Shown: positions 1-64,000 of the stretch, piece by piece
Layout: every line of letters begins with the position of its first letter
Position numbering within the stretch: the first letter of the stretch is position 1
Source: Alphaproteobacteria bacterium
GTDB taxonomy: Bacteria > Pseudomonadota > Alphaproteobacteria > Sphingomonadales > Sphingomonadaceae
DNA: 64,000 nt
Direction of reading: 5' to 3'
NCBI GenBank assembly: GCA_030431875.1
Contig: JAUIIG010000009.1
Span: 1 to 64,000, forward strand
The notes under the pieces: generated by a model
Databases searched by the model: none
What the model was told of the DNA's origin: nothing
The model's input: only the letters and a program-made list of their open reading frames with translations
Made by a program: the position numbers and the translations under genes

Positions 1-942
1 GCAGTCACCAATGGCGCGCACGCCGTCGACAGCGGTGCGGAATTCGTGGTCGACCTCGATCTGGCCGCGCTTGTTCAGCTCCAGCCCGATGTTTTCGAGA
101 CCCAGGCCATCGACATTGGGACGGCGGCCGATGGCCACCAGCACGCAGTCGGCTTCCAGCGTCTCGCTGTCGCCGCCTGCGGCGGGTTCCATGGTCAGCG
201 TGGCCTTCTTGCCCTTGACCGTGCAGCCGGTGACCTTGGTGCCCAGCTTGAATTCGATCCCCTGCTTCTTGAAGATCTTGTTCGATTCCTTGCGCACGTC
301 GTCGTCCATGCCGGGCAGGATCTGGTCGAGGAATTCAACGCAGGTGACCTTGGCACCGAGGCGGCGCCATACCGAGCCAAGTTCCAGCCCGATCACGCCG
401 CCGCCGATGACGACCATGTGCTTGGGCACCTTGGGCAGTTCCAGCGCACCGGTGGAATCGACCACGACGCCCTTGGCATTGTCGACTTCGACACCGGGGA
501 GGGGCGTGACCGAAGAACCGGTGGCGATCACCACTTCCTTGGCGGTCACTTTCTCGCCCGCGACTTCCACGGTGTGCGCGTCGACGAACGTGGCGTGGCC
601 CTTTTTCCAGTCGACCTTGTTCTTCTTGAACAGGAACTCGATGCCCTTGGTCAGGCCGCTGACCGCGTCGATGCGCTGTTCGTGCATCTTCGGCAGGTTG
701 AGTTTCGGCGTCACGTCGATGCCCATCTCGGCCATCGCGCCATTGGCGGCAGCGTCGTAGTATTCGGACGCGTGCAGCATGGCCTTCGACGGGATGCAGC
801 CGACGTTGAGGCAGGTCCCGCCCAGCGTCTCGCGACTTTCGGCGCAAGCCACCTTCAGGCCCAGCTGCGCCGCGCGGATCGCCGCGACATAGCCGCCGGG
901 GCCGGCACCGATGATGAGGACGTCGTAGTCGTATTCAGCCAT
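1..942 (-). CDS. lpdA: Dihydrolipoyl dehydrogenase (E3), truncated by window edge
   Basis: Minus-strand reading from ATG at 942: MAEYDYDVLIIGAGPGGYVAAIRAAQLGLKVAC...GGTCLNVGCIPSKA (FAD-binding and redox-active CxxxxC motifs); adjacent to sucB. Confidence 0.95.
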   Translation of the reverse strand, partial: MAEYDYDVLIIGAGPGGYVAAIRAAQLGLKVACAESRETLGGTCLNVGCIPSKAMLHASEYYDAAANGAMAEMGIDVTPKLNLPKMHEQRIDAVSGLTKGIEFLFKKNKVDWKKGHATFVDAHTVEVAGEKVTAKEVVIATGSSVTPLPGVEVDNAKGVVVDSTGALELPKVPKHMVVIGGGVIGLELGSVWRRLGAKVTCVEFLDQILPGMDDDVRKESNKIFKKQGIEFKLGTKVTGCTVKGKKATLTMEPAAGGDSETLEADCVLVAIGRRPNVDGLGLENIGLELNKRGQIEVDHEFRTAVDGVRAIGDC

Positions 943-952
943 TGGTCTATCC

Positions 953-2161
953 TCAGAGGTCGATCAGCATCCGCATGGGATCTTCGATCGCTTCCTTCAT
1001 GATCTTGAGCGCGGTCACGGCTTCGCGGCCGTCGATGATGCGGTGGTCGTAGCTCAGCGCGAGGTACATCATCGGGCGGATCACCACTTCGCCGTTCAAC
1101 GCCACGGGGCGGTCCTCGATGCGGTGGAGGCCCAGCACGGCGCTCTGCGGCGGGTTGATGATCGGGGTCGACATCAGCGAGCCGAAGACACCGCCATTGG
1201 AAATGGTGAAGGTACCGCCGCTCATGTCTTCCATGGTCAGCGTGCCTTCCTTGGCGCGCTTGCCGTAGTCGGAAATGGCCAGTTCGATCTCGGCGAAGCT
1301 CATCTGGTCGATCGAGCGGACCACGGGAACCACGAGGCCGTTCGGAGCCGAGACGGCCACCGAGAGGTCGACATAGTCGTGGTATACGATCTCGTCGCCG
1401 TCGATGTAGGCGTTGACGGCGGGCACGTCCTTCAGCGCCAGCGCGGCGGCCTTGGCGAAGAACGACATGAAGCCGAGCTTGATGCCGTGCTTCTTGGCGA
1501 ACAGGTCCTTGTAGGCCTCGCGCGCCTCGATCACGGCAGTCATGTCGCAATCGTTGAAGGTGGTGAGCAGGGCGGCATTGTCCTGCGCGCCCTTCAGCCG
1601 CTTGGCGATGGTCTGGCGCATGCGCGTCATCTTGACGCGTTCCTCGCGGCGCTCGCCCTTGGCGGCAGCAGGGGCTGCCGGAGCGGGGGAGGCGGCAGGT
1701 GCAGCTGCGGGAGCCGAATCCTTGGCCTTGGCGGCGGCGAGCACGTCTTCCTTGGTCAGGCGACCGTCCTTGCCGGTGCCCTTGATCGTGGTCGGATCGA
1801 CCCCGTGTTCCAGCACCGCGCGGCGCACGGCGGGTGACATGGTGGTCGCCCCGTCACCGGCAGGAGCAGGCTCGCTCGTGGTTTCGCCGGGCTTGTCAGC
1901 CTTGGGCTTGGCGGCAGGGGTTCCGCCTTCCTCGACCGTTGCGATCACCGCGCCGACTTCGACCGTGGCACCCAGCTCCACCGAGAAGCCGGAAATGATG
2001 CCGGCGACGGGCGAGGGCACTTCCACCGCCACCTTGTCGGTTTCCAGGCTGGCGATCGGCTCGTCAGCAGCGACGGCATCGCCAACCTGCTTCAGCCATT
2101 CGCCGACAGTGGCTTCGGTGACCGATTCACCAAGGACGGGGACTTTGACTTCGACTGCCAT
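953..2161 (-). CDS. sucB: 2-oxoglutarate dehydrogenase E2, dihydrolipoyllysine succinyltransferase
   Basis: Lipoyl domain ([12 protein letters not shown]), E3-binding region, catalytic C-terminus ([14 protein letters not shown]). Confidence 0.97.
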
Positions 2162-2173
2162 GGATTTCGTTCC

Positions 2174-5020
2174 TCAGGCTTTGGATTTTGTGCTGCGGGC
2201 AGCCTTGCTGGCTGCCGTCTTGCCGCGGGTGGAGAGGCCCAGGGCCACCGAAACCAGCGCTTCCTGCTGGGCCTGGTGGCGCTTGGCGAAACCGGTGGCG
2301 GTGGAGGCTGCTTCCTCGCGGCCGGCATAGGCGGCGCGCATGCCCTTGTGGCCGGCGGCGGTGAGCGCCTCCTCGATACGGCTTTCGACGAAGAACCAGG
2401 CGCCGTTGTTCTTCGGCTCTTCCTGGCACCAGATCACCTCTTCGAGACCGGTCATGCGCTTCAGGCGCACGGCCAGCGGCTCACCCGGGAAGGGGTAGAG
2501 CTGCTCGATCCGCACGATCGAGACATCGTCGATGCCTTCCTCGTCGCGCTTCTCCATCAGGTCGTAGGCCACCTTGCCGCTGCACAGCACCAGGCGGCGC
2601 ACCTTCTTGTCGGCGATCTCGGTCTTGTCCGAGAGGATGCGCTGGAAGTGATGGTCACCCTGGAAGCGATAGGCATCGCTCTTCGCCGCCGGATGGCGCA
2701 GCAGGCTCTTCGGCGTCATGATGATCAGCGGCTTGCGGAACGGGCGCAGCATCTGGCGGCGAAGCACGTGGAAGTAGTTTGCCGGGCTGGTGATGTTGCA
2801 GACCTGGATATTGTCGTTTGCGCACAGCTGCAGGAAACGTTCGAGGCGGGCGCTGGAGTGTTCCGGACCCTGGCCTTCGTAGCCGTGCGGCAGCAGCAGG
2901 ACGAGGCCGTTGGCGCGCATCCACTTCACTTCGCCGGCGGCGATGAACTGGTCAATCATGATCTGCGCACCGTTGGCGAAGTCACCGAACTGCGCTTCCC
3001 ACAGGACCAGCGTCTTGGGGTCCGCCATGGCGAAACCGTATTCGAAGCCAAGCACGCCGTATTCGCTGAGCGTGGAATCGTAGACCTCGAACTTGCCGTG
3101 CGGCAGCGTGGCGAGGGGGATGTACTTTTCCTCGTCCTCCTGGTCGACCCAGATGGCGTGCCGCTGGCTGAAGGTGCCGCGTCCCGAATCCTGGCCGGAC
3201 AGGCGCACGCCGAAGCCCTCGCTGACGAGGCTGCCGAAAGCGAGCGCCTCCGCCGTGGCCCAGTCGAAGCCCTTGCCGGTAGCGAACATCTCGCGCTTGG
3301 CATCGAGCACGCGGCCCAGCGTCTTGTGGATCTTGTGATCCTCGGGGACGGTTGTCAGCGTACGGCCGAGCGAGTTGAACAGCTTCTCCTCGATCGCCGT
3401 GTGCACATTGCGGCGAGCGGTTTCGGGGTCAGCCGGCTTGTGCAGGCCCGACCAGCGACCGGCGAACCAGTCTGCGTCGTTGGGCTTGTAGCTCTTGCCG
3501 ACCTCGAATTCCTCGTCGAGGTGTTCGATGAACTGCTGGCGCATGTCCGCCGCCGCGCCTGCATCCAGTACGCCTTCATCCTGCAGGCGTTCGGCATAAA
3601 CCTCCGACACGCGCGGATGCTTGCCGATGGCATCGTACATCAGCGGCTGGGTGAACTTGGGCTCGTCGCCCTCGTTGTGGCCGAAGCGGCGATAGCACCA
3701 CATGTCGATCACCACGTCGCGCTTGAACTTCTGGCGGTATTCGACGGCCAGCTTGCAGGCGAAGGTCACGGCTTCGGGATCGTCGCCGTTCACGTGCAGG
3801 ATCGGTGCCTGCACACCCTTGGCCACGTCCGACGGGTAAGGCGACGAACGCGCGAACTTGGGTGAGGTGGTGAAGCCGATCTGGTTGTTGATAACGAAGT
3901 GGATGCAGCCGCCGGTGGAATAGCCGCGCACGCCGGAGAGGCCGAAGCATTCCCACACCACGCCCTGGCCGGCGAAGGCTGCGTCGCCGTGGATCAGCAC
4001 TGGCAGCACCTGCTCGTGTGCGTCAAGGTCGTCGCGGAAGGCCTGCTGCGCGCGGGTCTTGCCCAGCACGACGGGGTTCACCGCTTCGAGGTGGCTGGGG
4101 TTGGGCACCAGGCTCATGTGCACCTTGATACCGTCGAATTCGCGGTCGGTGCTGGTGCCGAGGTGGTACTTCACGTCGCCCGAGCCGCCGACATCGTCGG
4201 GGTTGGCGCTGCCGCCGGAGAATTCGTGGAAGATCACGCGGTAGGGCTTGGCCATCACGTTCGCGAGCACGTTCAGGCGGCCGCGGTGGGCCATGCCGTA
4301 GATGATCTCGCGCACGCCCATGGAGCCGCCGTACTTGATCACCGCTTCGAGAGCGGGGATCATGGCTTCGCCGCCGTCGAGGCCGAAGCGCTTGGTGCCG
4401 ACGTACTTCTTGCCGAGGTACTTCTCGTATTCCTCGCCGCGGATCACCGCCTGCAGGATGGCGCGCTTGCCTTCCGGGGTGAACTGGATGGTGTCTTCGG
4501 GCTTTTCGAACTTGTCCTGCAGGAAACGACGCTCTTCGGTGTCGTTGATGTGCATGTATTCGAGGCCGACCGGGCCGCAATAGGTGCGCCGCAAGAGCGA
4601 ATAGAGCTCACCGACCTTTACCCACTGGAAGCCGAAGGCACCGCCGACGAAGACTTCCTGGTCCTCTCTGCCGTCGAAGCCGTGCCAGGCGAGGCTCAGG
4701 TCTTCGGGCTCCTTGGTATGCGACAGGCCCAGCGGGTCGAGATTGGACGCCAGGTGCCCGCGCACACGGTAGAGCCGGATCAGCAGCATGGCAGCGATGG
4801 AATCACGGCATGAGGCCTCGATCGAGGCGCTGTCGGTGGGCTTGCCCGCCTTGGCGGCAGCCTGCTTCACCGCCGCGATCATGTCCGTCGGATCGAGCGC
4901 CTGCGTCAGGTCGCCCGCGTCGTCCGTCAGCGGCCAGCGCGGGTTGCCCCACGACGGGCCCGCCTGCGGGCCGTCCTGCGACGGCAGCTGGGGGATGAAG
5001 TTGTCCGGCTCTTTACCCAT
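2174..5020 (-). CDS. sucA: 2-oxoglutarate dehydrogenase E1
   Basis: 948 aa; MAHRGRLNVLANVMAKPYRVIFHEFSG, HGDAAFAGQGVV, RRFGHNEGDEPKFTQP motifs. Confidence 0.98.
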   Translation of the reverse strand: MGKEPDNFIPQLPSQDGPQAGPSWGNPRWPLTDDAGDLTQALDPTDMIAAVKQAAAKAGKPTDSASIEASCRDSIAAMLLIRLYRVRGHLASNLDPLGLSHTKEPEDLSLAWHGFDGREDQEVFVGGAFGFQWVKVGELYSLLRRTYCGPVGLEYMHINDTEERRFLQDKFEKPEDTIQFTPEGKRAILQAVIRGEEYEKYLGKKYVGTKRFGLDGGEAMIPALEAVIKYGGSMGVREIIYGMAHRGRLNVLANVMAKPYRVIFHEFSGGSANPDDVGGSGDVKYHLGTSTDREFDGIKVHMSLVPNPSHLEAVNPVVLGKTRAQQAFRDDLDAHEQVLPVLIHGDAAFAGQGVVWECFGLSGVRGYSTGGCIHFVINNQIGFTTSPKFARSSPYPSDVAKGVQAPILHVNGDDPEAVTFACKLAVEYRQKFKRDVVIDMWCYRRFGHNEGDEPKFTQPLMYDAIGKHPRVSEVYAERLQDEGVLDAGAAADMRQQFIEHLDEEFEVGKSYKPNDADWFAGRWSGLHKPADPETARRNVHTAIEEKLFNSLGRTLTTVPEDHKIHKTLGRVLDAKREMFATGKGFDWATAEALAFGSLVSEGFGVRLSGQDSGRGTFSQRHAIWVDQEDEEKYIPLATLPHGKFEVYDSTLSEYGVLGFEYGFAMADPKTLVLWEAQFGDFANGAQIMIDQFIAAGEVKWMRANGLVLLLPHGYEGQGPEHSSARLERFLQLCANDNIQVCNITSPANYFHVLRRQMLRPFRKPLIIMTPKSLLRHPAAKSDAYRFQGDHHFQRILSDKTEIADKKVRRLVLCSGKVAYDLMEKRDEEGIDDVSIVRIEQLYPFPGEPLAVRLKRMTGLEEVIWCQEEPKNNGAWFFVESRIEEALTAAGHKGMRAAYAGREEAASTATGFAKRHQAQQEALVSVALGLSTRGKTAASKAARSTKSKA

Positions 5021-5053
5021 GTCGATTCCTCACAAGAGAGGGACGCGCAGAAG

Positions 5054-5944
5054 CTACGCGAGTTCCTTCAGCAGCGCGTCGAGCGTGGTGCCAAGCTCGC
5101 TGGGCGAGGGCGAAACGCGGATGCCCGCGCTTTCCATCGCCGCGATCTTGTCGTCCGCGCCGCCCTGGCCGCCCGAGACGATGGCGCCCGCGTGGCCCAT
5201 GCGGCGGCCCGGAGGCGCCGTGCGGCCGGCGATGAAGCCGACCATCGGCTTGGACCGGCCCTTGGCCGCTTCTTGCTTGATGAATTCGGCGGCTTCTTCT
5301 TCGGCCGAACCGCCAATCTCGCCGATCATGATGATCGACTTGGTTTCGGGGTCGTCGAGGAACAGGTCGAGCACGTCGATGAAGTTGGTGCCGTTTACGG
5401 GGTCACCGCCGATACCGACAGCTGTGGTCTGGCCCAGGCCGACCGCAGTGGTCTGGTGCACGGCTTCGTAGGTCAGCGTACCCGAACGCGAGACGACGCC
5501 GACGCTGCCCTTCTGGAAGATCTTGCCCGGCATGATGCCGATCTTGCACTCGTCCGGCGTCAGCACGCCGGGGCAGTTCGGGCCGATCAGGCGCGACTTG
5601 GAGCCCTTCAGCGCGGCCTTGGCGCGCACCATGTCCATAACCGGGATGCCTTCGGTGATCGTGATGATCAGCTTGACTTCGGCGGCAATCGCTTCGCAGA
5701 TCGCGTCAGCGGCGAATGGCGGCGGAACGTAGATCACGCTGGCGGTGGCGCCGGTGGCTTCCTTGGCTTCGCGCACAGTGTTGAACTGCGGCAGGCCGAG
5801 GTGCTCGGTGCCGCCCTTACCGGGGGTCACACCCGCAACCATCTTGGTGCCGTAATCGAGCGCCTGCTGGGTGTGGAAGGTGCCGGTGTTACCGGTCATC
5901 CCCTGGGTGATGACCTTGGTATCTTTGTTGATGAGGATGGACAT
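5054..5944 (-). CDS. sucD: Succinate-CoA ligase subunit alpha
   Basis: [67 protein letters not shown]; start taken as ATG at 5944 rather than the longer ORF. Confidence 0.96.
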
Positions 5945-5945
5945 T

Positions 5946-6427
5946 CTATTCGCTCTCCATGCGTGTGCCGACCGCGAGGGTGGCGCTGGGTTCATTGTCG
6001 GTGCCGGTGGCGGAAATCTGCACGGGGCGTTCTTCGGCAAAGAACGTCACCGCACCATCGTTCAGGTTGTCGAGGTCAAGGCCCCAGGCCGAGATCAGCT
6101 GCACGAAGGCTTCCCGATTCTCCAGCCGGGCCACAACGATGCAGGCGCCGTCGCCGCTTTCGGCGCTCAGCATGATCAACGGCGCGCGTTCGGCATGGCC
6201 GTAGATGATCGGCTGGTCACCTGCATTGCCGCCACCTGAAATCGTGGCGCGTTGCCACCCGCTGTCTGCCAGTGCTGCAGGAGTCAGCGATCCGGTGTTG
6301 GTGACAGCAAAGCAGTCGTTGTAGCTCTCGTAGATGTCGGCCAATGGGCCTACGCGCAGCTGCGCGCTTGCCGGGGTGGCGAGCAGCGCCAGCGATGCGG
6401 CACCCAATGCGAAGTTACGCGCCAGCA

Positions 6428-6431
<4 letters not shown>
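5946..6431 (-). CDS. Small secreted hypothetical protein, paralog of the upstream gene
   Basis: Signal peptide [23 protein letters not shown]; overlaps upstream gene stop (GTG/ATG start at 6431/6428), 1 bp from sucD start. Confidence 0.75.
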
Positions 6432-8186
<1,755 letters not shown>

Positions 8187-8336
8187 CTAGGACGGGTATT
8201 ATTGCATTGCAACCTTGAATTATCACAGTTTTTGATATCAGTTCGCAATAGCAATAAAGTGTTGCGGTTTGTGCAATTTTGCCGCCTCCGTCAGACGAAT
8301 GAGGCGCTTTTCCGTTCCCGCTCCGGCGGTTGGATT

Positions 8337-9917
8337 TTAGACGGCTATGCGGGCGCCGTGCTGTTCTTCCTCAGCCAGCAACATGACGGCGAGGTAGTCG
8401 GGGACGGCGCGGCTGAAGTAGTAGCCCTGGCCAAGCGTGCAGCCGGCCTCCTGCGCCTTGTGCACCTGCTCGATGGTTTCCAGCCCTTCGGCGACCACTT
8501 CCATGTTCAGCATGGTTCCCATTTCCGCCACCGCGCGCACGATGGCGTCGCTTTCGCGCCCAATGCGCGGGCCGGAGATGAAGCTGCGGTCCACCTTGAT
8601 CGCGCGGAACGGATAGCGGTGGATGTAGTGCAGCGAGCTGGACCCCGTGCCGAAATCGTCGAGCGAGAAGCCCACGCCTTCGCGCGACAGGTCTGCCATG
8701 AATGTCGCGATGTTAGGATCGTCTTCGGCAAACAGGTTCTCGGTGACTTCCAGCTCGAGCCGGGCCGGGTCCAGCTGCGCATCGCGCAAGGCGTTGAGCA
8801 GGCCCAGGGCGCCGCCGGGCGCGCGGATCTGTACCGGCGACAGGTTGACCGCCAGCAGCACGTCGTCCGGCCAGCTGCCCGCTGCCCGTGCTGCGCGCGC
8901 GGTGATCCAGTTGCCCAGCGTGATGATCAGCCCGCTTTCCTCTGCCACCGGGATGAACTGGTCGGGCACCAGCTCGCCGCGTTCGGGATGGAACCAGCGC
9001 ACCAGTGCCTCGAAGGCGCGAATGCGTCCGGTGGCGAGGTCGATGATCGGCTGAAAGTAGATCGACAGCTCGTCCTTCATGATTGCGGCGCGCAATTCGT
9101 CCTCGATCTCGCGGCGCGTCAATCGCTCGCGGGTCATCGAGCTGTCGTAGGGCAGGGGGCAGCGATGGGCCTCGGCCTGGGCCTGGGCGAGGGCGAGCTC
9201 GGCAGCTTCGAGCAGCTCGTCGGCGCTGGCGGCATGATCCGGCAGCAGGGCCAGGCCCATTGCCGCGCCATCTTCCACCGGCTTGCCGCCGATCCGCAAG
9301 GGGCGGTTGAGCGCGTCATAGGCCTGCTGCGCCAGCGCGCTGGCAGCGCCGGGCGAGCCTGTGGTGGCCGCCATGGCGAATTCGCCGCCTGCAAGCCGCG
9401 CAATGGCGCAGTCCCCGCCCGCAAAGGTGCGGAGCCGCTTGGCCGTTTCGGCAAGCAACCTGTCACAGTTCGTGGGGCCCAGCGCGGACCTGACCGCCCG
9501 GAAGCGCCGCAGGTCCATCCGCAGCAAGACGAGGTGTTCACCCTCGGCAAGGCCATCGACCAAGGCCGCCAGCGCGCCGCGGAAGCCCGCACGGTTGGCG
9601 AGGCCAGTCACCTCGTCGGTCGTGGCGGCGGCTTGCAATGCCTCGGCTTCGCGCAAGCGGGCGTCGGCTAACTGCAGCAGCGCGGTCATGCGGCGATGGA
9701 TGATGAGACCGGCCCCGGCCAGCAGCAGCACCGGGAGCAACAGGACCAGCCAGGGCAGGCCGGTCCAGCCAGCCAGCCTTGCCACGCCGAGGCCGATTGC
9801 CAGACCCGCCGTTGCGCCGATCCATAGCCACGGCTGGGCGGCGAACTCGACATCGCCTCTCGCGATGAAAGGTTCCTGCTGGTGCTTGTCGGGGCTGTCT
9901 TGCGGCATATCGCGCAA
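8337..9917 (-). CDS. Membrane EAL phosphodiesterase with degenerate GGDEF domain
   Basis: EALVRW, LEVTENLF, DDFGTGSSSL, KVDRSFI, EVVAEGLET; GGDEF position reads AGGEF; N-terminal TM segments. Confidence 0.92.
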   Translation of the reverse strand: MRDMPQDSPDKHQQEPFIARGDVEFAAQPWLWIGATAGLAIGLGVARLAGWTGLPWLVLLLPVLLLAGAGLIIHRRMTALLQLADARLREAEALQAAATTDEVTGLANRAGFRGALAALVDGLAEGEHLVLLRMDLRRFRAVRSALGPTNCDRLLAETAKRLRTFAGGDCAIARLAGGEFAMAATTGSPGAASALAQQAYDALNRPLRIGGKPVEDGAAMGLALLPDHAASADELLEAAELALAQAQAEAHRCPLPYDSSMTRERLTRREIEDELRAAIMKDELSIYFQPIIDLATGRIRAFEALVRWFHPERGELVPDQFIPVAEESGLIITLGNWITARAARAAGSWPDDVLLAVNLSPVQIRAPGGALGLLNALRDAQLDPARLELEVTENLFAEDDPNIATFMADLSREGVGFSLDDFGTGSSSLHYIHRYPFRAIKVDRSFISGPRIGRESDAIVRAVAEMGTMLNMEVVAEGLETIEQVHKAQEAGCTLGQGYYFSRAVPDYLAVMLLAEEEQHGARIAV

Positions 9918-9996
9918 GCCTAGGTCGGCGGACTATAGCAATGGTTAAACCTGCCCTTACCGTGGAATGCCCGCCAGGGCGGTAAGGAACTGGTAA

Positions 9997-10305
9997 TCAG
10001 CTGACGACCTTGGCCGAGCCCTCGATGCCGTGGGCCATGCGCCGGTCGAGCGCGCGGCAGATTTCCAGCCACCACTCGAAAGTCTGGCGGTCACCCGCCT
10101 CGGCAGCGGAAATGGCCTGCTGGCGGGCATGGTCAGCCGCGGCGAGGCCGTGCTGGGCGAAATGCCGCAGGGCGGCCTTCAGGTGCGTGTTGTCGACCGC
10201 CTTGCCACGGTTGTCATTGGCCGGGCGGAAATACAGCGATTGCGCCTGCCGACGCGACATGCGGCACGGCATGCGACTGGCGGGGAAGGCAAAGCGAATG
10301 GACAT
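9997..10305 (-). CDS. Hypothetical protein
   Basis: ORF from MSIRFAFPASRMPCRM; composition consistent with coding, no recognised domain. Confidence 0.5.
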   Translation of the reverse strand: MSIRFAFPASRMPCRMSRRQAQSLYFRPANDNRGKAVDNTHLKAALRHFAQHGLAAADHARQQAISAAEAGDRQTFEWWLEICRALDRRMAHGIEGSAKVVS

Positions 10306-10428
10306 TCTTTTTTGTTCCGGGACAACGACCTTGGCCCGCTCTTTAGGCCGCATCCCGCTAAGCAAGCGTTGGAACAGATGGTTTCAGCTTTCTTGACGAT
10401 AGGGCAGGGGAAGCTCCCTTGCGCGACG

Positions 10429-11466
10429 TCAGGGGCGCTCGATCCAGCGTCCGCTGTTGGCATATTCGGGGCGCACGCTGCCCGATGCCGGAAGCTGGTC
10501 ATTCGCCGAGGTTGCGGGTGCGGGGGCCGGGTCGACGGGAAGCGGCGCGGCGGTGGCAACCTGCTCGATCTGTTCCAGCGAGGTGACATGGGCCATGGCC
10601 ACCGGATCGGGCGCGGCTTCCTGCGCATTGTTGCGGCCCGGCGTCGGCTCGCCGCCCGCGTAATGCGTGCCAAAGGCGGCGCTGTCCCCGGCGGCTCCCG
10701 GCAGGCGGTAGAAAATGTGAGCGCCGATCACCGTGGTGCGGCTGAGGCTGGGGGCCCAGTACGGGCTGACCGCCAGCGTATGGTAATGGGTCGACAGGCC
10801 TACCGGTGCATAGACCGATCCCGCCAATGCCTGCCGTGCGATCCGTCCGGCGCGTTCCCACCCGCCGCGCGAGGGGCGGCGCGCCAGCGATCCGTCGCAG
10901 GTGAAGCTGAACTGGCAGCCGGTCGAGCGGCTGGAACCTTGGAACACCACGCCGCAGACGGTGGAAGGCCAGGCGCTGTGGGCCACGCGGTTGAGCACCA
11001 CCTGCGCCACGGCACGCTGGCCGGCATCGCTTTCGCTGGCGGCTTCGTAATAGATCGCCTGCGTCATGCACTGCTGCGCGCGGGCGGTGTCGCGGTCGCT
11101 GCCCATGGCGACCAGTGAGGCAGCAACGGGACCGGTGTCCGGCGTAGCCAGGTCTGCACCCGTGGTCGCCTCGGCAACCGGGTTTGCCATGGCGAACATG
11201 TCCACCGTGGCGGCGCTGTCTTCGAGGTAATAGAAGGCCGAGCCGGGGAAGCTCTCGCCCGGGGTCTCGAAGCCCATGAGCTCGGTCGGCACTTCGGGAG
11301 CCTGTTCGATCTCCGGCCGGAAACCCGTCTCTGCCGCCAGTGCCGGTACGGCGAGCATTGCCAGCACCACGCCCACGCGGCGGACGATCTGCGCCCGGCG
11401 TTCGGCACGCGCACGGCGACGCTCGGCAAGCCGCTGGTGCGGGGTGAGGGCGGGGTTCGAAATCAC
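10429..11466 (-). CDS. SleB/CwlJ-type cell wall hydrolase
   Basis: QAIYYEAASESDAGQRAVAQVVLNRVAHSAWPSTVCGVVFQGS...GCQFSFTCDGS, typical of the hydrolase_2 family. Confidence 0.88.
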   Translation of the reverse strand: MISNPALTPHQRLAERRRARAERRAQIVRRVGVVLAMLAVPALAAETGFRPEIEQAPEVPTELMGFETPGESFPGSAFYYLEDSAATVDMFAMANPVAEATTGADLATPDTGPVAASLVAMGSDRDTARAQQCMTQAIYYEAASESDAGQRAVAQVVLNRVAHSAWPSTVCGVVFQGSSRSTGCQFSFTCDGSLARRPSRGGWERAGRIARQALAGSVYAPVGLSTHYHTLAVSPYWAPSLSRTTVIGAHIFYRLPGAAGDSAAFGTHYAGGEPTPGRNNAQEAAPDPVAMAHVTSLEQIEQVATAAPLPVDPAPAPATSANDQLPASGSVRPEYANSGRWIERP

Positions 11467-11600
11467 GCTGCGCGTGTACCCGCGATTGGTTACCCGATCA
11501 TGCGCGGCGACGCAGGCGTATCACCGCGGGACGCACCTTACCTGACCGTTAAGCATGTGGCGGGATTGCCTCGGCGCTGCGCGAGCCCTAGGGGTAAGGC

Positions 11601-11773
11601 GACGTCACGGGTTGGCCGGGAAATCGGTCCTAAGAGGGAAATGGGTTCAAGACCCATGCTGCCCCCGCAACTGTGACCGGGGAGCGCGCGCTCCTCATGC
11701 CACTGTCCTTCGGGGCGGGAAGGCGGGGCGCGAGGCGGTGATCCGGGAGCCAGGAGACCTGCCGGTGACGGTC
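11601..11773 (+). promoter_or_regulatory. Cobalamin (B12) riboswitch
   Basis: B12-box core GCTGCCCCCGCAACTGTGACCGG, CATGCCACTG, CCGGGAGCCAGGAGACCTGCC; closing stem CGTCAC (11603-11608)/GTGACG (11765-11770); upstream of btuB-like gene. Confidence 0.93.
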
Positions 11774-11811
11774 GTTCGGCTGCGGGCGGGGTGTACCGAT
11801 AGCCAGCGGGA

Positions 11812-11830
11812 GAGCGCCGTCACGGCGCTC
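11812..11830 (+). promoter_or_regulatory. Candidate expression-platform hairpin of the B12 riboswitch
   Basis: Perfect 8-bp stem GAGCGCCG-TCA-CGGCGCTC between riboswitch and btuB RBS (ggagg). Confidence 0.5.
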
Positions 11831-11872
11831 CCTCCGTCTTGAGCGGCGTGTTCGCTTTTGACTGGAGGTTGC

Positions 11873-13729
11873 GTGTACAAATACCTGTTTTTGAGTGTTT
11901 CATCATTTGTCTTTTCGTCGCCAGCCGTTGCGCAGGGTGCGGACGAAGCGACGATCACCGTCACTGCTACCGGCACCCGCTCGGATGTGAACGCCAGCGG
12001 GCAGGCCATCACCGTGATCGGCGAGGGCGAGATCGAAGCCGTGCAGGGTGCTGACCTGACGCGCATTCTCGAACGCGCGCCCGGCGTTGCCGTCACCCGC
12101 AATGGCGGCCCGGGCAGCTTCACCGCCGTACGCCTGCGCGGATCGGAAGCCGAGCAGGTACTCGCCATTCTTGACGACGTGCGGCTGGCAGACGTTGCCG
12201 CGCCATCGGGCGGGTTCGATTTCGGCACCCTGCTGGCGCTCGACCTCGACAAGCTGGAGGTGCTGCGCAGTTCCAATTCCACCATCTGGGGATCGGATGC
12301 AGTAGGCGGCGTGGTGGTCGCCTCGACCCGCGCCGAAAGCGGGCTGCGCGGTAGCGCCGAATATGGCGCGCGCGACACGGTGAGCGGCATGGTCTCGGGC
12401 GGGGTAAGCGATCCGGATACCGGCTTCCTTGGCCTTTCGGGCACGTGGTTCTCGACCGACGGCATTTCTGCTGCCGAAGGCGGCGCGGAAGCCGACGGGT
12501 TCGAGCAATGGGCGCTCAACGGCCACGCGCGGTACTATTTCAATGACCGGTTCGAGGTCTTCGCCCGCGCCCGCTATGCCGAGGGCGACCTCGACATCGA
12601 CGGCTTCCCCGCGCCCGATTACACGCTGGCCGATACGCTGGATACCCAGCAGACCCGCCAGTTCACCGGTTCCACCGGCGCGATCTACGATGCCGAGGCG
12701 CTGTTCCTGTCCTTCGCCTACAGCTTTGCCGATACCGACCGCGACAACCTCGACGGTACGGGCGCGGAGACTTTCACCAGCGAGGGCCGCTCGGATCGCC
12801 TGTCATTGCGCGGCGAGTGGCGTCCCTTCGGGCCGTTCCTCGTGCACTTCGGGGCGGAGAACGAGTGGACCAGCTACCAGACCCTGTTCGACGCAGGCGA
12901 AGATACGCACAGAACCGGCGCTTATGTGCAGGGCGGCATCGAATGGCGCGGCATCAATGCCCATCTCGGCGCGCGGGTGGATCACCACGCCGATTTCGGC
13001 ACCCAGGTCAGCTTCGGGGCAGACGCGGCCTATGAGGTTGCGCCCGATTGGCGCCTGCGTGCCAGCGTGGGCGAGGGGTTCAAGGCACCAAGCCTGTTCC
13101 AGCTGCATTCGGACTTCGGCAATGTGCAGTTGCAGCCGGAAACCAGCACCAGCTTCGACCTCGGTATGGCCTATGGCGAGCGAAGCCTGTCGCAGACGTC
13201 GCTGTATGGCGCGGTGACGCTGTTCCGGCGCGACACGGCCAACCAGATCATGTTTGCCAGCTGTTTCGGCCAAAGCACCGGCATTTGCACCAACCGCCCC
13301 TTCGGCACCTATGACAATGTCGCCCGCACCCGCGCGCAGGGTGTCGAGGCGGAAATCTGGGCCCGTCCGGATCGCAATGTACGACTGGGTGCGCTCTACA
13401 CACTGACCGACACCGAGGATCGCACCACCGGCCTCGGACTGGCCCGCCGCCCGCGTCATGCCGCGACCTTTACCGGCGAGGTGCAGCCGACCGAGGCGGT
13501 CATGCTGGCGGCGGACCTGCGGATCGTGTCATCATCCTTCGACGATGCTTTCGAGGCAGTGCGACTGGACGGCCATTCGCTGCTCACCCTGCGCGGTAGC
13601 TGGGATGTTGTCGAGGGCGTCCAACTGTTCGGTCGGGTCGAGAATGTCTGGAACGAGGAATGCCAGACCGCCGCCGGCTACGCGACGGCTGGGCGCTCCG
13701 CCTATCTCGGGGCGCGGCTGGCGCTGTGA
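11873..13729 (+). CDS. btuB: TonB-dependent vitamin B12 receptor (BtuB-like)
   Basis: Plug domain (ITVTATGTRSDVNASGQAITVIGEGEIEA...RTSPGVAV-like, VRLRGSEAEQVLAILDDVRL), C-terminal beta-barrel; GTG start after ggagg; riboswitch-controlled. Confidence 0.88.
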   Translation: MYKYLFLSVSSFVFSSPAVAQGADEATITVTATGTRSDVNASGQAITVIGEGEIEAVQGADLTRILERAPGVAVTRNGGPGSFTAVRLRGSEAEQVLAILDDVRLADVAAPSGGFDFGTLLALDLDKLEVLRSSNSTIWGSDAVGGVVVASTRAESGLRGSAEYGARDTVSGMVSGGVSDPDTGFLGLSGTWFSTDGISAAEGGAEADGFEQWALNGHARYYFNDRFEVFARARYAEGDLDIDGFPAPDYTLADTLDTQQTRQFTGSTGAIYDAEALFLSFAYSFADTDRDNLDGTGAETFTSEGRSDRLSLRGEWRPFGPFLVHFGAENEWTSYQTLFDAGEDTHRTGAYVQGGIEWRGINAHLGARVDHHADFGTQVSFGADAAYEVAPDWRLRASVGEGFKAPSLFQLHSDFGNVQLQPETSTSFDLGMAYGERSLSQTSLYGAVTLFRRDTANQIMFASCFGQSTGICTNRPFGTYDNVARTRAQGVEAEIWARPDRNVRLGALYTLTDTEDRTTGLGLARRPRHAATFTGEVQPTEAVMLAADLRIVSSSFDDAFEAVRLDGHSLLTLRGSWDVVEGVQLFGRVENVWNEECQTAAGYATAGRSAYLGARLAL

Positions 13730-14535
13730 GGTTCTGGCTCGCTTCTCTCGCGGTACTGGCCGCCTGTAGCGAGGCGCCGTCGCGGGAGGACGCGAGCGAC
13801 CGACCCACCGTGGTCAGCCTCAATCCCTGCGCTGATGCCATCCTTGCCGAGGTGACCGCGCCGGGGCAGCTACTCGCCATATCGCATTACAGCCAGGACC
13901 CTGCCTCCACCTCCATGTCGCTCGGCAAGGCCATGCGCTATCCCTCGACCGGCGGTACGGCGGAAGAGGTGCTGGCGCTCGCGCCGGACATGGTGGTGGC
14001 CGACGACTTCCTCGCTCCCGCCACCCGCCGCGCATTGGATCAGGCTGGAATCGAGGTCGTTTCGACCGGCATCGCCCGCGACGAAGCCGAGGCCGTGGTG
14101 CAGGTTGCGGCTCTGTCTGTGGTAACTGGCAATTCAGATACCCCCTCCACTCTCGCCAGCGATATCATGGCGGCCTGGGCCACACAGCGCTGGGACGGCG
14201 AGCCCGTCACTGTACTGTTGCTCCAGGAAGGCGATATCGTGCCGGGTGAGGAGACGCTCGCCCATACCATGCTCGAACATACCGGGTTCCGCAGCCTGTC
14301 GGTCGCGCGCGGGATGGGGCAGGGTGCCTATGTCCCGCTGGAGCAGGTGCTGGCCGATCCGCCCGACGTCGTGATCACCGCCGGTGGCGGGCGCATGCTT
14401 GACCATCCGCTGTTGCGGGAAGGCAGCGGCGTCCAGCACTTCGAACTGGAGCCGAACCTGCTGTTCTGCGGCGGCCCGACGATCCCCCGCGCGCTGGAGC
14501 GGCTGATGGAAATCCGCCGGAGCGTTCGCCAGTGA
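13726..14535 (+). CDS. btuF: Cobalamin ABC transporter substrate-binding protein (BtuF-like)
   Basis: VRFWLASLAVLAAC lipobox-like start overlapping btuB stop; TVVSLNPCADAILAEV; VLALAPDMVVADDF. Confidence 0.8.
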   Translation: MRFWLASLAVLAACSEAPSREDASDRPTVVSLNPCADAILAEVTAPGQLLAISHYSQDPASTSMSLGKAMRYPSTGGTAEEVLALAPDMVVADDFLAPATRRALDQAGIEVVSTGIARDEAEAVVQVAALSVVTGNSDTPSTLASDIMAAWATQRWDGEPVTVLLLQEGDIVPGEETLAHTMLEHTGFRSLSVARGMGQGAYVPLEQVLADPPDVVITAGGGRMLDHPLLREGSGVQHFELEPNLLFCGGPTIPRALERLMEIRRSVRQ

Positions 14536-15494
14536 CCCGCGCCACCCTCATCTTTGCCGCGCTGCTGGTGGTCGCCGCGCCGCTGTCGCTGCTCGCGGGC
14601 CGCGTCTGGGTCGATCCCGAGGTGACGCCCAACGCCATGGCCATTCTTGCCGAACTGCGCTTGCCGCGTGCGCTGCTGGCCGTGGTGATAGGCGCCGGGC
14701 TGGGTGCGGCGGGGGCTGCCATGCAGGGATACCTGCGCAACCCGCTGGCTGACCCTGGCCTGTTCGGCATTGCTCCCGGAGCCGCGCTGGGGGCGGTGAT
14801 TGCGCTCTACATCGGCGTGGCGAGTGCGTGGCTCTTGCCGCTCTTTGCCTTGATCGGTGCAGGCGGAGCCATGGCACTGCTGGCGCTGATTGCAGGGCGA
14901 ACGAGCAGCCCCGCGCACGGCATCGCCCTGTTCACCCTCGCGGGCATGATGATCGCCAGCCTCGCAGGCGCGCTGACGAGCCTGGCCATCAGCCTTGCGC
15001 CCAATGCCTTTGCCATGAGCTCCATCGTCACCTGGCTGATGGGCGCTTTGACGGACCGTAGCTGGGCGGATGTCTGGCTCGCCGCACCACTGACCATGGC
15101 GGGGATCGTCCTGCTGTGGCTGGCCGGACGCTCGCTCGATGCGCTGACGCTGGGTGAACAGGCCGCGCGCTCGCTGGGCGTTCGCCCTGGCCGGCTGATG
15201 GCGCTGCTGATGCTCAGCACTAGCCTGACCGTAGGCAGCGGTGTGGCCGTGGCGGGCATTATCGGCTTTGTCGGGCTGATCGTGCCGCACCTCGTCCGCC
15301 CGCTGACCGACAAGCGACCCTCCAGCCTGATCGTACCGAGCGCGCTGGCAGGTGCGCTACTGGTGCTGGTGGCGGACGTTGTCTGCCGCCTGCTGCCGCT
15401 GGTGACCGAACTGCGGCTGGGCATTGCACTCAGCCTGATCGGTGCGCCGTTCTTCCTCCACCTGCTGCTGCGGATGCGGAGGGGGCTGGCATGA
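14532..15494 (+). CDS. btuC: FecCD-family ABC transporter permease (BtuC-like)
   Basis: LRLPRALLAVVIGAGLGAAGAAMQGYLRNPLADPGLFGIAPGA; GIIGFVGLIVPHLVR. Confidence 0.9.
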   Translation: MTRATLIFAALLVVAAPLSLLAGRVWVDPEVTPNAMAILAELRLPRALLAVVIGAGLGAAGAAMQGYLRNPLADPGLFGIAPGAALGAVIALYIGVASAWLLPLFALIGAGGAMALLALIAGRTSSPAHGIALFTLAGMMIASLAGALTSLAISLAPNAFAMSSIVTWLMGALTDRSWADVWLAAPLTMAGIVLLWLAGRSLDALTLGEQAARSLGVRPGRLMALLMLSTSLTVGSGVAVAGIIGFVGLIVPHLVRPLTDKRPSSLIVPSALAGALLVLVADVVCRLLPLVTELRLGIALSLIGAPFFLHLLLRMRRGLA

Positions 15495-16219
15495 CGCTCT
15501 CGGTGCAGAAACTGACGGTCACCGGTCGGCTGGAGGACGTTACCGTCACGCTCCAACCCGGCCAGATCACCGCCATCTGCGGCCCCAACGGCGCGGGCAA
15601 GTCGACCTTGCTGGCCGCGCTCGCAGGGCTGTTGCTCGCCGATGAGGGCGAAGTGCGGCTGGACGATGCGCCGCTCTCCAACATGCACCCGCGCGAGCGG
15701 GCGAAGGCGATCGGCTTCCTGCCGCAGTCGGGCGAAGTGGCCTGGGACGTCTCGGTCGCCAGCCTCGTCGCGCTGGGCCGCTTGCCGCATGGCGATGCAG
15801 GCAAGTTCGCCGTTGCGCAGGCCCTGGCTGCGACCGACCTCGGCGATCTTGCCCACCGGCCCGTCTCGACCCTGTCCGGCGGCGAGAAAGCGCGGGCGCT
15901 GCTGGCGCGGGTGCTGGCTGGCGAACCGCGCTGGATCCTTGCCGACGAGCCGCTCGCCGCGCTCGACCTCGCGCACCAGCTCGCCATGCTCCGCGTCCTG
16001 CGGGCGCAGGCGGATCATGGCGTCGGCGTGGTGCTGGTGCTGCACGACCTGTCGCTGGCCATGAACCATGCAGACCGCGTGATCGTGCTTGGTGAGCGGT
16101 GCGTAAAAGCAGACAGCGCCCCCGAGGAGGCGCTGTCGCTTGATGTCATTCGCGATGTCTGGGGCGTCGAGGTGCGGTGGCTTGGCGAACCAAACTCCCG
16201 CGCCCTGGTGACGTCCTAG
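15491..16219 (+). CDS. btuD: ABC transporter ATP-binding protein (BtuD-like)
   Basis: Walker A GPNGAGKSTLL, signature LSGGEKARALLARVL, Walker B WILADEPLAALD. Confidence 0.9.
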   Translation: MTLSVQKLTVTGRLEDVTVTLQPGQITAICGPNGAGKSTLLAALAGLLLADEGEVRLDDAPLSNMHPRERAKAIGFLPQSGEVAWDVSVASLVALGRLPHGDAGKFAVAQALAATDLGDLAHRPVSTLSGGEKARALLARVLAGEPRWILADEPLAALDLAHQLAMLRVLRAQADHGVGVVLVLHDLSLAMNHADRVIVLGERCVKADSAPEEALSLDVIRDVWGVEVRWLGEPNSRALVTS

Positions 16220-16220
16220 C

Positions 16221-18404
16221 TTATTCGCCCTCTTCCGGCATCAGGCCGCGGGCGCGCAGCAGCGGCTCGACCTGCGGATCGTGGCCGGTGAAGTCGCGGT
16301 ACATCTGCTCGTAAGTCTTCGAGTGACCCTGGCCGAGGAAGCTCGCGCGGATGTGGTCGCCCATCTCGCGGGTCATGCCGCCGTTGTTCACGACATAGTC
16401 GTAGGCGTCATGGGCCAGCATCTCGGTCCAGGTGTAGCTGTAGTAGCCAGCCTGGTAGCCGTGGTTCCAGATGTGGCGGAAGTACGGCGTGCGATAGCGC
16501 GGGGCAACGAGGTCCGTGCGCAGGCCGAGGCCGTCGAGTGCCTGGGCTTCGAAGCCCATCACGTCGTCCGGAGCATCGCCCGGGTGGATGGCGTGCCATT
16601 CCATGTCCAGCAGCGAAGCAGCGATGATCTCGCCGAAGCTGAAGCCCTGGTCGAAGCGGCTGGAGGCCTGGATGGCTTCCACCAGTTCGTCAGGGATCAC
16701 TTCGCCGGTCTGCCAGTGACGGGCATAGCGCGCCATCACGTCGGGACGGGCGGCGAAAGGCTCGTGGAACTGGCTGGGGAATTCCACCCAGTCGCGCGCC
16801 GTGTTGGTGCCCGAGATGGATTCGTATTCCTGGTCGGCGAACATGCCGTGCAGGCCGTGGCCGAACTCGTGGAACATGGTGGTCACGTCGTCCCACGTTG
16901 CCAGCGCGGGCTGGCCGGGTGCGGGCGGGGCGATGTTCAGCGTGTTCGAGATCACCGGACGCAGGCCCAGCATGTGGCTCTGCTCGATGTAGTTGTTCAT
17001 CCACGCGCCGCCCGACTTGTTTTCGCGAGCGAAGGGATCGAAGTAGAACAGCGCCAGTTCGCTGCCGTCGGCATCGAACACGGTGTAGACGCTGACGGTC
17101 TCGTCGTAGACGGGGATGTCATCGCGCTTTTCGAAGGTCAGGCCGTAGAGCTGGTTGGCCATGTAGAACACGCCGTCTTCCAGAACGTTTTCGACCACGA
17201 AGTACTGCTTGATCTCCTCGTTATCGAGGGCGTAGCGCTCCTGTCGCAGGATCTCGGCATAGTAGGGCCAGTCCCACGCCTGCAGTTCGAAAGTCGCCCC
17301 ATCCTGTTCGGCACGGGCCTGCAGTGCGGCGGCTTCGCGGTCCTGCGTGGCGCGCAGGGCGGGGACCATTTCGGTCATGAAGCCGATCGCGGTTTCCGGG
17401 TTTTGCGCGAAGCGATCGTACATCTGCCAGGTGGCATAGTCCGGCGTGCCGAAGATCTCGGCAATGCGGGTGCGCAGGGCGATGATCTCGCGGATATTGG
17501 CCAGCGTATCGAACTCGCCGCCCTGGTTGCGGGCTTCCGCCGCGCGGTAGAGGCGTTCGCGCACGTCGCGGTTCTGCAGCACGGCCAGCTGCGGCTGGCC
17601 GCTGGTGTTGGTCAGGGTCAGCAGGAACTTGCCCGGCTCGCCGCGCTCGGCAGCAGCAGCAGCAGCCGCTTCGATGGCCGCATCGGACATGCCGGCCAGC
17701 TCTTCGCGGGTGTCGACGAAGATCGCACCGGCTGCGGCACCGTCGGTGATGTTGGTGGAGATTTCCGCCTGCAGCGAGGAGAGCCGCTCGTTGATCTGGC
17801 GCAGCTCGTCCTGCTGGGCCGGGTCAAGCTGGGCGCCCAGGTGCACGAAATCGGCATAGGTGGTTTCCAGCAGCATGGCCGCTTCGGGCGTCATGGTCAT
17901 GCTCGCGCGCTGGTCGTAGACCGACTGCACGCGGGCGAAGAGATCGGGGTTGAGGTAGATCGCGCTCGACAGCGCGGCTCGCTGCGGGGCGAGCGCGGCG
18001 TCGGCATCGTTCAGCGTGTCATTGGTGTTGGCGCTGGTCAGCTGGTCGAACGGCGCGGTCGCGCGCGAATAGACGTCACCGGCGCGTTCCATGGCAACGA
18101 TGGTGTTGTCGAAGGTCGGCGGGTTGGGATTGTTCGCAATCGCGTCGATCTCCGCGCGGTAGATCGCAATCGCTTCCTCGATGATGCCCTGCCACTCGTC
18201 ATCGGCCACCTGGTCGAACTGCGGCGCGTGGAACGGCAGCGGGGAAAGCTCGGCAAAAATGCTCGTCGCCTCGGGGATTTCGGGATCGTACTCGGCCGTG
18301 CCGGGCAGGCTGGTGGTGGCGTCCATTTCGGCTCCCGAAGTGGTGGTGCAGCCGCTGGCAAGCGCAGCGATCATGGTGGAGGCGAGGAGGGTGGCTTTGC
18401 GCAT
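16221..18404 (-). CDS. dcp: M3 family peptidase (peptidyl-dipeptidase Dcp-like), lipoprotein
   Basis: Zinc motif TMFHEFGHGLHGMF; lipobox-like LASGC; 727 aa. Confidence 0.92.
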   Translation of the reverse strand: MRKATLLASTMIAALASGCTTTSGAEMDATTSLPGTAEYDPEIPEATSIFAELSPLPFHAPQFDQVADDEWQGIIEEAIAIYRAEIDAIANNPNPPTFDNTIVAMERAGDVYSRATAPFDQLTSANTNDTLNDADAALAPQRAALSSAIYLNPDLFARVQSVYDQRASMTMTPEAAMLLETTYADFVHLGAQLDPAQQDELRQINERLSSLQAEISTNITDGAAAGAIFVDTREELAGMSDAAIEAAAAAAAERGEPGKFLLTLTNTSGQPQLAVLQNRDVRERLYRAAEARNQGGEFDTLANIREIIALRTRIAEIFGTPDYATWQMYDRFAQNPETAIGFMTEMVPALRATQDREAAALQARAEQDGATFELQAWDWPYYAEILRQERYALDNEEIKQYFVVENVLEDGVFYMANQLYGLTFEKRDDIPVYDETVSVYTVFDADGSELALFYFDPFARENKSGGAWMNNYIEQSHMLGLRPVISNTLNIAPPAPGQPALATWDDVTTMFHEFGHGLHGMFADQEYESISGTNTARDWVEFPSQFHEPFAARPDVMARYARHWQTGEVIPDELVEAIQASSRFDQGFSFGEIIAASLLDMEWHAIHPGDAPDDVMGFEAQALDGLGLRTDLVAPRYRTPYFRHIWNHGYQAGYYSYTWTEMLAHDAYDYVVNNGGMTREMGDHIRASFLGQGHSKTYEQMYRDFTGHDPQVEPLLRARGLMPEEGE

Positions 18405-18524
18405 TGGGGCGACTCTTCCTTGTGTTGTTCAAGTCCCTGCAATTTTTTTAACAGAAACACGTTGCATCTGAAACCGTGCATGTAGGCCTAGCGGGCGCAC
18501 CTGCCAATAGCCTGAACGTTTCGT

Positions 18525-19067
18525 TTAGCTACCGACAGCCGGAAACCGGCGCAATTCGGTGTAGATCGGCCCGTCCGGCGTCAGGTTGCTCTCGAACAGG
18601 GAGAACGAGTCGACCGGCCAGGGGGCAGCGGCGAAGGTGCCATGCTGCGTCAGCCAGTCGCCGATGAAGCCGCTGCCCGAGGTCAGCCGCGCCAGCGTGA
18701 CATGGGGGATGAACTTGCGCGTCTCCGGTGCCAGTCCGGCGCGGCGGCAGGCCATTTCCGTACGATAGTGCAGCAGGTCGAGATCGCCCGAAGGCGCAAC
18801 CCCCGCCCAGATCGCCTTGGCCCGCCCTTTGCCCTCGAAATGACCGACGCCGGAAAGCTGCATGGTGAAGGGCGCGAAGACGAGCCCCTCCAGCGCGGTT
18901 TCGAGGTCATCAGCCTGGTGCCGGTCCACCTCGCCGACAAAGCGCAGGGTGACGTGGAAGTTGTCACTATCCACCCAATGCGCGCCGGGAATACCCTCCT
19001 GCAGGTCAAGCAGGGCATCGCTGACGGCGGGTGGCGGGGTGACGGCGAGGAAGAGGCGGTGGGTCAC
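18525..19067 (-). CDS. thpR: RNA 2',3'-cyclic phosphodiesterase (2'-5' RNA ligase family)
   Basis: Two HxTx motifs: FHVTLRFVGEV and PHVTLARL. Confidence 0.9.
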   Translation of the reverse strand: MTHRLFLAVTPPPAVSDALLDLQEGIPGAHWVDSDNFHVTLRFVGEVDRHQADDLETALEGLVFAPFTMQLSGVGHFEGKGRAKAIWAGVAPSGDLDLLHYRTEMACRRAGLAPETRKFIPHVTLARLTSGSGFIGDWLTQHGTFAAAPWPVDSFSLFESNLTPDGPIYTELRRFPAVGS

Positions 19068-19094
19068 GCGCCCGCTATAGCGCGCTTTTGCCGC

Positions 19095-19439
19095 TTACTC
19101 GCAATACTCGTACCGCCCCTCGCGGCACAGCTGCACGGCGCGGCGCCATTCGGCCATGCGCGCTTCGTAGTCGGCGCGGCTTTCCCGGTAGCGGGCCATA
19201 TCCTGCTCGTAGCGCGACTGCACGGCGGAGTATTCGCGGGTGCGCTGCCAGCCCTCGGCATAGCGCGCGTCGCGTTCGGCAACATAGCGCGCCTGGTCGA
19301 TATTGAGCTGGCGCACGCCGGCCGCGTCGGCTTCGCGCACGGCGCGGTCGCGCATGGCGGGATCGTAGGGATCGTCCGCCATGGCGGGGGTGGCCGTGGC
19401 GGCCAGTGCGGCGGCGGCAATCAGGAACAGCTTCTTCAT
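19095..19439 (-). CDS. Secreted hypothetical protein, charged/aromatic-rich
   Basis: Signal peptide MKKLFLIAAAALAATATPAMA, then R/E/Y-rich segment. Confidence 0.65.
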   Translation of the reverse strand: MKKLFLIAAAALAATATPAMADDPYDPAMRDRAVREADAAGVRQLNIDQARYVAERDARYAEGWQRTREYSAVQSRYEQDMARYRESRADYEARMAEWRRAVQLCREGRYEYCE

Positions 19440-19642
19440 GGGGTGCGACCCTCCCTTCGGTGAGGAGAGCTTAGGCCGCAGTACACTCCGGAATCCATGC
19501 GGATTGCGGTGAACGGTTGTGGTTTCGTCGCGTTAGGCAAACGCCTCGTCGTTGATGGCTCGCCCCGACCCCAACTGCGCGCGGATGACTTGCCACCTGC
19601 GCTGCGCCAGTCCACAATCCTGGCAGGGTAGGGGCGCTAACC

Positions 19643-20230
19643 ATGGACGCATTCGAATTTGTCTTCACGCTGTTCGGGCTGGTGCTGGGCCTGGCCCTGA
19701 CCGAGGTGCTGGGTGGCTTCAGCAGAGCGATCAAGGCAGCACGGCCAGCGGCCGGATCGGGCAAGACGCCGGTGCGGATCGGCTGGCTTACCCCGCTGCT
19801 GGGCCTGTTCGTGATGATCGATATCGTTTCGTTCTGGACAAACACTTGGGCAGCCCGCGATTTGATCCCGCCGGAGGGCGGGGCACTGGTGCTCGGCCTG
19901 CTGGTTTTCGGCGTTTACTACCTTGCCGCTTCGCTGGTATTTCCCGAAGATCCTGCCGACTGGCCTGACTTCGATATTTACTACCTCGCCCACAAACGGC
20001 AGGTCGTGGCCGGAATGGTCTTCTGCAATGTGGTGCCGTTCACGGTGATGACCATTGCCAATGGCGGGCCACCGCGAGGCAACGACGCCTACTTCTTCTT
20101 CGGCCTATTCCTCGTGTTGTTGCTGGGCATCGCCCTGCTGAAGAACAAGCGCGCCAGTCTGGCGGCGCTGATTGTCTCGCTGCTGCTTGCAGCGGGCTTT
20201 CCGATCATGTCGCTGTTTGTCGGCGGGTGA
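19643..20230 (+). CDS. Multi-pass membrane hypothetical protein
   Basis: Five to six hydrophobic segments (FEFVFTLFGLVLGLALTEVLGG ...). Confidence 0.7.
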   Translation: MDAFEFVFTLFGLVLGLALTEVLGGFSRAIKAARPAAGSGKTPVRIGWLTPLLGLFVMIDIVSFWTNTWAARDLIPPEGGALVLGLLVFGVYYLAASLVFPEDPADWPDFDIYYLAHKRQVVAGMVFCNVVPFTVMTIANGGPPRGNDAYFFFGLFLVLLLGIALLKNKRASLAALIVSLLLAAGFPIMSLFVGG

Positions 20231-20357
20231 TAACCGCGTCTAGCCCCGCTTGACGGAGGCGAACATTTAGGGAACATTGAAATCCCGACAACTTTGCGTG
20301 GCCCATGGCCTTCAGGCCCTCTGGACTCGTGCCGCGCCAGCCCCCAAGTGACCCGCC

Positions 20358-23252
20358 ATGGCTCTCACCACTATCTCCGTAAAAGGCGCGCGCGAACATA
20401 ACCTCAAGGGGATCGATATCGATCTCCCGCGCGACAGCCTGATCGTCATCACCGGGCTCTCCGGATCGGGCAAGTCGTCGCTTGCCTTCGATACCATCTA
20501 TGCCGAGGGGCAGCGGCGCTATGTCGAGAGCCTCTCCGCCTATGCGCGGCAGTTCCTCGAGATGATGCAGAAGCCCGATGTCGAACATATCGACGGGCTG
20601 TCTCCCGCCATTTCGATCGAGCAGAAGACGACGAGCCGCAACCCGCGCTCGACCGTGGCGACGGTGACCGAGATCTACGACTACATGCGCCTGCTCTGGG
20701 CGCGGGTGGGGGTGCCCTATTCGCCCGCGACCGGCCTGCCGATCGAGGCGCAGACCGTGTCCAACATGGTCGACCGGGTCATGGCCCTGCCCGAAGGCAC
20801 GCGGCTTTACCTGCTCGCGCCTGTGGTGCGCGGCCGCAAGGGTGAGTACCGCAAGGAGCTGGCCGAGTGGCAGAAGGCGGGCTTCACCCGCGTGCGCATC
20901 GACGGCGAGATGTACGCGATCGAGGACGCGCCCGCGCTCGACAAGAAGTTCAAGCACGACATCGAAGTGGTGGTCGATCGCCTCGCGGTGAAGGAAGGGC
21001 TGGAAACGCGGCTCGCGGACTCGTTCGAGACCGCGCTCAAGCTGGCCGAGGGGCTGGCCTATGTCGACCTGGCCGACGGCGTGGTGCCGGGCCGCGAGGA
21101 CGAGGAAGCCGGCGGCGGCGCGATGAAGGGCGCGGGCATCCCCGCCAACCGCATCGTCTTCTCCGAGAAGTTCGCCTGCCCCGTCTCCGGCTTCACCATC
21201 GAGGAAGTCGAACCGCGCCTTTTCTCGTTCAACGCCCCGCAGGGGGCTTGCCCCACCTGTGACGGCATCGGCGAGAAGCAGCTGTTCGACCCGCAGCTGG
21301 TGGTGCCCAACGAGGAGCTGAGCCTGAAGAAGGGCGCCGTCGTGCCCTGGGCCAAGAGCAACCCGCCGTCGCCCTATTACATGCAGGTGCTGTCCAGCCT
21401 CGCGCGCGCCTACGGGTTCGACCTGGAGACGCCGTGGAACCAGCTGGAGCCGGACCAGCAGGACATCATCCTCTACGGCACCAAGGGCTATCCGGTGGAG
21501 CTCACCTTCAAGGACGGCCGCAAGGAATATACCGTGCAAAAGCCGTTCGAGGGGGTGATGGGCAACCTCAACCGCCGCCTCGCGCAGACGGACTCGGCGT
21601 GGATGCAGGAGGAGCTGGCCAAGTTCCAGACCGCGCAGCCGTGCGAGACCTGCCACGGTGCGCGCCTCAACGAGAAGGCGCGGGCGGTGAAGATCGACGG
21701 GACGGATATCAGCCAGCCCGTGCGCCTCTCCGTCTCCGACGCGCTGCACTTCTTCGAGACCCTGCCGGACAAGCTCTCCGACACGCAGAACCAGATCGCC
21801 CGCGCCATCCTGAAGGAAATCGTCGAGCGGCTGGGCTTCCTCAACAACGTCGGCCTCGACTACCTCAACCTCGACCGCACCAGCGGCACCCTGTCGGGCG
21901 GGGAGAGCCAGCGCATCCGCCTCGCCAGCCAGATCGGCTCCGGCCTGTCGGGCGTGCTCTATGTGCTCGACGAACCCTCCATCGGCCTGCACCAGCGCGA
22001 CAACGACCGGCTGCTGGAAACGCTCAAGCGCCTGCGCGACCTCGGCAACACGGTGATCGTGGTGGAGCATGACGAGGACGCCATCCGCGCGGCCGACCAC
22101 GTGGTGGACCTCGGCCCCGGCGCGGGCGTCCACGGCGGCGAAGTGGTGGCGCAGGGCACGCTGAAACAGGTGCTGAAGGCCAAGGGCTCGCTGACGGCAG
22201 ACTACCTCACCGGCCGCCGCAAGATCGAGGTCCCGGAAAAGCGCCGCAAGGGCAACGGTCACAAGCTGACGGTGCACGGCGCCAGGGCGAACAACCTCAA
22301 GGACGTCACCGCCTCCGTGCCGCTGGGCACCTTCACCTGCATCACCGGCGTGTCCGGATCGGGCAAGTCCAGCTTCACCATCGACACGCTCTACGCCGCC
22401 GCCGCGCGCACGCTGAACAACGCCCGCGTCATCGCCGGGGCGCACGACAAGGTGACCGGCCTCGAATACTGCGACAAGGTGATCGAGATCGACCAGTCGC
22501 CCATCGGCCGCACCCCGCGTAGCAACCCCGCCACCTATACCGGCGCCTTCACACAGATCCGCGACTGGTTCGCCGGCCTGCCGGAGGCGCAGGCGCGCGG
22601 CTACAAGCCGGGGCGCTTCAGCTTCAACGTCAAGGGCGGGCGGTGCGAGGCCTGCACCGGCGACGGCCTGATCAAGATCGAGATGCACTTCCTGCCCGAC
22701 GTCTACGTCACCTGCGAGGAATGCGGCGGCAAACGCTACAACCGCGAAACGCTGGAGGTGAAGTTCAAGGGCCACTCGATCGCCGACGTGCTCGACATGA
22801 CGATCGAGGACGCGGAGGGCTTCTTCAAGGCCGTGCCCCCCATCCGTGACAAGATGCACATGCTCAACGAGGTGGGGCTGGGCTATGTCAAGGTCGGCCA
22901 GCAGGCGACGACGCTGTCAGGCGGCGAAGCGCAGCGCGTGAAACTGGCGAAGGAACTGTCCAAGCGCTCCACCGGACAGACGCTCTACATCCTCGACGAG
23001 CCGACCACCGGCCTGCACTTCGAGGACGTGCGCAAGCTGCTGGAAGTGCTGCACCGGCTGGTGGACCAGGGGAACTCCGTGGTGGTGATCGAGCACAATC
23101 TCGACGTGATCAAGACCGCGGACCACGTGCTGGACCTTGGGCCTGATGGTGGCGTGCGCGGGGGTGAGGTTGTCGCGCAGGGTACGCCGGAGGAGGTTGC
23201 GAAGGTTGAGGGGAGCTATACGGGGGCGTATTTGCGGGGGATGTTGGGGTAG
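20358..23252 (+). CDS. uvrA: Excinuclease ABC subunit A
   Basis: Two Walker A ([28 protein letters not shown]), zinc motifs, [16 protein letters not shown] / [15 protein letters not shown]. Confidence 0.98.
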
Positions 23253-23335
23253 AAGTAGCCTTGCATCGAATTGCACTTGTAAATCGTTGAAAATACGCGA
23301 ACGGTGGTTTGGAATTGTGTGCATGCGAGGTTGAA

Positions 23336-23530
23336 GTGACGGAAGAAGAAAAGATTGTTCGAGATATTCAGACCCTTCGTGAATCAATTCAATTGGCCGC
23401 GAATGAACTTTTCATCTCGGTTACGCCTGCCGGAAAGCAAAGCGTACGGGTTCAAATAGATTTGCTCCAAAAAGAGCTTCTCGAGCTTCTAGTTCGACTT
23501 GATGAAAGTGATCAAAGTGTGGAGAGTTAA
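23336..23530 (+). CDS. Small hypothetical coiled-coil-like protein in AT-rich islet
   Basis: GTG start 7 nt after gaggt-like RBS; 64 aa VTEEEKIVRDIQTLRESIQLAANELF...; convergent with the TIR-like gene. Confidence 0.45.
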   Translation: MTEEEKIVRDIQTLRESIQLAANELFISVTPAGKQSVRVQIDLLQKELLELLVRLDESDQSVES

Positions 23531-23572
23531 CACCGTTAGCTAGAAATCGGCGTACCCCAGTGCGGTCAATGC

Positions 23573-24685
23573 CTAAGCTGCCTGTACCTTGACCAAGCCC
23601 AGCCCGACTAACTCTTTAAGAATCTCCAGTGCTTTACTTTTTATTTCTCCCTTGGCGAATGTGATATACCCTAAATCACTGAAGTCAGAAGGGAAAACAA
23701 CGCCATCCTCTTTGAGGATGATTATCTTTGTTTCATACAGAATGCTGGCGGCCCCCAGTTCATAGACTGCGTTTTCACTCGGGCGCCAAATTTCTATATA
23801 CTCCTCAGAGCCTTTTTCTTGCTTAAAGAACTGCTCATCCTTTGTGAAAACGAAAATGCCAGCACTGCATTCTTGCATCAGTTTGGCGACTTTTCGAGAG
23901 ATAGGCTGACCAGCATTAGGTTCGTCAATAGCAACTTTGTAAGGTATCTTGAACTCATCCAAGATTTTCTTGAGTTCGTTAAGGGGCGCATGACTCTTCC
24001 CGTGGGCTACAAACAATTGTTTCGGCTTCGTGGGGGCGGACGGCTCACTTGACTCATTTCCCTGTGCAGAAGGTGTAAGCACGCTTTGGTCTATGGTTGG
24101 CGTTTCATCAGGTTGACCAGCCAAGTCGGGAGCAAGTTCCTGATTGGCGATATTTTGCGATTGACCATTTTCGACCGCGTTTAACCTCACATATTCAGCA
24201 CCGCTGATTGACTGAATAATGCCTACGTAACGTGCATTCTCAAGAAGTACTTCGACAAATTCAGAAGTGAGAGTTGAATGAATGCCGAAAGATTTCTCAA
24301 GAGTATTTTCCAGGAACTTCGGGTCTGGAAGCTTGTTTTTGTCAAATTTTTCAAGAACTCGCCGAAACGGCTCAACACTAAGGATTGCCTGAAGCTTCCC
24401 CTGATTTATATCTGAATGGCTCGTTGGCTTGAGAATCTTTGATGCTAGGTCAGTTAGGCTAATGTTCTCAGCTTTTTCAGTTCCCGTCGTAAGGCCATAA
24501 AGGCGGGAGCATGAGAGCAGCAATTTGAATTCGCTGCTACTTGGCGTTCGGCCAATTGCATCAGCGACCAAGAGGCGGTCCATCGGTCCGCCTGCTCCCT
24601 TTTCCACTATCGCTTCGGCTATCACTAGTGACTTCTCTAGTGAGCGGCGAGGGTAATTACGTTGGATTTTCGAGTTATTGGCCAT
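23573..24685 (-). CDS. TIR-like domain protein (predicted nucleotide-binding, Cap12/Pycsar-effector type) with N-terminal helical domain
   Basis: C-terminus KQLFVAHGKSHAPLNELKKILDEFKIPYKVAIDEPNAGQPISRKVAKLMQECSAGIFVFTKDEQF...SENAVYELGAASILYETKIIILKEDGVVFPSDFSDLGYITF matches the PF10137-type pattern; low GC against surroundings. Confidence 0.82.
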   Translation of the reverse strand: MANNSKIQRNYPRRSLEKSLVIAEAIVEKGAGGPMDRLLVADAIGRTPSSSEFKLLLSCSRLYGLTTGTEKAENISLTDLASKILKPTSHSDINQGKLQAILSVEPFRRVLEKFDKNKLPDPKFLENTLEKSFGIHSTLTSEFVEVLLENARYVGIIQSISGAEYVRLNAVENGQSQNIANQELAPDLAGQPDETPTIDQSVLTPSAQGNESSEPSAPTKPKQLFVAHGKSHAPLNELKKILDEFKIPYKVAIDEPNAGQPISRKVAKLMQECSAGIFVFTKDEQFFKQEKGSEEYIEIWRPSENAVYELGAASILYETKIIILKEDGVVFPSDFSDLGYITFAKGEIKSKALEILKELVGLGLVKVQAA

Positions 24686-24864
24686 GCTTCATTGTTTCCA
24701 CTAGTTCTTAAAGGTCAAGCATTTTGCTGAGATTGCAGCATAATTTGGTGGAAAACTTCGAGAATTCCGACAAGTGCAAATCAAATTGAATCGCAAGGTT
24801 TCCTACACCCCCCAATCCATGCCTCCCTGCGCGGTCCTCTCAACCGCACAGGCACACTCACGGC

Positions 24865-25866
24865 ATGACTTCCATCTCCACGCTCTCGCCACTCCAGCAG
24901 GCACAGCTCAATCCCGGCGACTTTCCCGATCCTGACGATCCCGGCACCTACCGCTCCGCCGCGCGGCAGCAGGTGGCGCTGACGCCCGCGCGGATGGCGG
25001 ACTTCCTTGAGAGCCTGCAGGTGCTCGGCAATGTCTCCATCGCCTGTCGGCGCGCTGGCGTGGCGCGGCAGACGGCTTACCGGGCGCGGCGGCGCTCGGC
25101 GGGGTTTGCGCGGGCATGGGATGCGGCGCTGGTCGCGGCGCGGACGGTCGCCGAGGCGGAGCTGGCCGAGCGCGCGCTCAACGGGGTGGAGGAGGCGGTC
25201 TATTACCACGGCGAGGAGGTGGCGCGGCGGCGGCGCTACGATTCCCGCCTGCTGCTGGCGCACCTCGCGCGGCTCGACAAGGCGGCCGAGCGGCTCGACG
25301 TCGCGGCCACGCTGCATATGCTCGACGACCAGATCGATGCGCTTCGTGCGGCGGGGGATCGCGAGGTGGAAGTGCTGGAGGCAAAGGTTGCGCCGGATGC
25401 CCTTCGACAGGTCCAGGACGAGCGGGACCTCGTTCGCGACCCCAAGGGGTTTGCGGAGCAGCGCGCGGTTGCCGAAGAAAAGGCAGTGCTTCGACAAGCT
25501 CAGCACGAACGGGGTGAGGGTAGGGAGGTTTCCGGTCAGGACACTGTCACACCTGTCACACCTTGCCCGGATTGCGGGGGCTTCTGCATCGACGCGGCTG
25601 CCGATCCCAAGGTGCGGCTGACGCAGGAGGACTGCATGTGGCTGGGCAACCGGCTGGACCGCATGGACGCCGCGCGTCCGCGCAAGGCCCTGCGCCCGTT
25701 CGAACTCGATCCCGATGGCGATCCCGATGGCGAGCTGGAGGCGATCCAGCTGATGGCCTTCGAGGACGGGATCGAGCGCTGGTGGGAGATGACGCTCCCC
25801 GAAGACGAGGACGAGGAGGAGGAAGACCAACCCCCGTTCGCCTCGAGCGAAGTCGAGAGGCGCTAG
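24865..25866 (+). CDS. HTH-containing hypothetical protein (phage terminase small-subunit-like N-terminus) invaded by REP-like repeats
   Basis: GNVSIACRRAGVARQTAYRARRRSAGFARAWDAAL; in-frame repeat-derived RQVQDER and RQAQHER; C-terminus FASSEVERR derived from a hairpin repeat. Confidence 0.65.
   Translation: MTSISTLSPLQQAQLNPGDFPDPDDPGTYRSAARQQVALTPARMADFLESLQVLGNVSIACRRAGVARQTAYRARRRSAGFARAWDAALVAARTVAEAELAERALNGVEEAVYYHGEEVARRRRYDSRLLLAHLARLDKAAERLDVAATLHMLDDQIDALRAAGDREVEVLEAKVAPDALRQVQDERDLVRDPKGFAEQRAVAEEKAVLRQAQHERGEGREVSGQDTVTPVTPCPDCGGFCIDAAADPKVRLTQEDCMWLGNRLDRMDAARPRKALRPFELDPDGDPDGELEAIQLMAFEDGIERWWEMTLPEDEDEEEEDQPPFASSEVERR
25400..25425 (+). repeat. REP-like short repeat, copy 1 (intragenic)
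   Basis: cccttcgacaggtccaggacgagcggg, similar to copy 2 at 25488. Confidence 0.6.
25488..25514 (+). repeat. REP-like short repeat, copy 2 (intragenic)
   Basis: tgcttcgacaagctcagcacgaacgggg; same reading frame as copy 1. Confidence 0.65.
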
Positions 25867-25902
25867 CGCCAGCGTGTCTCGACTGCGCTCGACACGAACG
25901 GG
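25833..25902. repeat. Imperfect inverted repeat (about 31-nt arms) containing the stop codon of the 24865 ORF
   Basis: cccgttcgcctcgagcgaagtcgagaggcgc (25833-25863) vs gcgtgtctcgactgcgctcgacacgaacggg (25872-25902), about 26/31 complementary; internal palindrome GGCGCTAGCGCC. Confidence 0.85.
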
Positions 25903-25969
25903 ACGGGAGCACTGGACAAGCAGGGAGAGACTGCCTGATAGGGGGTGCAATGGTGACAGGGGGCAGCAA

Positions 25970-26767
25970 GTGACCGAGAAGGTGTTCATCGTGGGGCCGC
26001 TGCGTTCCGGCACCTCGCTGACCGCGCGCTGCCTCGACGACCATCCGCGCGCGATCTGCCTGTGCGAAAGCGAGATCAGCCACGCGCTGTTCGCCCCCTA
26101 CAAGGTGCGGCTGCACTTCGAACGGATGCGCGCCCACGGCCTCGGCCCGCTGGAGATCACCGGCCTGCTCGACGGCAAGCGGCAGGAGAGCGTGGAGGAC
26201 CTGCTGCGCTGGTACGACGACGTGCTGCCGATCCTGCGCGGGCGGCTGGGCAAGCCCGATCCGCTGGTGCTGGGCGACAAGAGCCCCGATCTCGACTTCG
26301 CGCAGGCCACGGTGGCCCCGATCGCCGAGCGGTACCGGCTGGTCTACGCGGTGCGTGATCCGCGCGCGGTGCTGCGCTCGATCTGGCGCGACGACCAGAC
26401 GGCGGACCAGAAGCTGGCCCGCTGGCGCGCCTTCAAGCGCAACATCACCTCCTGGCGGCCCTGGTGGGATGCGCCGGGCCTGCTGGTCAGCCGCTACGAG
26501 GACCTGGTGACGCGGCCGGAGGAGACCATGCGCGCGCTCTATGCCCACTGCGGGCTGGAATACTCCGAGCGGTTCATGGAGGGGTTCGAGCGGCTCTTCC
26601 CGCATCGCTTCCTGTGGAAGACCGCGATCGACTGGGAAACCGGCGTGCGCCGCCAGTTCGACCCCGCCAAGGCCGAGGTGCGCGGCGAGGAGCTGGGCGA
26701 GGCCGAGCGCGCCTTGCTGGCCGACGACATGCGGGTGGCGGAGTTCCGCGAACGCTTCGGCTACTGA
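25970..26767 (+). CDS. Sulfotransferase family protein
   Basis: PAPS-loop-like VFIVGPLRSGTSLTARCLDDHP; YAVRDPRAVLRSIWRDD; YEDLVTRPEETM; probable GTG start. Confidence 0.85.
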   Translation: MTEKVFIVGPLRSGTSLTARCLDDHPRAICLCESEISHALFAPYKVRLHFERMRAHGLGPLEITGLLDGKRQESVEDLLRWYDDVLPILRGRLGKPDPLVLGDKSPDLDFAQATVAPIAERYRLVYAVRDPRAVLRSIWRDDQTADQKLARWRAFKRNITSWRPWWDAPGLLVSRYEDLVTRPEETMRALYAHCGLEYSERFMEGFERLFPHRFLWKTAIDWETGVRRQFDPAKAEVRGEELGEAERALLADDMRVAEFRERFGY

Positions 26768-26873
26768 CCGCAGCGGGGCCATATGCGGGAAAGCGCATGT
26801 ATGGCCTTGCCTACGGGCGGCATACGTGTCTAGCTTGTGACACAACCAGCAACAGGACCGGGACTTCCTGCCA

Positions 26874-27530
26874 ATGGCCACTGTATCGACCGCCGCCCGT
26901 CCGGGCGCAGCCGCCGCGCGTGACTTCACCGTCAAGCCGCTCTTCGCCGAACCCTACATGGTGATGAACATCAAAGACGCGATCAGTCCGAAGCAGGTGA
27001 AATTCATCAAGGCGCTCAAGATGAACGCCAACCAGGTGAACCAGATCTCCGAGGAGCTGTACCTGTTCCAGCGGCCGGAGATGAAAAGCATTGCCGAGGC
27101 CGTGGATGCCGCCTTGCAGACCTTTGCGCGGGAAGTGATGGGCATCCACCAGCGGCTGGAAGTGACGCAGAGCTGGGCGCTGAAGAACCCGCCGGGCGTG
27201 GGCATGCACGGGCATACCCATTCGAATTCGCTGGTGTCCGGCTCGCTCTACTTCGCGCCGCTGCCCGATCCCCCCGGCAACATGATCTTCGAGCGTTTCA
27301 ATGACTATCGCCAGCTGGAGCTGGCCGTCGACCAGACGAAGACCAACATCTACAACGCCCCGCGCAATGCCGTGGTGCCGAAGGAAGGCGACCTGGTGCT
27401 GTTCTCCAGTGCTATCCAGCACTACGTGGAGACCAACAACTCCAACCAGGATCGCCATTCGATCGCCTTCAACACCTTCGTTCGCGGGAAGATCGGATCG
27501 TTCCGCGATGTCAGCGAGCTGGAGCTGTAG
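26874..27530 (+). CDS. Putative 2OG-Fe(II) oxygenase (TIGR02466/PF13759-like)
   Basis: GMHGHTHSNSLVSGSLYFAP...GDLVLFSSAIQHYVETNNSNQDRHSIAFNTFV: HxH...H...R arrangement. Confidence 0.8.
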   Translation: MATVSTAARPGAAAARDFTVKPLFAEPYMVMNIKDAISPKQVKFIKALKMNANQVNQISEELYLFQRPEMKSIAEAVDAALQTFAREVMGIHQRLEVTQSWALKNPPGVGMHGHTHSNSLVSGSLYFAPLPDPPGNMIFERFNDYRQLELAVDQTKTNIYNAPRNAVVPKEGDLVLFSSAIQHYVETNNSNQDRHSIAFNTFVRGKIGSFRDVSELEL

Positions 27531-27538
27531 GCAAGCGC

Positions 27539-27820
27539 TCAGCGGCGCGCGTGCCGCTCGACCAGTTCTTTCGATTCCTTCAGGCCGAGCCCGCTGGCGA
27601 GGCGGACATGCTTGATCGCCTCGATCTTGTTGCCGCGTTCGAGAGCCTCGGTGACTTCGGGCAGGGCCATCAGCGCCGCCTCGTCGATGCTATGGAGAGG
27701 CGGGGCATCGCGGCGTTGCTGCGACAGCATGTCGTCGGCGCCTGACTTGCGGATCACGGCAAGCGCCAGCAGCGCGGTAACGACGAACAGGCCGGCAAGT
27801 ATCCAGAGTGGCACGAACAT
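27539..27820 (-). CDS. Membrane protein with ribosomal L7/L12 C-terminal-like domain
   Basis: TM helix then GNKIEAIKHVRLASGLGLKESKELVERHARR. Confidence 0.75.
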   Translation of the reverse strand: MFVPLWILAGLFVVTALLALAVIRKSGADDMLSQQRRDAPPLHSIDEAALMALPEVTEALERGNKIEAIKHVRLASGLGLKESKELVERHARR

Positions 27821-27896
27821 GCTGATCCCCCTGCAGTCTTGAGACTAGGCTGTCCTACACCATCGCGGCCATGAAAGGGAGCTTCAGGCCGGGTCG

Positions 27897-29213
27897 TCAC
27901 TCGGCGAGGAAGGCGTCGTCGGCGATCCCTTGCGGACGGACATTGCCTCCCGGAACCGAGTAGAGCGTAAAGGTCAGCACTTCGTAGATGTAGCCTTCAC
28001 CGCGCTCGTCGTTGACATATTGTGCGCGGAAGGTTTCCGGGTCGGGGAAGGCTGAGGCGCTGAAGTCGCCGGCAAACATGCGGCAGTCCTCGTCCAGCGG
28101 GCCGCCCAGCGCATATTGCATCTTGTAGGTGCCGTCGGCGAGCCCGCTGACCGAGCCGGTTTCGCCGCGGCTGACGTAGAAGGAGACGAGCAGGTCGTTG
28201 GTCTGGCTGTTGCGCACGTTGACGATGGCATTGCCGCTGGAGCCGTTGTCGATCTCCAGCTGGTGCCCCTCGGCAGCGAGGTTTTCCTGCCCGGCAAGCA
28301 CGGCGCCGTTCGCAGGAGGATTGTCACAGGTGACGAGGTCCTCCACCGGCACTTCCTGCATGCCCGTTTCCGGGTCGATGCGGGCAACCGGTACGGTATC
28401 GCTGTAGTAGCTGGGCTCGGCCCGCGCCGAACTGCCGCCGTCAGCGGTGGAGATCCACGCAATCAGCGCGATGGGCACCCACAGCAGCAGGAGCACCCGC
28501 AGGATCGCCTGCGGGATATTGGGCTTCCACGCATCTTCGGTGGGTTCGGCAGGTGGCACGCCGTCGGCTTTGCAGGCCTCGAGGAAATTGTGTGCCGCCT
28601 CCATCGTGGACGGATCGCGGGAGGTGAGCAGGTGCTGCGCGCCGGCCTGGGCACTGGCCATGTCGCCCATGTTGGCGAAGGCCACCACGTTCTGCCATGC
28701 CAGCGCCTCGCTGACGCCAGCGGGCTTCTCGCCGCAGGCCACGTTCTGGAAGCCCTTGCCGATGGTCCAGATCGGCCCCCAGGGAATGCCCCACCAGCCA
28801 ACGATGCCGGTCAGGGCCGTCGCGCCGAGCGCTTCCTTGCGGGCACAGGGTGCGCAGTAGACGCCCTGGACCGGAGAGCGGTTGGTGAACAGGATGAAGC
28901 TGAAGACGCGCCAGAAGACGAGGTAGCGCGGCTGGATAGGCATGGCGTCGCACTTCTGGCAGTGGATGGTCTCTACCTGGCCGGGCTCTCCACCGTGACT
29001 GGCCTCGGTCATGTCCAGATCGTAGTCGGCGCGGCGATAGGCGTCGGAGAGGATGGCGTAGGCATCCTCGATCTGCGCCATGCCCTGTTCGCCGCCGACT
29101 GCTGCAGGGTCTTGCTGGTAGAGGTCTTTCAGCTGGTTGAACGCGTCTTCGATCTGCTGCGGGCTCGCGTCGCGCGCCACGCCCAATACATCATAGAGAT
29201 TTGCAGTTGCCAT
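27897..29213 (-). CDS. Membrane protein with degenerate J-like domain and CxxC pairs
   Basis: LYDVLGVARDASPQQIEDAFNQLKDLYQQDP...QIEDAYAILSDAYRRADYD; CQKC...CAPC; later TM segments. Confidence 0.75.
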   Translation of the reverse strand: MATANLYDVLGVARDASPQQIEDAFNQLKDLYQQDPAAVGGEQGMAQIEDAYAILSDAYRRADYDLDMTEASHGGEPGQVETIHCQKCDAMPIQPRYLVFWRVFSFILFTNRSPVQGVYCAPCARKEALGATALTGIVGWWGIPWGPIWTIGKGFQNVACGEKPAGVSEALAWQNVVAFANMGDMASAQAGAQHLLTSRDPSTMEAAHNFLEACKADGVPPAEPTEDAWKPNIPQAILRVLLLLWVPIALIAWISTADGGSSARAEPSYYSDTVPVARIDPETGMQEVPVEDLVTCDNPPANGAVLAGQENLAAEGHQLEIDNGSSGNAIVNVRNSQTNDLLVSFYVSRGETGSVSGLADGTYKMQYALGGPLDEDCRMFAGDFSASAFPDPETFRAQYVNDERGEGYIYEVLTFTLYSVPGGNVRPQGIADDAFLAE

Positions 29214-29330
29214 GGACCAAGCCCCCCGGTTTGTCCGCCCTGTGACAGTTTTACCGGTGCAACATCATTGCGCAAGCGGGCCTATCCTTCCGCGCAAATT
29301 GGCTGGGGAAAGGCGTGCGGCCTGCTGCTG

Positions 29331-29909
29331 TCAGCTTTCGAGCAATTCCAGTTCTACCGTGCCGTGGCCCGCGCGGACGATGCCGATCTCCTCGGCAGCA
29401 GCACGCGAGAGGTCGATCGTGCGGCCGCGCACGAAGGGGCCGCGATCGTTGATGCGCACCACGACCGAGCGGCCATTGCGCGGATTGGTTACGCGGACGA
29501 GGCTGCCGAAGGGGAGGGTGCGGTGCGCGGCGGTGAGCTGGTGCATGTCGAAGCTCTCGCCGTTGGCCGTGCGGCGACCGTGGAAACGGCGGCCATAGTA
29601 GCTGGCGACTCCACTGCCGAGCGGCGTAGCCGTAGGCGGGGCGGGCTCGATGGTGGTGATGTCCACCGCGTGATCGGGCAGCACGGGGTCGACCGGCTCG
29701 TCGAGGTGAGCGAAGGCTTCTTCGAACGTTGCTTCGTCGCTGGGCGCGAAGACCGGCTGGTCGGCCGCGGGAACGGTTTCCAGCGAGGATTCAAGGTTGG
29801 TCGGATCGCCCTGCTGGGCAAGGCCCGAACCCGTCGTCCCGAACAGGACGAGGGCGGCAATGGGAGCCAGCCAGCGCCGTGCGGCGCGCGGAAGATCATT
29901 GCTGACCAT
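29331..29909 (-). CDS. rlpA: Septal ring lytic transglycosylase RlpA family
   Basis: DPBB core [60 protein letters not shown]. Confidence 0.92.
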
Positions 29910-30582
29910 GGGCCGCACATACGCCTGAAAGGCGCGAAAAGCCATTGTCGGCTGTGGAAACGGGCGCTGGCGCGGGGCGGACGGGCGCGAAATGCGCGGA
30001 TTTCACGACGAATTGCTAGGTCGAAATGACGGATCAGGTATGCACTTTGCACCCCAAAGAGAAATGGGGCCGGTATTGCTACCGACCCCACTCTCACCGG
30101 CGGTGGGCTCTCGAAAGAACGCTTATCGCCTGGCGTGTCTCCGATTGTCCGTTGCCCGAAGGCCCGGTTCCATCCGGATATGTCGCCCGGCGCTCGCGCC
30201 GGTGCCGGACTGGTGCCTTGGTCATCAGGGGGTCACGAGGACCAGTCCTGTTGGACCTGGCGGCCATTCCGCTGGGCGAAGCTGTCTTCCTGGCATCTCA
30301 AGCGGTTCCACCTGCAGCAAGCTGCACGCTTCACCATCGACACCGGGCTGCAACACTCCGGCCACCGATCACATTCTTCCTCGGTTTCATCGGTCCGTTC
30401 CGTCTTCCCCCGAAGGTTCCGACTTCGCTTTCCTCCACCGCGACGTCCTGTCACCGCGTCGAGTTCGCTTCGGTTTCCGTTCCACTGTCTCGGCAGGCGA
30501 TCCAGCTTTGCGATCCGTTTTCGCTCTCGATGTCTGCAGAATGCGCGGGTGGACCGAGTCGGGCAAGGGCGCGAGCGTGCAC

Positions 30583-30625
30583 TTATCCACTTTTGGCGCA
30601 AATGCCAGTGGACAAGGGTGGATAA
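30583..30625. promoter_or_regulatory. Cluster of three DnaA-box-like sites
   Basis: TTATCCACT (30583-30591,+), TTGTCCACT (30607-30615,-), TTATCCACC (30617-30625,-). Confidence 0.5.
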
Positions 30626-30689
30626 GTCAACGGCTCATCGCAACATGCGAAACCAACCCGCGATTTCTCGCAGGTGCAGCACGAAAATC

Positions 30690-30706
30690 ACACCTTTTTG
30701 GGTGTT
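30690..30706 (-). terminator. Candidate terminator hairpin downstream of argG
   Basis: Minus strand ACACCcaaaaaGGTGTgATTTT just after argG stop. Confidence 0.4.
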
Positions 30707-30710
30707 TGGA

Positions 30711-31925
<1,215 letters not shown>

Positions 31926-32003
31926 CGAATGTTCCCGTTGGCAGTTGCGGCGCGGCGGTTAGCAGCGCGGCGGCCATACCGCAATCACTCTAGGGAGACT
32001 CGA

Positions 32004-32564
32004 TCAGGGGATTTCCTCAGCACCCAGTCGCGGATTGTTGCGGGTGACGTAATTGAGCCAGGCCTTGGGGCGGCGGGTGTAGTCTTCCGGCACGTCAGCC
32101 TGCAGGCCCACCAGTTCGGCAATGCGCGCCACGAAGTGGATGCAGTTGTTGGTGTCGAGGTTGTAATACGGCCCCGGATAGTCCCTCCAGGCAATTATCT
32201 CCGCCAGCAGGCGGCGGTACTGCCGGTCGCTGACCGTGACCGAGAAATGGCGGTTGGTCTCGCCGATGGTGCGCTGGGTTTCGGTCAGGATCATGTGGGC
32301 GGCGTCGCCGGAGGTAATAGCCTCGGCCGAATTGCGCGCCGAAAAGCCGTAGTTCTGGTTCACCTGCGTGCCGTCCGCCAGCGTGCCTTCAAACACCACG
32401 AAAGTGTGCGGATAGCGGCCGAAGAACAGCGATCCGTTGAACGAATGGAAGTGCACCTGCACGGCAGCCTGTGCGGTCGTCGCCACGCCAAGGGCGGCAA
32501 GGGCAAACAGCAGGGCGGCAATCAGGCGGACTGGCAGGCGGGTCAGCAAGCGGGAGGCAATCAT
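32004..32564 (-). CDS. Secreted hypothetical protein, possible papain-like fold
   Basis: Signal peptide; HTFVVFEGT ... YNLDTNNCIHFVARIAE. Confidence 0.65.
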   Translation of the reverse strand: MIASRLLTRLPVRLIAALLFALAALGVATTAQAAVQVHFHSFNGSLFFGRYPHTFVVFEGTLADGTQVNQNYGFSARNSAEAITSGDAAHMILTETQRTIGETNRHFSVTVSDRQYRRLLAEIIAWRDYPGPYYNLDTNNCIHFVARIAELVGLQADVPEDYTRRPKAWLNYVTRNNPRLGAEEIP

Positions 32565-32570
32565 GCGTGG

Positions 32571-33920
32571 TCAGCTCTTGTCTTGGTTTGCAGGCGTTTC
32601 CAGCTCCTTGAGCAGGCCGGGAAAGTAAACCGCAAGGCCGCCCGCGCGCAACAGGTAGCTGGTGCTCATGGCGATCCAGACGCCCCAGTTGCCGTAGGGG
32701 CGCAGGGCCAGGTCCAGGGCGATGTAGAGCACGGTGGCCACGACGCCGGCATTACGCAGCGCCTTGCCGCGCGTCGCCCCGATGAAGACGCCGTCGAGCA
32801 TCCAGCTGGGCATGCCCAGCAGCGGGATCAGCGCGGCGAAGGGCAGGAAGGTCCGGGCAATGTCGCGAACCTGCGGATCAGTCGTGAGAAAGTCGATCAG
32901 CGGACCGCCGGCCAGCAGGAAGGCGAACGCCAGCAGCGCGCCGCTGGCAAGCGAGAACTCGCCGGTCAGCCGGATCGCGCGCAAGAAACGGGCGCGGTCG
33001 AGCTGGCCGATGGCGCTGCCCACGCGCTCTTCGGCAGTGAAAGCGAAGGCATCGAGGATGAAGGCGGCAAAGCTGACGAATTGCAGCAGCACGTGGTTGG
33101 CGGCGAGCGCAGTGGCGCCTTGCCGCGCCCCGGCATTGGCGAGCCAGGTGAACAGCACGAGCAGGGCAATGGTGCGGATCATGATGTCGCGGTTGACCGC
33201 GAACAGCTTGGCCAGTCGCGCGCGGTCTGTCAGCAGGTCGCGCGGCGTTCGGGCGAGCATGGCGAGGACATTGTCGCCCGCAACCCGGCCCACGATCGCG
33301 AGGCCCAGCACCAGCGCGGTGATCTCCGCACATGCCGTGCCGAGGCCGACCCCGAAAGCACCAAAACCCATGCCCCAGACGAACCACACGTCGAGCGCGA
33401 TGTTTGCCACGTTCATGACGATTTGCAGGATCAGCGCCTCGCGCGTGCGGCCGAGGCCCAGCAACCAGCCATTGATGGCGTAAACGGCAAGCGCAGCGGG
33501 CGCGCCGATGAAGCGGCCCTGCATGTATCCATTGGCCTCGCCGTCGACGGCAGGTGTGCCGGACAGGATTGCCAATGCCGCCTCGCGGATCGGCCAGCTG
33601 ATCGCCAGCAGAACGAGGCCAAGCCCGAACCCCAAGGCCAGCGCACGAAGCAGCAGCGCCTCGACTTCGCTGCGTTCACCGGAGCCCTGCGCCTGCGCGG
33701 TCAGTCCCGTCATGCCCATGCGCAGGAAGCCGAAGGTCCAGAAGACGAGGGAGATGATAGTCGCTCCCAGCGCCACGCCTGCCAACGCCACGGCGTCACC
33801 CGTCCGCCCGATCACCGCGGTGTCGACAATGCCGACCAGCGGGATCGACGCCTGCCCCAGCATGATCGGCCACGCCTGGGCAAAAATGGAACGCCGGGTC
33901 AGGGGGGAGGCGGTGGTCAT
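32571..33920 (-). CDS. MATE family efflux transporter (DinF-like)
   Basis: About 12 TM segments; AQAWPIMLGQASIPLVGIVDTAVIGRTGD; GFGAFGVGLGTACAEI. Confidence 0.92.
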   Translation of the reverse strand: MTTASPLTRRSIFAQAWPIMLGQASIPLVGIVDTAVIGRTGDAVALAGVALGATIISLVFWTFGFLRMGMTGLTAQAQGSGERSEVEALLLRALALGFGLGLVLLAISWPIREAALAILSGTPAVDGEANGYMQGRFIGAPAALAVYAINGWLLGLGRTREALILQIVMNVANIALDVWFVWGMGFGAFGVGLGTACAEITALVLGLAIVGRVAGDNVLAMLARTPRDLLTDRARLAKLFAVNRDIMIRTIALLVLFTWLANAGARQGATALAANHVLLQFVSFAAFILDAFAFTAEERVGSAIGQLDRARFLRAIRLTGEFSLASGALLAFAFLLAGGPLIDFLTTDPQVRDIARTFLPFAALIPLLGMPSWMLDGVFIGATRGKALRNAGVVATVLYIALDLALRPYGNWGVWIAMSTSYLLRAGGLAVYFPGLLKELETPANQDKS

Positions 33921-33947
33921 CGGGTCGCCCTAGTGACCCGGAATGGC

Positions 33948-35168
33948 TTAGTCCAACGCCGCCGGAGAAATCCGCAGCACCGCATGGGTCGGCCCGTCGC
34001 TGAGTACATAGATGTTGCCGTCCGGTCCTTGCGCCACGTCGCGCACGCGGTGGTGCAGCGGCTGGAGCAGGGCTTCGCGCCGCAGTTCGCCGAAGTCCTC
34101 GTTGAACACCACGCGTTGCAGGCTGCCGGTGTGGTTGATCCCGCCCCAGCGCGCGGAGCCGATGAAGAGGTTGCCCCGCCATGCGGGGAACTGGTCACCG
34201 GTGTAGAACAGCATGCCCGTGGGCGCGATCGAGGGAAGCCAGACCACGCGCGGTTCGACCGTGTCGGGGCCAAACGGCAGGGTTGCGGCATCGCTGCCAT
34301 CGTATTCGCGGCCGAAGCTGTATGTGGGCCAGCCGTAGTTCCCGCCCGGCTGCATCAGGTTGGCCTCGTCGCCGCCGTTGGGGCCGTGTTCCACTGACCA
34401 TGTCTGCCCGGTTTCCGGGTGTACGGTCAGTCCGTGCTGGTCGCGATGGCCGTAGCTGTAGATCGCCGGATGGGCTCCATCCTGCCTGACGAAAGGATTG
34501 TCGGCGGGGATAGATCCATCGGCATTGAGCCGCAGCACCTTACCATAGACGTTCGACAGGTCCTGCGCCTCTTCACCGAAAGGCGCGCCGGTGCTGACCC
34601 AGACCATACCGTTGGCGTCCACATGGACGCGGCTGCCGCCAGCGTAGGAGGCAGTCTCTGCGGAAAGCAGGGTTTCGACCTCCGCCACCTGCCCGTCTGC
34701 CCAGCGTCCGCGCAGCAGCTGCAAGAAGCCTTGCGGGCGCTGTGGCTGTTCGTCGCCGGTCGTCGGGGCGGGGGCATTGAAGGTGAAGTAGATCCATCCG
34801 TTTTCGGCAAAGTCGGGATGCAGGGCGATGTCCTGCACGCCGAACTGGGCGACTTCGGGATTGGCCTCCGGCACGCCAGCGATGGCCAGCGGATCGAGCA
34901 CGGGATTGTCGCCCGTCGCCCCGCGCAGCAGGCGCAGGCCGATACCGCGCTCGGTAATCAGCAGGTCGCCGCTCGGCAGGAATTCGATGGCGAAAGGCCG
35001 CGCGAAGTCCCGCGCCAGCACTGTCACCTCGATGCCGTGCTGTTCTGCCGTGTCGTAGACTTGCGAACCGTCAGGCAGGGCGGGCGTCGCAATGCCCGGA
35101 GGAGGCTGCTGGGCGAGGGCGGTGCCCGCAAGCACCAGCGCCGTTCCTGCCAACAGCCCCTTCCACAT
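33948..35168 (-). CDS. PQQ-dependent sugar dehydrogenase family (copy 1)
   Basis: RPFAIEFLPSGDLLITERG; SYGHRDQHGLTVHPETGQTWSVEHGPNGGDEANLMQPGGNYGWP. Confidence 0.93.
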   Translation of the reverse strand: MWKGLLAGTALVLAGTALAQQPPPGIATPALPDGSQVYDTAEQHGIEVTVLARDFARPFAIEFLPSGDLLITERGIGLRLLRGATGDNPVLDPLAIAGVPEANPEVAQFGVQDIALHPDFAENGWIYFTFNAPAPTTGDEQPQRPQGFLQLLRGRWADGQVAEVETLLSAETASYAGGSRVHVDANGMVWVSTGAPFGEEAQDLSNVYGKVLRLNADGSIPADNPFVRQDGAHPAIYSYGHRDQHGLTVHPETGQTWSVEHGPNGGDEANLMQPGGNYGWPTYSFGREYDGSDAATLPFGPDTVEPRVVWLPSIAPTGMLFYTGDQFPAWRGNLFIGSARWGGINHTGSLQRVVFNEDFGELRREALLQPLHHRVRDVAQGPDGNIYVLSDGPTHAVLRISPAALD

Positions 35169-35174
35169 GGCCGC

Positions 35175-36500
35175 TTACTCCGCCGCTTCCTTCAGCGCTG
35201 GATCGAGATGCCATTGCGGCGGCTCCTCCAGTGCGCGCAGGCGGGCGCTTTCCTCGTAGACGTAGTCGCCCGTCATCGGGATGGCGTCGCGTTCCTTCAC
35301 GTACTGGATCTGCCAGTTCACCAGCGTGCCGTGGCGGAAGCTCTGCTCTGCACCGGCAAGGTAGAACTGCCACATGCGGAAGAATTCCGGATCGTAGAGC
35401 TCTTCCAGCTCCTGCTGGTGCATGGTGGTGCGGTTGTACCATTCCTCCAGCGTGTGGCTGTAGTGGAAGCGCATGGCCTCCACGTCCATCACCTGCCAGC
35501 CAGCTTTTTCGCTCTCGGTCACCAGCTCGCTCAGCGCGGGGATATAGCCGCCGGGGAAGATGTACTTGCGCGTCCAGGCGTCGGTGAAGCCGGGAGGGCC
35601 TGCGCGCCCGCAGCAGTGGCTGAACATCACGCCCTTGGGTGCCAGCAGCTCGTGCGTCTTCTTCATGAACTGCGGGTAGTGCGGGGTGCCCACGTGTTCC
35701 AGCAGGCCGACCGAGCTGATGCGGTCGAACTCGCCTTCGACGTCGCGGTAATCCATCAGCTTGAACTTGACCTTGTCGGCCACGCCCGCTTCCTCTGCGC
35801 GCTCCTTGCAGAAGGCGATCTGGTCCGGTGCCAGCGCCACGCCCAGCACTTCGCAGTCGTAATGCTTGTTGAGGTAGAGCGCGAGGCCGCCCCAGCCGCA
35901 ACCGATATCCAGCACGCGCAGCGGACGATCCATGTCGCGCGCCGCCTGCATGTACATCTTGGCGGCAATGTGCGCCTTCTTGTCGAGCTGGGCCTTTTCC
36001 AGGCTGACATCAGTCGTGCGGTGATAGCCCATGGTGTATTGCCGGTCCTCGTCGAGGAACAGCTCGTAGAGGCGGCGGGTCAGGTTGTAGGTGTGTTCCG
36101 CATTCTTGCGCGCCTTGCCGCGCAGGTTGATGCTGTCGATCTTGGCAGCGGTCTTCTGGGCAAAGCGCTTGAGCGGGCCCTGCGGTTGAAGCGCGCGGTC
36201 GCCATGCACCTTCGCCTGTCCGGTGACGTAAAGCACCATGTCGCGGATGTCGTAAGGCGGCAGCACTTCCAGCCAGCCCCACATATATGCCTCGCCCGCG
36301 CCAACCTGCGGATAGCGGGCGATATGGCTGCTGGCCTTCTTGTTGGTGAGGCGCACATGCATGGGTTCGACATATTCGCCGCCGGTGCCATCGGGGACTG
36401 CACCACCGGGGCCGTATTCATAGACCTTGCCGTCGTAGTCGGTGATCACGAGCTTGCCCGCCCGGATCAGTTTAGTCAGCATCTTGTCGAGCAACCACAT
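35175..36500 (-). CDS. cfa: Cyclopropane-fatty-acyl-phospholipid synthase
   Basis: VLDIGCGWGGLALYLNKHY; FSHCCGRAGPPGFTDAWTRKYIFPGGYIPALSE. Confidence 0.95.
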   Translation of the reverse strand: MWLLDKMLTKLIRAGKLVITDYDGKVYEYGPGGAVPDGTGGEYVEPMHVRLTNKKASSHIARYPQVGAGEAYMWGWLEVLPPYDIRDMVLYVTGQAKVHGDRALQPQGPLKRFAQKTAAKIDSINLRGKARKNAEHTYNLTRRLYELFLDEDRQYTMGYHRTTDVSLEKAQLDKKAHIAAKMYMQAARDMDRPLRVLDIGCGWGGLALYLNKHYDCEVLGVALAPDQIAFCKERAEEAGVADKVKFKLMDYRDVEGEFDRISSVGLLEHVGTPHYPQFMKKTHELLAPKGVMFSHCCGRAGPPGFTDAWTRKYIFPGGYIPALSELVTESEKAGWQVMDVEAMRFHYSHTLEEWYNRTTMHQQELEELYDPEFFRMWQFYLAGAEQSFRHGTLVNWQIQYVKERDAIPMTGDYVYEESARLRALEEPPQWHLDPALKEAAE

Positions 36501-36589
36501 ATGCGGCGCGTCCCCTCTGTTCTGATTTCGCTTGCAAGGGGTTTGCGGAGGGTTTGGCCGACTGTCAATTGTCGGGTAGGCTGCTTTCC

Positions 36590-37027
36590 ATGAGCGAGAA
36601 CAAGACCAAACCGACCGCGGTCAGCGTCGAAAGCTTTATCGACAGCGTCGATCATGCCGGCAAGCGTGAGGATGCCAGGGTGCTCGATACCCTGTTCCGC
36701 AAGGTGACGGGCGAAGACCCCGCCATGTGGGGGCCATCGATCATCGGTTACGGCACCTACCACTACAAGTACGACAGCGGCCGCGAGGGCGATTTCCTGC
36801 GCACGGGCTTCTCCCCGCGCAAGGCCAAGCACTCGATCTACCTGATGGGCGGCTACTGCGACGAGGCGACCTCGAGGAAGAACGAAGAGCTGCTGGGCAA
36901 GCTGGGCAAGTATTCGCGGGGCAAGAGCTGTCTCTACATCAACAAGCTGGCCGACGTTGACCTGGACGTGCTTGAAGAGCTGCTGCGGGTGAACTGGGAG
37001 GCGATGAACAAGGTCTATCCCGAATAG
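36590..37027 (+). CDS. DUF1801 domain protein
   Basis: MWGPSIIGYGTYHYKYDSGREGDFLRTGFSPRKAKHSIYLMGG; GKSCLYINKLADVD. Confidence 0.88.
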   Translation: MSENKTKPTAVSVESFIDSVDHAGKREDARVLDTLFRKVTGEDPAMWGPSIIGYGTYHYKYDSGREGDFLRTGFSPRKAKHSIYLMGGYCDEATSRKNEELLGKLGKYSRGKSCLYINKLADVDLDVLEELLRVNWEAMNKVYPE

Positions 37028-40000
37028 ATGCGGCAGCTGGGGGGCATCTTGATGGCTCTGGCCGCGCTGGTGGCAGCGCCCTTGGCCCATGCGCAGCCTT
37101 ATCAGGCCGAAGGTGGGGATATCGCTACAATCAATGCGGAGGCGGATCTCGATGCGGCCTTTGACCGCGCAGACAGGCTATTCGAGGCAGCAGAAATTGA
37201 TGGCGCGTTAGCGACAGTCCGCGCGGCGATTGAAGAGGCCGAGAGCAGGTTGGGCAGCGACAACCGCGTTGTGCTAACTGCTCGCAGCGACCTCGCCGGA
37301 GTGCTGCAGAACCTCGGCCGACTGGACGAAGCGGAACTGATGTTTGCACGCAACCTTGCCATTGTGCGCGAGCCCTTTGGCGAAAACGATTACCTTGCCA
37401 TCGACGCAAGGAAGGGGCTGGCAAACTTGCAGGCACTGCGAGGGAACTTTGCCGAGGCGCTTGCCCAGTTTGCGGAACTGGAGTCGATCCTGCGAGCCGA
37501 CCCTTCGGCAGACACTGCCCAATTCGTCTCCGTGCTTGTCAGTCACGGTACGATGCTGCGCGAAACCGGGGCGCTCGAGAAGGCACTTGCTACTCACCAG
37601 GAAGCCAGCGACCTGGCGTTCGCGGCATTTGGCGAAGGTAGCGATCCTTGGCTTGAAGCCACTGCCTCCCATGCCCTGACCCTTTCAACGAACGGCCAGC
37701 TATTGCGGGCCGTCGAGTTGTTCGATGACGTGCTTCCCGGCATCAGGGCGAGCTTTGGCGAGGACCACCCGTTCCACGTGCAGGCCATGGTCTCGCAGGT
37801 AACTGCACTGCTCCAGATCGGCAGGCTCGAGCAAGCCGAGGAACTCCAGCTCGAAGCCTTGCAACTGGCCGAAATCGTCCTGGACCCGTCGCACCAGGCA
37901 AGCGTCGAAGCCTTGTCGAATTATGCCATGGTCTTGCGCGAGACGGGCCGCTCGCAACGGGCGGTAGGCTTGATGCAGACCGCCCTCGATCGGCAGGTGG
38001 CGGCGCGGGGGAGCGAGCACCCCCTGACCCAGCAATTGCGCCAGAATCTTGGCGTCATTTGGCAAGATCTCGAACAAACCGACGAGGCTCGGAAGCTTTA
38101 TGCGGAAAGCCTCGCGTCCTTGCGGCGTATCCGCGGTGATGCCCATCCAATGACCTTGCTGGCCGCCAACAATGTGGCGGCAGCAGAGCTTGAGGCAGGC
38201 AACTATTCCGAAGCTGAAAGAATGCTTTCCGAGGCCTATGACGCGAGCGCCGCAGCTTTGGGCGAACGGCACCCAAGCAGCCTGATGTTGCTGGCAAACG
38301 CCGCTATGGCGTTGGAGCAGCTAGGTGGCGAGCGGGTTGGAGAGGCTGCCGCTGTCCATGGGCGAAACGTGCAGTTGCGGCGCGAGGTCCAGGGTGATCT
38401 GCATCCGCTGACCCTGCTCAGTTCAACAAATTTCGCAAACTTCCACCTGATCTTCTCGGGTCGGCCGGACTTGGCCTATGTTCCCGCCCGTTTTGCCGTG
38501 CGTGGCTGGCGGCAGCGGCGGGACATGGCCGGCGATGACCCGCGCAGCGCTGCCGCGCGTGAGCGCAACCAGGTCACCAACGGCTATGCCTATTATGCCC
38601 TGCTGAACGCCGCCTGGGCGGCCTTGGCAATTCACCCGGAAGAAGCGGCAACTTACCGCGAGGAAACGCTCGCGACCATGCAGGACGTGCTTGCTGGTTC
38701 GGCTGACCGCGCCATCAGCCAAAGCGCCGCTCGTCGCGCCGCCGGTGGCGAGGTGAGCGGTGCTGCCGACTATATCCGCCAGCGGCAGCAACAGAATGCC
38801 GACTGGCTGGAGCGAGAGCACGAACTGACCGGATTGCTGGGTGAAGACAACGACGCGGCGCGCGCACGCCGCGAAGAGCTGCGCGCTGAGATGGATCAGA
38901 TCGAAGGCGGGATGGAAGCGCTCGACACGTTGCTGCGTTATTGGGCCCCCGAGTATACGCAGCTGATCCGTCCTGACAGTCTGACGATCGCCGAGACACA
39001 GGCGTTGCTGGGTGAGGACGAGGCCGCTGTCTTGCTGGTTCCAACAGACATGGGCACCCATGCGGTTGCGATAACCAGGGACGGGTTCGCTTGGCACCGC
39101 AGCGACTGGGACGAAGGCAATGTCGACTATGCTGTGCGGCGCATTCAGTACGACCTCGGTTTGCCGACAGCAGCAGACTTGATCGAAGACAACCGCTGGG
39201 CTGACCAATCCGAAGATAATGGGCCTTATGCCTATAGCTTCTGGGCCGCCTATGGGCTCTTCGAGGAATTGCTGGCGCCGCTGGCAGGGCAGCTCGAAGG
39301 CAAGAGCCACGTCTTCGTGATGAGCAGCGGCGCCTTGACCGGCTTGCCCTTGGGCTTGCTGGTTGACGAGCTTCCGCCGGAGGATTTGCCCATGCTTGAA
39401 GCGCTGCATTCTGCCAGCTGGCTGGCGGACCGCCATGCCTTCGTCACGGTGCCGAACCTGCAATCGATCCGCTTCTTGCGGCAGCAGGCGAGCGGTCCGG
39501 GCGAGCGGGACGTACCGTTCCTTGGCTTCGGCAATCCCGAGCTGGAAGGCGCGCCCGCCAATCGTGGAGACCTGCGCAGGTCTGGCGATTTCGCAGAGAT
39601 TTTCGAGGTCGGGTCGACGCGCGGCGGCAGGGGCGTGGCTGACCTGACCCAATTGCGTGCCTTGAGCAGTCTGCCGGGTACCGAGCGTGAACTGACCGCC
39701 TTGTGGCAGGCCTTCGGTCAGCCGAGCAACGCCCTGTTCCTTGCCGAAGCTGCCAGCGAGAGCGCGGTCAAGCAGGCTGATCTGACAGCTGACGTAATCG
39801 TCTTTGCCACCCACGGACTGCTTGCCACCGAGGCAGGTACGGCTGGCGAACCGGGGCTTGTCATGACGCCGCCAGATGCAGCCAGCGTCGAAGACGACGG
39901 CTACCTGTCGATGTCCGAAATCGCCGAACTGGAGGTCGATGCCGACTGGGTCATCCTGTCGGCCTGTAACACGGCAGGTGGCAGCGGTACTGATTCCAGC

Positions 40001-40252
40001 GGTCTTTCAGGCCTCGCCAGTGCCTTCTTCTTCGCCGGAGCGGAGAACCTGCTGGTGTCGCACTGGCCGGTCGACGACGACGTTGCCGCGCGATTGACCG
40101 TGCGCACAGTCGAATTGTCGCGCGATCATCCCGAACTCAGCCGCGCGCAAGCGTTCCAGCAGGCCATGGCCGAAATCCGCAACGATCCCGATCATCCGGA
40201 ATGGGCGCACCCGGTGGCATGGGCCCCTTTCGTGCTGGTGGGAGACCGCTAG
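37028..40252 (+). CDS. Exported TPR-CHAT protein (caspase-like fold)
   Basis: Signal-like N-terminus; repeated TPR helices; CHAT dyad VIVFATHGLL and VILSACNTAGG, FFFAGAENLLVSHWPVDDDVAARL. Confidence 0.92.
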   Translation: MRQLGGILMALAALVAAPLAHAQPYQAEGGDIATINAEADLDAAFDRADRLFEAAEIDGALATVRAAIEEAESRLGSDNRVVLTARSDLAGVLQNLGRLDEAELMFARNLAIVREPFGENDYLAIDARKGLANLQALRGNFAEALAQFAELESILRADPSADTAQFVSVLVSHGTMLRETGALEKALATHQEASDLAFAAFGEGSDPWLEATASHALTLSTNGQLLRAVELFDDVLPGIRASFGEDHPFHVQAMVSQVTALLQIGRLEQAEELQLEALQLAEIVLDPSHQASVEALSNYAMVLRETGRSQRAVGLMQTALDRQVAARGSEHPLTQQLRQNLGVIWQDLEQTDEARKLYAESLASLRRIRGDAHPMTLLAANNVAAAELEAGNYSEAERMLSEAYDASAAALGERHPSSLMLLANAAMALEQLGGERVGEAAAVHGRNVQLRREVQGDLHPLTLLSSTNFANFHLIFSGRPDLAYVPARFAVRGWRQRRDMAGDDPRSAAARERNQVTNGYAYYALLNAAWAALAIHPEEAATYREETLATMQDVLAGSADRAISQSAARRAAGGEVSGAADYIRQRQQQNADWLEREHELTGLLGEDNDAARARREELRAEMDQIEGGMEALDTLLRYWAPEYTQLIRPDSLTIAETQALLGEDEAAVLLVPTDMGTHAVAITRDGFAWHRSDWDEGNVDYAVRRIQYDLGLPTAADLIEDNRWADQSEDNGPYAYSFWAAYGLFEELLAPLAGQLEGKSHVFVMSSGALTGLPLGLLVDELPPEDLPMLEALHSASWLADRHAFVTVPNLQSIRFLRQQASGPGERDVPFLGFGNPELEGAPANRGDLRRSGDFAEIFEVGSTRGGRGVADLTQLRALSSLPGTERELTALWQAFGQPSNALFLAEAASESAVKQADLTADVIVFATHGLLATEAGTAGEPGLVMTPPDAASVEDDGYLSMSEIAELEVDADWVILSACNTAGGSGTDSSGLSGLASAFFFAGAENLLVSHWPVDDDVAARLTVRTVELSRDHPELSRAQAFQQAMAEIRNDPDHPEWAHPVAWAPFVLVGDR

Positions 40253-40256
40253 GGCG

Positions 40257-41024
40257 TCAGATCCCGGCGTACCATTGGTACCCGGCAACGTCTTCCCAAT
40301 AGCCGCCCTTGCCGCCTGCGATATCGTCGAGGCTGGCAACCAGCTCGATACCGGTCAGGTACTTGGCGTGCTTGTAACCCAGCTGCCGTTCCAGCCGCAT
40401 GCGCAGCGGGGCGCCGTTACGGATAGGTAGTGGCTCGCCGTTGAGCTGGTGCGCGACGATCGTCTGCGGATGCATGGCATCGTCGAGATCGCAGCTTTCG
40501 TAGTAGTCGACGCGTTGGCGGTTCTCTCCGCGTCCGCGCATGAAGAAGTCGGCGCAGTGGAACACCACGAACTTGGCCTCGGCCTGTACGCCGGCCGCTT
40601 CGAGCAGGTGCGACAGTTGCGGCCCGGTCCACTCGCCGATCGCGCTCCAGCCCTCGACACAGTCGTGGCGGGTGATCTGGGTGCGCTGGGGCAGGGCGCG
40701 GATATCGTCCATCGACAGCGACAGGGGGTTGTCGACCAGTCCGGTGACTTCGAGCCGCCAATTGGCAAAGCCATCCGCCTGCGCGGCGCGGTATTCGTCG
40801 GTCTCGATGTCCTGGTTGCCGTTGCCGCGGAAGAAGGGGGATACGTCCGCGCGATCGAACTCGGGCGCCATGGTAATGCGTCCGGCACCAAGCGCGCGGT
40901 GCAGGCCACGGTGCCAGCCCTCGGCGCCATCGACCAGCTTCTCGAACCAGCCGCTGTCACTGATCTTGTTGCAACCGGCGAGGAATGCCGCGCCCGAGGC
41001 AACGATGAAGTTACGACGCTGCAT
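40257..41024 (-). CDS. Molybdopterin-dependent oxidoreductase (sulfite oxidase/MsrP-like)
   Basis: TRHDCVEGWSAIGEWTGPQLSHLLEAAGV; RMRLERQLGYKHAKYLTGIELV; Tat-like RRNF. Confidence 0.88.
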   Translation of the reverse strand: MQRRNFIVASGAAFLAGCNKISDSGWFEKLVDGAEGWHRGLHRALGAGRITMAPEFDRADVSPFFRGNGNQDIETDEYRAAQADGFANWRLEVTGLVDNPLSLSMDDIRALPQRTQITRHDCVEGWSAIGEWTGPQLSHLLEAAGVQAEAKFVVFHCADFFMRGRGENRQRVDYYESCDLDDAMHPQTIVAHQLNGEPLPIRNGAPLRMRLERQLGYKHAKYLTGIELVASLDDIAGGKGGYWEDVAGYQWYAGI

Positions 41025-41724
41025 GGTTATCTCCTTCCAGCTTGCCGCCGGTAATCATGTCGCGCAGCTGCCGGATCGGGCCGGACACCAGCACCAGTGC
41101 GATGTGCAGTACGAAGAAGGCGAACAGGCCCCAAGCTGCAATGAAATGCAGAGAGCGCGCGCTTTGCCGTCCGCCGAACAGGTCGGTCAGGAAGGGCAGG
41201 GCAGCCTCGCCGCCGGGGCTCATCACGATGCCGGTGAAGATCATCAGCGGCAGCAGCACCAGGATCACCGACGAGTAGGCGATCTTCTGCAGGATGTTGT
41301 ACTTGCCTTCGCCGTGCTCGAAATTGAACTTCAGGTGCTCGACAATATCGCGCCAGATGTTCGACGGCTTCCATTCCCGCGCGCGGGCAAAGATGTCGCG
41401 CTGCATATGGCGGTTGAGCAGCGCCGCGATCATGAAGGCCAGCAGCGAGAAGCCGAAAACCAGCGCGAAAAGCACGTGCCAGTCGCGCGCGGCGGAGAGG
41501 CTGTAATAGTCCGGAATGGTCGCCCAGCCGGGGAAGCGGGGGACTTCCAGCCAGGCCTGCTCGGGCGCGAAGCCCCAGTCACCCCAGTATAGGCGGCGAT
41601 GACCGTTGGAGATGTTCAGCCCGCTCATGAACAGGATGATGAGGCTGATGGCATTGATCCAGTGCCACAGGCGGGTGGACAAGGCGTGGCGCTTGGCCGG
41701 ACGCTTGGCGGTTCGGGCCATCAA
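41011..41724 (-). CDS. Cytochrome b561/b6-type membrane subunit
   Basis: Multi-TM; HALSTRLWHWINAISLIILFMSGLNI; AWGLFAFFVLHIALVLVSGPIRQLRDMITG; overlaps preceding oxidoreductase. Confidence 0.88.
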   Translation of the reverse strand: MMARTAKRPAKRHALSTRLWHWINAISLIILFMSGLNISNGHRRLYWGDWGFAPEQAWLEVPRFPGWATIPDYYSLSAARDWHVLFALVFGFSLLAFMIAALLNRHMQRDIFARAREWKPSNIWRDIVEHLKFNFEHGEGKYNILQKIAYSSVILVLLPLMIFTGIVMSPGGEAALPFLTDLFGGRQSARSLHFIAAWGLFAFFVLHIALVLVSGPIRQLRDMITGGKLEGDNHAAS

Positions 41725-42479
41725 TCCTCTCCTTCGCGTTCAAGGTAGATGACGTCGCGCGGCTGCGACAGTAGGTGCTGTCCGGAATCGACGTACAAGG
41801 TTTCGCCGCTCGCCAGGGGACCCTCGGCAAGAAACAGCGCGGCATCGGCGACTTCGCTTGCCCTCGTGCGGCGGCGCAACAGGTTGAGCTTGTGCGAGCG
41901 TTCAGCTTCTTCCGCGCTCTGGTCGTGGCTGGCGAGGATCGCGCCGGGAGCGAGGGTGTAGACACGGTCTCCATCCTCGGTGGTCATGGCCAGCATGCGC
42001 GCGGCAAGGTCCGCGGCGGCCTTGCTCATCGAATAGCTGAAGAAGTCGGGATTGAGGTTGGCCAGCTTCTGGTCCGTCACCTGCACCACGCGGCGGCCCG
42101 CATCGCTGCGGGCATGGGCGAGGTAGGTCTGGGCCATCAGGGCGGGTGTGGCGGCATTGACTTGCATTGCAGTCCGGTTCGTTGCCGGATCGAGCGCGGT
42201 TACATCGTCCGGGGAAAAAACCGAGGCGGAATTTATCAGGCAGCGCCAGTCCTCCAGTTCCGCCGCCAGCGCGCGCACCATGGCCGCAGCGGCCTCGCTG
42301 TCCGAGAGATCACAGCGAACCACTTGAGCACTGGGCAATTCTTTCGCCAGCTCGCGCGCTGCATCCAGCGAATGGTGGCAGTGGATCACCACGTGCCAGC
42401 CTGCTTCGGCAAAGCGCCGGCACATGGCGGCACCCAGGCGTTTCGCACCGCCGGTGACAAGGACGGCCTTGCGCGTCAT
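41721..42479 (-). CDS. SDR family oxidoreductase (pteridine-reductase-like)
   Basis: AVLVTGGAKRLGAAMCRRFAEAGWHVVIHCHHS; YSMSKAAADLAARMLA. Confidence 0.85.
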   Translation of the reverse strand: MTRKAVLVTGGAKRLGAAMCRRFAEAGWHVVIHCHHSLDAARELAKELPSAQVVRCDLSDSEAAAAMVRALAAELEDWRCLINSASVFSPDDVTALDPATNRTAMQVNAATPALMAQTYLAHARSDAGRRVVQVTDQKLANLNPDFFSYSMSKAAADLAARMLAMTTEDGDRVYTLAPGAILASHDQSAEEAERSHKLNLLRRRTRASEVADAALFLAEGPLASGETLYVDSGQHLLSQPRDVIYLEREGED

Positions 42480-42577
42480 GGAAAAATGGACAAAGTCAAT
42501 TGTACAGGACGTCTCATGCATTAAGGATAGAGACGTGGGCCGGGGACACAACCTGGCTTTTGGGAGGAGAGCAACGA

Positions 42578-43816
42578 ATGAAGTTTCGCCTGGCACTGGC
42601 TGCCTGCACGGCAGCACTGGCTTTGACTACCGTCTCCGCACAGGCGCAGGACGATCCTCCCGCACCGCCTCCCTTTGGCGGGGTCGCGCTGGGCGATGGC
42701 CCATGGGACTTCCACACCGAACATGGCCCGATCCACCTCGAAGTCGTCGCCCGGGCCGAACGGCCATGGGGCATTGTCTTCCTGCCTGAAGGTGGCATGC
42801 TGCTGACCGAACGCGTCGGGCGGCTGCGCCATATCGATGCTGCGGGCAATCTCGATCCGACCCCCATCGGCGGCCTCCCGGCCATGTACACCTTCGGCAT
42901 CGCCGGCCTGAAGGGAATCGCACTGCATCCCGACTTCGCCGAAAACCGGCTGGTCTACATGGCCTATTCCAAGATCAGCCCTGACGACGAGAGCGTTTCC
43001 ACCCTCGCAGTCATGCGCGGGCGTTGGGAAGCAGGCGCGCACGAACTCACCGATGTCGAGGACATCTTCGTGGCTGACACCTGGTACGGCGCACAGCCGC
43101 TGCCGGAAAGGTGCTGCGGTCAGGGTCCGGCTTTCGGTTCTTACGGCGGCCGCATACTGTTCGATCCCGACGGCAACCTCTTCGTCACCAGCGGCGATCG
43201 CAACTACGGCGAAATGGTGCAGGACCCCGCCAGCCACTACGGCAAGATCTTCCGCATGACCGACGAAGGCGAACCGGTGCCCGGCAACCCGTGGATCGGC
43301 TGGGAAGGGCACGATCCGCTGGTCTGGTCGACCGGTCACCGCAACCCTCTGGGCCTCGCCTACAACCCCTTCACCGGCGAGCTGTGGGAGAGCGAATTCG
43401 GTCCGCGTGGCGGTGACGAGGTCAACCGCATCCTGCGCGGCGGCAACTACGGCTGGATCAACACCACGCAGGGCCTGCACTACGATGGCACCCAGATGGA
43501 GCATGTGCGCAATGTGCCCGGCATGATCGACCCGGTGCTCGTGTTCGGTCCGCCCAGTTTCAATCCCGGCAACCTTGCCTTCTACGATGGCGACGAGCTG
43601 TCGGCCTGGGAAGGCGACATGCTGCTCGGCAGCTTCACGCAGGGCCTGTTGCGGTACGATACCGACAACACCGGCGTGCCGATTGGCGAGCCAGAGCGGC
43701 TGCTGCGTGATCTGGGCCAGCGCTGGCGAGACGTGCAGGTTGCGCCCGACGGATCGGTCTACCTGCTGACGGACCAGGTGGAAGGCGCGGTACTGCGGCT
43801 GACCGCGGGCGAATAG
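42578..43816 (+). CDS. PQQ-dependent sugar dehydrogenase family (copy 2)
   Basis: RPWGIVFLPEGGMLLTERVGRLR; STGHRNPLGLAYNPFTGELWESEFGPRGGDEVNRILRGGNYGWI. Confidence 0.93.
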   Translation: MKFRLALAACTAALALTTVSAQAQDDPPAPPPFGGVALGDGPWDFHTEHGPIHLEVVARAERPWGIVFLPEGGMLLTERVGRLRHIDAAGNLDPTPIGGLPAMYTFGIAGLKGIALHPDFAENRLVYMAYSKISPDDESVSTLAVMRGRWEAGAHELTDVEDIFVADTWYGAQPLPERCCGQGPAFGSYGGRILFDPDGNLFVTSGDRNYGEMVQDPASHYGKIFRMTDEGEPVPGNPWIGWEGHDPLVWSTGHRNPLGLAYNPFTGELWESEFGPRGGDEVNRILRGGNYGWINTTQGLHYDGTQMEHVRNVPGMIDPVLVFGPPSFNPGNLAFYDGDELSAWEGDMLLGSFTQGLLRYDTDNTGVPIGEPERLLRDLGQRWRDVQVAPDGSVYLLTDQVEGAVLRLTAGE

Positions 43817-43819
43817 TCC

Positions 43820-44527
43820 TCAGCCCGCCGGGCGAAGGTCTGCGCGCACGTTGTAACGCAGCACCTCTTCCTGCGTCAGGCAGTAGCGGGTGCTGGGGTC
43901 CTCGTCGTTGCTGACGGCCTGTTGCTGGTACATGATCTCGCTGAGCAGCAGGCGGCTGATGCCCATGCGGATGAGGAAGTCGTTGTCCTCGGTCGCCAGC
44001 ATGGCGCTGGCCTGTTCGATCTCGCCGATCAGTTCTGCCGTTGCCTGGGTTCCGTCCATCCGCGTCTCGGCGATCAGCGAGCGGTCACCCGTGTGGGTGA
44101 ACATGTGTACCATGAACACGCCGCCCGGCTCCACGTAGCGGCCGACACCGCCCATGAAAACGAAGTTGCAGGCGGAAAAACAGGTCCAGCCGCTGGGGAT
44201 GCGGGTGACGAGGCCATAGTCGCGGATGATGCGGCCGGCGGCATTGCCGGCGCGCGCATCGCCGCCGCGCGAGCGGATCCAGATCTCGCCGATCAGTTCG
44301 TCTTCTTCGATCGCGGCCTCGAGCCGTTCGGGAAGGGTGCGGTCGACGACGCCTTCGAGTACCAGCACGCGGACGCCGTCGACGTCACGCGTGGACAGGT
44401 TCATGCGCTCTGCCGGTCCCCAGTCGGGTTCGGCCGGGCAAGTGGGGTTGTCCGGGTCCATCGCACTTTGCGCGGACAAAGCGGCAAAGGCGCCCAGCGC
44501 CAGCAGGGACTTGCCGAGCCGCTTCAT
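43820..44527 (-). CDS. Periplasmic ClpP/crotonase-fold protein (COG3904-like)
   Basis: IWIRSRGGDARAGNAAGRIIRDYGLVTRIPSGWTCFSACNFVFMGGVGRYVEPGGVFMVHMF. Confidence 0.75.
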   Translation of the reverse strand: MKRLGKSLLALGAFAALSAQSAMDPDNPTCPAEPDWGPAERMNLSTRDVDGVRVLVLEGVVDRTLPERLEAAIEEDELIGEIWIRSRGGDARAGNAAGRIIRDYGLVTRIPSGWTCFSACNFVFMGGVGRYVEPGGVFMVHMFTHTGDRSLIAETRMDGTQATAELIGEIEQASAMLATEDNDFLIRMGISRLLLSEIMYQQQAVSNDEDPSTRYCLTQEEVLRYNVRADLRPAG

Positions 44528-45132
44528 GCCATGCGGGCGTAGCGGCGCGAGGGCGGGCGGCGGCACATGCGCTTGTCCGCGCGGGTTTCCTCGCCATCGA
44601 CGATAATCACATCGGCGACAAACACGCATTCCATGCCGTCGGAAGAGCCGTCTTCCCGGCCGGTTACCGTCGAACGGCCCGACACGCCGGGCCGGGTTTC
44701 GGACACCCATGCGGAAGTCGCGCCGACTTCGGCACCGCCGTCTTCGCCCGTGCCGCGCGTAGCCTCTACCGTGGCTTCGGCCATCTGGCGCTGCTCGTCC
44801 GGATCGAGCTTGCAGGCAATCGCGGCGCTGATCTGGTCGGAGAATTCGCCTACGGGCACGAAGGAGCCGAGGCCTGCATCGTAGGCCGCATCGCGCGCCG
44901 TACGGTTGATGATCCCGCCCAGGATTGCGCCGCCGACACTTTCAGAGCCGTTCTGCTGGCACTCGTCGGGCGTTTGCGGTGTCTCGTCTTCGCGCGGCTG
45001 GTTCTCGGCTGCTCGGCGCGCGTCGTTGACGATGCGGCCAAGCCCGCCGAATTGCGCCTGCGCGGGCACGGCAAGGGCCAGCAACGCGACCATGGTCGCG
45101 GCGGCACCGGTGGTGTGGAAAAATGCTCTCAT
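44524..45132 (-). CDS. Secreted hypothetical protein with glycine-rich segment
   Basis: Signal peptide MRAFFHTTGAAATMVALLALAVPAQA; VGGAILGGIINRTARDAAYDAG. Confidence 0.7.
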   Translation of the reverse strand: MRAFFHTTGAAATMVALLALAVPAQAQFGGLGRIVNDARRAAENQPREDETPQTPDECQQNGSESVGGAILGGIINRTARDAAYDAGLGSFVPVGEFSDQISAAIACKLDPDEQRQMAEATVEATRGTGEDGGAEVGATSAWVSETRPGVSGRSTVTGREDGSSDGMECVFVADVIIVDGEETRADKRMCRRPPSRRYARMA

Positions 45133-45223
45133 GTGAACCATCCTTGTCGGGTCTTGCACGCAGCTCCCTTAACGCCGCATCGCCCGTCAATATGTGATGG
45201 ATAACAAGTTAGCCCCGCCAGCG

Positions 45224-47527
45224 TCAATTCGGCGGCATGTTGTCCCGCAGGTCCGCCAGCCATACCTCGGCCACGGCATCGCTCGGCGCGCGCCAGTCGC
45301 CGCGCGGGGAAAGCGCGCCGCCCGCGCTGACCTTGGGGCCGTTGGGAAGGGCAGAGCGCTTGAACTGGCTGAAGGCGAAGAAGCGTTTCACGAATTTCTC
45401 CAGCCAGCCGTGGATGGTGTCGAGATCGTATTGGTTCTTCTTTGCTCCCGGGAAGTCATGCGGCCACAATCCCTCGGCCTTATCACGCCATGCGTGCCAG
45501 CACAGGAAAGCCGTGTGGCTCGGCTTTTGTCCCCAGCGGATGGTGTGGTGGAGGAAGAAGTCGTTGAGCTCGTAGGGGCCGACCATGCTTTCGGTGCTCT
45601 GGAGATTGCCTTCGGCATCGGCGGGGACCAGCTCGGGGCTGATTTCGGTCTGCAGCACTTCCAGCAGCACTTCGCCGACATGTGCATCGAACTGCTCGGT
45701 GCTGACGGCCCAGCGGATCAGGTACTGGATCAGAGTCTTGGGCACGCCCGAATTGACGCCGTAGTGGCTCATGTGGTCACCCACGCCATAGGTGCACCAG
45801 CCCAGCGCCAGTTCGGACAGGTCGCCGGTGCCGATCACCCAGCCGCCATGGTGTCCCGCGAGCCGGAACAGGTAGTCCGTCCGCAGGCCCGCCTGCACGT
45901 TCTCGAAGGTGGTGTCGTAGTGCGGTGCCCCGTCGGCGAAGGGGTGCCCCATGTCCTGCAGCATCTGGCGCGCAGCTGGCTTGATGTCGATTTCCTCGGC
46001 AGTGACATGGAAAGCTTCCATCAGCTTCCAGGCGTTGGACTTGGTCTCGTCCGAAGTGGCGAAGCCGGGCATGGTGTAGGCGCGGATCGTCGAGCGCGGG
46101 AGGCCCAGCGTGTCGCAAGCCTTGGCCGCCACGATCAGCGCGTGGGTGGAATCGAGCCCGCCGGAAATGCCGATGACCAGGCTCTTGGGATTGGTCGCCT
46201 GGATACGCCGCATCAGCGCGTCGACCTGTATGTTGAACGCCTCATAGGCGTCGTGGTCCAGTTTGTCCTGCCGGTTGGGCACGAAGGGGAAGCGGCGGAT
46301 CGGGCGCTGCAGGCCGATATCACCGGGCGTGCAGGAATGCTCGAAAGTGATGTTACGGAAACTGTCTTCGGGGCGTCCGGCGTCCTCGGCGGCATCGTTG
46401 AAGGTGCCCATGCGCATGCGCTCGTTGAGGATACGGCGCGTGTCGATGTCCGTCACGCACAGCTCCGGCTCCAGTTCGAAGCGCACGCTTTCCACCATCA
46501 GGTCGCCCAGTTCGTAGACCATGCCCTGGCCGTCCCAGCTGAGATCGGTGGTACTCTCGCCAAAGCCGCTGGCGGAATAAGCATAGGCACAGACCGATCG
46601 CGCCGAGCTGGCGGCGCAGAGCATGTGGCGCTCGTCCGACTTGCCGATGGTGATGTTGCTGGCCGAAAGGTTCAGCAGGATGGTGGCCCCTGCGAGGGCC
46701 GCCATGGTGCCGGGCGGGTTGGGGCTCCAGAAATCCTCGCAGATTTCGATGCCGAAGGTGAAGCCCTTGAGGTTGGAAGCCGAGAAGATCAGGTCGACAC
46801 CGAAGGGCACTTCCTCGCCATTCACGCCGATCCACAGGTCGCGGCAGTTGTTGCCGCGCGCGAACCAGCGCTTTTCGTAGAACTCGCGGTAGTTGGGCAG
46901 GTAGCTCTTCGGGACTGCGCCCAGCACCTCGCCATGGGCGATCACCAGCGCACAGTTATAGATGCGTCCGCCGCGGCGCAGCGGCGCACCGATCACCAGC
47001 ACCGGCGTAAGCTCCTCGCTCGCCTTGCGAATGTCCTCGATATGCGCCTCGACATTGTCGAGCAGCGCGGCCTGTATGTGCAGGTCGTCGAGCGCATAGC
47101 TCGACAGGCAAAGTTCCGGATAGAGCAGCAGGTCGACGTGCTGTTCGTGTGCCTTCTGTGCCTGTTCGATGATCCCCGCCGCATTGTAGGGCACGTCCGC
47201 CGTGCGCACCTTGGGCGTGCTGGTGGCGAGCCGCACGAAGCCGTGCGTGTGCATGTCGAAGAAGGGGTGGATATCGCTCATCGCGGATTCGCTTTCGGCT
47301 GGATCGTAGGCGGCAGGTTCGAGAAAGTCGGCGGGCTCGCAAATGCCCAGTTCGGCAAGTCGCTTTTGTGTCGGAGGCCGGGGCACCTTGCCCTTGGCTT
47401 CCCAACCGTAGACTGTGCGGCTGGGCCACGGCTCCGGAGCGCCATATTGCCGCCCGAATTCCTCCGCGCTCAGCGGCGGATCGTGCGCATCGCGCCAGCT
47501 GCGAATTTTCTGCCCTGCCAGATGCAT
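45224..47527 (-). CDS. nadE: NAD+ synthetase (glutamine-hydrolysing) with N-terminal XRE-like HTH domain
   Basis: Residues 1-75: [64 protein letters not shown]; then nitrilase-type glutaminase ([25 protein letters not shown]) and synthetase ([18 protein letters not shown]); no intervening stop. Confidence 0.93.
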
Positions 47528-47537
47528 GGGGCACCTC

Positions 47538-47554
47538 GTATCCTAAAAGGATAC
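47538..47554. promoter_or_regulatory. Perfect palindrome, candidate operator upstream of HTH-nadE
   Basis: GTATCCT-AAA-AGGATAC, 10 nt upstream of the start codon. Confidence 0.6.
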
Positions 47555-47569
47555 AAAGTGCAACGCAAA

Positions 47570-47604
47570 GACGCCGCCGCTCGGAGGGGAAGAGCGACGG
47601 CGTC
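47570..47604 (-). terminator. Rho-independent-like terminator of the glycine-zipper gene
   Basis: 13-bp stem GACGCCGtCGCTC/GAGCGgCGGCGTC (one G-U type mismatch) followed by TTTGCG on the minus strand. Confidence 0.65.
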
Positions 47605-47627
47605 AGGGGACAACTAGTAAGTTGTGA

Positions 47628-48095
47628 TTAGCGGCAGCGGGCCTCGCCGCGGTCGATCTCGCGGCCCAGCAGGCCGCCGACAACGGCACCAAGCAGGGTG
47701 CCGACGGTGCGATCACCGCGGGTGTCGATGGCGCGGCCAACCAGCGCGCCACCGGCTGCACCGATGATCAGGCCGGTCGTGCCGTTCTCGCGCTCGCAGT
47801 AATAGCGACCGTCGCGGCCCTGCCAGACACGGTCACCACGGCGCACTCGGCGGGGCTCGTAGTAGCGGCCCTGGTCGTCATAGGTGCGATAGCGGCGATC
47901 ATCGCGGCGGTCGCCACGGCGGTCATAGCGCCGCTCGTCGCGGCGGTCGTAGCGGGCATCGTAGCGGTCACCGCGATGCTGGTCGCGATAGCCGTGTGCC
48001 GGGGCCCAGGACGGCGGGCCTTGCTGTGCCATCGCGGGGACGGCGGGGAGCGCCAGCGAAGTGGCGGCGGCGAGGGCAATCAGGGTCTGTTTCAT
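47628..48095 (-). CDS. Glycine-zipper 2TM domain protein with R/D/Y-rich repeats
   Basis: RGDRYDARYDRRDERRYDRRGDRRDDRRYR...GLIIGAAGGALVGRAIDTRGDRTVGTLLGAVVGGLLGREID. Confidence 0.8.
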   Translation of the reverse strand: MKQTLIALAAATSLALPAVPAMAQQGPPSWAPAHGYRDQHRGDRYDARYDRRDERRYDRRGDRRDDRRYRTYDDQGRYYEPRRVRRGDRVWQGRDGRYYCERENGTTGLIIGAAGGALVGRAIDTRGDRTVGTLLGAVVGGLLGREIDRGEARCR

Positions 48096-48241
48096 CGCGG
48101 TCTACCTTTCGACTCGACTTCGTGTGTTGTCGGTAATGCGGTAGATCGTTCATGTTTCCCCAACGTCAGATGAACAAATCGTTGGATGGCGATTATGGGG
48201 ACGAGCCGTTTCGGTGGAGCGACAAGCCGACCGAAAAAGCT

Positions 48242-48886
48242 TCAGACGTCGAGCTTTGCGACCAACTTGTAGCGCAGCTTGTCCGCCAGCAGGGGCAGCT
48301 CGCTGATCTCGCGAAGCAGGTCGGTATCGACCGGCGTGCTGGTGCCCCAGATGCCGCCAAACAGCCGCGCCATCGACCATTCGGGCAGGCCTTCGGATAC
48401 CTTCTCGAGCGCATCTCCGGCTTTTGCCTCGCCTTCCTCGATCACGCGGTAGAACCAGCCGCAGCGACCGGTCGCCATGATGCGCTTCACCATGGCCTTT
48501 TCGCCAAAGCGGTGTTCGATCTTCCAACAGGGTTGGCGTGGCTGGCAGGCTTCGAGCAGCGCCGAGCCGAGCCTGAAGCGGTCTCCCAGCAGGACCTGCT
48601 CCTCGGTCAGGCCCGCGGTGGACAGGTTGGATCCGAAGGCGCCGGGTTCGTCCAGCAGGGGGTGATCGCCAAGCTCGCCGCGCCAGTAGTCATGGTGATC
48701 GCGCGGGTAGTGGTGCAGGGCCATGTCCGGCCCGCCATGGTGGACAAGGTCTGCCTGCTGGTCGCCCGCAAGGCCAAGTGCGGTCACTTCCACCTTGCCC
48801 GTTACCGGTTGCTTGGCGATGGCGCTTTGCTCGTCACCCCGGAAGGGCACGGCGTTAGCCACGCAAATGGCGTCGACGACGATCAT
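48242..48886 (-). CDS. MOSC domain protein (YiiM-like)
   Basis: VEVTALGLAGDQQADLVHHGGPDMALHHYPRDHHDYW; FGSNLSTAGL; ACQPRQPCWK. Confidence 0.9.
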   Translation of the reverse strand: MIVVDAICVANAVPFRGDEQSAIAKQPVTGKVEVTALGLAGDQQADLVHHGGPDMALHHYPRDHHDYWRGELGDHPLLDEPGAFGSNLSTAGLTEEQVLLGDRFRLGSALLEACQPRQPCWKIEHRFGEKAMVKRIMATGRCGWFYRVIEEGEAKAGDALEKVSEGLPEWSMARLFGGIWGTSTPVDTDLLREISELPLLADKLRYKLVAKLDV

Positions 48887-49476
48887 GCAGCTTTCCTTGC
48901 GGTAATGGCGATCCAGTCGCGCATCACCTTGTCGAGACCGCCGTCGCGGTAATCCTGCACGTCCTCCAGCTGCCAGCCGGCATCCTTGTAGAGGTCGAGC
49001 AACACCTGCCGCGGGGCGAAGTTGTAGAGGCGACCAAAGGCATCGCGCGCGTCGCCGTCGCCCAGCTTGTAATTGGCAAAGAACCAGCCTCCGGGACGCA
49101 GTGCGCGGTGCACGCGCACCAGCACCTCGCCAAGGCCCGCCAGTGGCTGGTGATGCAGCGAGGCGTGTGCCCACACCGCGTCGTAGGCTTCGACAGCTTC
49201 CAACTCGTCGAAGTGCAGCAGCCGAACGTCCTTTCCGGTACGCTTGCGGGCTTCCTCCGCCATGCCCGCAGAGCCGTCTGTCATGTCGACGCGAAAGCCG
49301 CGTTCGAGGAACTGCTGCGCATCGCGCCCGCCACCGCAGCCAAGCTCCAGCACGTTGGCACCCGGTGCAAGGCGCTCGGCAAAGCCGTCGAGGAAGCGCA
49401 CGCTGCCGTCCACGAACTTCTGCACGTAGTCACTGGCTTCGCGGTCGTAGAAGGCGAGGGTGTCGGGATCGCTCAT
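48883..49476 (-). CDS. Class I SAM-dependent methyltransferase
   Basis: NVLELGCGGGRDAQQFLERGFRVDMTDGSAGMAEEA; overlaps MOSC gene start. Confidence 0.88.
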   Translation of the reverse strand: MSDPDTLAFYDREASDYVQKFVDGSVRFLDGFAERLAPGANVLELGCGGGRDAQQFLERGFRVDMTDGSAGMAEEARKRTGKDVRLLHFDELEAVEAYDAVWAHASLHHQPLAGLGEVLVRVHRALRPGGWFFANYKLGDGDARDAFGRLYNFAPRQVLLDLYKDAGWQLEDVQDYRDGGLDKVMRDWIAITARKAA

Positions 49477-49549
49477 GCACCACCTTTGCGGCGCGGGGCT
49501 ATGCAAGGCAAGCGCGCAGGCGTAGCACCTCGACATTGGGGGGAATGCA

Positions 49550-50782
49550 ATGACGGAACAAGCGAGCGGGGCAGCCCCCGTTACATCCAGCGAACGCGTT
49601 GGCGAACTCGACGTGCTGCGCGGTTTTGCGTTGCTCGGCGTGTTGATCGCCAATTTCGTCTGGTGGTCCTTCGGTGAGAATACCGCACTGCCCGCCCAGA
49701 CCGAGGCCTTTGCGCAGGATTCCGGCAATATTGCCGCGATCGTGTTCACCGATGTCTTCGTCTCCGACAAGGCCAACACCCTGTTCGCCTTCCTCTTCGG
49801 TGTCGGCTTCTGGGTGCAGATGCAGCGCCTGGAAGAGCGCGGGGCGGCCTTCGCCTATATCTATACGCGGCGGCTATTCGTGCTGCTGGTGTTCGGCCTG
49901 ATCAACCTGTTCCTGATCTGGCCGTGGGACATCCTCAACCTCTACGCCATCACCGGCTTCCTGCTGTTCGCCCTGCGCGGCATGTCGGCCCGCGCCATGC
50001 TGGGCGTGGGCCTGACACTGGCACTGCTGGGCAAGCCGCTGGTGCAATGGGTGACGGACCTGCTCGGCTGGGTCGAACCGGCGGAGGAAATGGCCTTCGG
50101 CGAGGCGGCGATTGCCATGCGGCAGGATGCCTATGTCAACGGCAGCTATTTCGAATGGGTCGAGGCCACGGCCCGTCTCGTCTGGTACGACTGGATCGCC
50201 AACGGGCTGATCGTTGCCTGGATACTCTACGCGCTGGGACGCTTCCTTGTCGGAGCCTATGTCGCACGGCAGGGCTGGCTGCAGCGCGCTGGCGAACTGC
50301 TGCCGCAGATCCGCAGGATTTTCTTCGTGGCATTTCCCCTGGGTGTAGCCATCGAAGTCCTGCGGGTGGCCGTGGGCGAGGCCGAACTGATCGACGCCCC
50401 GGCATGGGTGGCGAAATGGATGCACGTGGTCGGCGTGCCGGTGCTCGACCTGGGCTATGCCACGGGCCTGATCCTGCTGTTCCACTCCTCGCGCTTCGGC
50501 ATACTGGCGCGCATGTTCGGCCCCGTCGGACGCATGGCGCTGACCAATTACCTGGTGCAGGGCGTCTTCATCGGGCTGGTGCTCTATGGCTTCCACGGCG
50601 GACTGGCACTGGCGGGGATGATCGCCCCTAAGGTGGTGCTCGGCCTGTGCTTCGGTTTCTTCGCGCTGCAAACCCTGTTCAGCCACTGGTGGCTAGGCCG
50701 CTATCGCTTCGGTCCGATGGAATGGCTGTGGCGGGCGCTGACCTATGGCGAGCGTCCGGTGATGCGCGTTCAGCCCGCCTGA
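49550..50782 (+). CDS. DUF418 domain membrane protein
   Basis: [48 protein letters not shown]-terminal [26 protein letters not shown]. Confidence 0.92.
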
Positions 50783-52017
50783 GCGGAGGCCTCTGCCGCT
50801 TCGCGGTCGAGCTGCGCGCGGCTCTTCTTCTCGGCGGCGGTCTTCAGCTGGCCGCAGGCAGCGTCGATATCGCGGCCGCGCGGGGTGCGCACCGGCGCTG
50901 AAATGCCGCCTTCGAAGACGATGTTGGAGAAGGCCTTGATCCGTTCGGGCGTCGAGCATTCGTAGACTGCGCCGGGCCACGGATTGAACGGGATCAGGTT
51001 GACCTTCGCCGGCAGCTTGTACTGCTTGAGCAGCCGGACAAGCTCGCGCGCGTGCTCGTCGCTGTCGTTCTTGTCCTTCAGCATGACATATTCAAAGGTG
51101 ATCCGCCGTGCATTGCTGGCGCCGGGATAGTCCGCACAGGCCTGCAGCAGATCTTCCAGCCCGTACTTCTTGTTGATCGGCACGATCTCGTCGCGGATTT
51201 CCTTCGTCACCGCGTGCAGCGACACGGCCAGGTTCACGCCGATTTCCTCGCCGCAGCGCGCCATCGCGGGCACGACGCCACTGGTCGACAGGGTAATGCG
51301 GCGCTTGGACAGGGCAAGGCCGTCACCGTCCATCACCAGCTGCAGCGCGCCCTTTACGTTGTCGAAATTGTACAGCGGTTCGCCCATGCCCATCATCACG
51401 ATGTTGGTGAGCAGGCGGCCGTCCGAGGTGTAGTGGCCGGCATCCTCGGTACCATCGAGGCCGGCCATGCTGCCCTTGGGCCATTCGCCCAGTGCATCTC
51501 GCGCCAGCATTACCTGGCCGACGATCTCGCCGGGGGTGAGGTTGCGCACCAGCCGCATGGTGCCAGTGTGGCAGAAACGGCAGTTGAGCGTGCAACCGAC
51601 CTGGCTGGAAACGCACAGCGTCCCGCGATCGGCATCGGGGATGAAGACCATTTCGAAATCGTGGCCGTCCGCCGTGCGCAGCAGCCACTTGCGGGTGCCG
51701 TCGGTGGAATGCTGCGCCTCGACCACTTCGGGGCGGCCGATCACGAAGCGTTCGGCCAGCCACGGGCGCATGGTCTTGGCGATGTCGGTCATCGCCTCGA
51801 AATCCGTCACGCCGCGGTGGTACAGCCAGTGGAACACCTGCTTGGCGCGAAGCTTTGCCTGTTTCTTGTCGAGACCCGCGCCTTCGAACAGGGCGGCAAT
51901 GTCCTTCTTCGGCAGGCCGATCAGGTCCACGCGCCCGTCCTCGCGCGGCGTAATGTCACGCGCGACGGGAACCGGGTCTACCTGCCCGGGGATGGTCATG
52001 AGCTGTGTATCGGCCAT
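50770..52017 (-). CDS. rlmN: 23S rRNA (adenine-2503-C2)-methyltransferase
   Basis: Radical [51 protein letters not shown]. Confidence 0.97.
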
Positions 52018-52053
52018 GGGAGGCGCGCATATAGGCGCAAGATGCCCGCTTGC

Positions 52054-52788
52054 CTAGCCGTTGCTCCGCAGCCAGCCGGTGATCGAGAACCGCGCGCCGC
52101 CGGCGTAGGGCGCAACGGGGGATACGCTGTGCAGCCGGGGCACGCGGAACAGGTTCATCGCGTTGAAGCGCGGCATCAGCGCCTGTTCGACATCGCCGTT
52201 CTCGGCATGGAACATCAGCAGGCCGCCCCAATGGGTCTGCCAGCCGGGTGTCAGGCCCAGCACGTAGGCGGCGTGACGGTGTTTGCCGGCGACGTTGTCG
52301 TCATGCGCGGTCAGGAAATGTTCGGGCAGGTAACGGGTCGCCTGGCCATCGGCGAGGGCAATGGCGTCATCGCCCGTCACCCGGCGGAACAGTTCCAGCC
52401 ACGGCTCGGAATTGACCGCCTCCAGGAACCGGTCGACCGGCCATTGGCGCTCTTCCCGCTCGGCCTGCTGATCCGCCACGCGCACGGTGTCATAGGCATA
52501 CTGGAATCCGTCGCGGGCGCCGGCATTGATGGCTTCGCGCAACTGTCCGGCCTTGGCCGGATCGGCATCGAGTGCGGCAATCGAATCCGGCCCAAGATCC
52601 CAGACCTTGTCGCCCTGGTTGAGCACGCGCCACCACTCGGCCTCGTCACGCAGCCAGTCGTGCAGGTGTTGGGCCGTGCGCTTTGGCAGGACGTTTTCCA
52701 GCCGGACAAAGCCACTTGTGGCAAAGTCTGCTGCGGCCTGTTTCAACCGGGTCCTGCCCACGGCGGGGGCAAAATCGTAAGTAGCCAT
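52054..52788 (-). CDS. 2OG-Fe(II) oxygenase (prolyl hydroxylase-like)
   Basis: YLPEHFLTAHDDNVAGKHRHAAYVLGLTPGWQTHWGGLLMFH...HSVSPVAPYAGGARFSITGWLR. Confidence 0.85.
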   Translation of the reverse strand: MATYDFAPAVGRTRLKQAAADFATSGFVRLENVLPKRTAQHLHDWLRDEAEWWRVLNQGDKVWDLGPDSIAALDADPAKAGQLREAINAGARDGFQYAYDTVRVADQQAEREERQWPVDRFLEAVNSEPWLELFRRVTGDDAIALADGQATRYLPEHFLTAHDDNVAGKHRHAAYVLGLTPGWQTHWGGLLMFHAENGDVEQALMPRFNAMNLFRVPRLHSVSPVAPYAGGARFSITGWLRSNG

Positions 52789-52985
52789 ATTGGAGCTGCA
52801 ATCCCTCCCACACAGACCACCGTCCCTCTGTCAGCTGTGCAGGCAGCCCCTCCTGCATTGGCCAACGGACCATGGCGGTCATTTCCGTGGGAGGTAATAG
52901 CACCTCTGCGGCGCGCTGGATTGTCGTTCGTCGACAACTGTAGGCGACTGGCAGATCAGACTTAAATCAAAGCGCTACGGCGGGA

Positions 52986-53381
52986 TCAGTCCTGCGGCGG
53001 AAGCGGATTTTCCAGGTCCTGCCCGAACATCACCCGATGCCCGTCCGGCGTGCGCACGCCGAACTCGCGCATGCCCCACTCCTTGTCATCTGGGTGGGAA
53101 AGGAAATCGACCGAGCCTTGTCGGATCTCTTCATAGTAAGCATCGATATCGTCAAACTCGATGTAACCGAAGTACTGGTGGTCACCGAGATCGGGCACGG
53201 GAATGGCGTCGGGGCAGGACCCCAGCATGATCATGCAGCGCCCGCGCTTGACGAACACCCAGCCGCCTAGATCACGCAGCTTGTCGAACTTCATGACGTC
53301 GATCCACCAGCGCGCCGTCGTCATGGCGTCGGGCACGGCAAGGACGAAGTTCAAGCCGGTGATCGTCGGGCGATCGCTCAT
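52986..53381 (-). CDS. VOC (glyoxalase/bleomycin resistance) family protein
   Basis: LNFVLAVPDAMTTARWWIDVMKF; GYIEFDDIDAYYEEIRQ; FGVRTPDGHRVMFGQ. Confidence 0.88.
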   Translation of the reverse strand: MSDRPTITGLNFVLAVPDAMTTARWWIDVMKFDKLRDLGGWVFVKRGRCMIMLGSCPDAIPVPDLGDHQYFGYIEFDDIDAYYEEIRQGSVDFLSHPDDKEWGMREFGVRTPDGHRVMFGQDLENPLPPQD

Positions 53382-53860
53382 TGCCCCGCACAGCCTACGG
53401 CGGCGGCATCCAAAGCAGTGGCAGCGCCCGAGAGGGTATAGCGATCGGTAAAGCGGTTGCCGCGGTTGTCCGTGGCGCTGATGCTCATGGTGCTGCCGCC
53501 TCGCATGGCAGCGACAATGGCCGCATCCGCTCCAGCATCGCTGGCCCAGGCATCGTTGCCGCCGCCGGTCAGGTCGAACCGCTGGCCGCCGATGGCGAGC
53601 CGCACACGGGGATTGGCAGACAGCTCGCGACTGAGGCGGAAATGGACCTGGCCGCGCACCTGCCGGTCGGGCCAGTTGCCGACGCTGGCAAAGGGTTCGA
53701 AATCGCGCCGATTGCGGTTGCTGTCGGCTGCGGCGATGGCATAGCAGCGCGGCACGTCAGGGTCGCGGAAAGCGCCCCACATGCCGAACACGCCCAGGCT
53801 GTCTCGCGCGGCGATTGGACTCGCCATCAACAGCAGGATCAGGGGAAGGACGCGGCGCAT
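53378..53860 (-). CDS. Secreted hypothetical protein (invasion-associated-locus-B-like pattern)
   Basis: Signal peptide; LGVFGMWGAFRDPDVPRCYAIA... Confidence 0.6.
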   Translation of the reverse strand: MRRVLPLILLLMASPIAARDSLGVFGMWGAFRDPDVPRCYAIAAADSNRNRRDFEPFASVGNWPDRQVRGQVHFRLSRELSANPRVRLAIGGQRFDLTGGGNDAWASDAGADAAIVAAMRGGSTMSISATDNRGNRFTDRYTLSGAATALDAAAVGCAGQ

Positions 53861-54055
53861 ATATTCCCCATAGTCGAAGGAAGCATCGGGTCAAAATCGT
53901 ACGCGTCGAATCCGGTTTTTCTGGTCAATTCGCGCGATTTATGGCAAAAGAATCGGGCGGGAAGAGGCACCGGGTAACCTGGCCTGAAGGGCGCGATGGT
54001 CGCGCCTCAACATGGAAGGCGCCGCCCGGAACTCCCCCCAGCGGCGATTGCTGCG

Positions 54056-54706
54056 ATGAGCCTCTTAGCTGACTACAATCTGCCCTTTGCGATTGCCTTC
54101 GGGGCAATGCTGCTGCTCGCGGTGATCCAGATCATCGGAGTGGGCGATTTGTTCGATCTCGACGCCGATCTCGACGTTGATGCCGATCTCGACTCACCTG
54201 CCGAATTTGACGGCAGCGCTTCGATCATGGGCGGGATCACGACCTTGCTGGGAATTGGCCGCGTGCCATTCCTGATCTGGTTGATGACCTTCCTGTTCCT
54301 GTTCGCCAGCATCGGGGTGAGCATCCAGTCGCTGGCAGGAAACCTGCTCGGCGCGCCGCTTGATGCGCTGCTGGCGGCAGTGGCCACCTTCGGGGTGACA
54401 TTGCCGGCCACGGCCACCCTCGTGCGGCCGCTGGGACGGATCCTGCCGCAGGACGAGACCAGCGCAGTTGGGATCGACAGCCTTGTCGGCAGGCGCGCAA
54501 CCGTGACCACCGGCAAGGCCCGCCAGGGCTATCCCGCCCGCGCCAAGGTCTACGACCGGCACGGCCAGACGCATCACGTCATGGTCGAGCCACACGAGGC
54601 CGGAAGCGAATTCCACGAAGGTGACCAGGTGCTGCTGGTGCGCCGCGAAGGCCAGACCTTCTTCGGCGTGCCGCTGGCAGAGCGCAAGCTCGCACCCGTC
54701 AACTGA
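54056..54706 (+). CDS. YqiJ/NfeD-like membrane protein with OB-fold
   Basis: TM segments, then C-terminal SLVGRRATVTTGKARQGYPARAKVYDRHGQTHHVMVEPHE...GDQVLLVRREG; upstream of flotillin gene. Confidence 0.82.
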   Translation: MSLLADYNLPFAIAFGAMLLLAVIQIIGVGDLFDLDADLDVDADLDSPAEFDGSASIMGGITTLLGIGRVPFLIWLMTFLFLFASIGVSIQSLAGNLLGAPLDALLAAVATFGVTLPATATLVRPLGRILPQDETSAVGIDSLVGRRATVTTGKARQGYPARAKVYDRHGQTHHVMVEPHEAGSEFHEGDQVLLVRREGQTFFGVPLAERKLAPVN

Positions 54707-54765
54707 TCCCGGCGGCTGGCTGACGCCAGTCGGGCGACCCATGAATTGAAGAAAGAGAGAGAAAT

Positions 54766-56514
54766 ATGCTGGAGAATATCACTTCAACCCCGATGGTACT
54801 GGGCGGCGGCGCAATCGTCGCCATCATTGCCTTCCTCATCTTCCTGACCAAGCTCTACAAGCGAGCCTCGAAGGAAATCGCCTTCGTGCGGACGGGTGTG
54901 GGCGGCGAGAAGGTGGTGATGAACGGCGGTGCCCTGGTGCTGCCGGTCTTCCACGAGACCATGCCGGTCAACATGAACACCTTGGTGCTTTCGGTCATCC
55001 GCCGCGATGGCGAAGCCCTGATCACGCTCGATCGCCTTCGTATCGACGTGAAGGCGGAGTTCTACGTCCGCGTGAAGCCTGACGCCGAGGCCATTGCCAT
55101 GGCCGCGCAAACGCTGGGCCACCGGACGATGCAACCGGACATGCTGAAGGACCTGGTCGAAGGCAAGTTCGTCGACGCGCTGCGCTCTGTCGCTGCCGGT
55201 ATGACGATGAACGAGCTGCACGAGCAGCGTGCCGACTTCGTCCAGAAGGTGCAGCAGGTGTCGTCGAACGACCTCGCCATGAACGGCCTGGAGCTGGAAT
55301 CGGTCTCGCTGACCGGTCTCGACCAGACCAGCATCGAGCACTTCAACGCCAACAACGCCTTCGACGCCGAAGGTCTCACGAAGCTGACCGAGCAGATCGA
55401 GGCGCGCAAGAAGCTGCGCAACGACATCGAGCAGGACACGCGTGTGCAGATGGAGACGAAGAACCTCGAGGCGGATACGCGTTCGTTCGAGATCGGTCGT
55501 GACAAGGAATATGCGCGACTGCAGCAGGAACGCGAAGTCGAGGTGCGGCGTGCCGCGCAGATGTCCGAGATCGCCCGTGAACAGGCCGAGCGCCAGCGCG
55601 AAGCCGATGCCGCACGGATCGAGGCCAAGAAGCTCGTCGACGCGCAGCAGATCGAAGCTGACCGGCTGGTGGAAGAGGCTCGCATCGACCAGGTGCGCGC
55701 GCTCGAGATCGCCCGCCAGGAACAGCAGATCGCGGTGCAGAACAAGTCGCGCGAGGAAAGCCAGGCCAAGGCCGAAGCAGACGCGGCACGCGCCAAGGCA
55801 GTGCAGGCCGAAGAGCAGGTCGCCACGGCCCGCGAAAGCGAGATCGCCGAGCGTCAGAAGAAGATCGAGCTGATCGAAGCGGCCAAGCAGGCCGAGCGTG
55901 ACGCAATCAAGATCCGCGTCGACGCCGAGGCAGACCGCGATGCCGCGACCAACCGTGCCGAAGCCATCCGCCGTGAGGCAGAAGGTGAAGCCGACGCGAC
56001 CAAGCTGCGCGCCGAAGCAGACCGGGTGAAGTTCGAAGTCGAAGCTGCCGGCCAGCGCGCCGTCAACGAAGCTGCGAACATCCTGTCGATGGACCAGATC
56101 AGCCTGCAGACGAAGCTGGCCTTGCTGAAGGTGCTGCCGGACGTGATCCGCGAAAGCGCCAAGCCGATGGAAGCGATCGACAGCATCAAGATCGTGCAGG
56201 TCGACGGCCTGACCCAGAAGACCGGCCCGGCCGGTTCGACGGGCGGCGCTGGCAGCGGCGGCGGTTCGGGCAACCTTGCCAACGACGCCGTGGCCGCAGC
56301 CCTGGCCTACCGCGCGCAGGCGCCGGTGCTCGACGGGCTGATGAAGGAACTTGGCCTCGATGGCTCCTCGCTCGGCAAACTGGTCGAGGGGGCTGCACAG
56401 GCTACCTCGGACGTCATGCCCGACCTGACCGACGAGGAGGCAACGCCTTCGCTGTTCGACAAGGACGGTGGCAAGGACGCTGGAAAGGACGACGCGGCGG
56501 AAGCCGCCGAGTAA
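54766..56514 (+). CDS. Flotillin family protein (YqiK-like)
   Basis: SPFH N-terminus FVRTGVGGEKVVMNGGALVLPVFHETMPVNMNTLVLSV; long EA-rich coiled coil. Confidence 0.93.
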   Translation: MLENITSTPMVLGGGAIVAIIAFLIFLTKLYKRASKEIAFVRTGVGGEKVVMNGGALVLPVFHETMPVNMNTLVLSVIRRDGEALITLDRLRIDVKAEFYVRVKPDAEAIAMAAQTLGHRTMQPDMLKDLVEGKFVDALRSVAAGMTMNELHEQRADFVQKVQQVSSNDLAMNGLELESVSLTGLDQTSIEHFNANNAFDAEGLTKLTEQIEARKKLRNDIEQDTRVQMETKNLEADTRSFEIGRDKEYARLQQEREVEVRRAAQMSEIAREQAERQREADAARIEAKKLVDAQQIEADRLVEEARIDQVRALEIARQEQQIAVQNKSREESQAKAEADAARAKAVQAEEQVATARESEIAERQKKIELIEAAKQAERDAIKIRVDAEADRDAATNRAEAIRREAEGEADATKLRAEADRVKFEVEAAGQRAVNEAANILSMDQISLQTKLALLKVLPDVIRESAKPMEAIDSIKIVQVDGLTQKTGPAGSTGGAGSGGGSGNLANDAVAAALAYRAQAPVLDGLMKELGLDGSSLGKLVEGAAQATSDVMPDLTDEEATPSLFDKDGGKDAGKDDAAEAAE

Positions 56515-56535
56515 CCAACCTCCGGCACAAGCAAG

Positions 56536-56570
56536 AAGGGGCGCAGCACCAGGCTGCGCCCCTTTTGCTT
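56536..56570 (+). terminator. Rho-independent terminator after flotillin gene
   Basis: Perfect 12-bp stem AAGGGGCGCAGC-accag-GCTGCGCCCCTT followed by TTGCTTT. Confidence 0.85.
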
Positions 56571-56586
56571 TGCCTGCCGTTCGCGA

Positions 56587-57171
56587 TCAGTCGGCCTGCA
56601 ACGCTTCGATCTCGTCGATCTGCCCCTGCAACTGCCGCGCGGCGCGCTTGTTGAGCAGGTAGACGAAGGCAAAGAACACGGCGGTCAGGCCCATCGGCCT
56701 CACCACGTCCATCGGCGGCCAAGCCCACTGCGCCATGGGCAGCGACAGCATGGGTGAGGCGTAGAGTACCACGATGCCGGGGATCAGCGGCAGCAGGTAC
56801 CAGGTGAAAATACTGTCGAGCGCATCACGCTGGCGCACCAGTTCGCGCCGCTGGTAATCGAGCACCGAGAGTTGCCCGCCCTGTTCCATCGGGGTGAGCG
56901 GGCTGGCGCGGCGGTGCAGCTGCCACAGGATCACCAGCGTGCCGCCTACAGTCAGTGCGCAGCCGATCCGCAAGGCCTCCAACGGTGCGGTGACCATGCC
57001 GAAGCCGAATGCGACCAGCACGAAGATCCCGGCCGCATATTCGATCCAGTTGCGGCGCACGATCTTGCGGCGGAACCTGTCGGCGCGGCCGCGCAGTTCC
57101 TCCAGCGGGGGCAGGGGGGCTGCGGCTGCGCCGTCCTGCCAACTGCCACGGACAAATTCTTCAGGGGTCAT
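56587..57171 (-). CDS. Membrane hypothetical protein coupled to ECF sigma factor (possible anti-sigma partner)
   Basis: TM segments; start overlaps the stop of the sigma factor gene. Confidence 0.65.
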   Translation of the reverse strand: MTPEEFVRGSWQDGAAAAPLPPLEELRGRADRFRRKIVRRNWIEYAAGIFVLVAFGFGMVTAPLEALRIGCALTVGGTLVILWQLHRRASPLTPMEQGGQLSVLDYQRRELVRQRDALDSIFTWYLLPLIPGIVVLYASPMLSLPMAQWAWPPMDVVRPMGLTAVFFAFVYLLNKRAARQLQGQIDEIEALQAD

Positions 57172-57719
57172 TGGTCACTTCCTTCGGTATGGATTGCCTC
57201 TGCGAGCAGCGCCTTCAGGCGATGAATACGCGTGGCGACGGCTCCGGCGGAAAGGCCGGTAACCTCGCCGATTTCCTCGGCAGTCAGTTCTTCGAGATAG
57301 AGCAGCATCACCTGCCGGTCGGCGGGCTTGAGGCGATGGATCATGGCGAGCAGCCGCCGTCGCAATTGCGATTCCTCGGTAGCTGCGGCCTGGTTATCGG
57401 CTGAAGGGAGTTCGGCGATCGCATCCAGCCCCACCAGCGCTGCCGGTTTCGCCCGGCGGCTGGCCTGGATGTGGCTGACAGCGACATTGTGGCCGATGCG
57501 GTAGACCCAGCTGCGCACCGAACACTGGCCTTCGAAATATTCGAAACTGCGCCACAGGGCAGCGTGGATATCCTGCACCAGGTCGCGGGCGAGGTCAGGG
57601 TCCGCCTCGTACCCGCGTGCAAGTCGCTCAATCGCACCGCCGAATTGCTCGGCGGCGTCGCGATAGGCCTCGTCCTGCGAAAGTGCGGTCGGTTCCAAGC
57701 GGTTATTCCCTCGTGCCAT
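57168..57719 (-). CDS. ECF-type RNA polymerase sigma factor
   Basis: DLVQDIHAALWRSFEYFEGQCSVRSWVYRIGHNVAVSHI; LTAEEIGEVTGLSAGAVATRIHRLKALL. Confidence 0.92.
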   Translation of the reverse strand: MARGNNRLEPTALSQDEAYRDAAEQFGGAIERLARGYEADPDLARDLVQDIHAALWRSFEYFEGQCSVRSWVYRIGHNVAVSHIQASRRAKPAALVGLDAIAELPSADNQAAATEESQLRRRLLAMIHRLKPADRQVMLLYLEELTAEEIGEVTGLSAGAVATRIHRLKALLAEAIHTEGSDQ

Positions 57720-57770
57720 GTGAGGGTAGTCGGCCCGCTGCCGGATGTCTTACAGATTGGACGAAATTTT

Positions 57771-57974
57771 TTATTCGCCGATCAGGTCAAGGTAAGCGAC
57801 GACGTCGTTGTCGGTGGCGAGGAACAGGCCTTCCTGTATGTCTTCAGGCTGCTGCGCCGCAAGCTCCAAGGCCTCGTGCAGAGGGCCGTAGAGCAGGGTT
57901 TCCGCCGCGCCGCCTTCGCTGTCGCGGTCGAGGAAATAGAGCCGCACGGTGGCATCCTGGTAGGTGGTGCGCAT
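57771..57974 (-). CDS. Small hypothetical protein
   Basis: 67 aa MRTTYQDATVRLYFLDRDSEGGAAETLLYGPLHEALELAAQQPEDIQEGLFLATDNDVVAYLDLIGE; stop/start-coupled to DUF4169 gene. Confidence 0.7.
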   Translation of the reverse strand: MRTTYQDATVRLYFLDRDSEGGAAETLLYGPLHEALELAAQQPEDIQEGLFLATDNDVVAYLDLIGE

Positions 57975-58156
57975 CAGTCGTCCCGTTCCAGCTTGGCACC
58001 GTCGACAATGCTTTGGAGGCGCGCTTCGTCTGCCTGTTGCGCCAGCTTTCCTGCCTTGGTCGTGCCGTGCTTGGCGCGTGCGGCGGAGGCGGCCTTGGCC
58101 TTGTCGGCCCGGTCCCGGCGTTTGCGCGCCAGCCGCAGGTTGACCACGTTGGCCAT
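57974..58156 (-). CDS. DUF4169 family protein
   Basis: MANVVNLRLARKRRDRADKAKAASAARAKHGTTKAGK; coupled to greB. Confidence 0.8.
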   Translation of the reverse strand: MANVVNLRLARKRRDRADKAKAASAARAKHGTTKAGKLAQQADEARLQSIVDGAKLERDD

Positions 58157-58644
58157 CAGTTCGGCTCCGGATAGGAAATGCTCACCACTTCCCATTCCTT
58201 TTCGCCCGCAGGCAGGCGCACGGTGCGCAGGTCGCCCACCTGCGCGCCGCGCAAGGCGCGGGCGATTGGGCTGGACCAACCGATCCGGCCAGCGCTGGCG
58301 TCCTGTTCCTTGTCGCCGACCACGGTGACCACGCGTTCCTCGTCATCCTCGTCGGCGATGGTGACGGTGGCGCCAAAGAACACGCGGCTCTTGTCCGGTT
58401 GCTGCGACGGGTCGACCACCTTGGCGTGCTTCATCACCTTGGCAAGGTAAGCCAGCTCGCGGTCGATCTCGCGCATGCGCTTGCGCCCGTAGAGGTAGTC
58501 GCCGTTCTCGCTGCGGTCGCCATTGCCCGCCGCCCAACTGACGATCTCGACGATCTCCGGACGTTCAGTTCCCAGCAGGTGGTCATAACGCGCCTTCAGC
58601 GCGGCAAGGCCTGCAGGCGTGATGGGACTGGTATTGTCGGACAT
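58156..58644 (-). CDS. greB: Transcription elongation factor GreB
   Basis: ENGDYLYGRKRMREIDRELAYL...GRIGWSSPIARALRGAQVGD. Confidence 0.92.
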   Translation of the reverse strand: MSDNTSPITPAGLAALKARYDHLLGTERPEIVEIVSWAAGNGDRSENGDYLYGRKRMREIDRELAYLAKVMKHAKVVDPSQQPDKSRVFFGATVTIADEDDEERVVTVVGDKEQDASAGRIGWSSPIARALRGAQVGDLRTVRLPAGEKEWEVVSISYPEPN

Positions 58645-58689
58645 TCCGGCGCGATACCGCGCGGCGGCAAGACTGGAAAGAGGCGCGTG

Positions 58690-59463
58690 TCAGCGGGCGG
58701 TGAATACCGTGATGTCCTGGAACGACTTGCCCTGGCCACCGCGCCAGGTGCCGGGATGGAACCCGGTCAGCTTGAGCGGTGCGGCGAGGCGAGCATAGAC
58801 GTCGGGCGCATAGGCCGTGGCTTTTTCGGGGACTTTGGCATCGTCGGCGAAGCACTGGTCGAGCACCACCTTGAACCCGTAGCGGGCGCGATGATTGGCA
58901 ATGGCAGCCTTGGCATCGTCGTCGAGGACGAAGGCGGTCACGAAGGCGATCCCGCCCGGCTTCAAAACCCGCGCGAGTTCGCTGAAGTACTGGTCGACCT
59001 CGGCAGCCTGCATGTGGGTGAAGACCGAAGTGAGGAAGGCAAAGTCGAAAGTGTCGTCATCGAAGGGGAAGCGGTAGTCCGCAGCCTCGGACGATCCGCC
59101 CTCGTTGTAACGCAGGTTGAAAACGTCGGCGTGGTGGAAACGGAAATTGGGCCACTGGGCATAGGCCTGGTTGCACCAGTCGACGCTGGGCTTGATGATT
59201 TCCAGCCCGTCAAAGCTGCCGGTGGTCAGGTAGCTCGTCAGCGGCAGGGCCATGCGGCCCGTGCCTGCACCAACGTCCAGCACGCGGTGTTCCGGCTTCA
59301 GCCCCGCATCCTTGAAATGACCGAGGAATTCCTCGCCGATGGCGCGGAAGTTGCCGGTGCCGATGGTATGCAGGTGCGGCGGAGGCAGCATGGGGTCGCT
59401 GCGGCCGGTAACGGCGCGCAGGGCGTGGGTGCCATAGCGGTAGGCGGTGCCGAGTGCTTTCAT
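58690..59463 (-). CDS. Class I SAM-dependent methyltransferase
   Basis: HRVLDVGAGTGRMALPLTSYL; ELARVLKPGGIAFVTAFVL. Confidence 0.88.
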   Translation of the reverse strand: MKALGTAYRYGTHALRAVTGRSDPMLPPPHLHTIGTGNFRAIGEEFLGHFKDAGLKPEHRVLDVGAGTGRMALPLTSYLTTGSFDGLEIIKPSVDWCNQAYAQWPNFRFHHADVFNLRYNEGGSSEAADYRFPFDDDTFDFAFLTSVFTHMQAAEVDQYFSELARVLKPGGIAFVTAFVLDDDAKAAIANHRARYGFKVVLDQCFADDAKVPEKATAYAPDVYARLAAPLKLTGFHPGTWRGGQGKSFQDITVFTAR

Positions 59464-59525
59464 GGCAACCGGATGTGAACAGGATTGGTTAATTCGTGGT
59501 TACCACAACCTGTCGGGGCGGCAAT

Positions 59526-61463
59526 TTACCGCAGGAAATCCTCGACATCGCGGCTGCGGCCGGCCCGCTCCGGATAGAGCCTCTCGTAGACCACGGCGTT
59601 CTCGATCACGCGCTGGACGTAGTTCTTGGTCTCGAAGAAGCCGATTTCCTCGATCCAGCGCAGCCAGTCGCCGGTCTGGCGCGGGTCGCCATTCTCGCGC
59701 AGCCAGCGGTTCACGTTGCCGGGCCCCGCGTTGTAGGCGGCGATGGCGAGCGGATAGCTGCCGTCGTAATAGGCGATCAGCCGTTCGATGTGGTTGGAGC
59801 CAAGCTGCATCGAATAGGTCGGATCGTCGATCAGGCGGTCAGCCGAATAGGACATGTTGGCGCGGCGCGATTCCTCGCGCGCGGTGGCGGGCATGAACTG
59901 CATCAGGCCGCGCGCACCGGCATGGCTGATGGCGTTTTCGGCAAACTGGCTTTCCTGCCGGGCGAGGGCGTGGATCATCGTCCAGTTGGTGCCCGCTGGC
60001 GTCTGCAGTGTGGGATAGCCGATCTGGGTAAAGCCCGAATGGCCGTCTGCCATGGCGGCATCGGCGAGGTTCACCGCAAGGTCGCGGCGGCCGATCTCGC
60101 GGGCGAGGTCTGCCACTAGCACGTGTTCGGCGGCGGTCTCTGCCTGGTCTGCGATGGCGCGGTAGAAGCGGATGCCGGTGGACCACGGCGCATCGCGGGC
60201 GACTTCGGTCACGGCGCGGGTGATCGGCTGGGCGTTGAAGGCTGCACGCTGTTCGGGCGTCGGCTGGGCCGATGGTGCGCCGTCCAGCGCGGGGATCTCG
60301 CGGCCAAGCCGGTCCAGCGCCAGCAGGCCGTAGAACCGGTCCGCATAGGTGGCGGCCATGTCATAATGGCGCTCTGCCTCGGCAGTATTGCCCGCGCGGC
60401 GATAGGCTTCGCCCGCCCAGAAGAAGCCCTTCGAACGCGTCTGCGACGAGCGTGCAGCGGCTCCGTATTGGTAGAACAGCGGCGCAGCAGCAGCGGCGTC
60501 GCCCTGGTGCCACAGGGCATTGGTGCCGCCCAGCCACATCAGCGAGGTGTAGTCGTCGCGCAGGCGATATTCGCCGGTGGAGATGTCGTAGCCTTCGGGG
60601 AAGGCCTCGACCGCACGGGCGGCGATGCGCACCGAATCCGCGCGGCTGGCATTGCGCGCCAGCGTCAGCAGTTCGGTAATCCAGGCAGTCTGGTCAAAGG
60701 GGAGGGAGGAAAGCTCCGGCCCGTCGATAATCATGCGGATCGCCTGGCCGGTGCGGCCTTCCTGCCGCAGTTCGCGGCTGCGGTTGTAGAGATATCCCGG
60801 GTCCGCCGTAGCGCCCGGAGCATCGGTGGCGCCGTCGCCGCCCTGCAGGATGGCGAGGCGTGCGGCGAAGACGCGGCGGCTGTTTGGCGAAACGCGGTCC
60901 AGCTGGCGCGCGGCGGCTTCGGCATCGCGCTGCCACAGCAGCGCGTCCATGCGCCGGTCCTGGTCTGCCTGGGTGAAGTGGTTGCCGAACATGGCGGAAA
61001 GCGTGGCTTCGGCGGTCGGGCTCATCTCGCCGCCGCGCCATGCTTCCAGCGCCCAGCGTTCGGCCACGTCGCGATCCTGCCTGGCCATGGCCAGCGCGTA
61101 GTGCGCCTTGGCATAGTTGGTGACCGGATCATGGTCCGCGAAGAAATCCAGCAACAGGGCCGGATCGGTGAACTCGCTGCGCAGGCGCTGTTCGGCGCGG
61201 GCGCGCAGGGTTTCCTCGTCCGGGAAGCCCGGATTGGCGAGCAGGAAGCTGGCATATTCGACGAAGGGAACCTGCGCCTGCCGGTCAGCATAGAGGCGTT
61301 CCCAGCGCGAGATTTCCTCCGCCATCGGCCCCGGTTGCTGCGCCACCAGTTGCGCGCGATTGCGATCCCATTCTCCCGCATCCTGTGCGGAAACGACAGA
61401 CGAAGCGGGCAAAGCCGCGGCGAGGGCAATCAGGGGCAGTCGAACCATGCTGGACATTGTCAC
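59526..61463 (-). CDS. slt: Soluble lytic murein transglycosylase
   Basis: IHALARQESQFAENAISHAGARGLMQFMPATAREESRR...YNAGPGNVNRWL. Confidence 0.93.
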   Translation of the reverse strand: MTMSSMVRLPLIALAAALPASSVVSAQDAGEWDRNRAQLVAQQPGPMAEEISRWERLYADRQAQVPFVEYASFLLANPGFPDEETLRARAEQRLRSEFTDPALLLDFFADHDPVTNYAKAHYALAMARQDRDVAERWALEAWRGGEMSPTAEATLSAMFGNHFTQADQDRRMDALLWQRDAEAAARQLDRVSPNSRRVFAARLAILQGGDGATDAPGATADPGYLYNRSRELRQEGRTGQAIRMIIDGPELSSLPFDQTAWITELLTLARNASRADSVRIAARAVEAFPEGYDISTGEYRLRDDYTSLMWLGGTNALWHQGDAAAAAPLFYQYGAAARSSQTRSKGFFWAGEAYRRAGNTAEAERHYDMAATYADRFYGLLALDRLGREIPALDGAPSAQPTPEQRAAFNAQPITRAVTEVARDAPWSTGIRFYRAIADQAETAAEHVLVADLAREIGRRDLAVNLADAAMADGHSGFTQIGYPTLQTPAGTNWTMIHALARQESQFAENAISHAGARGLMQFMPATAREESRRANMSYSADRLIDDPTYSMQLGSNHIERLIAYYDGSYPLAIAAYNAGPGNVNRWLRENGDPRQTGDWLRWIEEIGFFETKNYVQRVIENAVVYERLYPERAGRSRDVEDFLR

Positions 61464-61574
61464 ACCGGTATCCTTATCAGGCCCTGAATGGATAGTCCCT
61501 CCAAAGCGGTAAGGCTATCCCCGAAGTTTGGCCCCAACACCTTGGTGGCGAAGCGGAATTCTGGAGTATTTGTG

Positions 61575-62456
61575 ATGTTTTCAGGCTCGATACCGGCGCT
61601 CGCGACACCCTTCCGCGATGGCGACTTCGACGAATCAGCCTATCGCCGCTTTATCAGCTGGCAGATCGATAACGGGACGAGTGCACTGGTCCCCTGCGGC
61701 ACGACCGGCGAGAGCGCCACGCTGGACAATGACGAGCACCACAAGGTGATCGCCGTCTGTGCCGAGGAAGCCGCCGGACGTGTGCCGGTGATCGCCGGTG
61801 CGGGCAGCAACGATACCCAGACGGCGCTGTGGCACATCAAGGAAGCCCAGGCGGCAGGCGCCGACGCCCTGCTGCTGGTTGCGCCCTATTACAACCGTCC
61901 CTCGCAAGATGGACTGCTGGCGCACTTCAGTTACCTGGCCGAGCGGACCGACCTGCCGATCGTGCTCTACAACGTGCCGGGCCGCACGGTGACCGACATC
62001 AAGCCCGAGACGGTGATCGAACTGCACCGCCGCTTCCCCGACAAGATCGTCGCCCTCAAGGATGCCAGCGGCGACCTCGAACGCGTGGTGCAGCACCGCA
62101 TGGGTGCCGGGCCGGACTTCTGCCAGCTGTCGGGCGACGATCCGCTGGCGCTGGCGGGCTATGTGCTGGGACAGGTCGGCTGCATCTCGGTGACCGCCAA
62201 CGTCGCGCCCAAGCTGTGCGCCGACTTCCACGCGGCGGCGGCTGCGGGCGACTACGAGACTGCCCGCAGGCTGAACGAGCGGCTCTATCCGCTGCACAAG
62301 GCCATGTTCGCGGACGCATCGCCGGCACCGGCAAAGTACGCGCTGAACAAGCTGTTCGACTGGTTCTCCGACGAGGTCCGCCTGCCGATCGTCCCTTGCT
62401 CGGATGCGGCCAGGTCACAGGTCGATGCGGCGATGGGGTTTGCCGGGATCAGCTGA
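61575..62456 (+). CDS. dapA: 4-hydroxy-tetrahydrodipicolinate synthase
   Basis: FSGSIPALATPFRDG; LVPCGTTGESATL; VLYNVPGRTVTDI; VALKDASGDLERV. Confidence 0.97.
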   Translation: MFSGSIPALATPFRDGDFDESAYRRFISWQIDNGTSALVPCGTTGESATLDNDEHHKVIAVCAEEAAGRVPVIAGAGSNDTQTALWHIKEAQAAGADALLLVAPYYNRPSQDGLLAHFSYLAERTDLPIVLYNVPGRTVTDIKPETVIELHRRFPDKIVALKDASGDLERVVQHRMGAGPDFCQLSGDDPLALAGYVLGQVGCISVTANVAPKLCADFHAAAAAGDYETARRLNERLYPLHKAMFADASPAPAKYALNKLFDWFSDEVRLPIVPCSDAARSQVDAAMGFAGIS

Positions 62457-62926
62457 TGGCCTTCACGAACCGCCCTCCATGGTTCGTTCACGTGTTTCGG
62501 GAGCTTTTCCTGCACATCTTCGATTTCCAACGGAGGTCGCAGCGAACCTACGGAGGGCTCTACGGCATTTTCATGCTGCCCCTGCTGGCCGCGCTGCTCA
62601 ACGATTTTACCCCGCTGGGCGACATTGACTATCGCACCATGGGGGACGGCGATGTCGCCAAGCTGCTGCTCTCGATCCCGCTGGTGAGTTGGACTGTGCG
62701 CCGCCTGCACGATTTCGATTGCAGCGGCTGGCGCGCCTTGCCGATCCTGCCGTTCCTGTTCGTCCCGAAGGGCACCTTTCCCGACCTGGTCGAGACCGTC
62801 ATCGTTTTCATTATTATCATCGCACTGTGGGCGATCGTGCTGATCCCGCCCACGCCGGGCGCGAACCGTTTTGGTCCGAACCCGAGGCTGGACGATCAGC
62901 CGCAGCCCGCCACTACTCGAGGATAG
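62456..62926 (+). CDS. DUF805-like membrane protein
   Basis: ATGA overlap with dapA; RRLHDFDCSGWRALPILPFLF...PPTPGANRFGPNP. Confidence 0.8.
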   Translation: MAFTNRPPWFVHVFRELFLHIFDFQRRSQRTYGGLYGIFMLPLLAALLNDFTPLGDIDYRTMGDGDVAKLLLSIPLVSWTVRRLHDFDCSGWRALPILPFLFVPKGTFPDLVETVIVFIIIIALWAIVLIPPTPGANRFGPNPRLDDQPQPATTRG

Positions 62927-62929
62927 CCC

Positions 62930-64000
62930 ATGTTCCGTAAGACGATTCTCGCCTTAGCCAGCCTTACGGCTCTGGCATCCTGCACGACCATGCCCGGCAT
63001 GGCGCCGCCGTCGCTCGACGTTATCGCGCGGCAGTATCTCGCGCTGCAACTGGCCATCGGCGAGAAAGACCCCGGTTACGTCGACGCCTACTATGGTCCG
63101 CCCGAACTGGCCGAACAGGCCGCCGCCAATGACGAACGCACAACGCTGCCGATGTTGCAGGCCCGCGTCGTGGCGCTTGAGGGTACGCTGCGGCTGATCA
63201 ACCCCGCGCCGGGTTCGCCTGACGCCGCGCGGGTGCGCTACCTGCGCGCCATGCTCAATTCGGCGAAGGTCCGCCTGCGCGTTCTGCGCGGCGAGGACAT
63301 TCCCTTCCGGGACGAGGCTGAGGGGTTGTTCGGCGTGCGCCCCGAACTGGTCGACCTGTCGACGCTCGATGCCGTTCTCGAACGCATCGAGGCGGTGGTG
63401 CCCGGCGATGAAAGCGATGGCCCGCTCTACCAGCGGATCAATGCCTTCCAGGACCGTTTCATCATCCCCGAAGACCGTCTGCGCGAGGTCATCGACACGG
63501 CCGTGGCCGAATGTCGCCGCCGCACGCTGGAACATGTCGACCTGCCTGCTGGCGAAAGCTTCGTGCTGTCGCTCGTCACCGACAAGCCGTGGGGCGGGTT
63601 CAACTACTACCAGGGTGGCTATCATTCGGTGATCGAGATCAACACCGACCTGCCGACGCGGCTCGACCGCGCGGTGGGCGTGGGTTGCCACGAGGCCTAT
63701 CCCGGCCACCACGTCTTCTCGACCCTGATCGAGCGGGACCTGACGCGCGGACGCGGCTGGATCGAGAACTCGCTGCTGCCGCTCTATTCCCCGCGCGCGA
63801 TCATCTCCGAAGGATCGGCCAGCTATGCCGCGACCATGGCCTTCCCGGGTGACGAGAAGATGGTGTTCGAACGCGACGTGCTCGCGCCCATGGCGGGCAT
63901 CGATACCAGCGAACTGGCCGACTACGTGGCGCTCAACACGCTGCTGGGCGAACTGCAACCCGCCTATTACACCATCGGTGCAGGCTACCTCGACGGCGAC
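62930..64000 (+). CDS. DUF885-like metallopeptidase lipoprotein, truncated by window edge
   Basis: Lipobox LASLTALASC; zinc motif VGCHEAYPGHHVFS. Confidence 0.8.
   Translation, partial: MFRKTILALASLTALASCTTMPGMAPPSLDVIARQYLALQLAIGEKDPGYVDAYYGPPELAEQAAANDERTTLPMLQARVVALEGTLRLINPAPGSPDAARVRYLRAMLNSAKVRLRVLRGEDIPFRDEAEGLFGVRPELVDLSTLDAVLERIEAVVPGDESDGPLYQRINAFQDRFIIPEDRLREVIDTAVAECRRRTLEHVDLPAGESFVLSLVTDKPWGGFNYYQGGYHSVIEINTDLPTRLDRAVGVGCHEAYPGHHVFSTLIERDLTRGRGWIENSLLPLYSPRAIISEGSASYAATMAFPGDEKMVFERDVLAPMAGIDTSELADYVALNTLLGELQPAYYTIGAGYLDGD

Follow-up and report, generated by a model that had tools for sequence, protein, structure and literature searches.

A candidate single-gene TIR defence system at a variable site behind uvrA in the Sphingomonadaceae

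A gene for a 370-residue protein with an unannotated N-terminal domain and a C-terminal TIR domain of the CAP12/Pycsar type lies next to the 3′ end of uvrA in the window (the whole 64,000-nucleotide stretch of DNA that was analysed). We think it fairly probable that this TIR gene is a horizontally acquired single-gene anti-phage system, probably of the abortive kind, in which the TIR domain would be the NAD+-consuming effector, with the N-terminal domain as its sensor or switch. The uvrA flank itself is a family-wide variable site, at which nearly every member carries a different small imported cassette, often an anti-virus one.

Results and Discussion

The TIR gene and its islet

The 370-residue ORF claimed by an earlier note on this DNA is present at exactly the positions given there, on the minus strand, with an ATG start and no internal stop (Table 1). 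A chance ORF is excluded by the closest homologue, which is 74% identical over nearly the whole length and belongs to another genus (L001, the same contig as G1083:C5, from an uncultured Sphingomonadaceae bacterium). In L001, too, the TIR gene and uvrA are convergent, with their 3′ ends facing each other. The AT-rich islet described in the same note is the sole low-GC stretch of the window. Its GC content is ~46%, and the only five 300-bp bins of the window below 53% GC are consecutive (23401 to 24900), while the remaining window is 61–70% GC.

Table 1. Features of the uvrA flank and of the TIR gene, in window coordinates.
Feature	Position	Strand	Basis
uvrA, core gene on the left of the hotspot	20358..23252	+	ORF; conserved in genus and family
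AT-rich islet, in place of the cargo that usually separates uvrA from the next conserved gene	23258..24820	.	GC profile; comparison with 20 congeners
Possible 64-aa ORF between uvrA and the TIR gene	23337..23531	+	GTG start, GAGG upstream; uncertain status
Gene for the 370-aa TIR protein (N-terminal domain and CAP12/Pycsar-type TIR)	23573..24685	-	ORF; PF10137; 74% homologue in another genus
TIR domain, residues ~221-364	23594..24025	-	PF10137 at residues 224-344; profile and Foldseek matches to TIR-STING
Codon of D334	23684..23686	-	Aligned with D110 of SfSTING, the dimer-mate active-site residue
Codon of E309, candidate catalytic glutamate	23759..23761	-	Alignment to E84 of SfSTING; unchanged across four wHTH-TIR proteins
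Linker, residues ~171-220, low-confidence, poorly conserved	24026..24175	-	pLDDT 27-41; alignment
N-terminal domain, residues ~12-170, unannotated, winged-helix-like, proposed sensor/switch	24176..24652	-	No Pfam match; recurs elsewhere; AlphaFold secondary structure
Conserved gene, usual right flank	24865..25866	+	Downstream of cargo in most congeners; terminase-small-subunit-like by eye

The small ORF within the islet raises the alternative of a toxin-antitoxin-like pair, with the TIR protein as a toxin that is restrained by the 64-residue product, or by some other factor, and that kills when released on infection. The ORF is plausible as a gene, with GAGG ahead of its GTG, but the two genes converge and do not form one operon. 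Moreover, phmmer found no homologue of it in any fetched locus, including L001, where the TIR gene is present without it. For lack of homologues, it was rejected as a conserved partner, and we regard a toxin-antitoxin arrangement as very improbable.

A 13-nt inverted repeat, 92% complementary, is located near the two islet edges (23268–23280 and 24770–24782). It is missing from L001 and is not found at both cargo edges in congeners. Transposon ends were rejected for the islet, since the repeat is not common to other genomes and is probably due to chance.

The TIR domain and a candidate active site

Pfam reports a single match for the whole protein, to PF10137 (CAP12-PCTIR_TIR) at residues 224–344, with an E-value of 5.5e-14 and a score of 52.6 bits against a curated cut-off of 24.7. 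A profile built from this domain and related TIRs matches the solved structures of TIR-STING/Cap12 (E 1.7e-12) and PycTIR (E 4.6e-6). The best Foldseek match is also TIR-STING (9lmq, E 7.5e-5, probability 1.0), obtained with a full-length AlphaFold model of moderate confidence (mean pLDDT 63), whose TIR half is mixed, with the best stretches at ~70–80. The three methods agree on a TIR fold for the C-terminal module and on its assignment to the PF10137 class (Cap12/Pycsar), both of which had been proposed beforehand from the sequence, and profile and fold place it nearest to TIR-STING.

The active site of SfSTING includes S10, R78, N80 and the catalytic residue E84, and is completed by D110 of the dimer mate when the TIR domains pack (PMC9402430). 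Upon alignment, N80, E84 and D110 correspond to N305, E309 and D334, and R78 corresponds to S303. The catalytic glutamate had previously been sought in the motif SENAVYELG; the motif is correct, but the residue is its second glutamate, E309, and not its first. Four wHTH-TIR proteins all keep E309 and N305, and the two distant ones among them have asparagine in place of D334. With E309 and N305 kept, but R78 changed to S303 and D334 variable, NAD+ catalysis by this domain appears plausible, not certain. NADase activity cannot be assumed, since R78 is a substrate-binding residue in TIR-STING.

The N-terminal domain

No Pfam family matches the N-terminal half (residues ~12–170). It is the better predicted half of the full-length model, with pLDDT values of ~75–87 for residues 11–110. 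The model contains helices at residues 16–30, 37–43 and 51–62, a short strand, a helix at 79–85 and a second helical set at 90–154, an arrangement that is consistent with one or two winged-helix units. In the PDB, neither profiles nor Foldseek found a significant match, and the model of the isolated domain is poor. Thus, the earlier description of this region as winged-helix-like stands as far as the helices and small beta element of a moderate model go, and was not confirmed by the PDB searches.

Sequence profiles detect the domain in the stand-alone proteins L004, L006, L008, L010, L011 and L012, with weaker matches in a second stand-alone group (L015–L020). In L013, it is fused to a Nuc_deoxyrib_tr-like domain (PF05014, below the curated cut-off). 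L134, another TIR protein, also contains the domain (domain E about 1e-28), and L131 is a borderline case (E about 0.01) that brings the wHTH-TIR proteins to four. The region thus appears to be a separate module that is reused with another effector, as a sensor would be, and its joining to different effectors suggests a sensor or switch role. The fusion to the deoxyribosyltransferase-like domain (L013/L120:81-962) is an AT-rich gene at a contig end. A stand-alone distant relative (E 5e-5) is located in the uvrA slot of another genus (L112:73-825, minus strand; also L085).

A regulator would also be compatible with some of these features. Its winged-helix half would bind DNA and a catalytically silent TIR-like half would sense a nucleotide, as the winged-helix-like N-terminal half and the loss of the R78 counterpart might indicate; the stand-alone proteins in other genomes could be regulators as well. 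The invariance of E309 and N305 among wHTH-TIR proteins and the many effectors and enzymes among the slot-mates of the gene (see below) argue against this interpretation, which we consider distinctly improbable.

Distribution of the TIR gene

The TIR gene has no match in the 39 congeners searched, and proteins with PF10137 occur in 13 of 201 genomes of the family. Two homologues are located at the uvrA-flanking hotspot filled with defence genes. The gene of L134 is a solitary AT-rich gene elsewhere in its genome (47% GC, in a region otherwise mostly at 64–74%), and close to that of L131 is a gene for what looks, by eye, like a type I restriction subunit. The gene is therefore sporadic, with homologues in defence contexts, in line with the defence role first suggested for it.

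Neither phages nor viral contigs contained a match to the TIR protein, and the plasmids searched contained none to the N-terminal domain; the one plasmid match to the protein spans the TIR only. On this basis, we rejected phages and plasmids as the home of the gene. Viral contigs likewise yielded no further TIR relatives. Single proteins that combine, by reading, a cyclic-nucleotide-binding domain with a PF10137 TIR (L127, L128, L129 and L130) are found in several genera of the family.

A variable site at the 3′ end of uvrA

In 20 congeners, uvrA is followed by the cargo, usually by a conserved gene next, and then by rlpA and argG. The cargo is mostly AT-rich and differs in nearly every one of these genomes. 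Bins below 53% GC are concentrated within the slot interval (113 of 179, vs 2 of 372 beyond it). Within ~1.4 kb of the uvrA stop, 49 of 58 genomes of the family have a 300-bp stretch with a GC content of 53% or less; the 58 take in 28 further family genomes, nearly all from other genera. With fixed core flanks (uvrA on one side, rlpA/argG on the other) and variable content in 20 congeners, the site behaves as a core defence hotspot. We found no description of a uvrA hotspot in the open-access literature (subscription papers were outside the search).

Cargo with recognisable domains includes Septu PtuA (L053), HEC-03B (L056), an N6/N4 DNA methylase (L058), a BglII endonuclease (L059), an OLD-like ATPase (L060), AbiLi/AbiLii (L063), GmrSD_N with FRG (L066) or GmrSD_N (L071), a HATPase_c_3 protein that reads as MORC-like (L067), NACHT proteins (L069, L104 and L109), DRT8 (L105), a dGTPase (L106), Schlafen AlbA_2 (L107), PDC-S49 (L111) and PDC-M38A (L114). 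PADLOC matches with E-values of 1e-5 or better were obtained for 14 of 20 cargo proteins vs 1 of 10 chromosomal neighbours (Fisher p 0.005), which indicates enrichment in defence genes; this ratio is biased upward, as the first ten cargo proteins had been selected with knowledge of their Pfam domains, two cassettes each contributed a pair of proteins, and some matches are weak. The sole match among the neighbours is UvrA itself, to an ATPase model. We consider the defence association of the TIR gene to be well supported by this context, although evidence from location is indirect.

The uvrA flank might instead be a general landing site for foreign DNA, with the TIR protein in another, non-defensive role. 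Some cargo is indeed not recognised as defence, e.g. a Tle1-like phospholipase (L070) and, by eye, a transposase-like remnant (L052). Given that known defence families account for a large share of the cargo and that the protein itself belongs to the TIR class, we attach little likelihood to this explanation.

Several of the sampled slot cassettes matched no convincing known family. The AT-rich cargo of L054, L055, L057, L061, L062, L065, L068, L101 and L113, for which Pfam and/or PADLOC gave nothing convincing, provides candidates for unknown defence systems, and the slot behind uvrA is a simple address for harvesting small candidate defence cassettes across the whole family. In three slots with different cargo (L001:7402-7866, L108:3445-3849 and L110:3373-3795), a small protein that reads as GIY-YIG-like recurs on the cargo's distal side.

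Movement of the cassettes

In 12 of 58 genomes, the intact uvrA is followed further downstream by a second, partial uvrA 3′ end, whose best match is usually the uvrA of another genome. These partial copies suggest that cassettes may arrive by recombination in the uvrA tail. Examples are found in L079, L081, L083, L084, L040, L035 and L050. The duplicated tails make the movement of integrase-poor defence cassettes directly testable.

Other routes were considered. An att-like motif common to the sites behind the uvrA stop was rejected, as no 8-mer occurs in more than 7 of 58 genomes, and no common terminal repeat was found. GC3 is lower at the 3′ end of uvrA in 51 of 58 genomes, which is not decisive as proof of imported tails because argG also falls, more weakly (21 of 30); rlpA shows the reverse. 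A gene-transfer-agent route was set aside, as the source genome contains no PF13547.

Proposed function

In the mechanism that we propose, the N-terminal domain, probably of winged-helix type, would bind a phage-derived or infection-dependent ligand, either nucleic acid or protein, and the ligand-bound domains would bring the TIR domains together. The packed CAP12-type TIRs could then cleave NAD+ using E309 and D334 from the neighbouring chain, and the loss of NAD+ would halt growth before the phage matures. Oligomerisation as the switch has a precedent in TIR-STING, where the D110 of the mate completes the active site upon packing (PMC9402430). The gene would represent one interchangeable cassette in a defence slot that extends from uvrA to the conserved genes upstream of rlpA-argG.

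A nucleotide messenger upstream of the TIR protein is argued against by the lack of a detectable CD-NTase, STING or cyclic-nucleotide-binding domain. A messenger could also act downstream, as in Thoeris: the N-terminal domain would sense the phage and the TIR domain would make a cyclic ADP-ribose-type signal from NAD+ for a separate effector. Some bacterial TIRs are reported to produce such signals (PMC11312562), and the receptor could be encoded elsewhere in the genome. On the other hand, the islet contains no second conserved gene, the nearest TIRs belong to the effectors TIR-STING and PycTIR, and no ThsA-type STALD domain (PF18185) was found in the genome by a weak search that gave no positive among control genomes. 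Such signalling seems improbable to us, and we favour direct action of the TIR protein as effector.

If this proposal is true, the protein would be a compact TIR immune receptor, with sensor and executioner in one polypeptide, so that a search for its trigger would need just this gene and a panel of phages. The unannotated N-terminal domain, reused with another effector, offers a handle for finding more systems. A broader scenario, which we put forward as speculative and rather doubtful in its entirety, is that this domain founds an uncatalogued family of messenger-free phage-sensor modules with different effectors (TIR; deoxyribosyltransferase-like), and that the 3′ end of uvrA serves the whole family as a single exchange slot, whose integrase-less defence cassettes are moved by uvrA-tail recombination.

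Comparison with known systems

The TIR-STING/Cap12 proteins of CBASS (SfSTING; 7un8, 9lmq) are the best structural and profile match to the TIR protein, which shares their CAP12-class TIR and keeps the catalytic glutamate and the adjacent asparagine. In contrast to TIR-STING, it lacks a STING domain, carries its TIR at the C-terminus behind the unannotated domain, and has S303 as the counterpart of R78. As far as CD-NTases are concerned, our searches agree with the earlier note's statement that no nucleotide cyclase is visible nearby. The neighbouring ORFs, and thus the operon, contain no CD-NTase, and the genome contains no SMODS domain (PF18144) by a search that was positive in control genomes; the source assembly consists of 91 contigs and is about 96% complete, so a partner could be encoded elsewhere. 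A CBASS partner for the protein was rejected on the basis of the SMODS result. Neither STING nor SAVED was detected, PF10137 being the only Pfam domain in the protein.

PycTIR of Pycsar (PDB 8jsj) belongs to the same Pfam TIR family, PF10137. Unlike PycTIR, the protein described here has no cyclic-nucleotide-binding domain detected by Pfam; by reading, no pyrimidine cyclase was seen among the neighbouring ORFs.

The best PADLOC match of the TIR protein is the candidate single-gene system PDC-S35 (E 1.9e-14), which consists of stand-alone PF10137 proteins. Both are single genes with a C-terminal PF10137 TIR. However, the match is not full-length and covers essentially only the TIR half (residues ~190–364), whereas canonical members match far better, e.g. 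L005 at E 5.8e-78. The open-access literature yielded nothing on PDC-S35.

Core defence hotspots have been described as cDHS1/2 of Pseudomonas aeruginosa (PMC10250203) and hotspot 37 of E. coli (PMC10121019). Like these, the uvrA site is a fixed slot between core genes that is mostly occupied, holds diverse defence cargo and often has no evident mobility gene. It differs from cDHS1 (1–224 kb) in holding mostly one or two genes, and from all of these hotspots in being common to many genera of a family and in the partial second uvrA 3′ end in 12 of 58 genomes. Precedents thus exist for TIR effectors (PMC9402430), for stand-alone PF10137 candidates (PDC-S35) and for core defence hotspots (PMC10250203, PMC10121019), and what is new here is the pairing of an unannotated N-terminal domain with a CAP12-type TIR.
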